The position numbers and the translations under genes are program-made. Shown here piece by piece: positions 1 to 33,225 of a stretch of DNA of 33,225 nucleotides. The stretch covers positions 1 to 33,225 of the forward strand of contig JANWVF010000012.1 of assembly GCA_025056965.1 (NCBI GenBank). Reading direction: 5' to 3'. Position 1 is the first letter of the stretch. Each line of letters begins with the position of its first letter. Below the pieces are notes generated by a model, which ran no database searches, was not told the origin of the DNA, and saw only the letters and a list, made by a program, of their open reading frames with translations. This DNA comes from Thermoflexales bacterium. GTDB taxonomy: Bacteria > Chloroflexota > Anaerolineae > J036 > Brachytrichaceae.

Positions 1-1
1 A

Positions 2-1189
2 GCGATCCACCCCGGCACGCTGATGGGTGTGCCTCTCGGCTTCGTTGGAATCCGCGTGGGTGGCGTCGGGGCGACCGGCACTGGCTACGCCGACGGCCTG
101 CGCGTGGGCGTGGGCAACCAGATCACGCTGTTTGACTTCGAGGCATCTCCTCCAACCACCATCACGCTGGTTGCTCACCCAACGACGACCGTCGTGGGCA
201 GCAGCGCGATACTGACCTCGACCGTGCTGATCGGCACGGGTGACCCGGCCTCCGACGGCACGGTGGTCACCTTTACGACCAACCTGGGCAGCGTCTCGCC
301 AGTCACAGCGACAACTATAGGGGGCGTTGTGACGGCGACGCTGAGCTCGACGACGGCGGGGGTAGCGACGGTGACGGCGACGGTGGGCAGCCTGAGCGCC
401 ATGGCGCAGGTGACCTTCACGCCGGGCGCACCGTTCACGCTGACGCTGACGCTCTCGCCGAGCATTATCTTTGCCAACGGCATCAGCCAGAGCACAGCAG
501 TCGCGACGGTCACCGATCAATACGGCAACCCCGTGCCGGGCGTAGCGGTGCAGTTCCTGGCCGGCATAGGCGCGTTTAGCCCGACCAGCGGCAACACCGG
601 CGCAGGCGGCAGCGTGACGGTCGCGCTGACCTCGCTGGTTCCGGCCATCGAGAATGTGTTTGCCGTAGTCAGCGGCGTGGGCTTTGCCTCGGCGCAGGCG
701 ACCTACGTGAACTTGCCGGCCTCGCTCGCGCCGCTTACCAGCACTCTGGGCACGGTGACGCAGACGCTGGACGTCGTGCGCAAAGGTGATTTGATCACCT
801 ACACGATCAGGATGACCAACACCGGCGCCGCCCAGATCAACAACGTGCTGATCTTCGCGCCGATTCCAAGCGGCACGACGTATGTAGCCGGTTCAGCCAG
901 CGGCGGCAATTACAGCGGCAGCAGCAGCGCAATGTTCTTGTCCGGAGCGACAGGCCCAGCTTCTACGCTCGGGCCAAGCGCTGTGCTGAACGCCGTCACC
1001 TGGGCCGGTAACTTGCCAGGCGGTGCGTCCCACACGCTTAGCTACGTGGTGCAGGTCCAAATCCTAGAAGGTCAGGTCGTGAACCAGCCCAAGGTCTTCG
1101 TGGACAACACCGACACCGGCATCAACCTGGCAAGCACAGTGGACGTTGTAGCGCGCAAGATATATATGCCCTACGTGCGTCGTCAGTAA
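2..1189 (+). CDS. Secreted/surface Ig-like protein (Big-1 and DUF11 domains), 5' end outside window
   Basis: The frame is open to the left edge, so this is the 3' part of a longer gene; an internal ATG lies at 23. From that ATG, residues ~44-130 form an invasin/Big-1-like Ig domain (Thr/Val-rich, ending in a TVGSLSAMAQVTF stretch) and ~140-228 form a second one with the typical DQYGNPVPGV turn. Residues ~240-372 resemble a DUF11 (conserved repeat) domain: TYTIRMTNTG, then PIPSGTTYV. The C-terminus is VVARKIYMPYVRRQ, a basic/aromatic tail of the kind I recall on Chloroflexota exported proteins. Such proteins are extracellular adhesion or cell-envelope structures. No LPXTG motif or C-terminal membrane helix is visible. 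The downstream gene is convergent. The domain type is fairly certain; the biological role is not. Confidence 0.8.
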   Translation, partial: AIHPGTLMGVPLGFVGIRVGGVGATGTGYADGLRVGVGNQITLFDFEASPPTTITLVAHPTTTVVGSSAILTSTVLIGTGDPASDGTVVTFTTNLGSVSPVTATTIGGVVTATLSSTTAGVATVTATVGSLSAMAQVTFTPGAPFTLTLTLSPSIIFANGISQSTAVATVTDQYGNPVPGVAVQFLAGIGAFSPTSGNTGAGGSVTVALTSLVPAIENVFAVVSGVGFASAQATYVNLPASLAPLTSTLGTVTQTLDVVRKGDLITYTIRMTNTGAAQINNVLIFAPIPSGTTYVAGSASGGNYSGSSSAMFLSGATGPASTLGPSAVLNAVTWAGNLPGGASHTLSYVVQVQILEGQVVNQPKVFVDNTDTGINLASTVDVVARKIYMPYVRRQ

Positions 1190-1203
1190 GCAATCGTCAT
1201 CTC

Positions 1204-1257
1204 CTGCGCAGGCGGGAGTCTAGCCTCGCCATGAGCGTGGACTCCCGCCGTGCGCAG
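1204..1257. terminator. Long inverted repeat between convergent genes
   Basis: Left arm 1204-1220 and right arm 1240-1257 pair over 17 bp with a single bulged G at 1250, around a 19-nt loop. It sits 15 nt after the stop of the Ig-like gene and before the convergent phoU 3' end. There is no T tract on either side, so it may be a factor-assisted terminator or an mRNA 3' stabiliser serving both strands. Confidence 0.5.
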
Positions 1258-1342
1258 GGATGATGCACCAGGCGAGTCCAACCGTCCGGCGGCATACCCG
1301 ACGGGCGCGTTGAGCCCGGGGATGGGCGAGGCGTCTAGCGGA

Positions 1343-2041
1343 TCATGCGCCCGTGACGCGATCGGTCGGCTCTTCTTGCGGCACCTGGTTGCCGAGCAGA
1401 CCTTCCACGGCGAAGATTGCGCGCTCGCAGAGGTTCACTGCGCGGTCGCCGATGCGCTCGAGGTTGTGCGCTACCCAGAGCAAGTAGGTTGCGTCGGGCA
1501 CCGCAGCCGGGTCTTGCATCATATAGGTCAGCAACACGCGCAGCGACTGCACATACATCGCGTCTAGCGCGTCGTCCTGCGCCATGATGCGATGGGCTAG
1601 CGCAACGTTGCCCTCGACGAATGCAGCGAAGCCCTGGCGCAACATGTCGCAGGCATTCGCTTTCATGCGAGGGATATCTACTAAAGTCTGCAGAGCCGGC
1701 TGATCCCCTAGGCGCAGAGCGATGTTGGCAATGCCTGCAGCGTGGTCGGCCATGCGCTCCAGCTCGCCGGCGACGTGAATGGCGGCTATGATGAGGCGCA
1801 GGTCATGCGCCGTAGGCTGCTGCGTAGCAATCGTGAGCTGGCACAGTTCCTCGACTTTATAGCGCAATGCGTTAATCGGCTGATCCAGCTCGACGACGCG
1901 ATGGGCAAGCAGCACATTGCGTTCCTGAAGTGCCCGCACTGCGCCTTCGATCTGCTCCTCCACTCGACCGGCGATCCGGCGCAGTTCAAAGATGATCGCG
2001 CTTATATTACGATCGAGTGTCGTGCGGGTGGAGTGGGGCAT
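1343..2041 (-). CDS. phoU: Phosphate transport regulator PhoU
   Basis: 232 residues, the usual PhoU length. The sequence shows the duplicated three-helix PhoU pattern: first half with LERMADHAAGIANIA, second half with HNLERIGDRAVNLCE, the two metal-binding E/DxxxD helices of the family. PhoU is a cytoplasmic peripheral protein that links the Pst transporter to the PhoR/PhoB-type sensor and restrains phosphate uptake. It is the last gene of the pst cluster, 51 nt after pstB1, on the same strand, so it is probably co-transcribed. No clear Shine-Dalgarno precedes the ATG at 2041. No phoR/phoB is present in the window. Confidence 0.93.
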   Translation of the reverse strand: MPHSTRTTLDRNISAIIFELRRIAGRVEEQIEGAVRALQERNVLLAHRVVELDQPINALRYKVEELCQLTIATQQPTAHDLRLIIAAIHVAGELERMADHAAGIANIALRLGDQPALQTLVDIPRMKANACDMLRQGFAAFVEGNVALAHRIMAQDDALDAMYVQSLRVLLTYMMQDPAAVPDATYLLWVAHNLERIGDRAVNLCERAIFAVEGLLGNQVPQEEPTDRVTGA

Positions 2042-2092
2042 GATGGGTAGCCGACGGGAAGGCCTGAGGTAGAAGGCAGAAGCAGGCCTGTG

Positions 2093-2947
2093 TCAACCGA
2101 AACGACCTGATACGTAATCCTCGGTGCGCTTGTCCTTCGGCTTGGTGAAGATGGTCTCGGTATCGTCGTATTCGATCACCTCGCCCGATCGGTCGGGGCG
2201 CATCATCATCATGGCGGTGTAGTCGCTGACGCGCGCCGCTTGTTGCATGTTGTGCGTGACGATGACGATAGTATAGTTCTTCTTGAGTTCCACCATCAAT
2301 TCCTCGATCTTGAGGGTAGAGATGGGGTCGAGCGCCGAGCAAGGTTCGTCCATTAGAATCACCTCCGGCTCGACGGCGATGGCGCGCGCGATGCATAAGC
2401 GCTGCTGCTGCCCGCCGGAGAGCGACGTGCCGAGTTGCTTCAGCTTGTCCTTCACGTCATCCCAGACTGCTGCGCCCTTTAATGCCGCCTCTACTCGGTC
2501 GTCCAGCTCACTCTTAGGCATGCGTGGGTTGTAGAGCTTGATGCCGAAGGCGATGTTGTCGTAGATGCTCTTCGGAAAGGGATTCGGCTTCTGAAAGACC
2601 ATGCCGACGCGCCGACGAACTGCCACTGGATCTACATCCGGCGCATAGATATCCTCGCCGTCGAGCGTGACCCGGCCCTCGATGCGCGTGCCGAGCACGG
2701 TGTCGTTCATGCGATTGAACGTGCGCAGGAGCGTGCTCTTGCCGCAGCCGGATGGGCCGATGATGGCCGTGATCTTGTTTGCGTAGGCCCGGAAGTTTAC
2801 GTCGGCCAGCGCGCGGAACTCGCCGTAGTATAGAGAGAGATTCTCGGCGTTGAGCTTCGTCTCCAGCGCGGCCTGAGCATCGCTCGTGGCGCCGTCTTTG
2901 TCTGCTGCCTTGATGCTTTGGATGGAGATACTGCGGATCTGAGTCAT
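2093..2947 (-). CDS. pstB: Phosphate ABC transporter ATP-binding protein PstB (copy 1)
   Basis: 284 residues from the ATG at 2947 ([11 protein letters not shown]). The same frame stays open further upstream to 3079, but that part runs over the pstA 3' end and does not look like PstB. Walker A is GPSGCGKST, the signature is [14 protein letters not shown], Walker B is [13 protein letters not shown], with the switch His in [14 protein letters not shown]. The C-terminus [10 protein letters not shown] is diagnostic for PstB. The start lies 2 nt beyond the pstA stop, so translation is probably coupled; no independent Shine-Dalgarno is evident. The protein powers periplasmic phosphate import through PstC-PstA. 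A close paralogue is at 6527-7351: I count 76 of 89 identical residues over the C-terminal part. Confidence 0.95.
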
Positions 2948-2949
2948 GG

Positions 2950-4398
2950 CTACAACGACTTGCGCAGCCGATTGCGCATGATGATCGCGGTCAGGTTGAA
3001 CAGGAGAACGATGACGAGCAACACGACAATCGCTGCGGCAGAGATGTTCCGGAAGGTATCCGTGGGCAGGATGGCCCAACTGTAGATCTGCATCGGCAGA
3101 ACGGTGAAGCTCGAGAACAAGCCGCTGGGATCGGTCGTGATGAATGCTGCCGCACCGACGACGATGAGCGGCGCCGTCTCGCCGATGGCTCTAGAGATGC
3201 CCAAGATGACGCCGGTGAGGATGCTTGGAATGGCGACTGGCAGGACGTGATGCCACACCGTCTGCCACTTGGTCGCCCCCAGCGCCAAGCTGCCGTCGCG
3301 CAGGCTCTGTGGCACAGCGCGGATAGCCTCTTGAGTGTTGATGATGATGAGCGGCAGGATAAGCAGCGCCATCGTCATTGCTGCCGAGATGACCGTGCGA
3401 CCGTTTGGCGGGGGATCAGGCACACCGAATGCCCTGCCGCTGGTGAAGTCGCTGAGCGCGCGCACGAAGATGGCTACCCCCAGCATGCCGTAAATGATCG
3501 AAGGAACGCCGGCCAAGTTGTAGATGTTGGTCTGAATGATGCTGTTGATGCGGCTGCGCGTGGCGAACTCTTCCAGATAGATTCCTGCAGCAACCCCAAT
3601 CGGAACGGCGATCAGGATCGTGAAGAAGATGACGAGCACGGAGCCGATAATAGCGGTGCGAATGCCCGTCGTCTCGGGACGCGTTGTCAAGTCGGAGATG
3701 ATGAACTGAGGAGTCAACCACCAGTGGAATTCATATTCAGCGCCTGGATACTTCGCCTGTATCTCTTCTTCGATGGCCGAGCGATTGAACAGCGAGGGGA
3801 AGAGCGGCCAAGCTTTAACCACCGATTCGAGAAGTACCTCTGATTCGATCAGCTCGATGAGCTCTTCGCGGCTGCGCGACTCGAACGGTTTCTCCTCGTT
3901 GAGTTGATTAAACCGTGAATCGGTGATGTTATTGTCAAGCACCTCAATCAGCTCTTGGTTGGCGAGCGTCTCCAACGGACGCGCAGTCAGCGTCTCCACG
4001 TTGGGCACTTCGTTGTAGATGACGCCGATGAGGTCATCGAAGGTCATCTCCTCCAGCGTCATGCCGTAGTCGTTGGGAATATCGTCGAGTCGCTCGGCCG
4101 GGATGTTGTCTTTGGCGATCTGAAGAAGCTCTTCTTGGCTCAGCTCTTCGAGCGGAACTGCGGGCACAACGGTGAGCGGATCAATCTTGAAGCCGTAGAC
4201 GACCATGCCCCCTACTTTGTTCACTACATCGAGCAATAGGACCACCAGCGCCATGAGCGCGATGATCAACGAAATGAACAGGCTGGTCTGTCCGGCCAAC
4301 GCTGCGCGCTGGCGACGGCGGACGGAGGGATCGGCGATGATCAGCGCGGCTGTTTCCGCCGTCTGGGCTTGGGGAGATGCAGAAGATGAAGCAGCCAT
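2950..4398 (-). CDS. pstA: Phosphate ABC transporter permease PstA with large extra domain
   Basis: 482 residues from the ATG at 4398, far longer than the usual ~280-300. The ATG has GAGGTG 5 nt upstream and overlaps the pstC stop (TGATG), so it is preferred over the TTG at 4401. There is one N-terminal membrane helix (~residues 40-59). A ~175-residue hydrophilic acidic stretch follows, and then the normal BPD_transp_1 permease from ~245 on, with the EAA-type loop ([21 protein letters not shown]) and the PstA-like [14 protein letters not shown]. The acidic insert carries four degenerate copies of a [S/T/A]xx[E/D]L[L/I] helix about 30 residues apart. The topology implied is that the insert lies outside the membrane between helix 1 and helix 2. 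With PstC it forms the transmembrane channel for phosphate. Confidence 0.92.
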
Positions 4399-5345
4399 CA
4401 ATACACCTCACGATAGCGCCGCACGATCCAGCGGCTAATCATGTTGAGCGTCAGCGTCATCACAAACAGCACCAAGCCAATCGCGAAGATGCTGGTGTAA
4501 TCAAGCGAGTCGAAGCTCAGGTCGCCGCTGCTGATGCGAGCCACATGGCCGGTCATCGTCTCGGCGGCTTTGAAGGGGTTGAAGATGAAGTTCGGCCCGG
4601 CGCCTGCGGCCAGCGCGACGATCATCGTCTCGCCGAAAGCACGTGAGATGCCGACGATGACTGCAGCGGCGATGCCGGAAACCGCTGCCGGGACGACCAC
4701 TCTAAAGCTGGTCTCTAGGCGCGTCGCACCCAACCCGAAGGATGCCTCGCGCAGCGCCCGTGGCACGGCGCTCAGCGCGTCCTCGCTCATCGAGGCGACG
4801 ATAGGCACGATCATGATGCCCATGACCAAGCCGGCCGAGGCCATGTTGTAGAACTCCACCGTGTCCTGGCCGAAGATGCTCTTGAGCAGCGGCGTCATGA
4901 ACGTGACGGCGAAGAAACCGTAGACCACAGTGGGAATGCCGGCCAGCAGCTCGAGGATCGGCTTGAGGTATCCGCGTGCCTTGGGCGAGGCATATTCGCT
5001 CAAGAAGATCGCCGCCGATAGTCCGATTGGCAGCGCGATCAACATCGCAATCAGGCTCGTAATGACTGTTGAAGTGGCCAGCGGCAAGATGCCCACGCGC
5101 CCAGACTCCGGAGCCCATACCGTGTCGGTGAAGAACTCAACGATGGATACCTCGGGCGTGGAGAAGAAGATGATTGCTTCGCTCAGAAGCACAATCACGA
5201 TGCCGATCGTAGTGAAGATGGAGATGAAGCCGGAGGTGAACAGGAAAGCCTTTATTACGCTCTCTCCCAGACGAGGGCGCTTCTTGAGGCTGACGCGCTC
5301 ACGGGATCGTGCCGATGTATCTGCTGACCGAGATAGAACAGCCAT
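4398..5345 (-). CDS. pstC: Phosphate ABC transporter permease PstC
   Basis: 315 residues from the ATG at 5345 (MAVLSRSAD). Alternative starts are the ATG at 5366 and a GTG at 5405; the GTG lies inside the 5368-5409 hairpin and is unlikely. None has a convincing Shine-Dalgarno. Six hydrophobic segments are visible, with the first helix ([21 protein letters not shown]) after a basic N-terminus, and the permease loop is [22 protein letters not shown]-like ([10 protein letters not shown]). The motif [17 protein letters not shown] is characteristic of PstC. The protein pairs with PstA as the inner-membrane channel. The gene follows pstS across the hairpin and overlaps the pstA start by one base. 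Confidence 0.9.
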
Positions 5346-5367
5346 ACTGTTACAAGCTTGAATCATG

Positions 5368-5409
5368 AAGCGTGAGCAAGGGCGATTTGGGTCGCTCTTG
5401 CTCACGCTT
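5368..5409 (-). terminator. 18-bp hairpin between pstS and pstC (attenuator/processing element)
   Basis: Arms 5368-5385 and 5392-5409 pair over 18 bp with one G-T wobble-type mismatch and a 6-nt loop (5386-5391). The hairpin lies in the transcript between the pstS stop and the pstC start. No U tract follows. Such intercistronic stems commonly protect the 3' end of the binding-protein mRNA or partly terminate transcription, so that PstS is made in excess over the permease. Confidence 0.7.
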
Positions 5410-5431
5410 AGTCTAATTCAACGTGTAAGGG

Positions 5432-6406
5432 TTACCTCGTGGCGTTGACGAAGGCTTGACGCGCTTTCTCCAACTCGGCCTCGGGCGCCGGGAAGTAGCC
5501 TACGCCTCGGATGATCTTGTTCACGTTGGTGAGGTAGTAGTTCACGTAGGCCGCTACCTGCGGCTTGCTGCGCAGAATAGGCTCGGAGCTGATGATGAAG
5601 AGCGGGCGCGCGAACTTGTAGCGACCGCTAGCCACTGTGGCGGCATTGGGCGCGACGCCTTCATAGTTCACCGCCTTGAGCTTGCCCTTCTCCTCTTCAT
5701 AGTAGGCGTAACCGAAGTAGCCGATTGCATTGATGTCGGACTCCACACCTGCCACCAGCACGTTGTCATTCTCGCTGAGCTGAACGCCGGGCACCTGCGG
5801 AATGATGTTGCGGCGCTGGGCGGCCGGGAGGTTGCGGAACACCTGCTCGACGAAGTAGTCATAGGTGCCGCTGTCGGTGCCAGGGCTGAACAAGCGGATC
5901 GGCTGGTTCGGCCATGCCCGGTTGACGTCGCGCCAAGTCTTGGCCTGGCCAGAGAAGATCAACGCAACTTGGCTGTTGTTCAGGTTGCGCACCCAGGTGT
6001 TGCGCGGGTTCACCACGATGGTCAGCGCGTCAACGCCAACCTGGAATTGGATCGGCTTGCCGCCACCGGCAGGCTGGCAGGTGTCAATCTCACGCTGGGT
6101 CATAGCGCGGCTGGAGTTGGCCACGTCATATTCGCCGCGGCAGAAGCGCTGAATGCCTGCGCCTGAGCCAATCAGGTCAATGCTCACTTCGCCGGGGAAG
6201 CCATCGCGCTTGAAAGCTTCCACAACAGCGACGCTGAGCGGATACACCGTCGAGCTGCCGCCGGTCGTGATGTTGCCCGATAGCGTGCGCGGGTCAACAG
6301 GAGGCAGCCTGGTCTGGCCTGCGGCGCTGCCGACCATCGCCAAGGTGAGCGCAGCGGCCATGCCAACAGCCGGGATGACACGTTTAATTTGCGGTTTCAT
6401 GTTCAT
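5432..6406 (-). CDS. pstS: Phosphate-binding protein PstS
   Basis: 324 residues. The N-terminus has a Sec signal peptide: basic MNMKPQIKR, then a hydrophobic AVGMAAALTLAMVG, with a probable cleavage near SAAGQ and no lipobox Cys. The mature part shows the PstS ligand signature: ITTGGSSTVYPL near residue 46, then DLIGSGAGIQRFCRGEYDVANSSRAM, and SPGTDSGTYDYF, which supply the Ser/Thr/Asp/Arg phosphate ligands. It captures phosphate outside the membrane and delivers it to PstCA. AGGAG lies 10 nt before the ATG at 6406; a second in-frame ATG follows at 6400. pstS is the second gene of the operon here, after pstB2, with a 120-nt AT-rich gap that may hold its own promoter. Confidence 0.95.
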   Translation of the reverse strand: MNMKPQIKRVIPAVGMAAALTLAMVGSAAGQTRLPPVDPRTLSGNITTGGSSTVYPLSVAVVEAFKRDGFPGEVSIDLIGSGAGIQRFCRGEYDVANSSRAMTQREIDTCQPAGGGKPIQFQVGVDALTIVVNPRNTWVRNLNNSQVALIFSGQAKTWRDVNRAWPNQPIRLFSPGTDSGTYDYFVEQVFRNLPAAQRRNIIPQVPGVQLSENDNVLVAGVESDINAIGYFGYAYYEEEKGKLKAVNYEGVAPNAATVASGRYKFARPLFIISSEPILRSKPQVAAYVNYYLTNVNKIIRGVGYFPAPEAELEKARQAFVNATR

Positions 6407-6526
6407 ACTACTGTCTCTCCTTAAGTGGGATGTGCCCGCTTGAAAGGCGGACTAACTCAGGTCTGAAAACTAGACAAATCAGATTAAGTTGCCTTGAAGC
6501 TTGAGTTAAAAATAATTTAAGGCGAC
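6407..6526 (-). promoter_or_regulatory. AT-rich gap upstream of pstS, possible second operon promoter
   Basis: This 120-nt gap between pstB2 and pstS is strikingly AT-rich in its first half (6453-6522, with runs such as TTAAAAATAATTTAA), unlike the surrounding GC-rich coding DNA. That composition suits a promoter or a Pho-type operator. I could not recognise a convincing consensus box, so the assignment is tentative. Confidence 0.3.
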
Positions 6527-7351
6527 CTATCCGAAGCGACCTGTTACATAATCCTCGGTGCGCTTATCCCTGGGGTTGGTGAAGATGACGCTTGTGCGGT
6601 CAAACTCAATCACTTCGCCGGCGCGATCCGGGCGCATCATCATCATCGCCGTGTAGTCGCTCACGCGGGCGGCTTGCTGCATGTTGTGCGTGACGATCAC
6701 AATGGTGTAATCGCGCTTCAACTCCTGCATCAGGTCTTCGATCTTCAGCGTAGCGATTGGGTCCAGCGCCGAGCATGGCTCGTCCATCAAGATCACCTCG
6801 GGCTGAGTAGCGATGGCGCGCGCGATGCACAAGCGCTGCTGCTGGCCGCCGGAGAGCGCAGTGCCTAACTTGTGCAGTTTGTCCTTGACTTCATCCCACA
6901 GTGCCGCGCCGCGCAGGCTTCTCTCGACGATTTCGTCTGCTTCTGACTTGCTGAGGCGGCGCGTGAGTCGCACGCCGTAAAGCACGTTCTCGTAGATGCT
7001 CTTGGGGAAGGGGTTCGGCTTTTGGAAGACCATGCCGATGCGCCGGCGCACATCCACGGCGTCTACCTTCTTGTCATAGAGGTTAATCCCATGAAACTCA
7101 AGCAGGCCTTCGGCGCGTGCCTCAGGGATCAAGTCGTTCATGCGGTTGAATGCGCGCAAGAGCGTGCTCTTGCCGCATCCAGACGGCCCGATGAGCGCCG
7201 TGATCTTGTTGCGCTCGATGTCCATGTTTACGCCGTGTACGGCTTTGAAGTTGCCGTAGTAGATAAACAGGTCGCGTGCGCGCAGCACGATGTCACTCGC
7301 TTTCGCATGTGTGTTCGTCGTTGTCGGCGCTTCGGCTGTTGTCTGCGTCAT
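6527..7351 (-). CDS. pstB: Phosphate ABC transporter ATP-binding protein PstB (copy 2)
   Basis: 274 residues from the ATG at 7351 ([11 protein letters not shown]), which has AAGGA 8 nt upstream. A GTG at 7399 would add 16 unlikely residues. Walker A is GPSGCGKST, the signature [14 protein letters not shown], Walker [14 protein letters not shown], and the C-terminus [10 protein letters not shown]. It is the first gene of the operon, upstream of pstS, while the other pstB is second to last. The two proteins differ mainly in their N-terminal ~30 residues and in conservative positions, which suggests duplication within the lineage. It should drive phosphate import with PstC/PstA, either interchangeably with copy 1 or as a mixed dimer (inference). 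Confidence 0.94.
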
Positions 7352-7493
7352 AAAGGCATCCTTGTCTTCGACCCCCACTGTGTGTGGCGGACAGTTCACA
7401 GATCGAAATCTTAATCAGGCGCTATCAAAACAGGAATTGGTTAAGAGACGTTTAAAAAATTTTTATCCGATCGGCCTTCAGCTTGCTAAAGGT

Positions 7494-7522
7494 TTTATGC
7501 GTGCGCCGGGTGAAGCTGTCAA
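7494..7522 (-). promoter_or_regulatory. Candidate promoter of the pst operon
   Basis: On the minus strand a perfect TTGACA (7522-7517) is followed after 17 nt by CATAAA (7499-7494). It sits just beyond the comM terminator and about 145 nt before the pstB2 start. The stretch 7451-7466 downstream is an AT-rich tract. The -10 match is only partial. Confidence 0.45.
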
Positions 7523-7536
7523 CCGACCGCCGTTGC

Positions 7537-7574
7537 AAAAATCAACGCGGTGGAAGGGGGTTCCACCGCGTTGA
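7537..7574 (-). terminator. Intrinsic terminator of comM
   Basis: A perfect 14-bp stem (7542-7555 with 7561-7574) and 5-nt loop, followed on the minus strand by five U residues (A tract 7537-7541 on the plus strand). It ends the comM transcript about 100 nt after its stop and separates it from the pst operon. Confidence 0.9.
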
Positions 7575-7674
7575 CCGTCCAAGAAGAGGTAGAGAAAGGA
7601 AGAAGCGCCTGACTCACATGCTGCTACGAAGAGTTTAAGAGGTCTTCAACGCATGCTCAAGCACATGTTAACGC

Positions 7675-9207
7675 CTACTCTTGTCTCCGCGGGCGATATT
7701 GCAGCGCCTCGGCTAGGTGCACCGTGGTAATGCGGTCGCTCTCGGCTAGGTCGGCAATAGTGCGCGCCAACTTAAGCACGCGGTGGAAGGCTCGTGCACT
7801 CATCTGTAACTGGCTCATCGCGGCCTTCATGAGGCTGCGTCCAGCGTCGTCCAACTCGCAGTAGCGCCGTAGGTCGCTCACGCCCATGTCGGCGTTGCAG
7901 GCCAAGGGTGTGCCTTTAAAGCGGTGCGCCTGTCGGTCACGAGCCGCCTGCACGCGTGCGCGAATGGCTGCCGATGATTCACCGGGGCGCAAGTCGCTGA
8001 GCTTGTCAAAGTTCACCCGCGTCACCTCTAAGTGGATGTCAATCCGGTCGAGCAGTGGGCCGCTGATCTTCTTCTGGTAGGCGCTGATCTGTGCCGGGGT
8101 GCAGGTGCACGGCTTGACGGGGTCGCCGTACCACCCGCATTTGCACGGGTTCATGGCCGCGATGAGCTGGAAGTTGGCCGGGAAGCAGAGCGCGCCGGAC
8201 ACGCGCGAGATGGTCACGACCTTATCTTCCATCGGCTGGCGCAGCACTTCCAGCGTGCGGGCGTCGAACTCCGGCAGTTCGTCCAGGAAGAGCACGCCGC
8301 GATGGGCGAGCGACACTTCACCCGGCCGAGGCAGTTTGCCGCCGCCGATCATGCCGGCGTGGCTGATCGTGTGGTGGGGCGCGCGGAACGGCCGCTGCCG
8401 GATGAGCGGCGTGTCGGGCGGCAGCAGGTCGGCTACGCTGTAGATGCGCGTGATGTCCAGCGCCTCCTCTAGCGTGAGCTCAGGCAAGATGCCCGGCAGT
8501 GCGCGCGCCAGCAGCGTCTTACCTGCGCCGGGCGAGCCAACCATCAACACGTTGTGTCCGCCGGCAGCGGCGACTTCCAGCGCGCGCTTGGCGACTTCTT
8601 GGCCTTTGATCTCGGCGAAGTCGGTCACCGGCGTCGGCGTGAAGTTCGTGGCTGCTATTTGAGTCGGCGGGCATGGAGCTGCCGTCTTGAGTTCGGTCGC
8701 CCCGCTGAGCCCGCCGACGAGCTGGGCGAGTGATTCGACGGCGATGACCTCTATCCCATTGATCAGCGATGCCTCGCATGCGTCGGCAGCCGGCACGAAG
8801 ATGCGGCGGAAACCCTGTTCGCGCGCGAAGGCCGTAGCCGGCAACACGCCGCGCACATGACGGACGGCGCCGTCCAGCGCCAACTCGCCGATCACCATCG
8901 CGCCGTCTAAGCAGCCCGGGTCAAGCTGTTCCGACGCCATCAGCAGGCCGAGCGCGATCGGCAGGTCATAGCTCGGGCCGATTTTCTTCAAGTCGGCCGG
9001 GGCGAGGTTGACCGTGACGCGGTTGGTGGGGAAGCGCAGGCCACTGTTGCGGATCGCGGCGCGCACGCGTTCGCCGCTTTCCTTCACCGCGGCATCGGGC
9101 AGGCCGACCAATGTAAAAGAGGCTAGGCCGCGTCCGCTGTCCACCTCGACCTCGACGACATGGCCCTCTAACCCGATGATTGCGCACGAATGCACTTTGG
9201 CTAGCAT
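7675..9207 (-). CDS. comM: YifB/ComM family Mg-chelatase-like AAA+ ATPase
   Basis: 510 residues from the ATG at 9207 (MLAKVHSCAIIGLEG), the standard family start and length; an upstream in-frame extension to 9243 looks spurious. Residues ~20-140 are the Lon-like N-terminal ChlI domain, ~197-400 the AAA+ core with Walker A GSPGAGKT (224-231) and Walker B GVLFLDELPEFD. A Cys-rich insert follows (MNPCKCGWYG, then PCTCTP), and the C-terminal Mg_chelatase_C helical domain ends the protein. In naturally competent bacteria ComM is a hexameric helicase that extends branch migration of incoming DNA during transformation. The gene is single and divergent from the SerB-like gene, 44 nt apart. A TATCAT box lies 12 nt upstream of the start. 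Confidence 0.95.
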   Translation of the reverse strand: MLAKVHSCAIIGLEGHVVEVEVDSGRGLASFTLVGLPDAAVKESGERVRAAIRNSGLRFPTNRVTVNLAPADLKKIGPSYDLPIALGLLMASEQLDPGCLDGAMVIGELALDGAVRHVRGVLPATAFAREQGFRRIFVPAADACEASLINGIEVIAVESLAQLVGGLSGATELKTAAPCPPTQIAATNFTPTPVTDFAEIKGQEVAKRALEVAAAGGHNVLMVGSPGAGKTLLARALPGILPELTLEEALDITRIYSVADLLPPDTPLIRQRPFRAPHHTISHAGMIGGGKLPRPGEVSLAHRGVLFLDELPEFDARTLEVLRQPMEDKVVTISRVSGALCFPANFQLIAAMNPCKCGWYGDPVKPCTCTPAQISAYQKKISGPLLDRIDIHLEVTRVNFDKLSDLRPGESSAAIRARVQAARDRQAHRFKGTPLACNADMGVSDLRRYCELDDAGRSLMKAAMSQLQMSARAFHRVLKLARTIADLAESDRITTVHLAEALQYRPRRQE

Positions 9208-9238
9208 GAGACAGCGCCGATGATAGCCCGCCTGCGCG

Positions 9239-9244
9239 TACAAT
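9239..9244 (+). promoter_or_regulatory. -10 box TACAAT, leaderless-type start
   Basis: TACAAT ends 7 nt before the ATG at 9252, so transcription would start at or next to the A of the start codon. No Shine-Dalgarno is present and no good -35 is visible. Confidence 0.5.
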
Positions 9245-9251
9245 CAAACTC

Positions 9252-10049
9252 ATGTTGGAGCGCCGACCGTTGCCAGTTGACGAGGTGTTCTTCGACTGCG
9301 ACAGCACGCTCTCAACAATCGAAGGCATTGACGAGCTGGCTCGGCTTAAAGGCGTAGAGTCACATATTGCCGCGTTGACGAACGCTGCGATGGACGGGCG
9401 CATCCCGCTTCAAGAAGTCTATGCCGAGCGGCTGCGTTTGCTTGCGCCAACGCGCGCCGACCTGCGCGCGATCGAGGAAGCCTACAAGCGTACCGTCACG
9501 CCGGATGCGCGCGAGACGATCGCCGCTCTGCACGCTCTCGGGCGTAAGGTCTACATCGTCAGTGGTGGCCTGGCCGATGCCGTGGTTGGCTTCGGCCTAT
9601 GGCTAGGTGTGCCGCGCGAGCGAATCCACGCCGTCGGCTTGACCTACAACCGGCTCAGCGGCCGCTGGTGGGACTACCAACGTTGTGACGAGATCGGCAA
9701 CCCCGACGAGTGCTATTTGATGTATGACGAATCTCCGCTCACCACGCAGCACGGCAAGGCCGAGGTCATTCGGCGGCTGCGGGAGCGGGGATGTCGCTCC
9801 ATGCTGGTCGGCGACGGATCCAGCGATTTGGCGGCAGCGCACGCCGTCAACGTCTTCGTCGGCTTTGGCGGTGTTGTAGCGCGGCCGCTTGTGGCGGCTA
9901 ACTCGCCGATCTTCCTGCGTTCGCCGAGCATCGCGCCGGTGTTGCTGCTGGCGCTGCGCGACGGTGAAGGCGAGCACTTGCCCGTCAAGCAGCGAGCCAG
10001 GGCAATCATTGAAGCCGACCCGGAAGCGCTGGTCATACGCGCGCGGTGA
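9252..10049 (+). CDS. HAD-family phosphatase, phosphoserine phosphatase-like
   Basis: 265 residues with all four HAD motifs. Motif I is FFDCDSTLS with nucleophile Asp15 and acid Asp17, motif II is YIVSGG, the motif III Lys is in HGKAEV, and motif IV is VGDGSSDLAAA. The helical cap between motifs I and II (DELARLKGVESHIAALTNAAMDG) and the overall pattern match SerB, which removes phosphate from phosphoserine in the last step of serine synthesis. The start is fixed by the leaderless-type -10 box just upstream. The 3' end overlaps the convergent gene by 17 nt. It could act on another phosphomonoester, because the cap and C-terminus differ from classical SerB. Confidence 0.8.
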   Translation: MLERRPLPVDEVFFDCDSTLSTIEGIDELARLKGVESHIAALTNAAMDGRIPLQEVYAERLRLLAPTRADLRAIEEAYKRTVTPDARETIAALHALGRKVYIVSGGLADAVVGFGLWLGVPRERIHAVGLTYNRLSGRWWDYQRCDEIGNPDECYLMYDESPLTTQHGKAEVIRRLRERGCRSMLVGDGSSDLAAAHAVNVFVGFGGVVARPLVAANSPIFLRSPSIAPVLLLALRDGEGEHLPVKQRARAIIEADPEALVIRAR

Positions 10050-11298
10050 TCGGCGCGTCTAACTTGGTGCGTCGGCGGAGCAGAGCGGCGCGCCTTGCCG
10101 ACTGGGTTGCCGGCTGCGGCTTCCAGATAATGTGTTCCCGAACGATCATGTGGCTGCGCACCGTCTCGGCAAATATCGGCGCATCTAGGTCTTCGACGAA
10201 GTGCAACCCGTGCGGCACCTGGCCGTGCGCCAGCGCGCGCAGACCGGCCAACACGCCGATGGCGACCTGGCGATAAGTGGCGTTGGTGCCGTGCAAGCCG
10301 CGATTGCGCGTCACATTGAAGATCCTTATATCTCGGTCATCGTATTTCAACCAGACGCCGACCAAGTCGCTGCCCTTTAGGGGGATGGTTACGTTGTCGG
10401 CCAGAAGCAGGTCCTCGATGGCCGGCGGTTGATCCTCTGCCCAGCGCGCCCGCAACGCAGCGAGCGATGCCGGATGGATACCGTAGACGAATGAGGCCGG
10501 CAAGTTGAATCGTCGCCCTACCGTGATGACCTCTTCGTGCAGCAGCAGCATGCCGCGCGGATAACTCGATCGCGCGACGATCGGTGCCAGAAATGGGCGC
10601 ATATTTACCGGGTGGCTGAGTGCGTTGGGATAAAGCCACTCCACCTTGCCGTCTTCGCGCAGCCACCCACCGGGCTCTTCTGCGATTTCGTGCAGGAACT
10701 CTTTGCGCGACCAGGTGATAAATGGCGCACATGCATTCGTCGGCATATCCGCCGGCGCCGAGCTGTCGAACTCGAAGAAGGCGATCTCCCGCGGCCGGCC
10801 ATGCTCCCTGATGGCCCGGCTAACCCAGTGGTTGACGATGCCGGGGTTCATGCCAGTGCAGAGCAGATGCGGCCTGCACGCGAATTCGGCTCGGCGCGCG
10901 AGTAGCCGCGCGTGCTGTTCCGGGACCGTGAAGCGCTCGTCGTTGAGCATTGTGTTGATGTAGCTGGCGCCGGCGCGATGCGCGGCCTGCAAAATCGGCA
11001 GGCTGCGCGCGTCGGTCAAGTCGAGGACGATCTGAATGGCGTAATGAGCAACGATAGGGGCGAGTTCGACTTCGGCACGTTGGATATCCAAATGACGTTC
11101 GATGAACGTGTAGCGTAAGGCGCGATGGTCAAGGAAGGGTGAGTCGGTGATGTGGCTTCGCCCGTCCATCAAGACTAGATTGCCGAATTCATGGCGATAC
11201 TGCGCCAAGAGCTGCAACAAAGCATGGGCCACCCCGCCGGATGCACCGAGGATCAGCAGTCCGGGCAAAGGATGTGATGTTCGGTCGCGTTCTTCCAT
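10033..11298 (-). CDS. Homospermidine synthase-like, saccharopine dehydrogenase family
   Basis: 421 residues from the ATG at 11298, which has GAGGTGA about 5 nt upstream. The N-terminus is a Rossmann dinucleotide-binding fold (LLILGASGGVAHALL). Further along are TGMNPGIVNHWV, LLLHEEVITV, SFVYGIHPASL and, near the C-terminus, TNATYRQVAIGVLAGL followed by a short G-rich stretch and EDLD. In order and spacing these resemble bacterial homospermidine synthase, which uses NAD+ to join putrescine units. The protein is somewhat shorter than classical HSS (~475). Carboxynorspermidine synthase or another saccharopine-dehydrogenase-like reductase remains possible. The gene stands alone between the convergent SerB-like gene and the LysM lipoprotein; no other polyamine gene is adjacent. 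Confidence 0.72.
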   Translation of the reverse strand: MEERDRTSHPLPGLLILGASGGVAHALLQLLAQYRHEFGNLVLMDGRSHITDSPFLDHRALRYTFIERHLDIQRAEVELAPIVAHYAIQIVLDLTDARSLPILQAAHRAGASYINTMLNDERFTVPEQHARLLARRAEFACRPHLLCTGMNPGIVNHWVSRAIREHGRPREIAFFEFDSSAPADMPTNACAPFITWSRKEFLHEIAEEPGGWLREDGKVEWLYPNALSHPVNMRPFLAPIVARSSYPRGMLLLHEEVITVGRRFNLPASFVYGIHPASLAALRARWAEDQPPAIEDLLLADNVTIPLKGSDLVGVWLKYDDRDIRIFNVTRNRGLHGTNATYRQVAIGVLAGLRALAHGQVPHGLHFVEDLDAPIFAETVRSHMIVREHIIWKPQPATQSARRAALLRRRTKLDAPITARV

Positions 11299-11490
11299 AA
11301 CGATCACCTCTTACAACCGAGCATGTGCCTACCGTCCGGGGTGATATTGCAAAAGAGGAAGTGCCGGAGCGGCGGCTAGACGGACTAAACGTGTGATCTT
11401 GGACGGGAGTGGGGCAGAGCGTTTGCGCTCGAATTCTACCTTATGCCGCCAGCAGTTCACTCGGTCCAGCTGCGGAGGGAGGCGTTGTCG

Positions 11491-12465
11491 TTATCGCACG
11501 CCCTCGGCATACACGGCAAAGCTGGCGACGTTCGGTGTCGCGGTGGTCAACAGCGCGTCAAAGGGTAAGACACCGTTCGGGCCGAGCGGCGCTTCGCTCA
11601 GCGTGAAGTAACGATAGCCTACTACGCGCCGCTCAGGGTCATAGATCGTCACCATTAAGCGCACCCGATTGGCCGTATCGGTGGTGGCGTTCACGATCTC
11701 GCCGGTCGCGCGAAATTGTGGCCCTTCAGGCCGGCCGGTCACGCTTCGGATGGTGAGCGGGACAATGATCGTGCGGGGATCTGCGGCCTCTGCCCGCAGC
11801 GGCGTCACGCTGAATTTGGCGAATCCCTGTGGGGGGTCGGTGAACAACACGCGGAAGGGGGAGACCTGGCCGGCCGGCACGACGCCCAACGGGATGGAAG
11901 CCGAGGCGCTCTGCAGCGCGTTGCCGGCTTCGTCCTGGAGCGTCACCAGCACTTTCACGTTGCTCATGCCGGTCGGTCCGGGGTTGAACACCTCGCCCAT
12001 TACGTCTAGGCTGCCCGACGGCGAGCGAATGGAGTTTAGCCCGCGTATCTCGTATGGCACCGGCGTTGGCGAAGGCAGGAGTGATCCGTCGGACGAGGCC
12101 GACCGCGTCGCTTGCGGGATGATGAGCCGTTGGCCGATCTGCAGGCGCGTCGCGTCCAGATTGCCGTTGGCGGCGATCAGATCAGCGACGCTCACGCCGA
12201 AGCGGTTGGCGATGGGGATCAGGGTGTCCCCGGCCTGTACGATGTAGATGATCGGGGTCGGTGTGGCGACCGGCTGGTTAGGCCGAGGCAGCTCCGGCGC
12301 CGCCAGCGTCGGGGTGGGGCGGGGAGTGAGCGTGGGGCGCGCCGTGGGCAGGGCGACCGTCGGTGTGGGCGTGGACGCATCGCTGCCTACTGCGCCCGAA
12401 CAGCCGGCGACAATTGTGGAAGCGAGCAGACCGGCGACGCACGTGCGCAAAGCGCGAGGTGACAC
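11491..12465 (-). CDS. LysM-domain lipoprotein
   Basis: 324 residues from a GTG at 12465. The start is chosen because it gives a compact lipoprotein signal (VSPRALRTCVAGLLASTIVAGC, lipobox VAGC with Cys22) and because TATAAT ends 7 nt upstream. A Thr/Pro-rich low-complexity linker (~31-71) is followed by a LysM domain (~74-118, YIVQAGDTLIPIANRFGVS), which binds peptidoglycan or related glycans. The remaining ~190 residues hold two beta-rich modules with FxLYD-like character (GEVFNPG, GEIVNATTDTANRVRL). It should be a membrane-anchored extracytoplasmic protein associated with the wall. Its function is unknown. The frame continues open beyond the GTG, but that part overlaps the divergent gene and is not credible. 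Confidence 0.8.
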   Translation of the reverse strand: MSPRALRTCVAGLLASTIVAGCSGAVGSDASTPTPTVALPTARPTLTPRPTPTLAAPELPRPNQPVATPTPIIYIVQAGDTLIPIANRFGVSVADLIAANGNLDATRLQIGQRLIIPQATRSASSDGSLLPSPTPVPYEIRGLNSIRSPSGSLDVMGEVFNPGPTGMSNVKVLVTLQDEAGNALQSASASIPLGVVPAGQVSPFRVLFTDPPQGFAKFSVTPLRAEAADPRTIIVPLTIRSVTGRPEGPQFRATGEIVNATTDTANRVRLMVTIYDPERRVVGYRYFTLSEAPLGPNGVLPFDALLTTATPNVASFAVYAEGVR

Positions 12466-12472
12466 AACAAAG

Positions 12473-12478
12473 ATTATA
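12473..12478 (-). promoter_or_regulatory. -10 box TATAAT for the LysM lipoprotein
   Basis: A perfect TATAAT on the minus strand ends 7 nt before the GTG at 12465, which fits leaderless transcription and supports that GTG as the true start. Confidence 0.6.
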
Positions 12479-12491
12479 CCGATGGCTAACA

Positions 12492-12497
12492 TATAAT
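12492..12497 (+). promoter_or_regulatory. -10 box TATAAT for the adenosyltransferase
   Basis: A perfect TATAAT ends 10 nt before the ATG at 12508, giving a leader of at most a few nucleotides. It lies 13 nt from the opposing TATAAT of the LysM gene, so the two divergent promoters overlap. Confidence 0.6.
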
Positions 12498-12507
12498 CTC
12501 GCGTGCC

Positions 12508-13059
12508 ATGACGACTCACCTTTACACGCGCACCGGCGATGACGGCTTCACTAGCCTGCTCGGCGAGGGGCGAGTCGCCAAGTACATGCCGCAGCCGGAA
12601 GCGTATGGCACAGTGGATGAATCGAACGCTGCGATCGGCATCGCGCGCGCGGCTGCGCAGAGCGAACGCACGCGTGCGCTGCTGCTCACCGCGCAGCGCG
12701 ACCTCTATCATTTGATGGCTGAGCTGGCCGCCACGCAACAGACTGCGCCGCAGTTCCGCAAGATAGATGCGCAGCGGGTGGCCTGGCTGGAAGAACAGAC
12801 GGACGCAATTACTGCGTTGATCCAGCTCCCGAAGGAGTTCGTCGTGCCGGGCGACTCGTTGCCGGGCGCCTATCTTGACCTGGCGCGCACCATCGTGCGT
12901 CGAGCCGAACGCTTGGTCGTGCGTCTCATACACGATGGCTTGGTGGAGAACGTGGAGCTGATGCGCTACCTCAACCGGTTGTCGTCGCTCCTCTTCGTGC
13001 TGAGCTTGTACGAGAATGCCTTGGCCGGCGTGAGCAGCGTGACCTTGGCAAAAACGTGA
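12508..13059 (+). CDS. PduO-type ATP:cob(I)alamin adenosyltransferase
   Basis: 183 residues, the normal size. The family hallmarks are present: N-terminal YTRTGDDGFTSLLGEGRVAK (ATP loop), EAYGTVDESNAAIG, FVVPGDS, LDLARTIVRRAER and YLNRLSSLLFVL. The enzyme transfers the 5'-deoxyadenosyl group from ATP to cob(I)alamin to give coenzyme B12, used by adenosylcobalamin-dependent mutases and ribonucleotide reductases. It is a stand-alone gene divergent from the LysM lipoprotein. No Shine-Dalgarno is present; the TATAAT box 10 nt upstream implies a nearly leaderless mRNA. No B12 riboswitch is possible in so short a leader. Confidence 0.93.
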   Translation: MTTHLYTRTGDDGFTSLLGEGRVAKYMPQPEAYGTVDESNAAIGIARAAAQSERTRALLLTAQRDLYHLMAELAATQQTAPQFRKIDAQRVAWLEEQTDAITALIQLPKEFVVPGDSLPGAYLDLARTIVRRAERLVVRLIHDGLVENVELMRYLNRLSSLLFVLSLYENALAGVSSVTLAKT

Positions 13060-13292
13060 GAAGCCCTGGCGGGCGTAAAATAGCCTGTGTGTTCCGGCAC
13101 CGTGATGCTCGTCTTCCGACACACAACACCTGCTCCTCCGCGACGTTGAGCTGGCGCGGTGTTCTCTATCAATGGTTGAAGAACTAGGTGCCTCCGCTGC
13201 ATGCGCGCGTTCATCGCCTGGTCGGCTTTGGATGGAGACGAGCGGGGTTGATGACTGCGAACCGATGCAGCAGGCCGAAAAGGGTTAAGGAG

Positions 13293-14333
13293 ATGGACAA
13301 GGAAAGTTTGGTTGCGCTCTACCGGCAAATGGTTCTCATCCGTGTGTTCGAGGATCGCGCCGCGGAGATGTATGCCAAAGCTAAGATCGCCGGCTTCCTG
13401 CACCTCTACAATGGACAAGAAGCCGTTGCCGTTGGCTCGGTGTCGGCGCTCAACCCGGACGACGACGTGGTGGTGAACTATCGCGATCACGGCTGGGCGC
13501 TGGCGCGCGGTTCTTCGGCGCGAGCGGTGATGGCCGAACTATTCGGGCGCGCCACGGGCACTACCGGCGGACGCGGCGGCTCGATGCACCTCGTGGATGT
13601 GAAAAACCGCTTCTGGGGCGGGTATGCAATCGTGGGCGGACATCTGCCGCTGGCCGCCGGGCTGGCTGCCGCGGCGCAGTATCTCAAGACCGGCCGGGTG
13701 ACGCTATGCTCCATGGGCGACGGCTCAACGAACATCGGCACCTTTCATGCGGCGATGAACTGGGCCAAATTGTGGAATTTGCCCATCATCTTCATGGTCG
13801 AGAACAACCAGTACGCGATGGGCACACATTACGATGTGCATAGCGCCGTGCCGATGCTCCAGAAAGCGGCTGGCTACAACATGTATGCCGAAGAAGTGGA
13901 CGGCATGGATGTGATGGCCGTGCGCGAGGCGGTTTGTCGCGTCGCCGAGCGCGCGCGTAAGGGTGAAGGACCTTCCTTCCTCAACGTGATCACCTATCGC
14001 TACCGCGGTCACTCGATGGCCGATCCGGACGTACAACGCGACAAAGCCGAGATCGCCCAATGGAAGGAGCGCGATCCAATCACGCGGTTTGCCAGGGATG
14101 TGCTGCTCAAGCGCAACCTGGTAACGCCCAAGGATCTAGACGAGATTCAGAAGAGCGTCGAGCAGGAAGTCGAGGACGCCATCGAGTTCGCCGACAAAAG
14201 CCCGGAGCCGTCGCTCGACACGTTGTACGACTACATCTATCAGCAGCCCGTTCGGAACATGCAAATCGCCGGCTCGCTCATCCGCCCGCCGACGATCGCG
14301 AAGGACATCCCGACGAACGGCAAACACAACTGA
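13293..14333 (+). CDS. pdhA: Pyruvate/2-oxoacid dehydrogenase E1 alpha subunit
   Basis: 346 residues from the ATG at 13293 (MDKESLVALYRQM), the usual E1alpha start; in-frame codons upstream from 13188 are not conserved-looking. AAAAGG lies about 9 nt upstream. The thiamine diphosphate motif runs from GDG (142-144) to NN (171-172). The phosphorylation-loop equivalent YRYRGHSMADPD is present. With the next gene it forms the alpha2beta2 E1 that decarboxylates pyruvate (or a related 2-oxoacid or acetoin) and acetylates the E2 lipoyl group. It is the first gene of a three-gene operon, 3 nt from pdhB. Substrate cannot be fixed by eye; pyruvate is the default. Confidence 0.9.
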   Translation: MDKESLVALYRQMVLIRVFEDRAAEMYAKAKIAGFLHLYNGQEAVAVGSVSALNPDDDVVVNYRDHGWALARGSSARAVMAELFGRATGTTGGRGGSMHLVDVKNRFWGGYAIVGGHLPLAAGLAAAAQYLKTGRVTLCSMGDGSTNIGTFHAAMNWAKLWNLPIIFMVENNQYAMGTHYDVHSAVPMLQKAAGYNMYAEEVDGMDVMAVREAVCRVAERARKGEGPSFLNVITYRYRGHSMADPDVQRDKAEIAQWKERDPITRFARDVLLKRNLVTPKDLDEIQKSVEQEVEDAIEFADKSPEPSLDTLYDYIYQQPVRNMQIAGSLIRPPTIAKDIPTNGKHN

Positions 14334-14336
14334 GAC

Positions 14337-15320
14337 ATGGCAGAGATTACTTATCGCGAAGCCTTGCGGCGTGCGCTGCGCGAGGAGATGCAGCGCGATC
14401 CCACCGTGGTGATCTGGGGCGAAGACGTGGTGGCCTACGCCGGCGGCGGCGCATACGGCGTCACATCCGGCCTGGCCAAAGAATTCCCCGGTCGTGTGCG
14501 CGACACCCCCATCGCCGAAGAGGCGATCATCGGCGTTGGCATCGGCGCGGCGATGGGCGGCATGCGCCCCGTGTGCGAGATCATGACCGTGAACTTCACG
14601 CTCGTCGCCTGGGATCAGATTGTTAACCATGCCGCCAAACAAAGCCATATGTTCAACGGCCAGATCAAAGTGCCGATGGTGATCCGCACCCCCAACGGCC
14701 ACGGACGCACCGCGGCGACGCACTCGCAAAACTTCGACGCCTGGTTCGCCCATGTGCCCGGCCTAAAGGTCGTCGCGCCGTCCACGCCTTACGACGCTAA
14801 GGGGTTGCTGAAGACCAGCATTCGGGATGATGATCCGGTCGTCTTCCTGGAGCACCTCCAGCTCTATGGCACGCGCGGCGAAGTGCCGGACGAAGAATAC
14901 CTGGTGCCCATCGGCGTGGCCGACTACAAGCGGCGCGGTAAGGATGTGACCATCGTGACCTGGGGGCGCATGACCATCGAAAGCCTCAAAGCGGCGCGCG
15001 TCCTGGCCGAAGAGGGTATTGACATCGAGATCGTTGACCTGCGCACGCTACGACCGCTTGACCTTTCGCTGGCACTGGAGTCGGTTCACAAGACGAATCG
15101 AGTGATCGTAGTCGAAGAGGGATGGCGCACGGCAGGCCTAGGCGCGGAGATTGCTGCGTCGTTGCAAGAGATGGCGTTCAACGACCTAGACGCACCGATC
15201 GCCCGCGTGGCCGGATTGGAAGTGCCGATGCCCTATGCCAAAAACTTGGAGCGCGCGACGCTGCCGTTCGCCGAAGACGTGGTCGCTGCAGTACATGCAA
15301 TGATGCAGCGGCAATACTAG
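14337..15320 (+). CDS. pdhB: Pyruvate/2-oxoacid dehydrogenase E1 beta subunit
   Basis: 327 residues. Family features are EITYREALRRALREEM at the start, GEDVVAYAGGGAYGVTSGL, the PIAEEAIIGVGIGAAMGG segment containing the TPP-activating Glu, and the C-terminal transketolase domain with DLRTLRPLD and VVEEGWRTAGLGAEI. It partners with the preceding E1alpha. Only 3 nt separate the pdhA stop from this ATG, so translation is coupled. A 40-nt gap leads to the E2 gene. Confidence 0.93.
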   Translation: MAEITYREALRRALREEMQRDPTVVIWGEDVVAYAGGGAYGVTSGLAKEFPGRVRDTPIAEEAIIGVGIGAAMGGMRPVCEIMTVNFTLVAWDQIVNHAAKQSHMFNGQIKVPMVIRTPNGHGRTAATHSQNFDAWFAHVPGLKVVAPSTPYDAKGLLKTSIRDDDPVVFLEHLQLYGTRGEVPDEEYLVPIGVADYKRRGKDVTIVTWGRMTIESLKAARVLAEEGIDIEIVDLRTLRPLDLSLALESVHKTNRVIVVEEGWRTAGLGAEIAASLQEMAFNDLDAPIARVAGLEVPMPYAKNLERATLPFAEDVVAAVHAMMQRQY

Positions 15321-15360
15321 AAATCGCTGTCTAAATCCCTGTAACCCTTCGTTCCAAGAC

Positions 15361-16695
15361 ATGGCTACAGAAATCACCATGCCCCAAATGGGGTTCGACA
15401 TGACCGAAGGCACGATCGCGGCCTGGCTAAAGAAAGAAGGCGATCCCGTGGCCAAAGGCGAGCCGATCGCGGAAATCGAAACGGACAAGACCACCATTCA
15501 GATCGAGTCCTTCAGCAGTGGCGTATTGCGCAAGATCGTCGCTCAGGCCGGCCAGAAAGTTCCCGTCGGTCAGGTCATCGGCATCATCGCCGATCCGAAT
15601 GAACCGTTTGAAGTGACTCAACCGCCTGCGCCGTCACAGTCGGCAGCGCGCCCTTCTCAATCCGTCGCGAAGCCGGACGGTGCGCCGCAAGTTGAATCAC
15701 CGGCGCAACCGACTGCGCCGGCGCCGCAGGTGGTCAACGAAGGCCGGATCATCGCCACGCCGGTCGCTCGACGGCTGGCCGAAGAACGCGGCATTGACCT
15801 GCGCTACGTGAAGGGCACCGGTCCGGATGGGCGCATTACCAAAGCCGACGTCGAGGCCTATGTGCCGCCTGTCCCCCAGCCAAAGCCGGCCGCGCCGGTT
15901 GCCCAAGAGGTAGCTGCCCCGCCGCCACTGCCTGTGGCGGTTGCTCCGCCGCCTCCTCCACCGCCTGTGACGGTTACCCCGCCACCGCCGCCTCCACCGG
16001 TAGCCGTCCCCGGCGCCAAGCAGCCGCTCACGCGCATGCGCCAGACGATCGCGACCCGCATGCTCGCTAGCAAGCAGCAGGTGCCGCACTTTTACATCAC
16101 CGTTGCGGTGGAGATGGATGCGGCCCTGGCATTGCGCGCCCAGATCAACGAATCGCTGAAGCCAGAAGGGATCAAGATCTCGGTGAACGATATGGTCATG
16201 CGCGCCGTGGCGTTGGCGCTGCGGCGCTTCCCGAACATGAATGCCTCGTTCACGCCGGAGGGTATTGAGCTGCGCGACTATGTGCACGTCGCCAGCGCGG
16301 TGACCGTCGAGGGTGGACTGGTCACGGTCACCGTGCGCGACACCGACAAGAAGACGCTCAAGCAGATCAGCCAGGAGATGACTGCGCTGGTTGAGCGGGC
16401 GCGCAATAACAAGATGCAGCCGGGCGACACGGGCGGCCAGACGTTCACCGTAAGCAACCTGGGCATGTATGGCGTCGAGAACTTCATCGCTATCGTCAAC
16501 CAGCCCGACGCCGGCATCTTGGCCGTGGCGACGGCAATGCCGACGCCGGTCGTGCGCAACGGCGAGGTTGTCATCCGCACCATGATGAACATGACGCTCT
16601 CCGGCGATCATCGCGTCACGGACGGCGCCGAAGGAGCGCAGTTCATCAACGAGGTGAAGCGTCTGCTCGAGAATCCGTGGAGCCTCGTGCTTTAG
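15361..16695 (+). CDS. pdhC: Dihydrolipoamide acyltransferase, E2 component
   Basis: 444 residues. Residues 1-80 form one lipoyl domain with the modified Lys43 in ETDKTTIQIE. Residues ~129-168 are the peripheral subunit-binding domain (ATPVARRLAEERGIDL, GTGPDGRITKADVEAY). A Pro/Ala/Val linker with two proline runs spans ~170-218. Residues ~219-444 are the catalytic acyltransferase domain with the active-site SGDHRVTDGA (His417, Asp421). It forms the core of the complex and transfers the acyl group from lipoamide to CoA. The E3 dihydrolipoamide dehydrogenase gene that would complete the complex is not in the window. The operon ends here with an intrinsic terminator. Confidence 0.94.
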   Translation: MATEITMPQMGFDMTEGTIAAWLKKEGDPVAKGEPIAEIETDKTTIQIESFSSGVLRKIVAQAGQKVPVGQVIGIIADPNEPFEVTQPPAPSQSAARPSQSVAKPDGAPQVESPAQPTAPAPQVVNEGRIIATPVARRLAEERGIDLRYVKGTGPDGRITKADVEAYVPPVPQPKPAAPVAQEVAAPPPLPVAVAPPPPPPPVTVTPPPPPPPVAVPGAKQPLTRMRQTIATRMLASKQQVPHFYITVAVEMDAALALRAQINESLKPEGIKISVNDMVMRAVALALRRFPNMNASFTPEGIELRDYVHVASAVTVEGGLVTVTVRDTDKKTLKQISQEMTALVERARNNKMQPGDTGGQTFTVSNLGMYGVENFIAIVNQPDAGILAVATAMPTPVVRNGEVVIRTMMNMTLSGDHRVTDGAEGAQFINEVKRLLENPWSLVL

Positions 16696-16710
16696 CACAC
16701 GCGATGCCGT

Positions 16711-16745
16711 GCCGCTTGCCGTCCTCGACGACAAGCGGCTTTTTT
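16711..16745 (+). terminator. Intrinsic terminator of the pdh operon
   Basis: GCCGCTTG (16711-16718) pairs with CAAGCGGC (16732-16739), with a further 3-bp inner stem possible, followed by six T residues (16740-16745). It lies 16 nt after the E2 stop codon. Confidence 0.9.
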
Positions 16746-16799
16746 ACGCGCCATGCTCATCTCGGCGCGACGCAATACTGCTGCTAGCCTGCGACCCGG

Positions 16800-18089
16800 A
16801 TGAATGCCGAATTCATTATTCAAGGTGGCGCGCGCCTGCAGGGCGAGGTTGTCGCTTCCGGTAATAAAAACGCCGCATTGCCGCTCCTCGCGGCCAGCTT
16901 GCTCACCGACGAACCGCTGATCTTGCACAACGTGCCGCGCATTCGCGATGTGGAGATCATGGCGCAGCTGTTGCGAACGCTCGGCGTGTCGGTCGAGTGG
17001 ATCGCTCAGAATAGCCTGCGCCTGCACGCGGCTAAGGTCAGCGCGTGTGAGTTGAGCCGCGATCTATGCCGCGAGATTCGCGCCAGCATCTTGCTGGCCG
17101 GACCGATGCTCGGTCGCGTCGGCAGCATCATCCTGCCGCCGCCGGGTGGAGACGTGATCGGTCGCCGCCGGCTCGACACGCACTTTCTAGCTTTCGACGC
17201 CCTCGGCGCGCACATCCGCGTCAACGGCGACTTTCAAATCAGTACCGAAGGGCTGACCGGCGCGGACATCCTGCTCGACGAGGCCAGCGTCACGGCAACC
17301 GAGAACGCGATCATGGCCGCGGCGCTGGCGAAGGGTGTCACCGTGCTGCGCAACGCCGCCAGCGAGCCGCATGTTCAGGACCTGTGTCATTGTCTGAACC
17401 GCATGGGCGCGCACATCGAGAACATCGGCTCGAACACGCTGGTGATTCGCGGACGCGACCGTCTGGGCGGCGCAGAGTTCACGTTGGGCGCAGACAATAT
17501 TGAGGTCACCAGTTTCATCGTCATCGGCGCGCTGTGCGGTGGCGAAGCCGGCCTGTGGATTCGCAACGCCGACCCGCAGCATCTGGGCATGACGCGGCTG
17601 GTGTTGCGCCGGCTTGGGATTCGCTTTGAGGTGCACGGCCCAGATGTGTTCGTGCCCGGCCACCAACGCCTGGTGGTCGAACCGGAGTTCGACGGTTACA
17701 TGCCAAAGATTGATGACAATCCCTGGCCGGCCTTCCCGGCCGACGCCATCAGCTCGGCCATCGTCGCCGCTACGCAAGCCGAGGGGAGTGTGCTCTTCCA
17801 CGAGAAGATGTACGAGAGCCGCCTGTACTGGGTGGACAAGCTGATCAGCATGGGTGCGCGCATCGTGTTATGCGATCCGCATCGCTGCGTGGTGCAGGGG
17901 CCGAGCCGGCTACGCGGTGAGCGCGTGCAAAGCCCGGACATTCGCGCCGGCGTCGCCCTGGTCATCGCGGCATTGTGCGCCGAGGATGTGAGCGTAATCC
18001 AGAACGTGCAGCAGATTGACCGCGGCTACGAGCGCTTTGAGGAAAAGCTGCGTGCTATTGGGGCGCAGATCGAACGCCGATCGGTGTAG
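16800..18089 (+). CDS. murA: UDP-N-acetylglucosamine 1-carboxyvinyltransferase MurA (Asp-type active site)
   Basis: 429 residues with the EPSP synthase fold. The N-terminal substrate-binding Lys is in ASGNKNAALP, the closing loop in REIRASILLAGPMLGRVG, and the late Arg in SPDIRAGVALVIAAL. The enzyme transfers enolpyruvate from PEP to UDP-GlcNAc, the first committed step of peptidoglycan synthesis. The catalytic loop reads PGGDVIG: Asp118 stands where most MurA have Cys115. That substitution is known in MurA of Mycobacterium and Chlamydia and makes the enzyme insensitive to fosfomycin. The ATG at 16800 has no clear Shine-Dalgarno. The gene follows the pdh terminator and is convergent with the DUF1405 gene 10 nt downstream. 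Confidence 0.93.
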   Translation: MNAEFIIQGGARLQGEVVASGNKNAALPLLAASLLTDEPLILHNVPRIRDVEIMAQLLRTLGVSVEWIAQNSLRLHAAKVSACELSRDLCREIRASILLAGPMLGRVGSIILPPPGGDVIGRRRLDTHFLAFDALGAHIRVNGDFQISTEGLTGADILLDEASVTATENAIMAAALAKGVTVLRNAASEPHVQDLCHCLNRMGAHIENIGSNTLVIRGRDRLGGAEFTLGADNIEVTSFIVIGALCGGEAGLWIRNADPQHLGMTRLVLRRLGIRFEVHGPDVFVPGHQRLVVEPEFDGYMPKIDDNPWPAFPADAISSAIVAATQAEGSVLFHEKMYESRLYWVDKLISMGARIVLCDPHRCVVQGPSRLRGERVQSPDIRAGVALVIAALCAEDVSVIQNVQQIDRGYERFEEKLRAIGAQIERRSV

Positions 18090-18099
18090 GGCGCGCGCG

Positions 18100-18789
18100 T
18101 CATCGCCCCGGGGCGCGCGCGGGCGCGGGATGCTGGGTCGCCTTGTGCCGCCACATCAGCGCGCGGATTAGCAAGGCGCCATTGAGCAACCAGGTCATGA
18201 CGACGGCATTCCACAACATCGCCGGCACCAGCGCGACGGGGTCGCCGTTGATCCACGGCAGCGGGGGATAGTAGCCGTAGCCGCCCAGCCGGCCGACCGC
18301 GATGGGCGCATAGTCCACAACGTCGCTGAGGATGAACCAGCCGAACGCGATTAGCGTGTCGCGCGCGCCGGGCCGCACATACTGCAACAGCAGCAATCCC
18401 ATGATCGTCAGCCCGAGGTGCGTGACAAACATCACCGGCCCGCTGAACAGGCCGCTCAGCTCGACCTCGCCGGTGTATAGCCAGTACAGCGCCCAGAACG
18501 ACATCGTCCACACGCCATACTTGATGCAGAACACCGCTGCGAGCTGGTTGATCAGATTGCTCGTCCGGTTCAAATGCATCAGGACGAGCGCGATGCCGAA
18601 CATCAGGGCGGCCAACGGACAATCCGGGATGAACGGATAGGCCCACCATGGCGCGTTCACCTCGCCGAAGAAGGCGCCATACCAGCCCAGCGTGCCGAAG
18701 ACGAACGCGAAGACGCACGCCCCGAACGCCAACCAGGCCGTTGCCGGCGTGCGGATCACCCAGTCACTCAACCCGCGAATCCATCGCAT
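18100..18789 (-). CDS. DUF1405 family integral membrane protein (YpjA-like)
   Basis: 229 residues with about five to six hydrophobic helices. The pattern WWAYPFIPDCPLAALMF, then a KYGVWTMSFWALYWLYTGE-like segment and WFILSDVVDY, matches my memory of the DUF1405 / Bacillus YpjA family, whose function is unknown. The C-terminus is short, basic and Ala/Pro-rich. GAGGT lies about 5-8 nt upstream of the ATG at 18789, and a TACACT box is at 18808-18813 on the same strand. It is convergent with murA and divergent from the epimerase-like gene. Confidence 0.75.
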   Translation of the reverse strand: MRWIRGLSDWVIRTPATAWLAFGACVFAFVFGTLGWYGAFFGEVNAPWWAYPFIPDCPLAALMFGIALVLMHLNRTSNLINQLAAVFCIKYGVWTMSFWALYWLYTGEVELSGLFSGPVMFVTHLGLTIMGLLLLQYVRPGARDTLIAFGWFILSDVVDYAPIAVGRLGGYGYYPPLPWINGDPVALVPAMLWNAVVMTWLLNGALLIRALMWRHKATQHPAPARAPGR

Positions 18790-18946
18790 CGGTCTACCTC
18801 GTAGCCGGAAGTGTAGCGCAGGGCGCCTTTCTCTTCGCTCCGACGAAGGCGCGGCTCATCGTCCTTCGCGCTGTAAGCGCGACCGGCACGCGCCCGGACG
18901 CATGCTACATTCTAAGGGGAAGAACAGGAGAAAGAAGCAACGCGCG

Positions 18947-19834
18947 ATGCGATTCGGAATGAGCGGGTGCTTTTTGCCCGCCGACATGCGTGACCTGACG
19001 CCAGAGCTATGCCGCCGAGTGCGCGCGCTCGGCTTCAGCGGCATTTTCACGCGCTTCGCAGCCAACGATCCGCGCGAGACGTCGCGCGACCTCGCGCGGC
19101 GCGTGCGCGACATCCTGGCCGGGGAGGGCGTGCGCATGTACCAGGCGACTGGTTACTGGCAAAACATGATCACGCCGGACGAGAGCGCCCGGCGCGAGTC
19201 GGCGCGCGTGATCCAGGCAGCGCTGCGACTGGCCGGCTGGATGGGTGCGCGCGCCATAGACACCGGCCCCGGCTCGATGCACCCTGACAGCAGCGGCGTT
19301 CATGCTGCCTCATGGTGGCCGCATCCCTATAACTGGAGCGCCGAGGCGCGCCGCCAATTGGTGAAGACGCTAAGGGAGTGCGCGCCGGCCGCCCAAGATG
19401 CCGGCGTCTTCCTTTGCCTGGAGGGTGCGCAAACGGTGACGCTGGAGAATGCTCGCGTGATGCGTGAGGTGCTGGACGAAGTCGGCTCGCCCTGGGTGCG
19501 CTGCGACTACGACTCGGCCAACTGGCTGACGTTGAAGACGGTGTACGACTCGACGGCGGCCATCGAAGCCGATTTCGACACCTTAGGCGACTATGTTGTC
19601 AGTTGTCATGCCAAAGACGCCTGGCCGGTGAACCATCTCAACGTGCGGGTGGATCAAGGCTGTCCTGGGCGTGGGCTGGTGGATTTCCGGACGCTCTTCC
19701 GGCGCATGGAGGCGCTTTCGCCGGACTATCCGGTGATCGCCGAGGGCAACACGACCGAGGAGCTGCCGCAGGTCAGCGCGCTCTTCCACCGCATCGCCGA
19801 CGAGTTGGGCATTCGCGTGCTGGATGATCCGTAA
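18947..19834 (+). CDS. Sugar phosphate isomerase/epimerase-like TIM-barrel protein
   Basis: 295 residues from the ATG at 18947 (MRFGMSGCF); the open frame further upstream runs over the divergent promoter region and is not used. It belongs to the xylose isomerase-like / AP endonuclease 2 superfamily. The metal-ligand positions typical of the barrel are visible: CLEGAQ (Glu), RCDYDSAN (Asp), VVSCHAKD (His) and VIAEGNT (Glu) near the C-terminus. Such proteins isomerise or epimerise sugars or inositols, but the substrate cannot be read from sequence. AGGAG lies 16 nt upstream, farther than optimal; a TACATT box is at 18906-18911. Confidence 0.75.
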   Translation: MRFGMSGCFLPADMRDLTPELCRRVRALGFSGIFTRFAANDPRETSRDLARRVRDILAGEGVRMYQATGYWQNMITPDESARRESARVIQAALRLAGWMGARAIDTGPGSMHPDSSGVHAASWWPHPYNWSAEARRQLVKTLRECAPAAQDAGVFLCLEGAQTVTLENARVMREVLDEVGSPWVRCDYDSANWLTLKTVYDSTAAIEADFDTLGDYVVSCHAKDAWPVNHLNVRVDQGCPGRGLVDFRTLFRRMEALSPDYPVIAEGNTTEELPQVSALFHRIADELGIRVLDDP

Positions 19835-19846
19835 TAACGGGCGCGA

Positions 19847-19852
19847 TAGAAT
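19847..19852 (+). promoter_or_regulatory. -10 box TAGAAT, leaderless-type start
   Basis: TAGAAT ends 6 nt before the ATG at 19859, between the epimerase-like stop and the threonine aldolase start. It would produce a leaderless threonine aldolase mRNA independent of the upstream gene. Confidence 0.5.
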
Positions 19853-19858
19853 CCGCGC

Positions 19859-20947
19859 ATGGCACTGAACGGGTGCATTGACCTTCGCTCCGACACGCTG
19901 ACCGTGCCTACGCCGGCGATGCGCGAAGCGATGGCGACTGCCGAGGTGGGCGATGATGTGTTCGGCGAAGACCCCACCGTGAACAGGCTACAAGAGATGG
20001 CCGCCGAGAAACTCGGCCACGAGGCCGCGCTGCTGGTCTGTAGCGGCACCATGGGCAACTTGACTGCGTTGCTGGCACACTGCGAACGCGGTGACGCGGC
20101 GATCGTCGGCGATCGGTCACACGTTTACACCCACGAGGCCGGTGGCCTCGCCGTCGTCGGCGGCATCCTGCCCCACGTCGTGCCTAACCAGGCGGATGGC
20201 TCGCTGCGGCTCGAAGACATCGAGGCGGCCATCCGGCCGGACAACGCGCACTTCGCAACGACGCGCGTGATCGCGTTGGAGAACACCCACAACCGCATGG
20301 GCGGCGCGTATCTCACGCCGGAATATACGCAGCGGGTGGCCGACTTGGCTCGTGCGCACGGCTTAAAGCTGCACATTGACGGTGCGCGCATCTTCAATGC
20401 TGCGGTCGCGCAAAACGTGGACGTGAAAGCACTGGCGCAGTGCGCCGATAGCGTCACCTTCTGTTTGAGCAAAGGGCTCAGCGGGCCGGCGGGCAGCGTG
20501 CTGTGCGGCTCCAGGGCGTTCATCCGCATCGCGCATAAGCGGCGCAAAGTGCTCGGCGGCGCCATGCGCCAAGCCGGGGTGATTGCCGCAGCCGGCATCG
20601 TGGCGCTCGAACAGATGATCGAACGGCTGCGTGAGGATCACGCCAACGCACGGGCATTGGCCGAGCGCATCGCTCAGATCGAGGGCTTGCACGTCGCCCT
20701 AGACGCGGTGAAGACCAACATGGTGTATTTTGATCTCGATCCGGACTTGCCCTTCGATGCTGCTGAGCTGTGCCGGCGCGCCGCCGCCGAGCGCGTGAAG
20801 ATGTTGCCGACCGGCCCGCGCCGCGTCCGCGCCGTGACGCACTGCTACGTGTCGCGCCAAGAGATCATCGAGGCAGCTCAGGTGATCGCACACCTCGTGC
20901 GGCACGGAGAGGCACAAGTGGCAAACGGCAAATTGCAAGCCTACTGA
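19859..20947 (+). CDS. ltaE: Low-specificity L-threonine aldolase
   Basis: 362 residues of the fold-type I PLP-dependent beta-eliminating lyase family. Key parts are DLRSDTLTVPTPAM at the start, GDDVFGEDPTVNRLQ, SGTMGNLTALLAH, His88 stacking on the cofactor in DRSHVYTHEAGG, Asp174 in LHIDGARIFNA and the Schiff-base Lys205 in FCLSKGLSGPAGSVL. The enzyme splits L-threonine or L-allo-threonine to glycine and acetaldehyde and can also act on other beta-hydroxy amino acids. It is followed 22 nt later by the PIG-L deacetylase, and these two may be co-transcribed. The start is supported by the -10 box 6 nt upstream. Confidence 0.92.
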   Translation: MALNGCIDLRSDTLTVPTPAMREAMATAEVGDDVFGEDPTVNRLQEMAAEKLGHEAALLVCSGTMGNLTALLAHCERGDAAIVGDRSHVYTHEAGGLAVVGGILPHVVPNQADGSLRLEDIEAAIRPDNAHFATTRVIALENTHNRMGGAYLTPEYTQRVADLARAHGLKLHIDGARIFNAAVAQNVDVKALAQCADSVTFCLSKGLSGPAGSVLCGSRAFIRIAHKRRKVLGGAMRQAGVIAAAGIVALEQMIERLREDHANARALAERIAQIEGLHVALDAVKTNMVYFDLDPDLPFDAAELCRRAAAERVKMLPTGPRRVRAVTHCYVSRQEIIEAAQVIAHLVRHGEAQVANGKLQAY

Positions 20948-20969
20948 TGTCCCGACGCGCCCGCCGACT

Positions 20970-21830
20970 ATGGCTACGCTGCTCGTGATCCTTGCTCACC
21001 CCGACGATGAGTCATTCGGCCCAGGCGGCACGCTGGCCAAATATGCTTATCACGGCACCGCCGTTCACTATCTGTGTGGCACGCGCGGCGAGTCGGGCAC
21101 GGTGGATGTACGACACCTCAACGGTTATGCCGATGTTGCCGAATTGCGGACGGCCGAGCTGATGTGCGCGGCAAAAACGCTGCGCTTGGCCGGGGTGCAC
21201 TTCCTCGGCTATCGCGATAGCGGCATGGCCGGCGCAGTCGGCAACGGCGCGCCGGGAACACTCCATGCTGCGCCTTTGGACGAGGTAGCCGAGCGCATCG
21301 CCGGTTTCATCGAACAGTTGCAGCCCGACGCGATCATCACGCACGATCAGTACGGCGGCTACGGCCATCCCGACCACATCAAGCTCCATCAGGCTACTCT
21401 GCGCGCCTACGAGCTGCGATACGGCATCACGTGGAAGTTAGAACCCAACGGGCTCTGGTCGGTGCTCGGTCAGAATGCACCTGCCCCTCGGCTGTATTTC
21501 ACGGTCATTCCCAAGCGCCTGCTCAAGTTGGCCGTGCGCATCATGCCGCTGTTTCGTCTAGATCCGCGCCGGTTCGGCCGCAACCAGGATATTGACCTAG
21601 TGCAGATCGCTTCGTGGGACGTGCCGATCACCACGCGCATAGATACGCGGCGTTACGCGCGGATCAAGCAGGCGGCTTCGGATTGCCACGCCAGCCAGCA
21701 ATTGCCGACCGCGCGCAACCGGCTTGTCCGCTTCCTCTTCCGCCGTAACCAGGGCTTCGAGTATTTCGCGCGCGCTTATCCACCTTATCGGCGCGGCGAA
21801 AAGCTGGAAACCGGCCTGTTCGGCGATTAG
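20970..21830 (+). CDS. PIG-L (LmbE-like) family zinc deacetylase
   Basis: 286 residues. The zinc-binding AHPDDES motif is at residues 9-15 and the second ligand motif is GHPDHIKLH; ITHDQYGGYGHPDH is typical. Family members remove N-acetyl groups from GlcNAc-containing substrates, including MshB and BshB in mycothiol and bacillithiol synthesis, and various surface or antibiotic sugars. No thiol biosynthesis partner gene is adjacent, so the substrate remains open. It lies 22 nt after threonine aldolase and 63 nt before the HAD phosphatase on the same strand. No strong Shine-Dalgarno is visible. Confidence 0.87.
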   Translation: MATLLVILAHPDDESFGPGGTLAKYAYHGTAVHYLCGTRGESGTVDVRHLNGYADVAELRTAELMCAAKTLRLAGVHFLGYRDSGMAGAVGNGAPGTLHAAPLDEVAERIAGFIEQLQPDAIITHDQYGGYGHPDHIKLHQATLRAYELRYGITWKLEPNGLWSVLGQNAPAPRLYFTVIPKRLLKLAVRIMPLFRLDPRRFGRNQDIDLVQIASWDVPITTRIDTRRYARIKQAASDCHASQQLPTARNRLVRFLFRRNQGFEYFARAYPPYRRGEKLETGLFGD

Positions 21831-21893
21831 GATTCTGAAGATCGGGGGACAAGAGAGGATAGGGACGGCTGAACAAGCTCTTGTGAGTTGGCT

Positions 21894-22541
21894 ATGCGCA
21901 TCGTTTTCTTCGACATGGACAAGACGCTGCTGGATGCGAGCAGCGGGACGCTGTACGTCAAGTACCTGTGGCGGCGGAACATGATCTCCACGCGAGAGTT
22001 GATCGGCGTGATGATGATCAGCATGCAGTACTCGCTCAACATGCTCAACTTTCCGAAGGCGATGGCGAGCCTAAGCCGGCGCATCCGCGGCGGCGACGCC
22101 GTGGCGACGAAGCAGCTATGCGACCGGTGGGTGGAGGAAGACGTGCTGCCGCATATCGCGCCGAAGGCCCTGGCTCGGCTGAGAGACCACGAACGGCAGG
22201 GCGACTATGTTGTGTTGCTCTCAGCTTCGACCCAGTTCGCCGTTGAGCCGGTCGCGCGCCATCTGCGCATCCCCTATCGCTGCACCGAGCTGGAGATCGT
22301 CAACGGCAGGTTCACCGGCGGCATCATCGGCGAGCCCTGCTATGGCGAGGGCAAGCGCATTTGGGGCGAACGCATCGCTGCCGAGCGCGGCGTCTCGCTG
22401 AGCGAATGCACGTTCTACACCGACTCGTATTCCGACCGTGCGCTGCTGGACGTAGTCGGGCGTCCGGTTGTGGTCAACCCCGACCGCATGCTGAGGCGTT
22501 ATGCCCTGCGGCGCGGCTGGCCGATCGAGTATTTCTACTAA
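21894..22541 (+). CDS. HAD-IB family phosphatase (SerB/CicA-like)
   Basis: 215 residues from the ATG at 21894 (MRIVFFDMDKTLL); a TTG two codons earlier is less likely. Motif I has nucleophile Asp7 and Asp9, motif II the Ser in LLSASTQFAV, motif III the Lys in GEGKRIWGERI, and motif IV YTDSYSDRALLDVVG. The helical cap is inserted after motif I. The arrangement VVNPDRMLRRYALRRGWPI at the C-terminus is typical of the HAD-IB hydrolases that include CicA and lysophospholipid or phosphoserine phosphatases. The exact substrate is not deducible. It ends convergently with the methyltransferase, 36 nt away. Confidence 0.85.
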   Translation: MRIVFFDMDKTLLDASSGTLYVKYLWRRNMISTRELIGVMMISMQYSLNMLNFPKAMASLSRRIRGGDAVATKQLCDRWVEEDVLPHIAPKALARLRDHERQGDYVVLLSASTQFAVEPVARHLRIPYRCTELEIVNGRFTGGIIGEPCYGEGKRIWGERIAAERGVSLSECTFYTDSYSDRALLDVVGRPVVVNPDRMLRRYALRRGWPIEYFY

Positions 22542-22577
22542 GCGTTTGATAGCAAGCCCGGGTCATTCGCGCGCTGC

Positions 22578-23312
22578 TCACACGCGCTCGGCGACAAGGA
22601 AGTGCGATAACCCGAATGCCCGCAGCGGGGTGCGCTCTAGCGCGTGCATGAGCCGACGTAGCAACCGTCCGGCTGCTCCCCGCTGCGCGATGAGGTTGTC
22701 GAAGCCGGGGTAAATCTGCGTGTGGGTGATGATGCGGGCAGGTAATCCATTGAACAACGCGCGCACCTGCGCAGCGGTGTAGGCGCGCACATGGGGAGCC
22801 AGCCGATTGCGCAGCGCATCCGGCAACCAATTCACCCCGAAGGCGTTGCCGAATACGTATTGCCCGCCGCGGTAGATGCCGTGGGTCTCGAATGGGTAGA
22901 GCCGATTCGGCACGAAGATTACGGCGCGTCCCCCCGGGCGCAGCACACGGATCATCTCGGCACAGGCAGCGCGGTCATCGCGCACATGCTCGAGGACTTC
23001 GTGGCTGAGCACGACGTCGAACGCCGCGCTGTCGAACGGCAGCGCCTCGCACGCTGCGACCAGCAGTTCGGAAACGCCACGCCGAGCCCCTTCCCGCACG
23101 TGGCCGATCTCAATATCCAGCCCGACGACGTGCGGGGTGAAGCGGCGAATTGCTGCGACGTATGCGCCGATGCCGCAGCCATCCACGAGCACACGTGCGC
23201 CTTGCAGCGGCGCAGCCGCGCTGATCATAGATAAGCGTCGCTCTTGGCCTGCCCGCCAGACCAGGGAGGGCACGCCGCGCTCGGCGCGTTTGTCAACGAC
23301 CTCGGCATTCAT
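22578..23312 (-). CDS. Class I SAM-dependent methyltransferase
   Basis: 244 residues from the ATG at 23312 (MNAEVVDKRAERG). The SAM-binding motif I is VLVDGCGIGAYVAAI, the acidic residue after beta2 is in VGLDIE, and the Methyltransf_11-like part reads VLSHEVLEHVRDD followed by IRVLRPGGRAVIFVPN. The C-terminal segment with THTQIYPGFDNL is reminiscent of methyltransferases of polysaccharide or lipid biosynthesis, but the acceptor is unknown. TACAAT (23327-23332, minus strand) lies 14 nt upstream. The gene is divergent from gltB across a 386-nt intergenic region. Confidence 0.85.
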   Translation of the reverse strand: MNAEVVDKRAERGVPSLVWRAGQERRLSMISAAAPLQGARVLVDGCGIGAYVAAIRRFTPHVVGLDIEIGHVREGARRGVSELLVAACEALPFDSAAFDVVLSHEVLEHVRDDRAACAEMIRVLRPGGRAVIFVPNRLYPFETHGIYRGGQYVFGNAFGVNWLPDALRNRLAPHVRAYTAAQVRALFNGLPARIITHTQIYPGFDNLIAQRGAAGRLLRRLMHALERTPLRAFGLSHFLVAERV

Positions 23313-23422
23313 GAGATTTGCGCGCGATTGTAAACATGCGCCGGCTTCATATGCCGCTGTGACGCGCCGATTCTTCGACGGAGGGGTGCCACAGGGGACA
23401 TAAAACCCAGAAAGAAAATCTC

Positions 23423-23450
23423 TTGACAATGCCGGTTTATCGCGTATGCT
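23423..23450 (+). promoter_or_regulatory. Promoter of gltB
   Basis: A perfect TTGACA (23423-23428), a 16-nt spacer and TATGCT (23445-23450). Transcription would start near 23456-23457, leaving a leader of about 240 nt before the gltB ATG. This is the best -35/-10 pair in the window. Confidence 0.75.
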
Positions 23451-23468
23451 TTTGAAAGGTCTTAGTGT

Positions 23469-23516
23469 ATGAACGCCACGAAGCGATTCATCGAGACCGT
23501 CACTCGTGGGAAGTGA
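23469..23516 (+). CDS. Possible 15-residue leader peptide in gltB leader
   Basis: ATG at 23469 opens the short frame MNATKRFIETVTRGK and stops at 23514-23516. It begins about 12 nt after the predicted transcription start, with AAAGG 9 nt upstream. Its codons cover the first hairpin and the left arm of the second, so ribosome position would influence which stem forms. It is not enriched in Glu or Gln codons, so it is not a classical amino-acid attenuator peptide. It may be chance. Confidence 0.25.
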   Translation: MNATKRFIETVTRGK

Positions 23517-23643
23517 GTGATGGTTACTTCGCACATGCGCGACTCGTGTGCGTCACTTGTGGTTCGGCTCACCGATATGTGAGCGAACCGTTAGCCCTAT
23601 TAGATCCAACGTAAGCGTGTCAACGCCTGACACGAGCACAGGG

Positions 23644-23669
23644 GAGCGGCGCAAAAGTCGCTCTTTTTT
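23644..23669 (+). terminator. Intrinsic terminator inside the gltB leader
   Basis: GAGCGGC (23644-23650) pairs with GTCGCTC (23657-23663) around GCAAAA, followed by six T residues (23664-23669). It lies only 29 nt before the gltB ATG and downstream of the gltB promoter, so it should act as a conditional (attenuation) terminator. No other plus-strand gene upstream needs it. Confidence 0.8.
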
Positions 23670-23698
23670 GTTATCGCGAAGTAGAGGAAAGGACGTAC

Positions 23699-26600
23699 AT
23701 GGACAATCAGGGTGATCAGTGTATTCCATGCGCGGAATCGCGCGACGAAGGCAGCCGCAGGCGGCCATTTGCGCCGCTCTACGATGCGCGCTTTGAGCAT
23801 GACGCCTGCGGCATCGGCTTTCTGGCCGATCTGTCCGGCCGGCCCACTCACAAGATCCTCGACGACGGTTTGAAGTGCCTCGAACGCCTGGCGCACCGCG
23901 GCGCATTAGATGCCGACGGCAAGAGCGGTGACGGCGCCGGCGTGCTGTGCTCGCTCCCCAACACCCTCATCAATCGCGAACTGGAGCGCATCGGGCAACA
24001 AGCGCATCGCCCCGGTGACGTTGCCGTGGGCATGATGTTCCTGCCGCGAAATGCAGCCGCGAACGCGCGGGTGCGCGAGATCGTCACTGCCGAGCTAGAG
24101 CGGCGCGAGTTGCCGATCCTGATGTGGCGCACCGTGATGCACGAGCCGAACGTGCTGGGCAAGCGCGCCTTAGAGATGTTGCCCGATATCCAGCAAGTCA
24201 TCGTCGAGCGCCCGTATGGCTTCCGCAGCGAGCTGGAGTTCGATCAACAGCTCTACCTCATTCGGCGGCGCATCGAAAATGCCGTCCGCGCAGCCGGCAT
24301 CGAAGACTTTTACATCTGCTCCTTCTCATGCCGGACGCTGGTCTACAAGGCGCTTGTCTCGGCCACGCAACTGCGCCGCTTCTACATTGACCTGAATGAC
24401 CCCGACTTTAAGGTCTCGCACGTCATCTTCCACCAGCGCTATTCCACCAACACCTTCCCAAGCTGGGATAAGGCGCAGCCGTTCCGCTTCCTGTGCCACA
24501 ACGGCGAGATCAACACGGTGGAAGGTAACCAGAACTGGATGCGCGCGCGCGAGCCAGAACTCAATTCGCCTATCTGGGGCAGCGAGATCGAGCATCTCAA
24601 GCCGATCGTGGACGTGACCAGCAGCGACACCGGTCGGCTGGACAACGTGATCGAGCTGCTCACGCTTGGCGGGCGCGACATTCGCCATGCGATCAAGATG
24701 TGCATCCCGCAGGCCTGGGAGAAGGATCCGGATCTGTCGCCGGCGGTCAAGGGCTTCTTCCGCTACCATGCCTCGCTCATGGAGCCGTGGGACGGCCCGG
24801 CCTCCATCGTCTTCAGCGACGGAACTTTGATCGGCCTGGCGCTCGACCGCAACGGCCTGCGCCCCGCGCGCTACCTGCAAACTAAAGATGGGTTGGTCTA
24901 CGCCGGCAGTGAGATCGGCGCGCTGGATGTAGATCCCGAGCGCATCCTCATCAACGGCAAGCTCGGCCCCGGCCAGATGGTCTGCGCCGACCTGCAAGCG
25001 CGGCGGCTGTTCAACAACGACGAGATCCTCAAGGAACTCGCCATACGCAAGCCCTACCGTGAGTGGGCCTCGCGTCAGCGCGTGCGCCTGGAGGAAGTGG
25101 CGCAAATCGTAATTGAGCAGCCGGCAGTCAACTCCGAGGCCTTGCTCGTCAAGCAGGCGCAGTTCGGCTGGACGAGCGAAGAGCTGACGCTGGTGATCAA
25201 GACGATGTTTGAAGACGGTACCGAGCCGGTCGGCTCGATGGGCGACGACACGCCGCATGCCGTCCTCTCGCCGAAGCCGCGCCCGTTGTTCAACTACTTC
25301 AAGCAGCGCTTCGCCGAGGTCACCAACCCACCCATTGACCACCTGCGCGAAGATCAGGTGATGAGCTTGCGTGTGCTGCTGGGGCGGCGCGGTAATTTGC
25401 TGGCCGAGACGGAGGAGCTCGCCCACCTCGTCCGTTTAAACAGTCCGGTGCTCTCCAATGAGGAGCTCAAGGCGCTTCAGAATTTGGATGATCCCGCTTT
25501 CCGGTCGGTTGTCCTGGACGCGACTTTCCCCGTGCCGGCGCTCGAGCCTCGCTCGTCAAGCTTCGCACTAGAAGCCGCGCGCGATGACGATCGCGAGTGT
25601 TCGCTTGAGCGGGCCGTGCGCAGATTGTGCGACGATGCCGAACGCGCCGTGCAGTTCGGCGCTACCATCCTGATCTTAAGCGACAAGAAGGCCGGTCCGC
25701 AGCGGGCCGTGATTCCAGCGCTGCTGGCCGTCGGCGCGGTGCATCACCACCTGATGCGCAAAGGCTTGCGCAGCCGTGCCAGCTTGGTCGTGGAGAGCGG
25801 CGAGGCGCGCGAGGTGCATCACTTTGCCGTGTTGCTGGGCTACGGCGCGAGCGCTATTAACCCCTACTTGGCGTTGGATACCGCGCGCGAAGCCGTGCAG
25901 CATGGCCGCGTGCGCGATAAATCGCTGAGCGAGAGCGATGTGGTCAAGCGCTACATCAAAGCGGTGGAGAAGGGCATCCTTAAGGTGATGTCCAAGATGG
26001 GCATCGCCAGTGTGGATGCCTACACCGGCGCGCAGATCTTCGAGGCTGTCGGCTTGGCGCCCGAACTGATCGAGGAGTGCTTCACCGGCACACCGTCGCG
26101 CATCGGTGGCATCTGCTATAGGGAGATCGAGGAGACTGTGCTGCAGTGGCATGCCAACGCCTACGGGCGCGGCGACAACGGCGGTGCGCCGTCCAAAGCC
26201 GGCGGCGAGGCTACCGCTCGATTGAAACTCGATCATCCCGGCTTCTACAAAGAGCGCGCCGGCGGCGAGCCGCATGGCTACTCTCAGAAGGCCGTGCATG
26301 CCCTCCAGAAAGCAGTGCGCCTGGGCAACATCTTCGACTACACCGGGGAAACCGAGCTGGTCACCGGCATCGCTCGAACAAAGGTCAAGACCTTTGCCCT
26401 CAACGGCAGCTTCCAGCAGGGTTATGCCCTCTACAAGGAGTTTGCCAATCTCTTCGAGCCGAACGGACAGCCGATCGAGCCGCGTGATTTGATGGAAATC
26501 CGCTCGGATCGCCCGCCGATCCCGATTGACGAGGTGGAGCCACTCAGCAGCATCTTGGCGCGCTTCAGCACGGCGGCCATGTCGCTCGGCGCGCTCTCGC

Positions 26601-28447
26601 CGGAAGCGCACGAGACTCTAGCAATCGCGATGACCCGCCTGGGCGGTTTGAGCAACAGCGGCGAAGGCGGTGAAGAGTCACGGCGCTTCACGGAAGAGAG
26701 CAACAGCGGGATCAAACAGGTGGCCTCCGGCCGCTTCGGAGTGACGCCGGCTTATTTGCTGAGCGCCTCGGAGCTCCAGATCAAGATGGCCCAGGGCAGC
26801 AAGCCGGGCGAGGGCGGCCAAATCCCCGGTCACAAGGTGACCGACCTGATCGCTCGAGTGCGCCATACGGTGCCCGGCGTGGCGCTGATCTCGCCGCCGC
26901 CGCATCACGACATTTACTCGATCGAGGACCTGGCACAGCTGATCTACGATCTGAAGCAGATCAACCCTAGCGCTAAGGTGAGCGTGAAGCTGGTGGCACA
27001 GGCTGGCGTCGGCACCATTGCTGCCGGCGTAGCCAAGGCCATGGCCGACATCATCCTGATCAGCGGCCACAGCGGAGGCACCGGCGCGTCGCCGCTGAGC
27101 TCAATAAAGAACGCCGGCATGCCCTGGGAGATCGGCCTGGCCGAGACGCAGCAGACGCTGCTGGAGAACAACCTACGCAGCCGTGTGCGTCTGCGCGCCG
27201 ACGGCGGCATGCGCACCGGGCGCGACGTGATCATCGCAGCGCTGCTCGGCGCAGACGAATACTCGTTTGGCACCGCCACGCTCATCGCCGAGGGCTGCAT
27301 CATGGCACGGGTGTGTCACTTGAACACTTGCCCGACCGGCGTGGCGACCCAGAAGCCGGAATTGCGCGTCAAGTTCGAGGGCAAGCCGGAACACGTCATG
27401 GCGTACCTGCTATACGTCGCGCACGACGTGCGCGAGCGGCTAGCGCAGATGGGCTATCGCTCGCTCAATGAGATCATCGGACGCTCCGACCTGATCACCA
27501 AGCGCACCCCCTCGTCACACGAGCCGCCGCCGGTGCGCCACCGCGAAGAGATGCTTACCTTGCGCAGCCTTAGCGTTAGGCCGCCGAAGGATCGCCCGTT
27601 GTGCCACAGCGAACCACCTCCGCAGTACCCGCGCAACGCGCTGAACGAGATGATCGTGCAAGATGCGCGCACGGCCATCGAACATCAGTGGCCGATCCGG
27701 CTGCACTACACCATCCGCAACCAGGATCGCAGCATCGGCGCACGCCTGAGCGGCGAGATCACCAAGAAGTATTACGACGGCGGCCTGCCGGCCGGCACGA
27801 TCGAGATCAGCTTCCGAGGTTATGCCGGCCAGAGCTTCGGCGCATTCACCACCCACGGGATGCGCTTGCACTTGGTCGGCGCAGCCAATGACTATGTGGG
27901 CAAGGGGATGCGCGGCGGCGAGATCTCCATTCGCCCGTTTCCCGAAGTGACCTATGTGTGGGCCGACAATCACATCTTGGGCAACACGGCGCTCTACGGC
28001 GCCACAGGCGGCGCCCTGTTCGCCGCCGGACGTGCCGGGGAACGCTTCGCCGTGCGCAACAGCGGCGCATGTGGCGTCGTGGAGGGCGTGGGCGAGCACG
28101 CCTGCGAATACATGACCGGCGGTGTTGTCGTCGTGTTGGGCACTACCGGTCGCAACTTCGCCGCCGGCATGACCGGTGGAATGGCCTTCGTCTATGACCC
28201 TGACGGCACCTTCGTCAACCGCTGCAACACCGAATTGGTGGATGTAGACCGCCTAACGCATCCCGGCATGAAGAAGCTGGTGAAGAGTTTGCTGCGGCGG
28301 CACTACGAGCTGACCAACAGCCCACGTGCCCGCGAGCTGCTGACCAACTGGGAAGAGGCATCACTGTCGTTCCGGCGCGTGTTGCCCAAAGATCGCGTCG
28401 CCGAGATCGAGGCGATCAACGAATTCTCGGACTTCCAGCAGACCTAA
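23699..28447 (+). CDS. gltB: Glutamate synthase large subunit GltB
   Basis: 1582 residues, slightly longer than typical (~1500-1550). AGGAAAGGA precedes the ATG by about 6 nt. A 36-residue propeptide ends at Cys37 (DACGIGF), the N-terminal nucleophile of the class II glutaminase domain (to ~430). The central domain follows, then the FMN-binding synthase domain with SNSGEGGEE, GSKPGEGGQIPGHKV and ISPPPHHDIYS. The [3Fe-4S] cysteines are Cys1200, Cys1206 and Cys1211 (CIMARVCHLNTCPTG). The C-terminal GxGxG beta-helix runs from ~1320. It makes two glutamates from glutamine and 2-oxoglutarate. The small subunit gltD is not downstream: the next gene is convergent. The enzyme may therefore use a GltD encoded elsewhere, or ferredoxin. 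Expression is probably controlled by the leader attenuator. Confidence 0.97.
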   Translation: MDNQGDQCIPCAESRDEGSRRRPFAPLYDARFEHDACGIGFLADLSGRPTHKILDDGLKCLERLAHRGALDADGKSGDGAGVLCSLPNTLINRELERIGQQAHRPGDVAVGMMFLPRNAAANARVREIVTAELERRELPILMWRTVMHEPNVLGKRALEMLPDIQQVIVERPYGFRSELEFDQQLYLIRRRIENAVRAAGIEDFYICSFSCRTLVYKALVSATQLRRFYIDLNDPDFKVSHVIFHQRYSTNTFPSWDKAQPFRFLCHNGEINTVEGNQNWMRAREPELNSPIWGSEIEHLKPIVDVTSSDTGRLDNVIELLTLGGRDIRHAIKMCIPQAWEKDPDLSPAVKGFFRYHASLMEPWDGPASIVFSDGTLIGLALDRNGLRPARYLQTKDGLVYAGSEIGALDVDPERILINGKLGPGQMVCADLQARRLFNNDEILKELAIRKPYREWASRQRVRLEEVAQIVIEQPAVNSEALLVKQAQFGWTSEELTLVIKTMFEDGTEPVGSMGDDTPHAVLSPKPRPLFNYFKQRFAEVTNPPIDHLREDQVMSLRVLLGRRGNLLAETEELAHLVRLNSPVLSNEELKALQNLDDPAFRSVVLDATFPVPALEPRSSSFALEAARDDDRECSLERAVRRLCDDAERAVQFGATILILSDKKAGPQRAVIPALLAVGAVHHHLMRKGLRSRASLVVESGEAREVHHFAVLLGYGASAINPYLALDTAREAVQHGRVRDKSLSESDVVKRYIKAVEKGILKVMSKMGIASVDAYTGAQIFEAVGLAPELIEECFTGTPSRIGGICYREIEETVLQWHANAYGRGDNGGAPSKAGGEATARLKLDHPGFYKERAGGEPHGYSQKAVHALQKAVRLGNIFDYTGETELVTGIARTKVKTFALNGSFQQGYALYKEFANLFEPNGQPIEPRDLMEIRSDRPPIPIDEVEPLSSILARFSTAAMSLGALSPEAHETLAIAMTRLGGLSNSGEGGEESRRFTEESNSGIKQVASGRFGVTPAYLLSASELQIKMAQGSKPGEGGQIPGHKVTDLIARVRHTVPGVALISPPPHHDIYSIEDLAQLIYDLKQINPSAKVSVKLVAQAGVGTIAAGVAKAMADIILISGHSGGTGASPLSSIKNAGMPWEIGLAETQQTLLENNLRSRVRLRADGGMRTGRDVIIAALLGADEYSFGTATLIAEGCIMARVCHLNTCPTGVATQKPELRVKFEGKPEHVMAYLLYVAHDVRERLAQMGYRSLNEIIGRSDLITKRTPSSHEPPPVRHREEMLTLRSLSVRPPKDRPLCHSEPPPQYPRNALNEMIVQDARTAIEHQWPIRLHYTIRNQDRSIGARLSGEITKKYYDGGLPAGTIEISFRGYAGQSFGAFTTHGMRLHLVGAANDYVGKGMRGGEISIRPFPEVTYVWADNHILGNTALYGATGGALFAAGRAGERFAVRNSGACGVVEGVGEHACEYMTGGVVVVLGTTGRNFAAGMTGGMAFVYDPDGTFVNRCNTELVDVDRLTHPGMKKLVKSLLRRHYELTNSPRARELLTNWEEASLSFRRVLPKDRVAEIEAINEFSDFQQT

Positions 28448-28449
28448 GG

Positions 28450-28488
28450 ATCGGGCGCGCTCGCTAACGCAGGTCCAGCGCGCCCGAT
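28450..28488. terminator. 12-bp inverted repeat at the gltB / SNase-like 3' junction
   Basis: A perfect 12-bp repeat (28450-28461 with 28477-28488) around a 15-nt loop begins 2 nt after the gltB stop. Its right arm codes for the C-terminus of the convergent gene. Neither strand has a U tract; it may act as a shared bidirectional terminator or 3' stabiliser. Confidence 0.5.
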
Positions 28489-29471
28489 ACATGCTCAAAC
28501 CAGTCGGTGTTCAGCTCAAATTGCCCGCCGCCTAGATCGGTCGCGATCCACGTTCGCGAGATGGGCAAGCGAACTCGGTTAGGGGCGCTCGGGTCGCGAT
28601 CGAGAGGCAGCACGGCGTCAAAGCGCATCGCCTGGCCGGGCAGAGTGAAAGTAAATCCGCCGAAAGTGACGGTCATCATCTGGCGACGGAGCTCGCCGTC
28701 GTGCGCACGCAGTTGCCCACCGACCTCAGCGTTTCGCTCGATCAGGACGAATCCATCGCGCCAGCGCAGGTAACCCGGACCGAGCGATACCCGGCTGCCT
28801 TTGGGGTGATAGATGAAGCGCCCCGTTCGTCCTTGTGCGCCCACGATGCGCACGCAGTCACCCGCTTTGAGCAGGCCAAGCTTCGCGGGGCGATCTACGC
28901 GCCGATCGAGTTCGTTGAAGCCGAAGACGAAGCATCCGTCTGCGTCCGTCGGCAGCGGCTCCGGTTGCCAACCGCAGCGTGCCCAGCCGCCGCGTCGCGC
29001 CTGCTGCGCCTGCAATTCCAGCTCGCGCAGCGCGGCGTAGTAGCGCGTGTTCGGCAGCTGGGTCACCGCTTGGGCGTGCCCGCTGCCCACCAGTGCGGCG
29101 TTCACCATCCGTCCGTTGACCAGATAGACGTAGCGCAGCGCCGCGCCGTCGTCATCAACCGTCTGTTCGTCTGCTTCCAGGAACACCGTTCGCCCGGCGA
29201 CGAGGTCGGCGTTTGCCCGCAGCGCTTGCGCGCCGAAGCAGGCCTGCGGGGCAGGCGCGCGCACACCGATGTAGCGCACGATGAACGTGGCGTCGCCCTG
29301 AACCACCTCGATTGTGTTGCCGTCAATCACGCGCGTGACTTGTGCGCGCTGAGCCATCAGAGGCAGGTCGGAGGGGCGGCGATCTTGGGCTTGCGCCGGA
29401 TGTGCCAGCGCGGCCGCCAATCCTAAGGCAAGGGTCAAACCTTGAACACGGCGTCGAACTTGTCCCTTCAC
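28464..29471 (-). CDS. Secreted SNase-fold (thermonuclease-like) protein, probably catalytically inactive
   Basis: 335 residues from a GTG at 29471, with a TAGAGT box 6 nt upstream. A Sec signal peptide (basic MKGQVRRR, hydrophobic core, AQA near residues 26-28) indicates export. Residues ~42-165 match the staphylococcal nuclease fold: VTRVIDGNTIEV, VRYIGVRAP, GAQALRANADLVAGRTVFLE and DDDGAALRYVYLVNG. By my alignment, Arg35 of the staphylococcal enzyme is kept (Arg66), but Asp21 is Asn52, Asp40 is Arg71, Glu43 is Ala74 and Arg87 is Ala110, so catalysis is unlikely. The C-terminal ~165 residues are an unrecognised beta-rich region. Possible roles are binding nucleic acid or another ligand outside the cell. 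It is convergent with gltB. Confidence 0.75.
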   Translation of the reverse strand: MKGQVRRRVQGLTLALGLAAALAHPAQAQDRRPSDLPLMAQRAQVTRVIDGNTIEVVQGDATFIVRYIGVRAPAPQACFGAQALRANADLVAGRTVFLEADEQTVDDDGAALRYVYLVNGRMVNAALVGSGHAQAVTQLPNTRYYAALRELELQAQQARRGGWARCGWQPEPLPTDADGCFVFGFNELDRRVDRPAKLGLLKAGDCVRIVGAQGRTGRFIYHPKGSRVSLGPGYLRWRDGFVLIERNAEVGGQLRAHDGELRRQMMTVTFGGFTFTLPGQAMRFDAVLPLDRDPSAPNRVRLPISRTWIATDLGGGQFELNTDWFEHVSGALDLR

Positions 29472-29477
29472 GCCGTT

Positions 29478-29483
29478 ACTCTA
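29478..29483 (-). promoter_or_regulatory. -10 box TAGAGT, leaderless-type GTG start
   Basis: TAGAGT on the minus strand ends 6 nt before the GTG at 29471 of the SNase-fold gene. It supports that GTG as the start, since the mRNA would begin at or beside it. Confidence 0.4.
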
Positions 29484-29529
29484 TCGCGCGTAGCTAAGCG
29501 CAGGATGAATCACGCATCGCATGGCCTCT

Positions 29530-30579
29530 TCAGCGTACGTAGATTGGGTTACTGTAGATCCAGCCCCGCCAACGGCCGCGGAAGAGGCGCTGCACCTCGA
29601 CGCGGTAGACGCCCGGCGCGACGCTGGTGTATTCGAGCTGCCGGCCCAGCCTCCGCGCGACCGGTCGCCCGTTGTGAATAAGGGTGATCCAACCGGGGGC
29701 GGGGCATTGCACCTCGAAACGTGTTGCGCCGTGGCGGTGCAGCTCGCTGCCCATCGTCGCCTGTGCGGCGCTGCTGCGCGCCGTAAACGTGAAGCCGTGC
29801 GCGCGGCCAGCTAGGTCATAGGCGATGAAGCACCGCCCGGCCTGCAGGGCATCGTAGATCATGCGCTTGTCCTGTGCGACGTCCTGCGTCAGCGGCCGCT
29901 CGATCAACAGGTGTGTGTTGACGCAGCGGAACAGGTATTCGTAGGGGAAGATCACCTTGCGCAGCGGCCCGATCCTTACGGGAGTGCCGTGTGCGTCCGC
30001 GTTGCCGATGGCGACGACGCGCCGGCCGTCGGCCATGAGTTCGTCCCACTTACGCAGCGTGGCCTTGAAAGGGCCGCGAATGACCAGTGAAGGGAAGAGG
30101 ACGCCGAACAGCGCCGCCGGCCGGCTGCGTAGCCGAGCCTTAAATTCCGTCATATAGTTCCACAGCTCAATGCCGGTGTAATCGCGCACGTCCCAGTCCG
30201 TCCAGGGAATAGCCGCCAAGTCGCCGTCTAGCGAGCTGCCGTACTCGATTAGATGCGCCAGAAAGGCTAACCCGCCGCGCTGGACGACCTCTTGAATCAA
30301 CCTGCGCGGATTGGTGGCCAGCGGGGCAACCTCGCCCTGCGCGCCGTAGATCAGACAGTGGTTGACTTGTGGCCGGCGGCGCACATCGTGCACCTCTTCG
30401 CCTACCAACAGCAACACGCCGTTCAGGTAGCCCTCCTTGCCGCCGACGAGGACGTTGTGATCGGTGACGACGATGACATCCAGACCGGCCCGCGCAGCGG
30501 CTGCGGCGATCTCGCGATGGTACAGGTGACCATCGGAGTACGGCGTGTGCATGTGCAGATTGGCGACGATCTCGACCAT
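29530..30579 (-). CDS. PHP-domain metal-dependent phosphoesterase-like protein
   Basis: 349 residues from the ATG at 30579 (MVEIVANLHMHTPYSDG); the frame is open 20 codons further but without family character. PHP motifs appear in order: NLHMHTPYSDG, VVTDHNVL, FLAHLIEYGS and GNADAHGTP, giving the His/Asp metal ligands. The C-terminal ~90 residues (from RAHGFTFTARSS) look like a beta-sandwich with YTSVAPGVYRVEV. Family members hydrolyse phosphoesters such as nucleotides or histidinol phosphate; the substrate here is unknown. TACAAT (30589-30594, minus strand) lies 9 nt upstream. It is flanked by the SNase-like gene and the AOR gene on the same strand, but the promoter box suggests independent transcription. 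Confidence 0.82.
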   Translation of the reverse strand: MVEIVANLHMHTPYSDGHLYHREIAAAAARAGLDVIVVTDHNVLVGGKEGYLNGVLLLVGEEVHDVRRRPQVNHCLIYGAQGEVAPLATNPRRLIQEVVQRGGLAFLAHLIEYGSSLDGDLAAIPWTDWDVRDYTGIELWNYMTEFKARLRSRPAALFGVLFPSLVIRGPFKATLRKWDELMADGRRVVAIGNADAHGTPVRIGPLRKVIFPYEYLFRCVNTHLLIERPLTQDVAQDKRMIYDALQAGRCFIAYDLAGRAHGFTFTARSSAAQATMGSELHRHGATRFEVQCPAPGWITLIHNGRPVARRLGRQLEYTSVAPGVYRVEVQRLFRGRWRGWIYSNPIYVR

Positions 30580-30588
30580 GGTGGCGCG

Positions 30589-30594
30589 ATTGTA
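30589..30594 (-). promoter_or_regulatory. -10 box TACAAT for the PHP gene
   Basis: TACAAT on the minus strand ends 9 nt before the ATG at 30579. The box and following bases (TACAATCGCGC) recur almost unchanged upstream of the methyltransferase at 23312. Confidence 0.5.
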
Positions 30595-30693
30595 TGCGAG
30601 GCAGGCCGTGCAGATGCCTCGGGTGGCGCAGGGAATCACCGGTGGATCGGCTGCGCCTTGAGAGGGTGATGCGGTTGAGGCCGGCGCGGTAGG

Positions 30694-32601
30694 CTATGCA
30701 CCGTTTGGCGTTGCTCGCCAGTCGCTGCGCGCCGCGTGCTCTTCTATCCGGTGGTCCAGCAGCGTCTCAAACAGGGGGCGGCCTTCATCGTCCCAGCCCA
30801 TCATGTGGTAGTAGGCGCGGATGTTAGCGTGAAACTGCGCACGATCCAGCTTGACCCCTTGCCAGCGCCCGGTCCGAACGCCTTCCTCGAAAAAGCGTGC
30901 CGGCAGCGTGTCATCGGCGGCCGTCAGACCTTCGCGCAAGTTGTATAACCGCATCAGGTGTAGCCGGCGTTCGCCGAAGCGCATGATCTCGTAGGATGAG
31001 GTCACCCAGCCGGTGACTGCTCCCAGCAGGGTAGCCATGTCCTCCAGAGTCAACACGCGCGTGGGCGCAATCGCGAAGATGCACATATCGAGCGCGTCCG
31101 CTGCCGACCATAGCGTAGCCAGCGCCTTGAAGTTGCGCACCTTATCCACACCCTGGTAATCCATCGGGATGCGCTCCAGGATACCCAACGTGCGCGAGCT
31201 ATTGAGCGTATGTTCCCATCCCACCTCGGTGTCGAAGTCCCAGTCGTGCTCGTTAATGTCGTAGCGCGGGCCGACGGGCGCCGTAGCATACCCAAGCGCC
31301 AAGTTCGTCTGTGTGCGCGGCTCAAAACACACCATCTCCTGTCCCTTGACGTGCAGCGCATACCGCGGCGCATCACCTCCGATGTGCTCTGCGGCGCGCT
31401 TCGATCCCTCGGCCAGTATGTCGCCGAACCCACGGCGCAGCGCGATGTCGTGGATCATGGCCAGCATGGCTTCCGCATCGCCGAAGCGGAGGGGAATATT
31501 CAATAGGCCGCGTTCGACGCATTCCATCGCCATCGAAAGCGTGAAGCCCAGCGAGGTCGGGTCGAGGCCGTATTCGTTACATAGCACGTTGGCCTTAAGC
31601 ACGGCGTCGAGGTCAGCGATGCCGCAATTCGGGCCGAGCGTCCCGGTGATTTCCTGATGAATGCCGCCTGCGCGTGGGTCGTAGGTGGAATCGTCACCGG
31701 TCGCAAAGAACTTGATGCAGTTGTTGGGGCAGCCGGGGCAGTGGCCCTCTCGCAAATAGCGACGCATGAAGTGCTCTGGCGCGTAGTTGTCCGCAGCCTC
31801 GAATGCGCTATCGCGGTAGTTGCGCGTGCAGAGTGAGGCATCGAGGCCGTGGAGCTGCACCCAAGCCGAGAAGCCGGGTGGCTCCAGTTGCCAGCGTGTC
31901 AGCGCGTTGTCGCGCATCTTCAGCGCGTAATCGCGAGTCAGTCGCTCGCACGTCGCCGGGTCGGCCACCGGAGGGCGCAAATTGCCACGCAACACCACGG
32001 CCTTAAGGCGCTTTGCTCCCATCACTGCGCCGATGCCCATGCGCGCCGCATTGTAGGCGCGATCGGTGACGATGCTCGCGAAGCGCACGCGGCGCTCGCC
32101 CGCAGGGCCGATCACGGCGGTGTGGATGTCCGCGCCGAATTGCCCTTCTAGTGCATCCACCGTCTGCGACACCGGTTTACCCCATAGGGAGGCCGCATCG
32201 TGAAAACTCACTTTGCCTTGATCTACCATCACGACGACCGGTGCGTCGGCTGCACCATGAAAGATCAACGAATCCGCGCCGGCATCTTTTATCGCCATGC
32301 CAAACGGCCCTTCACAGCGCGTTTCGCCGATGCCGTGAGTGAGCGGGCTTTTTGAGGCTGCGGTGAAGCGTGCCAGACCGGCGTAGGGATGGCCTGCGAC
32401 GACGCTGGAGGTGAGGATAAGCAAGTTCGCCGGATCGAAGGCGTCAATCTGCGGCGGGCAGGATTTCATCAAGTAGTGCGTAGCGAGCAATCCGCCACCG
32501 CCGTATGTGCGCCAAAAGACTTCGCCGGGGCGCTCGACCCAGGACGCGCGTCGAGTCAGGTCAATATGCAGAATGCTGCCGTGATAACCATACGGGTTCA
32601 T
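30694..32601 (-). CDS. aor: Tungsten-type aldehyde ferredoxin oxidoreductase
   Basis: 635 residues from the ATG at 32601, with GGAGAG about 6 nt upstream; a TTG one codon earlier is less likely. The N-terminal domain shows the family features LHIDLTRR, YGGGGLLATHYL and SKSPLTHGIGETRCEGPFG. The [4Fe-4S] ligands are Cys288, Cys291 and Cys295 (CPGCPNNC), with the fourth Cys in DALDMCIFA near residue 505. GYATAPVGPRYDINEHDWDFD lies in the bis-pterin-binding region. The enzyme oxidises aldehydes to carboxylic acids, reducing ferredoxin, or runs in reverse. Substrate class (AOR, FOR, or another WOR) cannot be set by eye. No partner ferredoxin, moaD or tungstate transporter is adjacent. Confidence 0.92.
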   Translation of the reverse strand: MNPYGYHGSILHIDLTRRASWVERPGEVFWRTYGGGGLLATHYLMKSCPPQIDAFDPANLLILTSSVVAGHPYAGLARFTAASKSPLTHGIGETRCEGPFGMAIKDAGADSLIFHGAADAPVVVMVDQGKVSFHDAASLWGKPVSQTVDALEGQFGADIHTAVIGPAGERRVRFASIVTDRAYNAARMGIGAVMGAKRLKAVVLRGNLRPPVADPATCERLTRDYALKMRDNALTRWQLEPPGFSAWVQLHGLDASLCTRNYRDSAFEAADNYAPEHFMRRYLREGHCPGCPNNCIKFFATGDDSTYDPRAGGIHQEITGTLGPNCGIADLDAVLKANVLCNEYGLDPTSLGFTLSMAMECVERGLLNIPLRFGDAEAMLAMIHDIALRRGFGDILAEGSKRAAEHIGGDAPRYALHVKGQEMVCFEPRTQTNLALGYATAPVGPRYDINEHDWDFDTEVGWEHTLNSSRTLGILERIPMDYQGVDKVRNFKALATLWSAADALDMCIFAIAPTRVLTLEDMATLLGAVTGWVTSSYEIMRFGERRLHLMRLYNLREGLTAADDTLPARFFEEGVRTGRWQGVKLDRAQFHANIRAYYHMMGWDDEGRPLFETLLDHRIEEHAARSDWRATPNGA

Positions 32602-32714
32602 CAAAAGCTCTCCGGAAGGTCAGTTTTGTTGGGTGAAGGTTATACGATGAAGCGCATGACGTATTGCTGCGCCGGCGCCTTTGGTCCTGGGATTTAGACG
32701 CTGAAGGCGTCTGG

Positions 32715-32720
32715 TATTAT
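32715..32720 (+). promoter_or_regulatory. -10 box TATTAT of the tRNA gene
   Basis: TATTAT ends 15 nt before the tRNA 5' end. It is preceded by a 6-bp hairpin (32696-32701 with 32707-32712). No good -35 hexamer is visible. Confidence 0.4.
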
Positions 32721-32735
32721 CAACGTACCCGCTAA

Positions 32736-32808
32736 GGGCCTGTAGCTCAGCGGTAAGAGCAGTCGGCTCATAACCGATTGGTCGCTGGTTCGAATCCAGC
32801 CGGGCCCA
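32736..32808 (+). tRNA. tRNA with CAT anticodon, probably tRNA-Ile2 (lysidine type) rather than elongator Met
   Basis: 73 nt fold into a full cloverleaf: a 7-bp acceptor (32736-32742 with 32801-32807, one G-U), D arm GCTC/GAGC, a 5-bp anticodon arm with loop CTCATAA, and T arm CTGG/CCAG with TTCGAAT. Discriminator A at 32808; CCA is not encoded. G1-C72 pairing rules out initiator tRNA. The acceptor has C4-G69 and C5-G68, the pairs known to favour lysidine synthetase TilS, and the body resembles bacterial tRNA-Ile(CAT). The Ile2 assignment is an inference. Confidence 0.9.
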
Positions 32809-33016
32809 TGCTCAGGCGAGTCGTTTAGCCCGCACATGGCGTTTCGGCCAGCATACCGGCCTTAAACCGTCCTTCCGCGGTGTGCCGAGGAGTGGCGTAT
32901 TCGTGGCATACGAACTTACCCGTGGCGTGACTACTCGTTGTGGCCTGTGTGGGGCTTCCAGCCTGCTTGCGCCGCCCGTTCGTCAGCGCTATGCTTAACG
33001 CGCACGGTCGAGCAAG
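32809..33016. other. Non-coding stretch after the tRNA
   Basis: No convincing gene is seen. The motif GTGGCRT recurs at 32892, 32903 and 32922. A short CGTAT/ATACG stem is present near 32896-32911. A promoter-like TTGCGC (32967-32972), 17-nt spacer and TATGCT (32990-32995) faces the small frame at 33017. Confidence 0.4.
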
Positions 33017-33145
33017 ATGGACGCAATCGAAGTCACGTGGAAGGGGAAGACCTACCGAATCAGCCGCGCCGACTACGCGGCGATTCAACAGGCTTACTAC
33101 GCGATGTGCGAGGCCGAGGGGACGATGGAAGCCGGGACGCACTAG
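33017..33145 (+). CDS. Small unrecognised protein, 42 residues, possibly broken by an amber codon
   Basis: ATG at 33017 opens a 42-residue frame beginning MDAIEVTWKGKTYRIS and containing RADYAAIQQAYYAMCEAEG, ending at TAG 33143-33145. A promoter-like TTGCGC/TATGCT pair lies about 20-50 nt upstream. The same frame remains open after the amber codon to the window edge with protein-like content (LVNAFHQAGIRRLSKQDARK). It could therefore be one gene interrupted by a stop, or two short adjacent genes, the second starting at GTG 33152. I do not recognise the family. The position just after a tRNA is typical for integrated elements. Confidence 0.4.
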   Translation: MDAIEVTWKGKTYRISRADYAAIQQAYYAMCEAEGTMEAGTH

Positions 33146-33225
33146 CGGCTGGTGAACGCATTCCACCAGGCCGGGATTCGCAGGCTCTCCAAGCAGGACG
33201 CCCGCAAGCTCGGAGCGCAAATATG

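Follow-up and report, generated by a model that had tools for sequence, protein, structure and literature searches.

A structured gltB leader in a Chloroflexota family shares a hexaloop with glnA and amt leaders and is a candidate ANTAR-type attenuator

The analyzed window (33,225 nt) is contig C32 of the 3.13 Mb genome of a Thermoflexales bacterium. It contains the gltB gene preceded by a leader in which about 210 nt of structured RNA lie between a promoter and an intrinsic terminator (Table 1). The first-pass annotation had named the downstream gene as gltB and described a near-consensus promoter, five hairpins and a U-tract terminator ahead of the start codon. NCBIfam confirmed the gene, and the other elements were recovered as well. 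The promoter was found once (0.3 expected from shuffles), the five hairpins are present in a leader fold that is better than those of 200 of 200 shuffled sequences (z −2.99), and the terminator segment folds with a z of −3.1. Since the gene upstream of gltB lies on the opposite strand, the terminator cannot belong to that gene. The leader had also been described as an unrecognised element. In agreement with this, Rfam covariance models, known riboswitches and the T-box included, found nothing in it either at the gathering level or at E 10; a tRNA gene at 32736-32808 is the sole Rfam match in the window.

Table 1. Features of the gltB leader in the window and of the related glnA leaders
Feature	Position	Strand	Remarks
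gltB promoter, −35 TTGACA (23423-23428), 16 nt spacer, −10 TATGCT (23445-23450)	23423..23450	+	
Predicted transcription start	23457	+	6-7 nt past the −10 hexamer
Invariant 5' block CTTAGTGTATGAACGCCACGAAGC..TTCATC	23461..23492	+	Invariant columns in 8 genomes
Hairpin 1, AUGAACGC[CACGAA]GCG-A-UUCAU	23469..23491	+	C-G-closed hexaloop CACGAA (23477-23482); presumed protein-binding site
Hairpin 2	23493..23527	+	3 covarying pairs in the leader alignment
Hairpin 3	23530..23552	+	Leader alignment
Hairpin 4, GUUCGGCU / AGCGAAC in the window, GGCCGAAC in relatives	23562..23588	+	Leader alignment
Possible closing helix, UUAGUG (23462-23467) with CGUUAG (23589-23594), enclosing hairpins 1-4	23462..23594	+	Tentative
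Hairpin 5, GUGUC[AACGCCU]GACAC	23617..23633	+	Leader alignment
Intrinsic terminator and U-tract	23640..23669	+	29-31 nt upstream of the gltB ATG (23699)
Purine-rich ribosome-binding site AGAGGAAAGGA	23683..23693	+	Sequence
gltB, glutamate synthase large subunit, controlled gene	23699..28447	+	NCBIfam NF008730, 1747 bits
glnA leaders L157-L175 (own genome L119/L157, G000:C159)			Hexaloop/terminator switch

A DNA search of 60 relatives showed that the gltB leader is kept in seven of eight congeners with 74-77% identity. The aligned region opens a few bases ahead of the −35 box and extends into gltB, and the DNA upstream of the promoter gave no alignment among the congeners, indicating that the leader is conserved and not its neighbourhood. 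The promoter block ATCGCGTATGCTT is retained in sister genera. In the eight aligned leaders, eight helices were found with 96.4% of cells paired, and five pairs showed two-sided changes, compared with 1.3 expected from shuffles. Hairpin 1 is nearly invariant, so that covariation within the genus says little about it, and hairpins 2-4 are clearly retained only within the genus. A search of 84,980 species genomes for CTTAGTGTN5CGCCACGAA returned only 10 contigs, of which seven are titled Chloroflexi, Anaerolineae, Thermoflexales or Roseilinea and three are unrelated. No further copy of the leader was found in the own genome; it occurs once per genome, at gltB only.

Two alternative pairings proposed earlier did not survive this alignment. 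Pairing of GAGCGA (23581-23586) with the terminator 3' arm is specific to the window, because relatives carry GGCCGAAC in place of its GAGCGAAC, and the overlap of stems 1 and 2 (GGUCU/AGACC) is likewise found in the window only. An antiterminator formed by the hairpin 2 5' arm and the terminator 5' arm was also considered and rejected, being no better than shuffles in most leaders (p 0.76 in the window); only the leaders L030 (0.013) and L027 (0.03) stand out. In the congeners, CGUCGCUC is common to hairpin 2 and the terminator 3' arm. The L030 leader (genome G007) carries two copies of the 11-mer GUCGCUCUUUU, one in the 5' arm of hairpin 2 and one in the 3' arm of the terminator.

The same leaders bear on translation control, suggested earlier as one mode of the switch, in the form of a leader peptide. 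Ribosome-coupled attenuation on a frame from the ATG at 23469 could draw on the presence of this ATG with MNATK in eight leaders. However, the frames vary from 15 to 48 codons with frameshifts, the ATG is lost in other relatives (L030, L048), no run of Gln or Glu codons is present and the congeners have no ribosome-binding site at this frame. No short frame that is both conserved and enriched in the regulatory amino acid was found in the leaders, and this explanation was rejected as extremely improbable.

The gltB gene is present in 28 of 28 family genomes. Leaders of other genera differ from that of the window, yet many retain a terminator directly before gltB: by the strict score, a terminator lies less than 200 nt from gltB in 12 of 25 relatives, compared with 3.3% of 460 control upstream regions, which argues that attenuation of gltB transcription is old in the family. 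The leader has the arrangement of a general intrinsic-terminator attenuator, with a conserved terminator between promoter and gene. The earlier proposal of an attenuator acting on nitrogen assimilation therefore held up, as this terminator is kept in several genera and the leader itself is conserved; transcription attenuation at gltB is well supported by these sequence comparisons. In the genome G013, a second stretch (L010, G013:C9:207151-207233) matches the gltB terminator with the first gltB codons. The gltB gene of this genome is located on a different contig, and L010 looks like a remnant or a rearranged copy.

The core of hairpin 1, GC[CACGAA]GC, is an instance of a wider hexaloop, C[CNNGAN]G, found in the gltB, glnA and amt leaders of the family. 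As this had been noticed by eye, an unbiased scan without preselection was performed over 7680 patterns (closing pair and three fixed loop bases), and the C-G closing pair with C..GA. ranked first. The C-G-closed C..GA. hexaloop was found in 14 of 16 glnA, 21 of 27 amt and 16 of 25 gltB leaders versus 12.1% of control upstream regions. At one leader per genus and gene the count was about 15/22 (p about 1e-9), although the binomial p values ignore shared ancestry and serve as guides only, the counts from related genomes not being independent. Hexaloops with A..GA. or G..GA. showed no enrichment. The top patterns for loops of 4, 5 or 7 nt were weaker, and those of 8 nt came mostly from glnA, where they represent the same hairpin with the closing pair opened. 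Some gltB leaders, G013 and G011 among others, have no clear hexaloop.

A better argument than the binomial figures is the change of stem around a constant loop. The gltB loop type occurs on different stems in other genera (accgc[CACGAA]gcggt, cgtc[CACGAA]gacg, tgcatc[CATGAT]gatgca and cgc[CATGAT]gcg), glnA leaders contain gtcac[CAGGAC]gtgac, and amt leaders contain gcgc[CNNGAC]gcgc or gtgc[CACGAC]gcac. The stems thus vary (cgc/gcg, accgc/gcggt, tgcatc/gatgca, gtcac/gtgac, gcgc/gcgc, gtgc/gcac) and the loop type remains constant. The amt leaders (L088-L094, L136-L156) carry this hexaloop type with more hairpins and terminator-like elements upstream; one of them, L144, has a second hexaloop, AGC[CACGAA]GCC, at a terminator base. 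In L105-L108, which concern a second glutamine-synthetase-type gene, the terminator sits between a binding-protein gene and this gene, and in several species its apical loop is CGCGAU or CGCGAC with a G-C closing pair.

Upstream of glnA the hexaloop is part of a compact switch. In all 16 family leaders read, a C[CNNGAY]G hairpin overlaps the 5' arm of the terminator; two g8 leaders have U at loop position 1. In the columns of the alignment of these 16 leaders, the hexaloop hairpin pairs 5-9 with 16-20 and the terminator pairs 12-23 with 43-54. As the two structures share bases, only one of them can form. The hairpin is 98.8% paired with two covarying pairs, and the terminator is 96.3% paired with seven covarying pairs, a result matched by 0 of 500 shuffles. 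Together they take the shape of a classic terminator/antiterminator switch and show a way in which the hexaloop can act. A covariance model of the switch recovered the glnA leaders of this family and gave few, weak matches elsewhere. Three of the five matches in other families (L184, L186 and L187) were inspected closely and showed no sign of a glnA leader; the L186 match is an end-of-gene terminator.

These observations bear on two further explanations. If the gltB terminator were simply leaky and constitutive, a short regulatory RNA and a fixed level of gltB would result, and a terminator near a strong promoter can indeed release small RNAs. Such terminators, however, are found again ahead of gltB and glnA in several genera, and the competing hairpin of glnA covaries, which makes this explanation very unlikely. 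A gltB-specific riboswitch, in which hairpins 1-4 closed by UUAGUG/CGYUAG would bind a metabolite such as glutamine or 2-oxoglutarate as the aptamer, with the terminator as expression platform, would fit the multibranched consensus fold, the long invariant 5' block and the single copy per genome at gltB. Against this, the closing helix shows only one-sided changes in the alignment of eight leaders, Rfam gives no match, hairpins 2-4 are not clearly conserved beyond the genus, and the most conserved hairpin is common to glnA and amt. The first-pass annotation had named a riboswitch as one candidate; a ligand-binding riboswitch is not our first choice, since the hexaloop precedes glnA and amt on other stem sequences, as a protein-recognised site would be expected to. 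We regard the riboswitch as unlikely, and less likely than an ANTAR-type attenuator. The shared hexaloop points to a common RNA-binding protein, most likely the single ANTAR protein of the cell, that would control gltB, glnA and amt, rather than to a lone riboswitch at gltB.

The hexaloops that ANTAR proteins bind have A1 and G4 and lie in leaders of nitrogen genes, where binding blocks terminator formation; ANTAR targets cluster on nitrogen genes, glutamate synthase included (PMC3369931). According to the crystal structure of Walshe 2022, the minimal ANTAR site is one hexaloop, in which G4 is held by Arg142, Lys149, Glu160 and Tyr164 of EutV and Met172 enters the loop (PMC8934654). The own genome encodes one ANTAR protein, and a REC-ANTAR protein was found in 26 of 28 family genomes, one in each. 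It shows full-length similarity to EutV (6WSH/6WW6, E 1.6e-36), and the G4-contact residues R142, K149, E160 and Y164 are retained in all 25 family proteins read. In the same 25 proteins the loop-plug Met172 is replaced by Arg, which may represent a single change; the domain also has one residue missing. In other Anaerolineae, the ANTAR domain pattern was matched in 17 of 18 neighbourhoods fetched, and all matched domains have Met at position 172; Thermoflexales ANTAR domains score 56-65 bits, and those of other Anaerolineae reach 92. The ANTAR gene neighbourhoods of the latter group yielded no nitrogen-gene terminator with a canonical loop. That the loop base and the loop-plug residue have both changed in one lineage suggests their co-evolution. 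The gltB leader L045 (G009) contains the adjacent hexaloop hairpins ACACACU[AAUGAG]AGUGUGU and UGCAUC[CAUGAU]GAUGCA, which are close to a canonical ANTAR pair.

The same nitrogen-regulon attenuator could be read by an RNA-binding protein other than ANTAR. Loop position 1 departs from the described ANTAR loop, the ANTAR protein also occurs in many Anaerolineae in which the model of the glnA attenuator gave no comparable match, and two genomes, G009 and G011, carry the hexaloop before amt or glnA with no ANTAR gene detected. The missing genes may nevertheless be gaps in draft assemblies, and the single conserved ANTAR protein with intact G4-contact residues, as well as a gene set that is the same as in known ANTAR regulons, speak against another reader, which we consider fairly unlikely.

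The favored reading, which we hold with slightly better than even confidence, is that the gltB leader is an ANTAR-type, probably protein-controlled attenuator in a nitrogen regulon with altered loop specificity. RNA polymerase would start near 23457, synthesize the structured RNA and by default stop at the terminator. Under nitrogen limitation, an RNA-binding protein would let it pass; the most likely reader is the single REC-ANTAR response regulator, with the C[CNNGAN]G hexaloop in hairpin 1 as its predicted binding site. Known systems served as the model for both the direction of control and the signal. Hairpin 1 lies about 150 nt upstream of the terminator and might act on it through GC[RRRGGA]GC, a second hexaloop at the base of the terminator that in the window is weak or missing. 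The C[CNNGAN]G type of hexaloop, found also before glnA, where it excludes the terminator, and before amt, would place gltB in a nitrogen-assimilation regulon. The tests support conservation of the leader and terminator, the repeated appearance of the hexaloop, covariation in the two glnA structures and presence of the ANTAR protein; from these and from known systems we infer ANTAR binding, the direction and signal of control, and the route from hairpin 1 to the gltB terminator.

A bolder extension, which is possible but doubtful, is that C[CNNGAN]G is the code of a separate nitrogen regulon of this Chloroflexota family, read by a C1-shifted (Met172 to Arg) ANTAR domain or by another RNA-binding protein, and that gltB adds a genus-specific multibranched, perhaps metabolite-sensing domain. 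The known ANTAR targets in the cited literature come from other phyla and have A at loop position 1. If correct, a Chloroflexota regulon with another loop base would span ammonium uptake, glutamine synthetase and glutamate synthase, and the ANTAR domain altered at the loop-plugging residue would make the ANTAR protein-RNA code directly testable. It would also show how nitrogen assimilation is controlled in the mostly uncultured Roseilinea-type Chloroflexota.

Several known systems resemble the gltB leader in part. CsrA/RsmA sites have the consensus ACARGGAUGU. They share a six-base loop in a small hairpin, and GGA occurs in some glnA loops here, but such a site was rejected, as GGA is not conserved because loop position 3 is variable in C[CNNGAN]G. 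Glutamine riboswitches (glnA, glutamine-II) and T-boxes likewise control nitrogen or amino-acid genes from leaders, often via termination; the gltB leader has no Rfam match to either even at E 10. Actinobacterial ANTAR RNAs (PMC8164766) show a similarly relaxed loop conservation and sites also away from terminators, but their stem-loops are dual, more than half of the set showing A1 and G4.

The closest likeness is to the targets of EutV (eut, Enterococcus faecalis), NasR (nasF, Klebsiella) and AmiR (amiE, Pseudomonas). Shared features are the C-G-closed hairpin with a six-base loop and G4, the intrinsic terminator between promoter and gene, the nitrogen genes, a REC-ANTAR protein with the same G4-contact residues and, in glnA, the overlap of the hexaloop hairpin with the terminator 5' arm. 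The window itself has a hexanucleotide loop on a stem of at least 3 bp (cgc[CACGAA]gcg) with G at position 4, within the top pattern C..GA., and its genome encodes an ANTAR protein. Where these targets have A1, the window and most relatives have C (sometimes U), with A at position 5. Instead of an adjacent pair there is usually one clear hexaloop, which in gltB lies far upstream of the terminator, and the ANTAR domain differs by the Arg for Met172 and the missing residue. A strict scan of gltB leaders for dual hexaloops (two stems of at least 3 bp, A1 and G4, linker about 2-25 nt) found none; a weak gc[RRRGGA]gc is present over the terminator 5' arm in some congeners, and no convincing second hexaloop overlaps the terminator in the window. 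As A1 and the dual hexaloop are absent, full membership among ANTAR targets is not assigned, and the gltB leader is best described as one that would work like an ANTAR antiterminator target.
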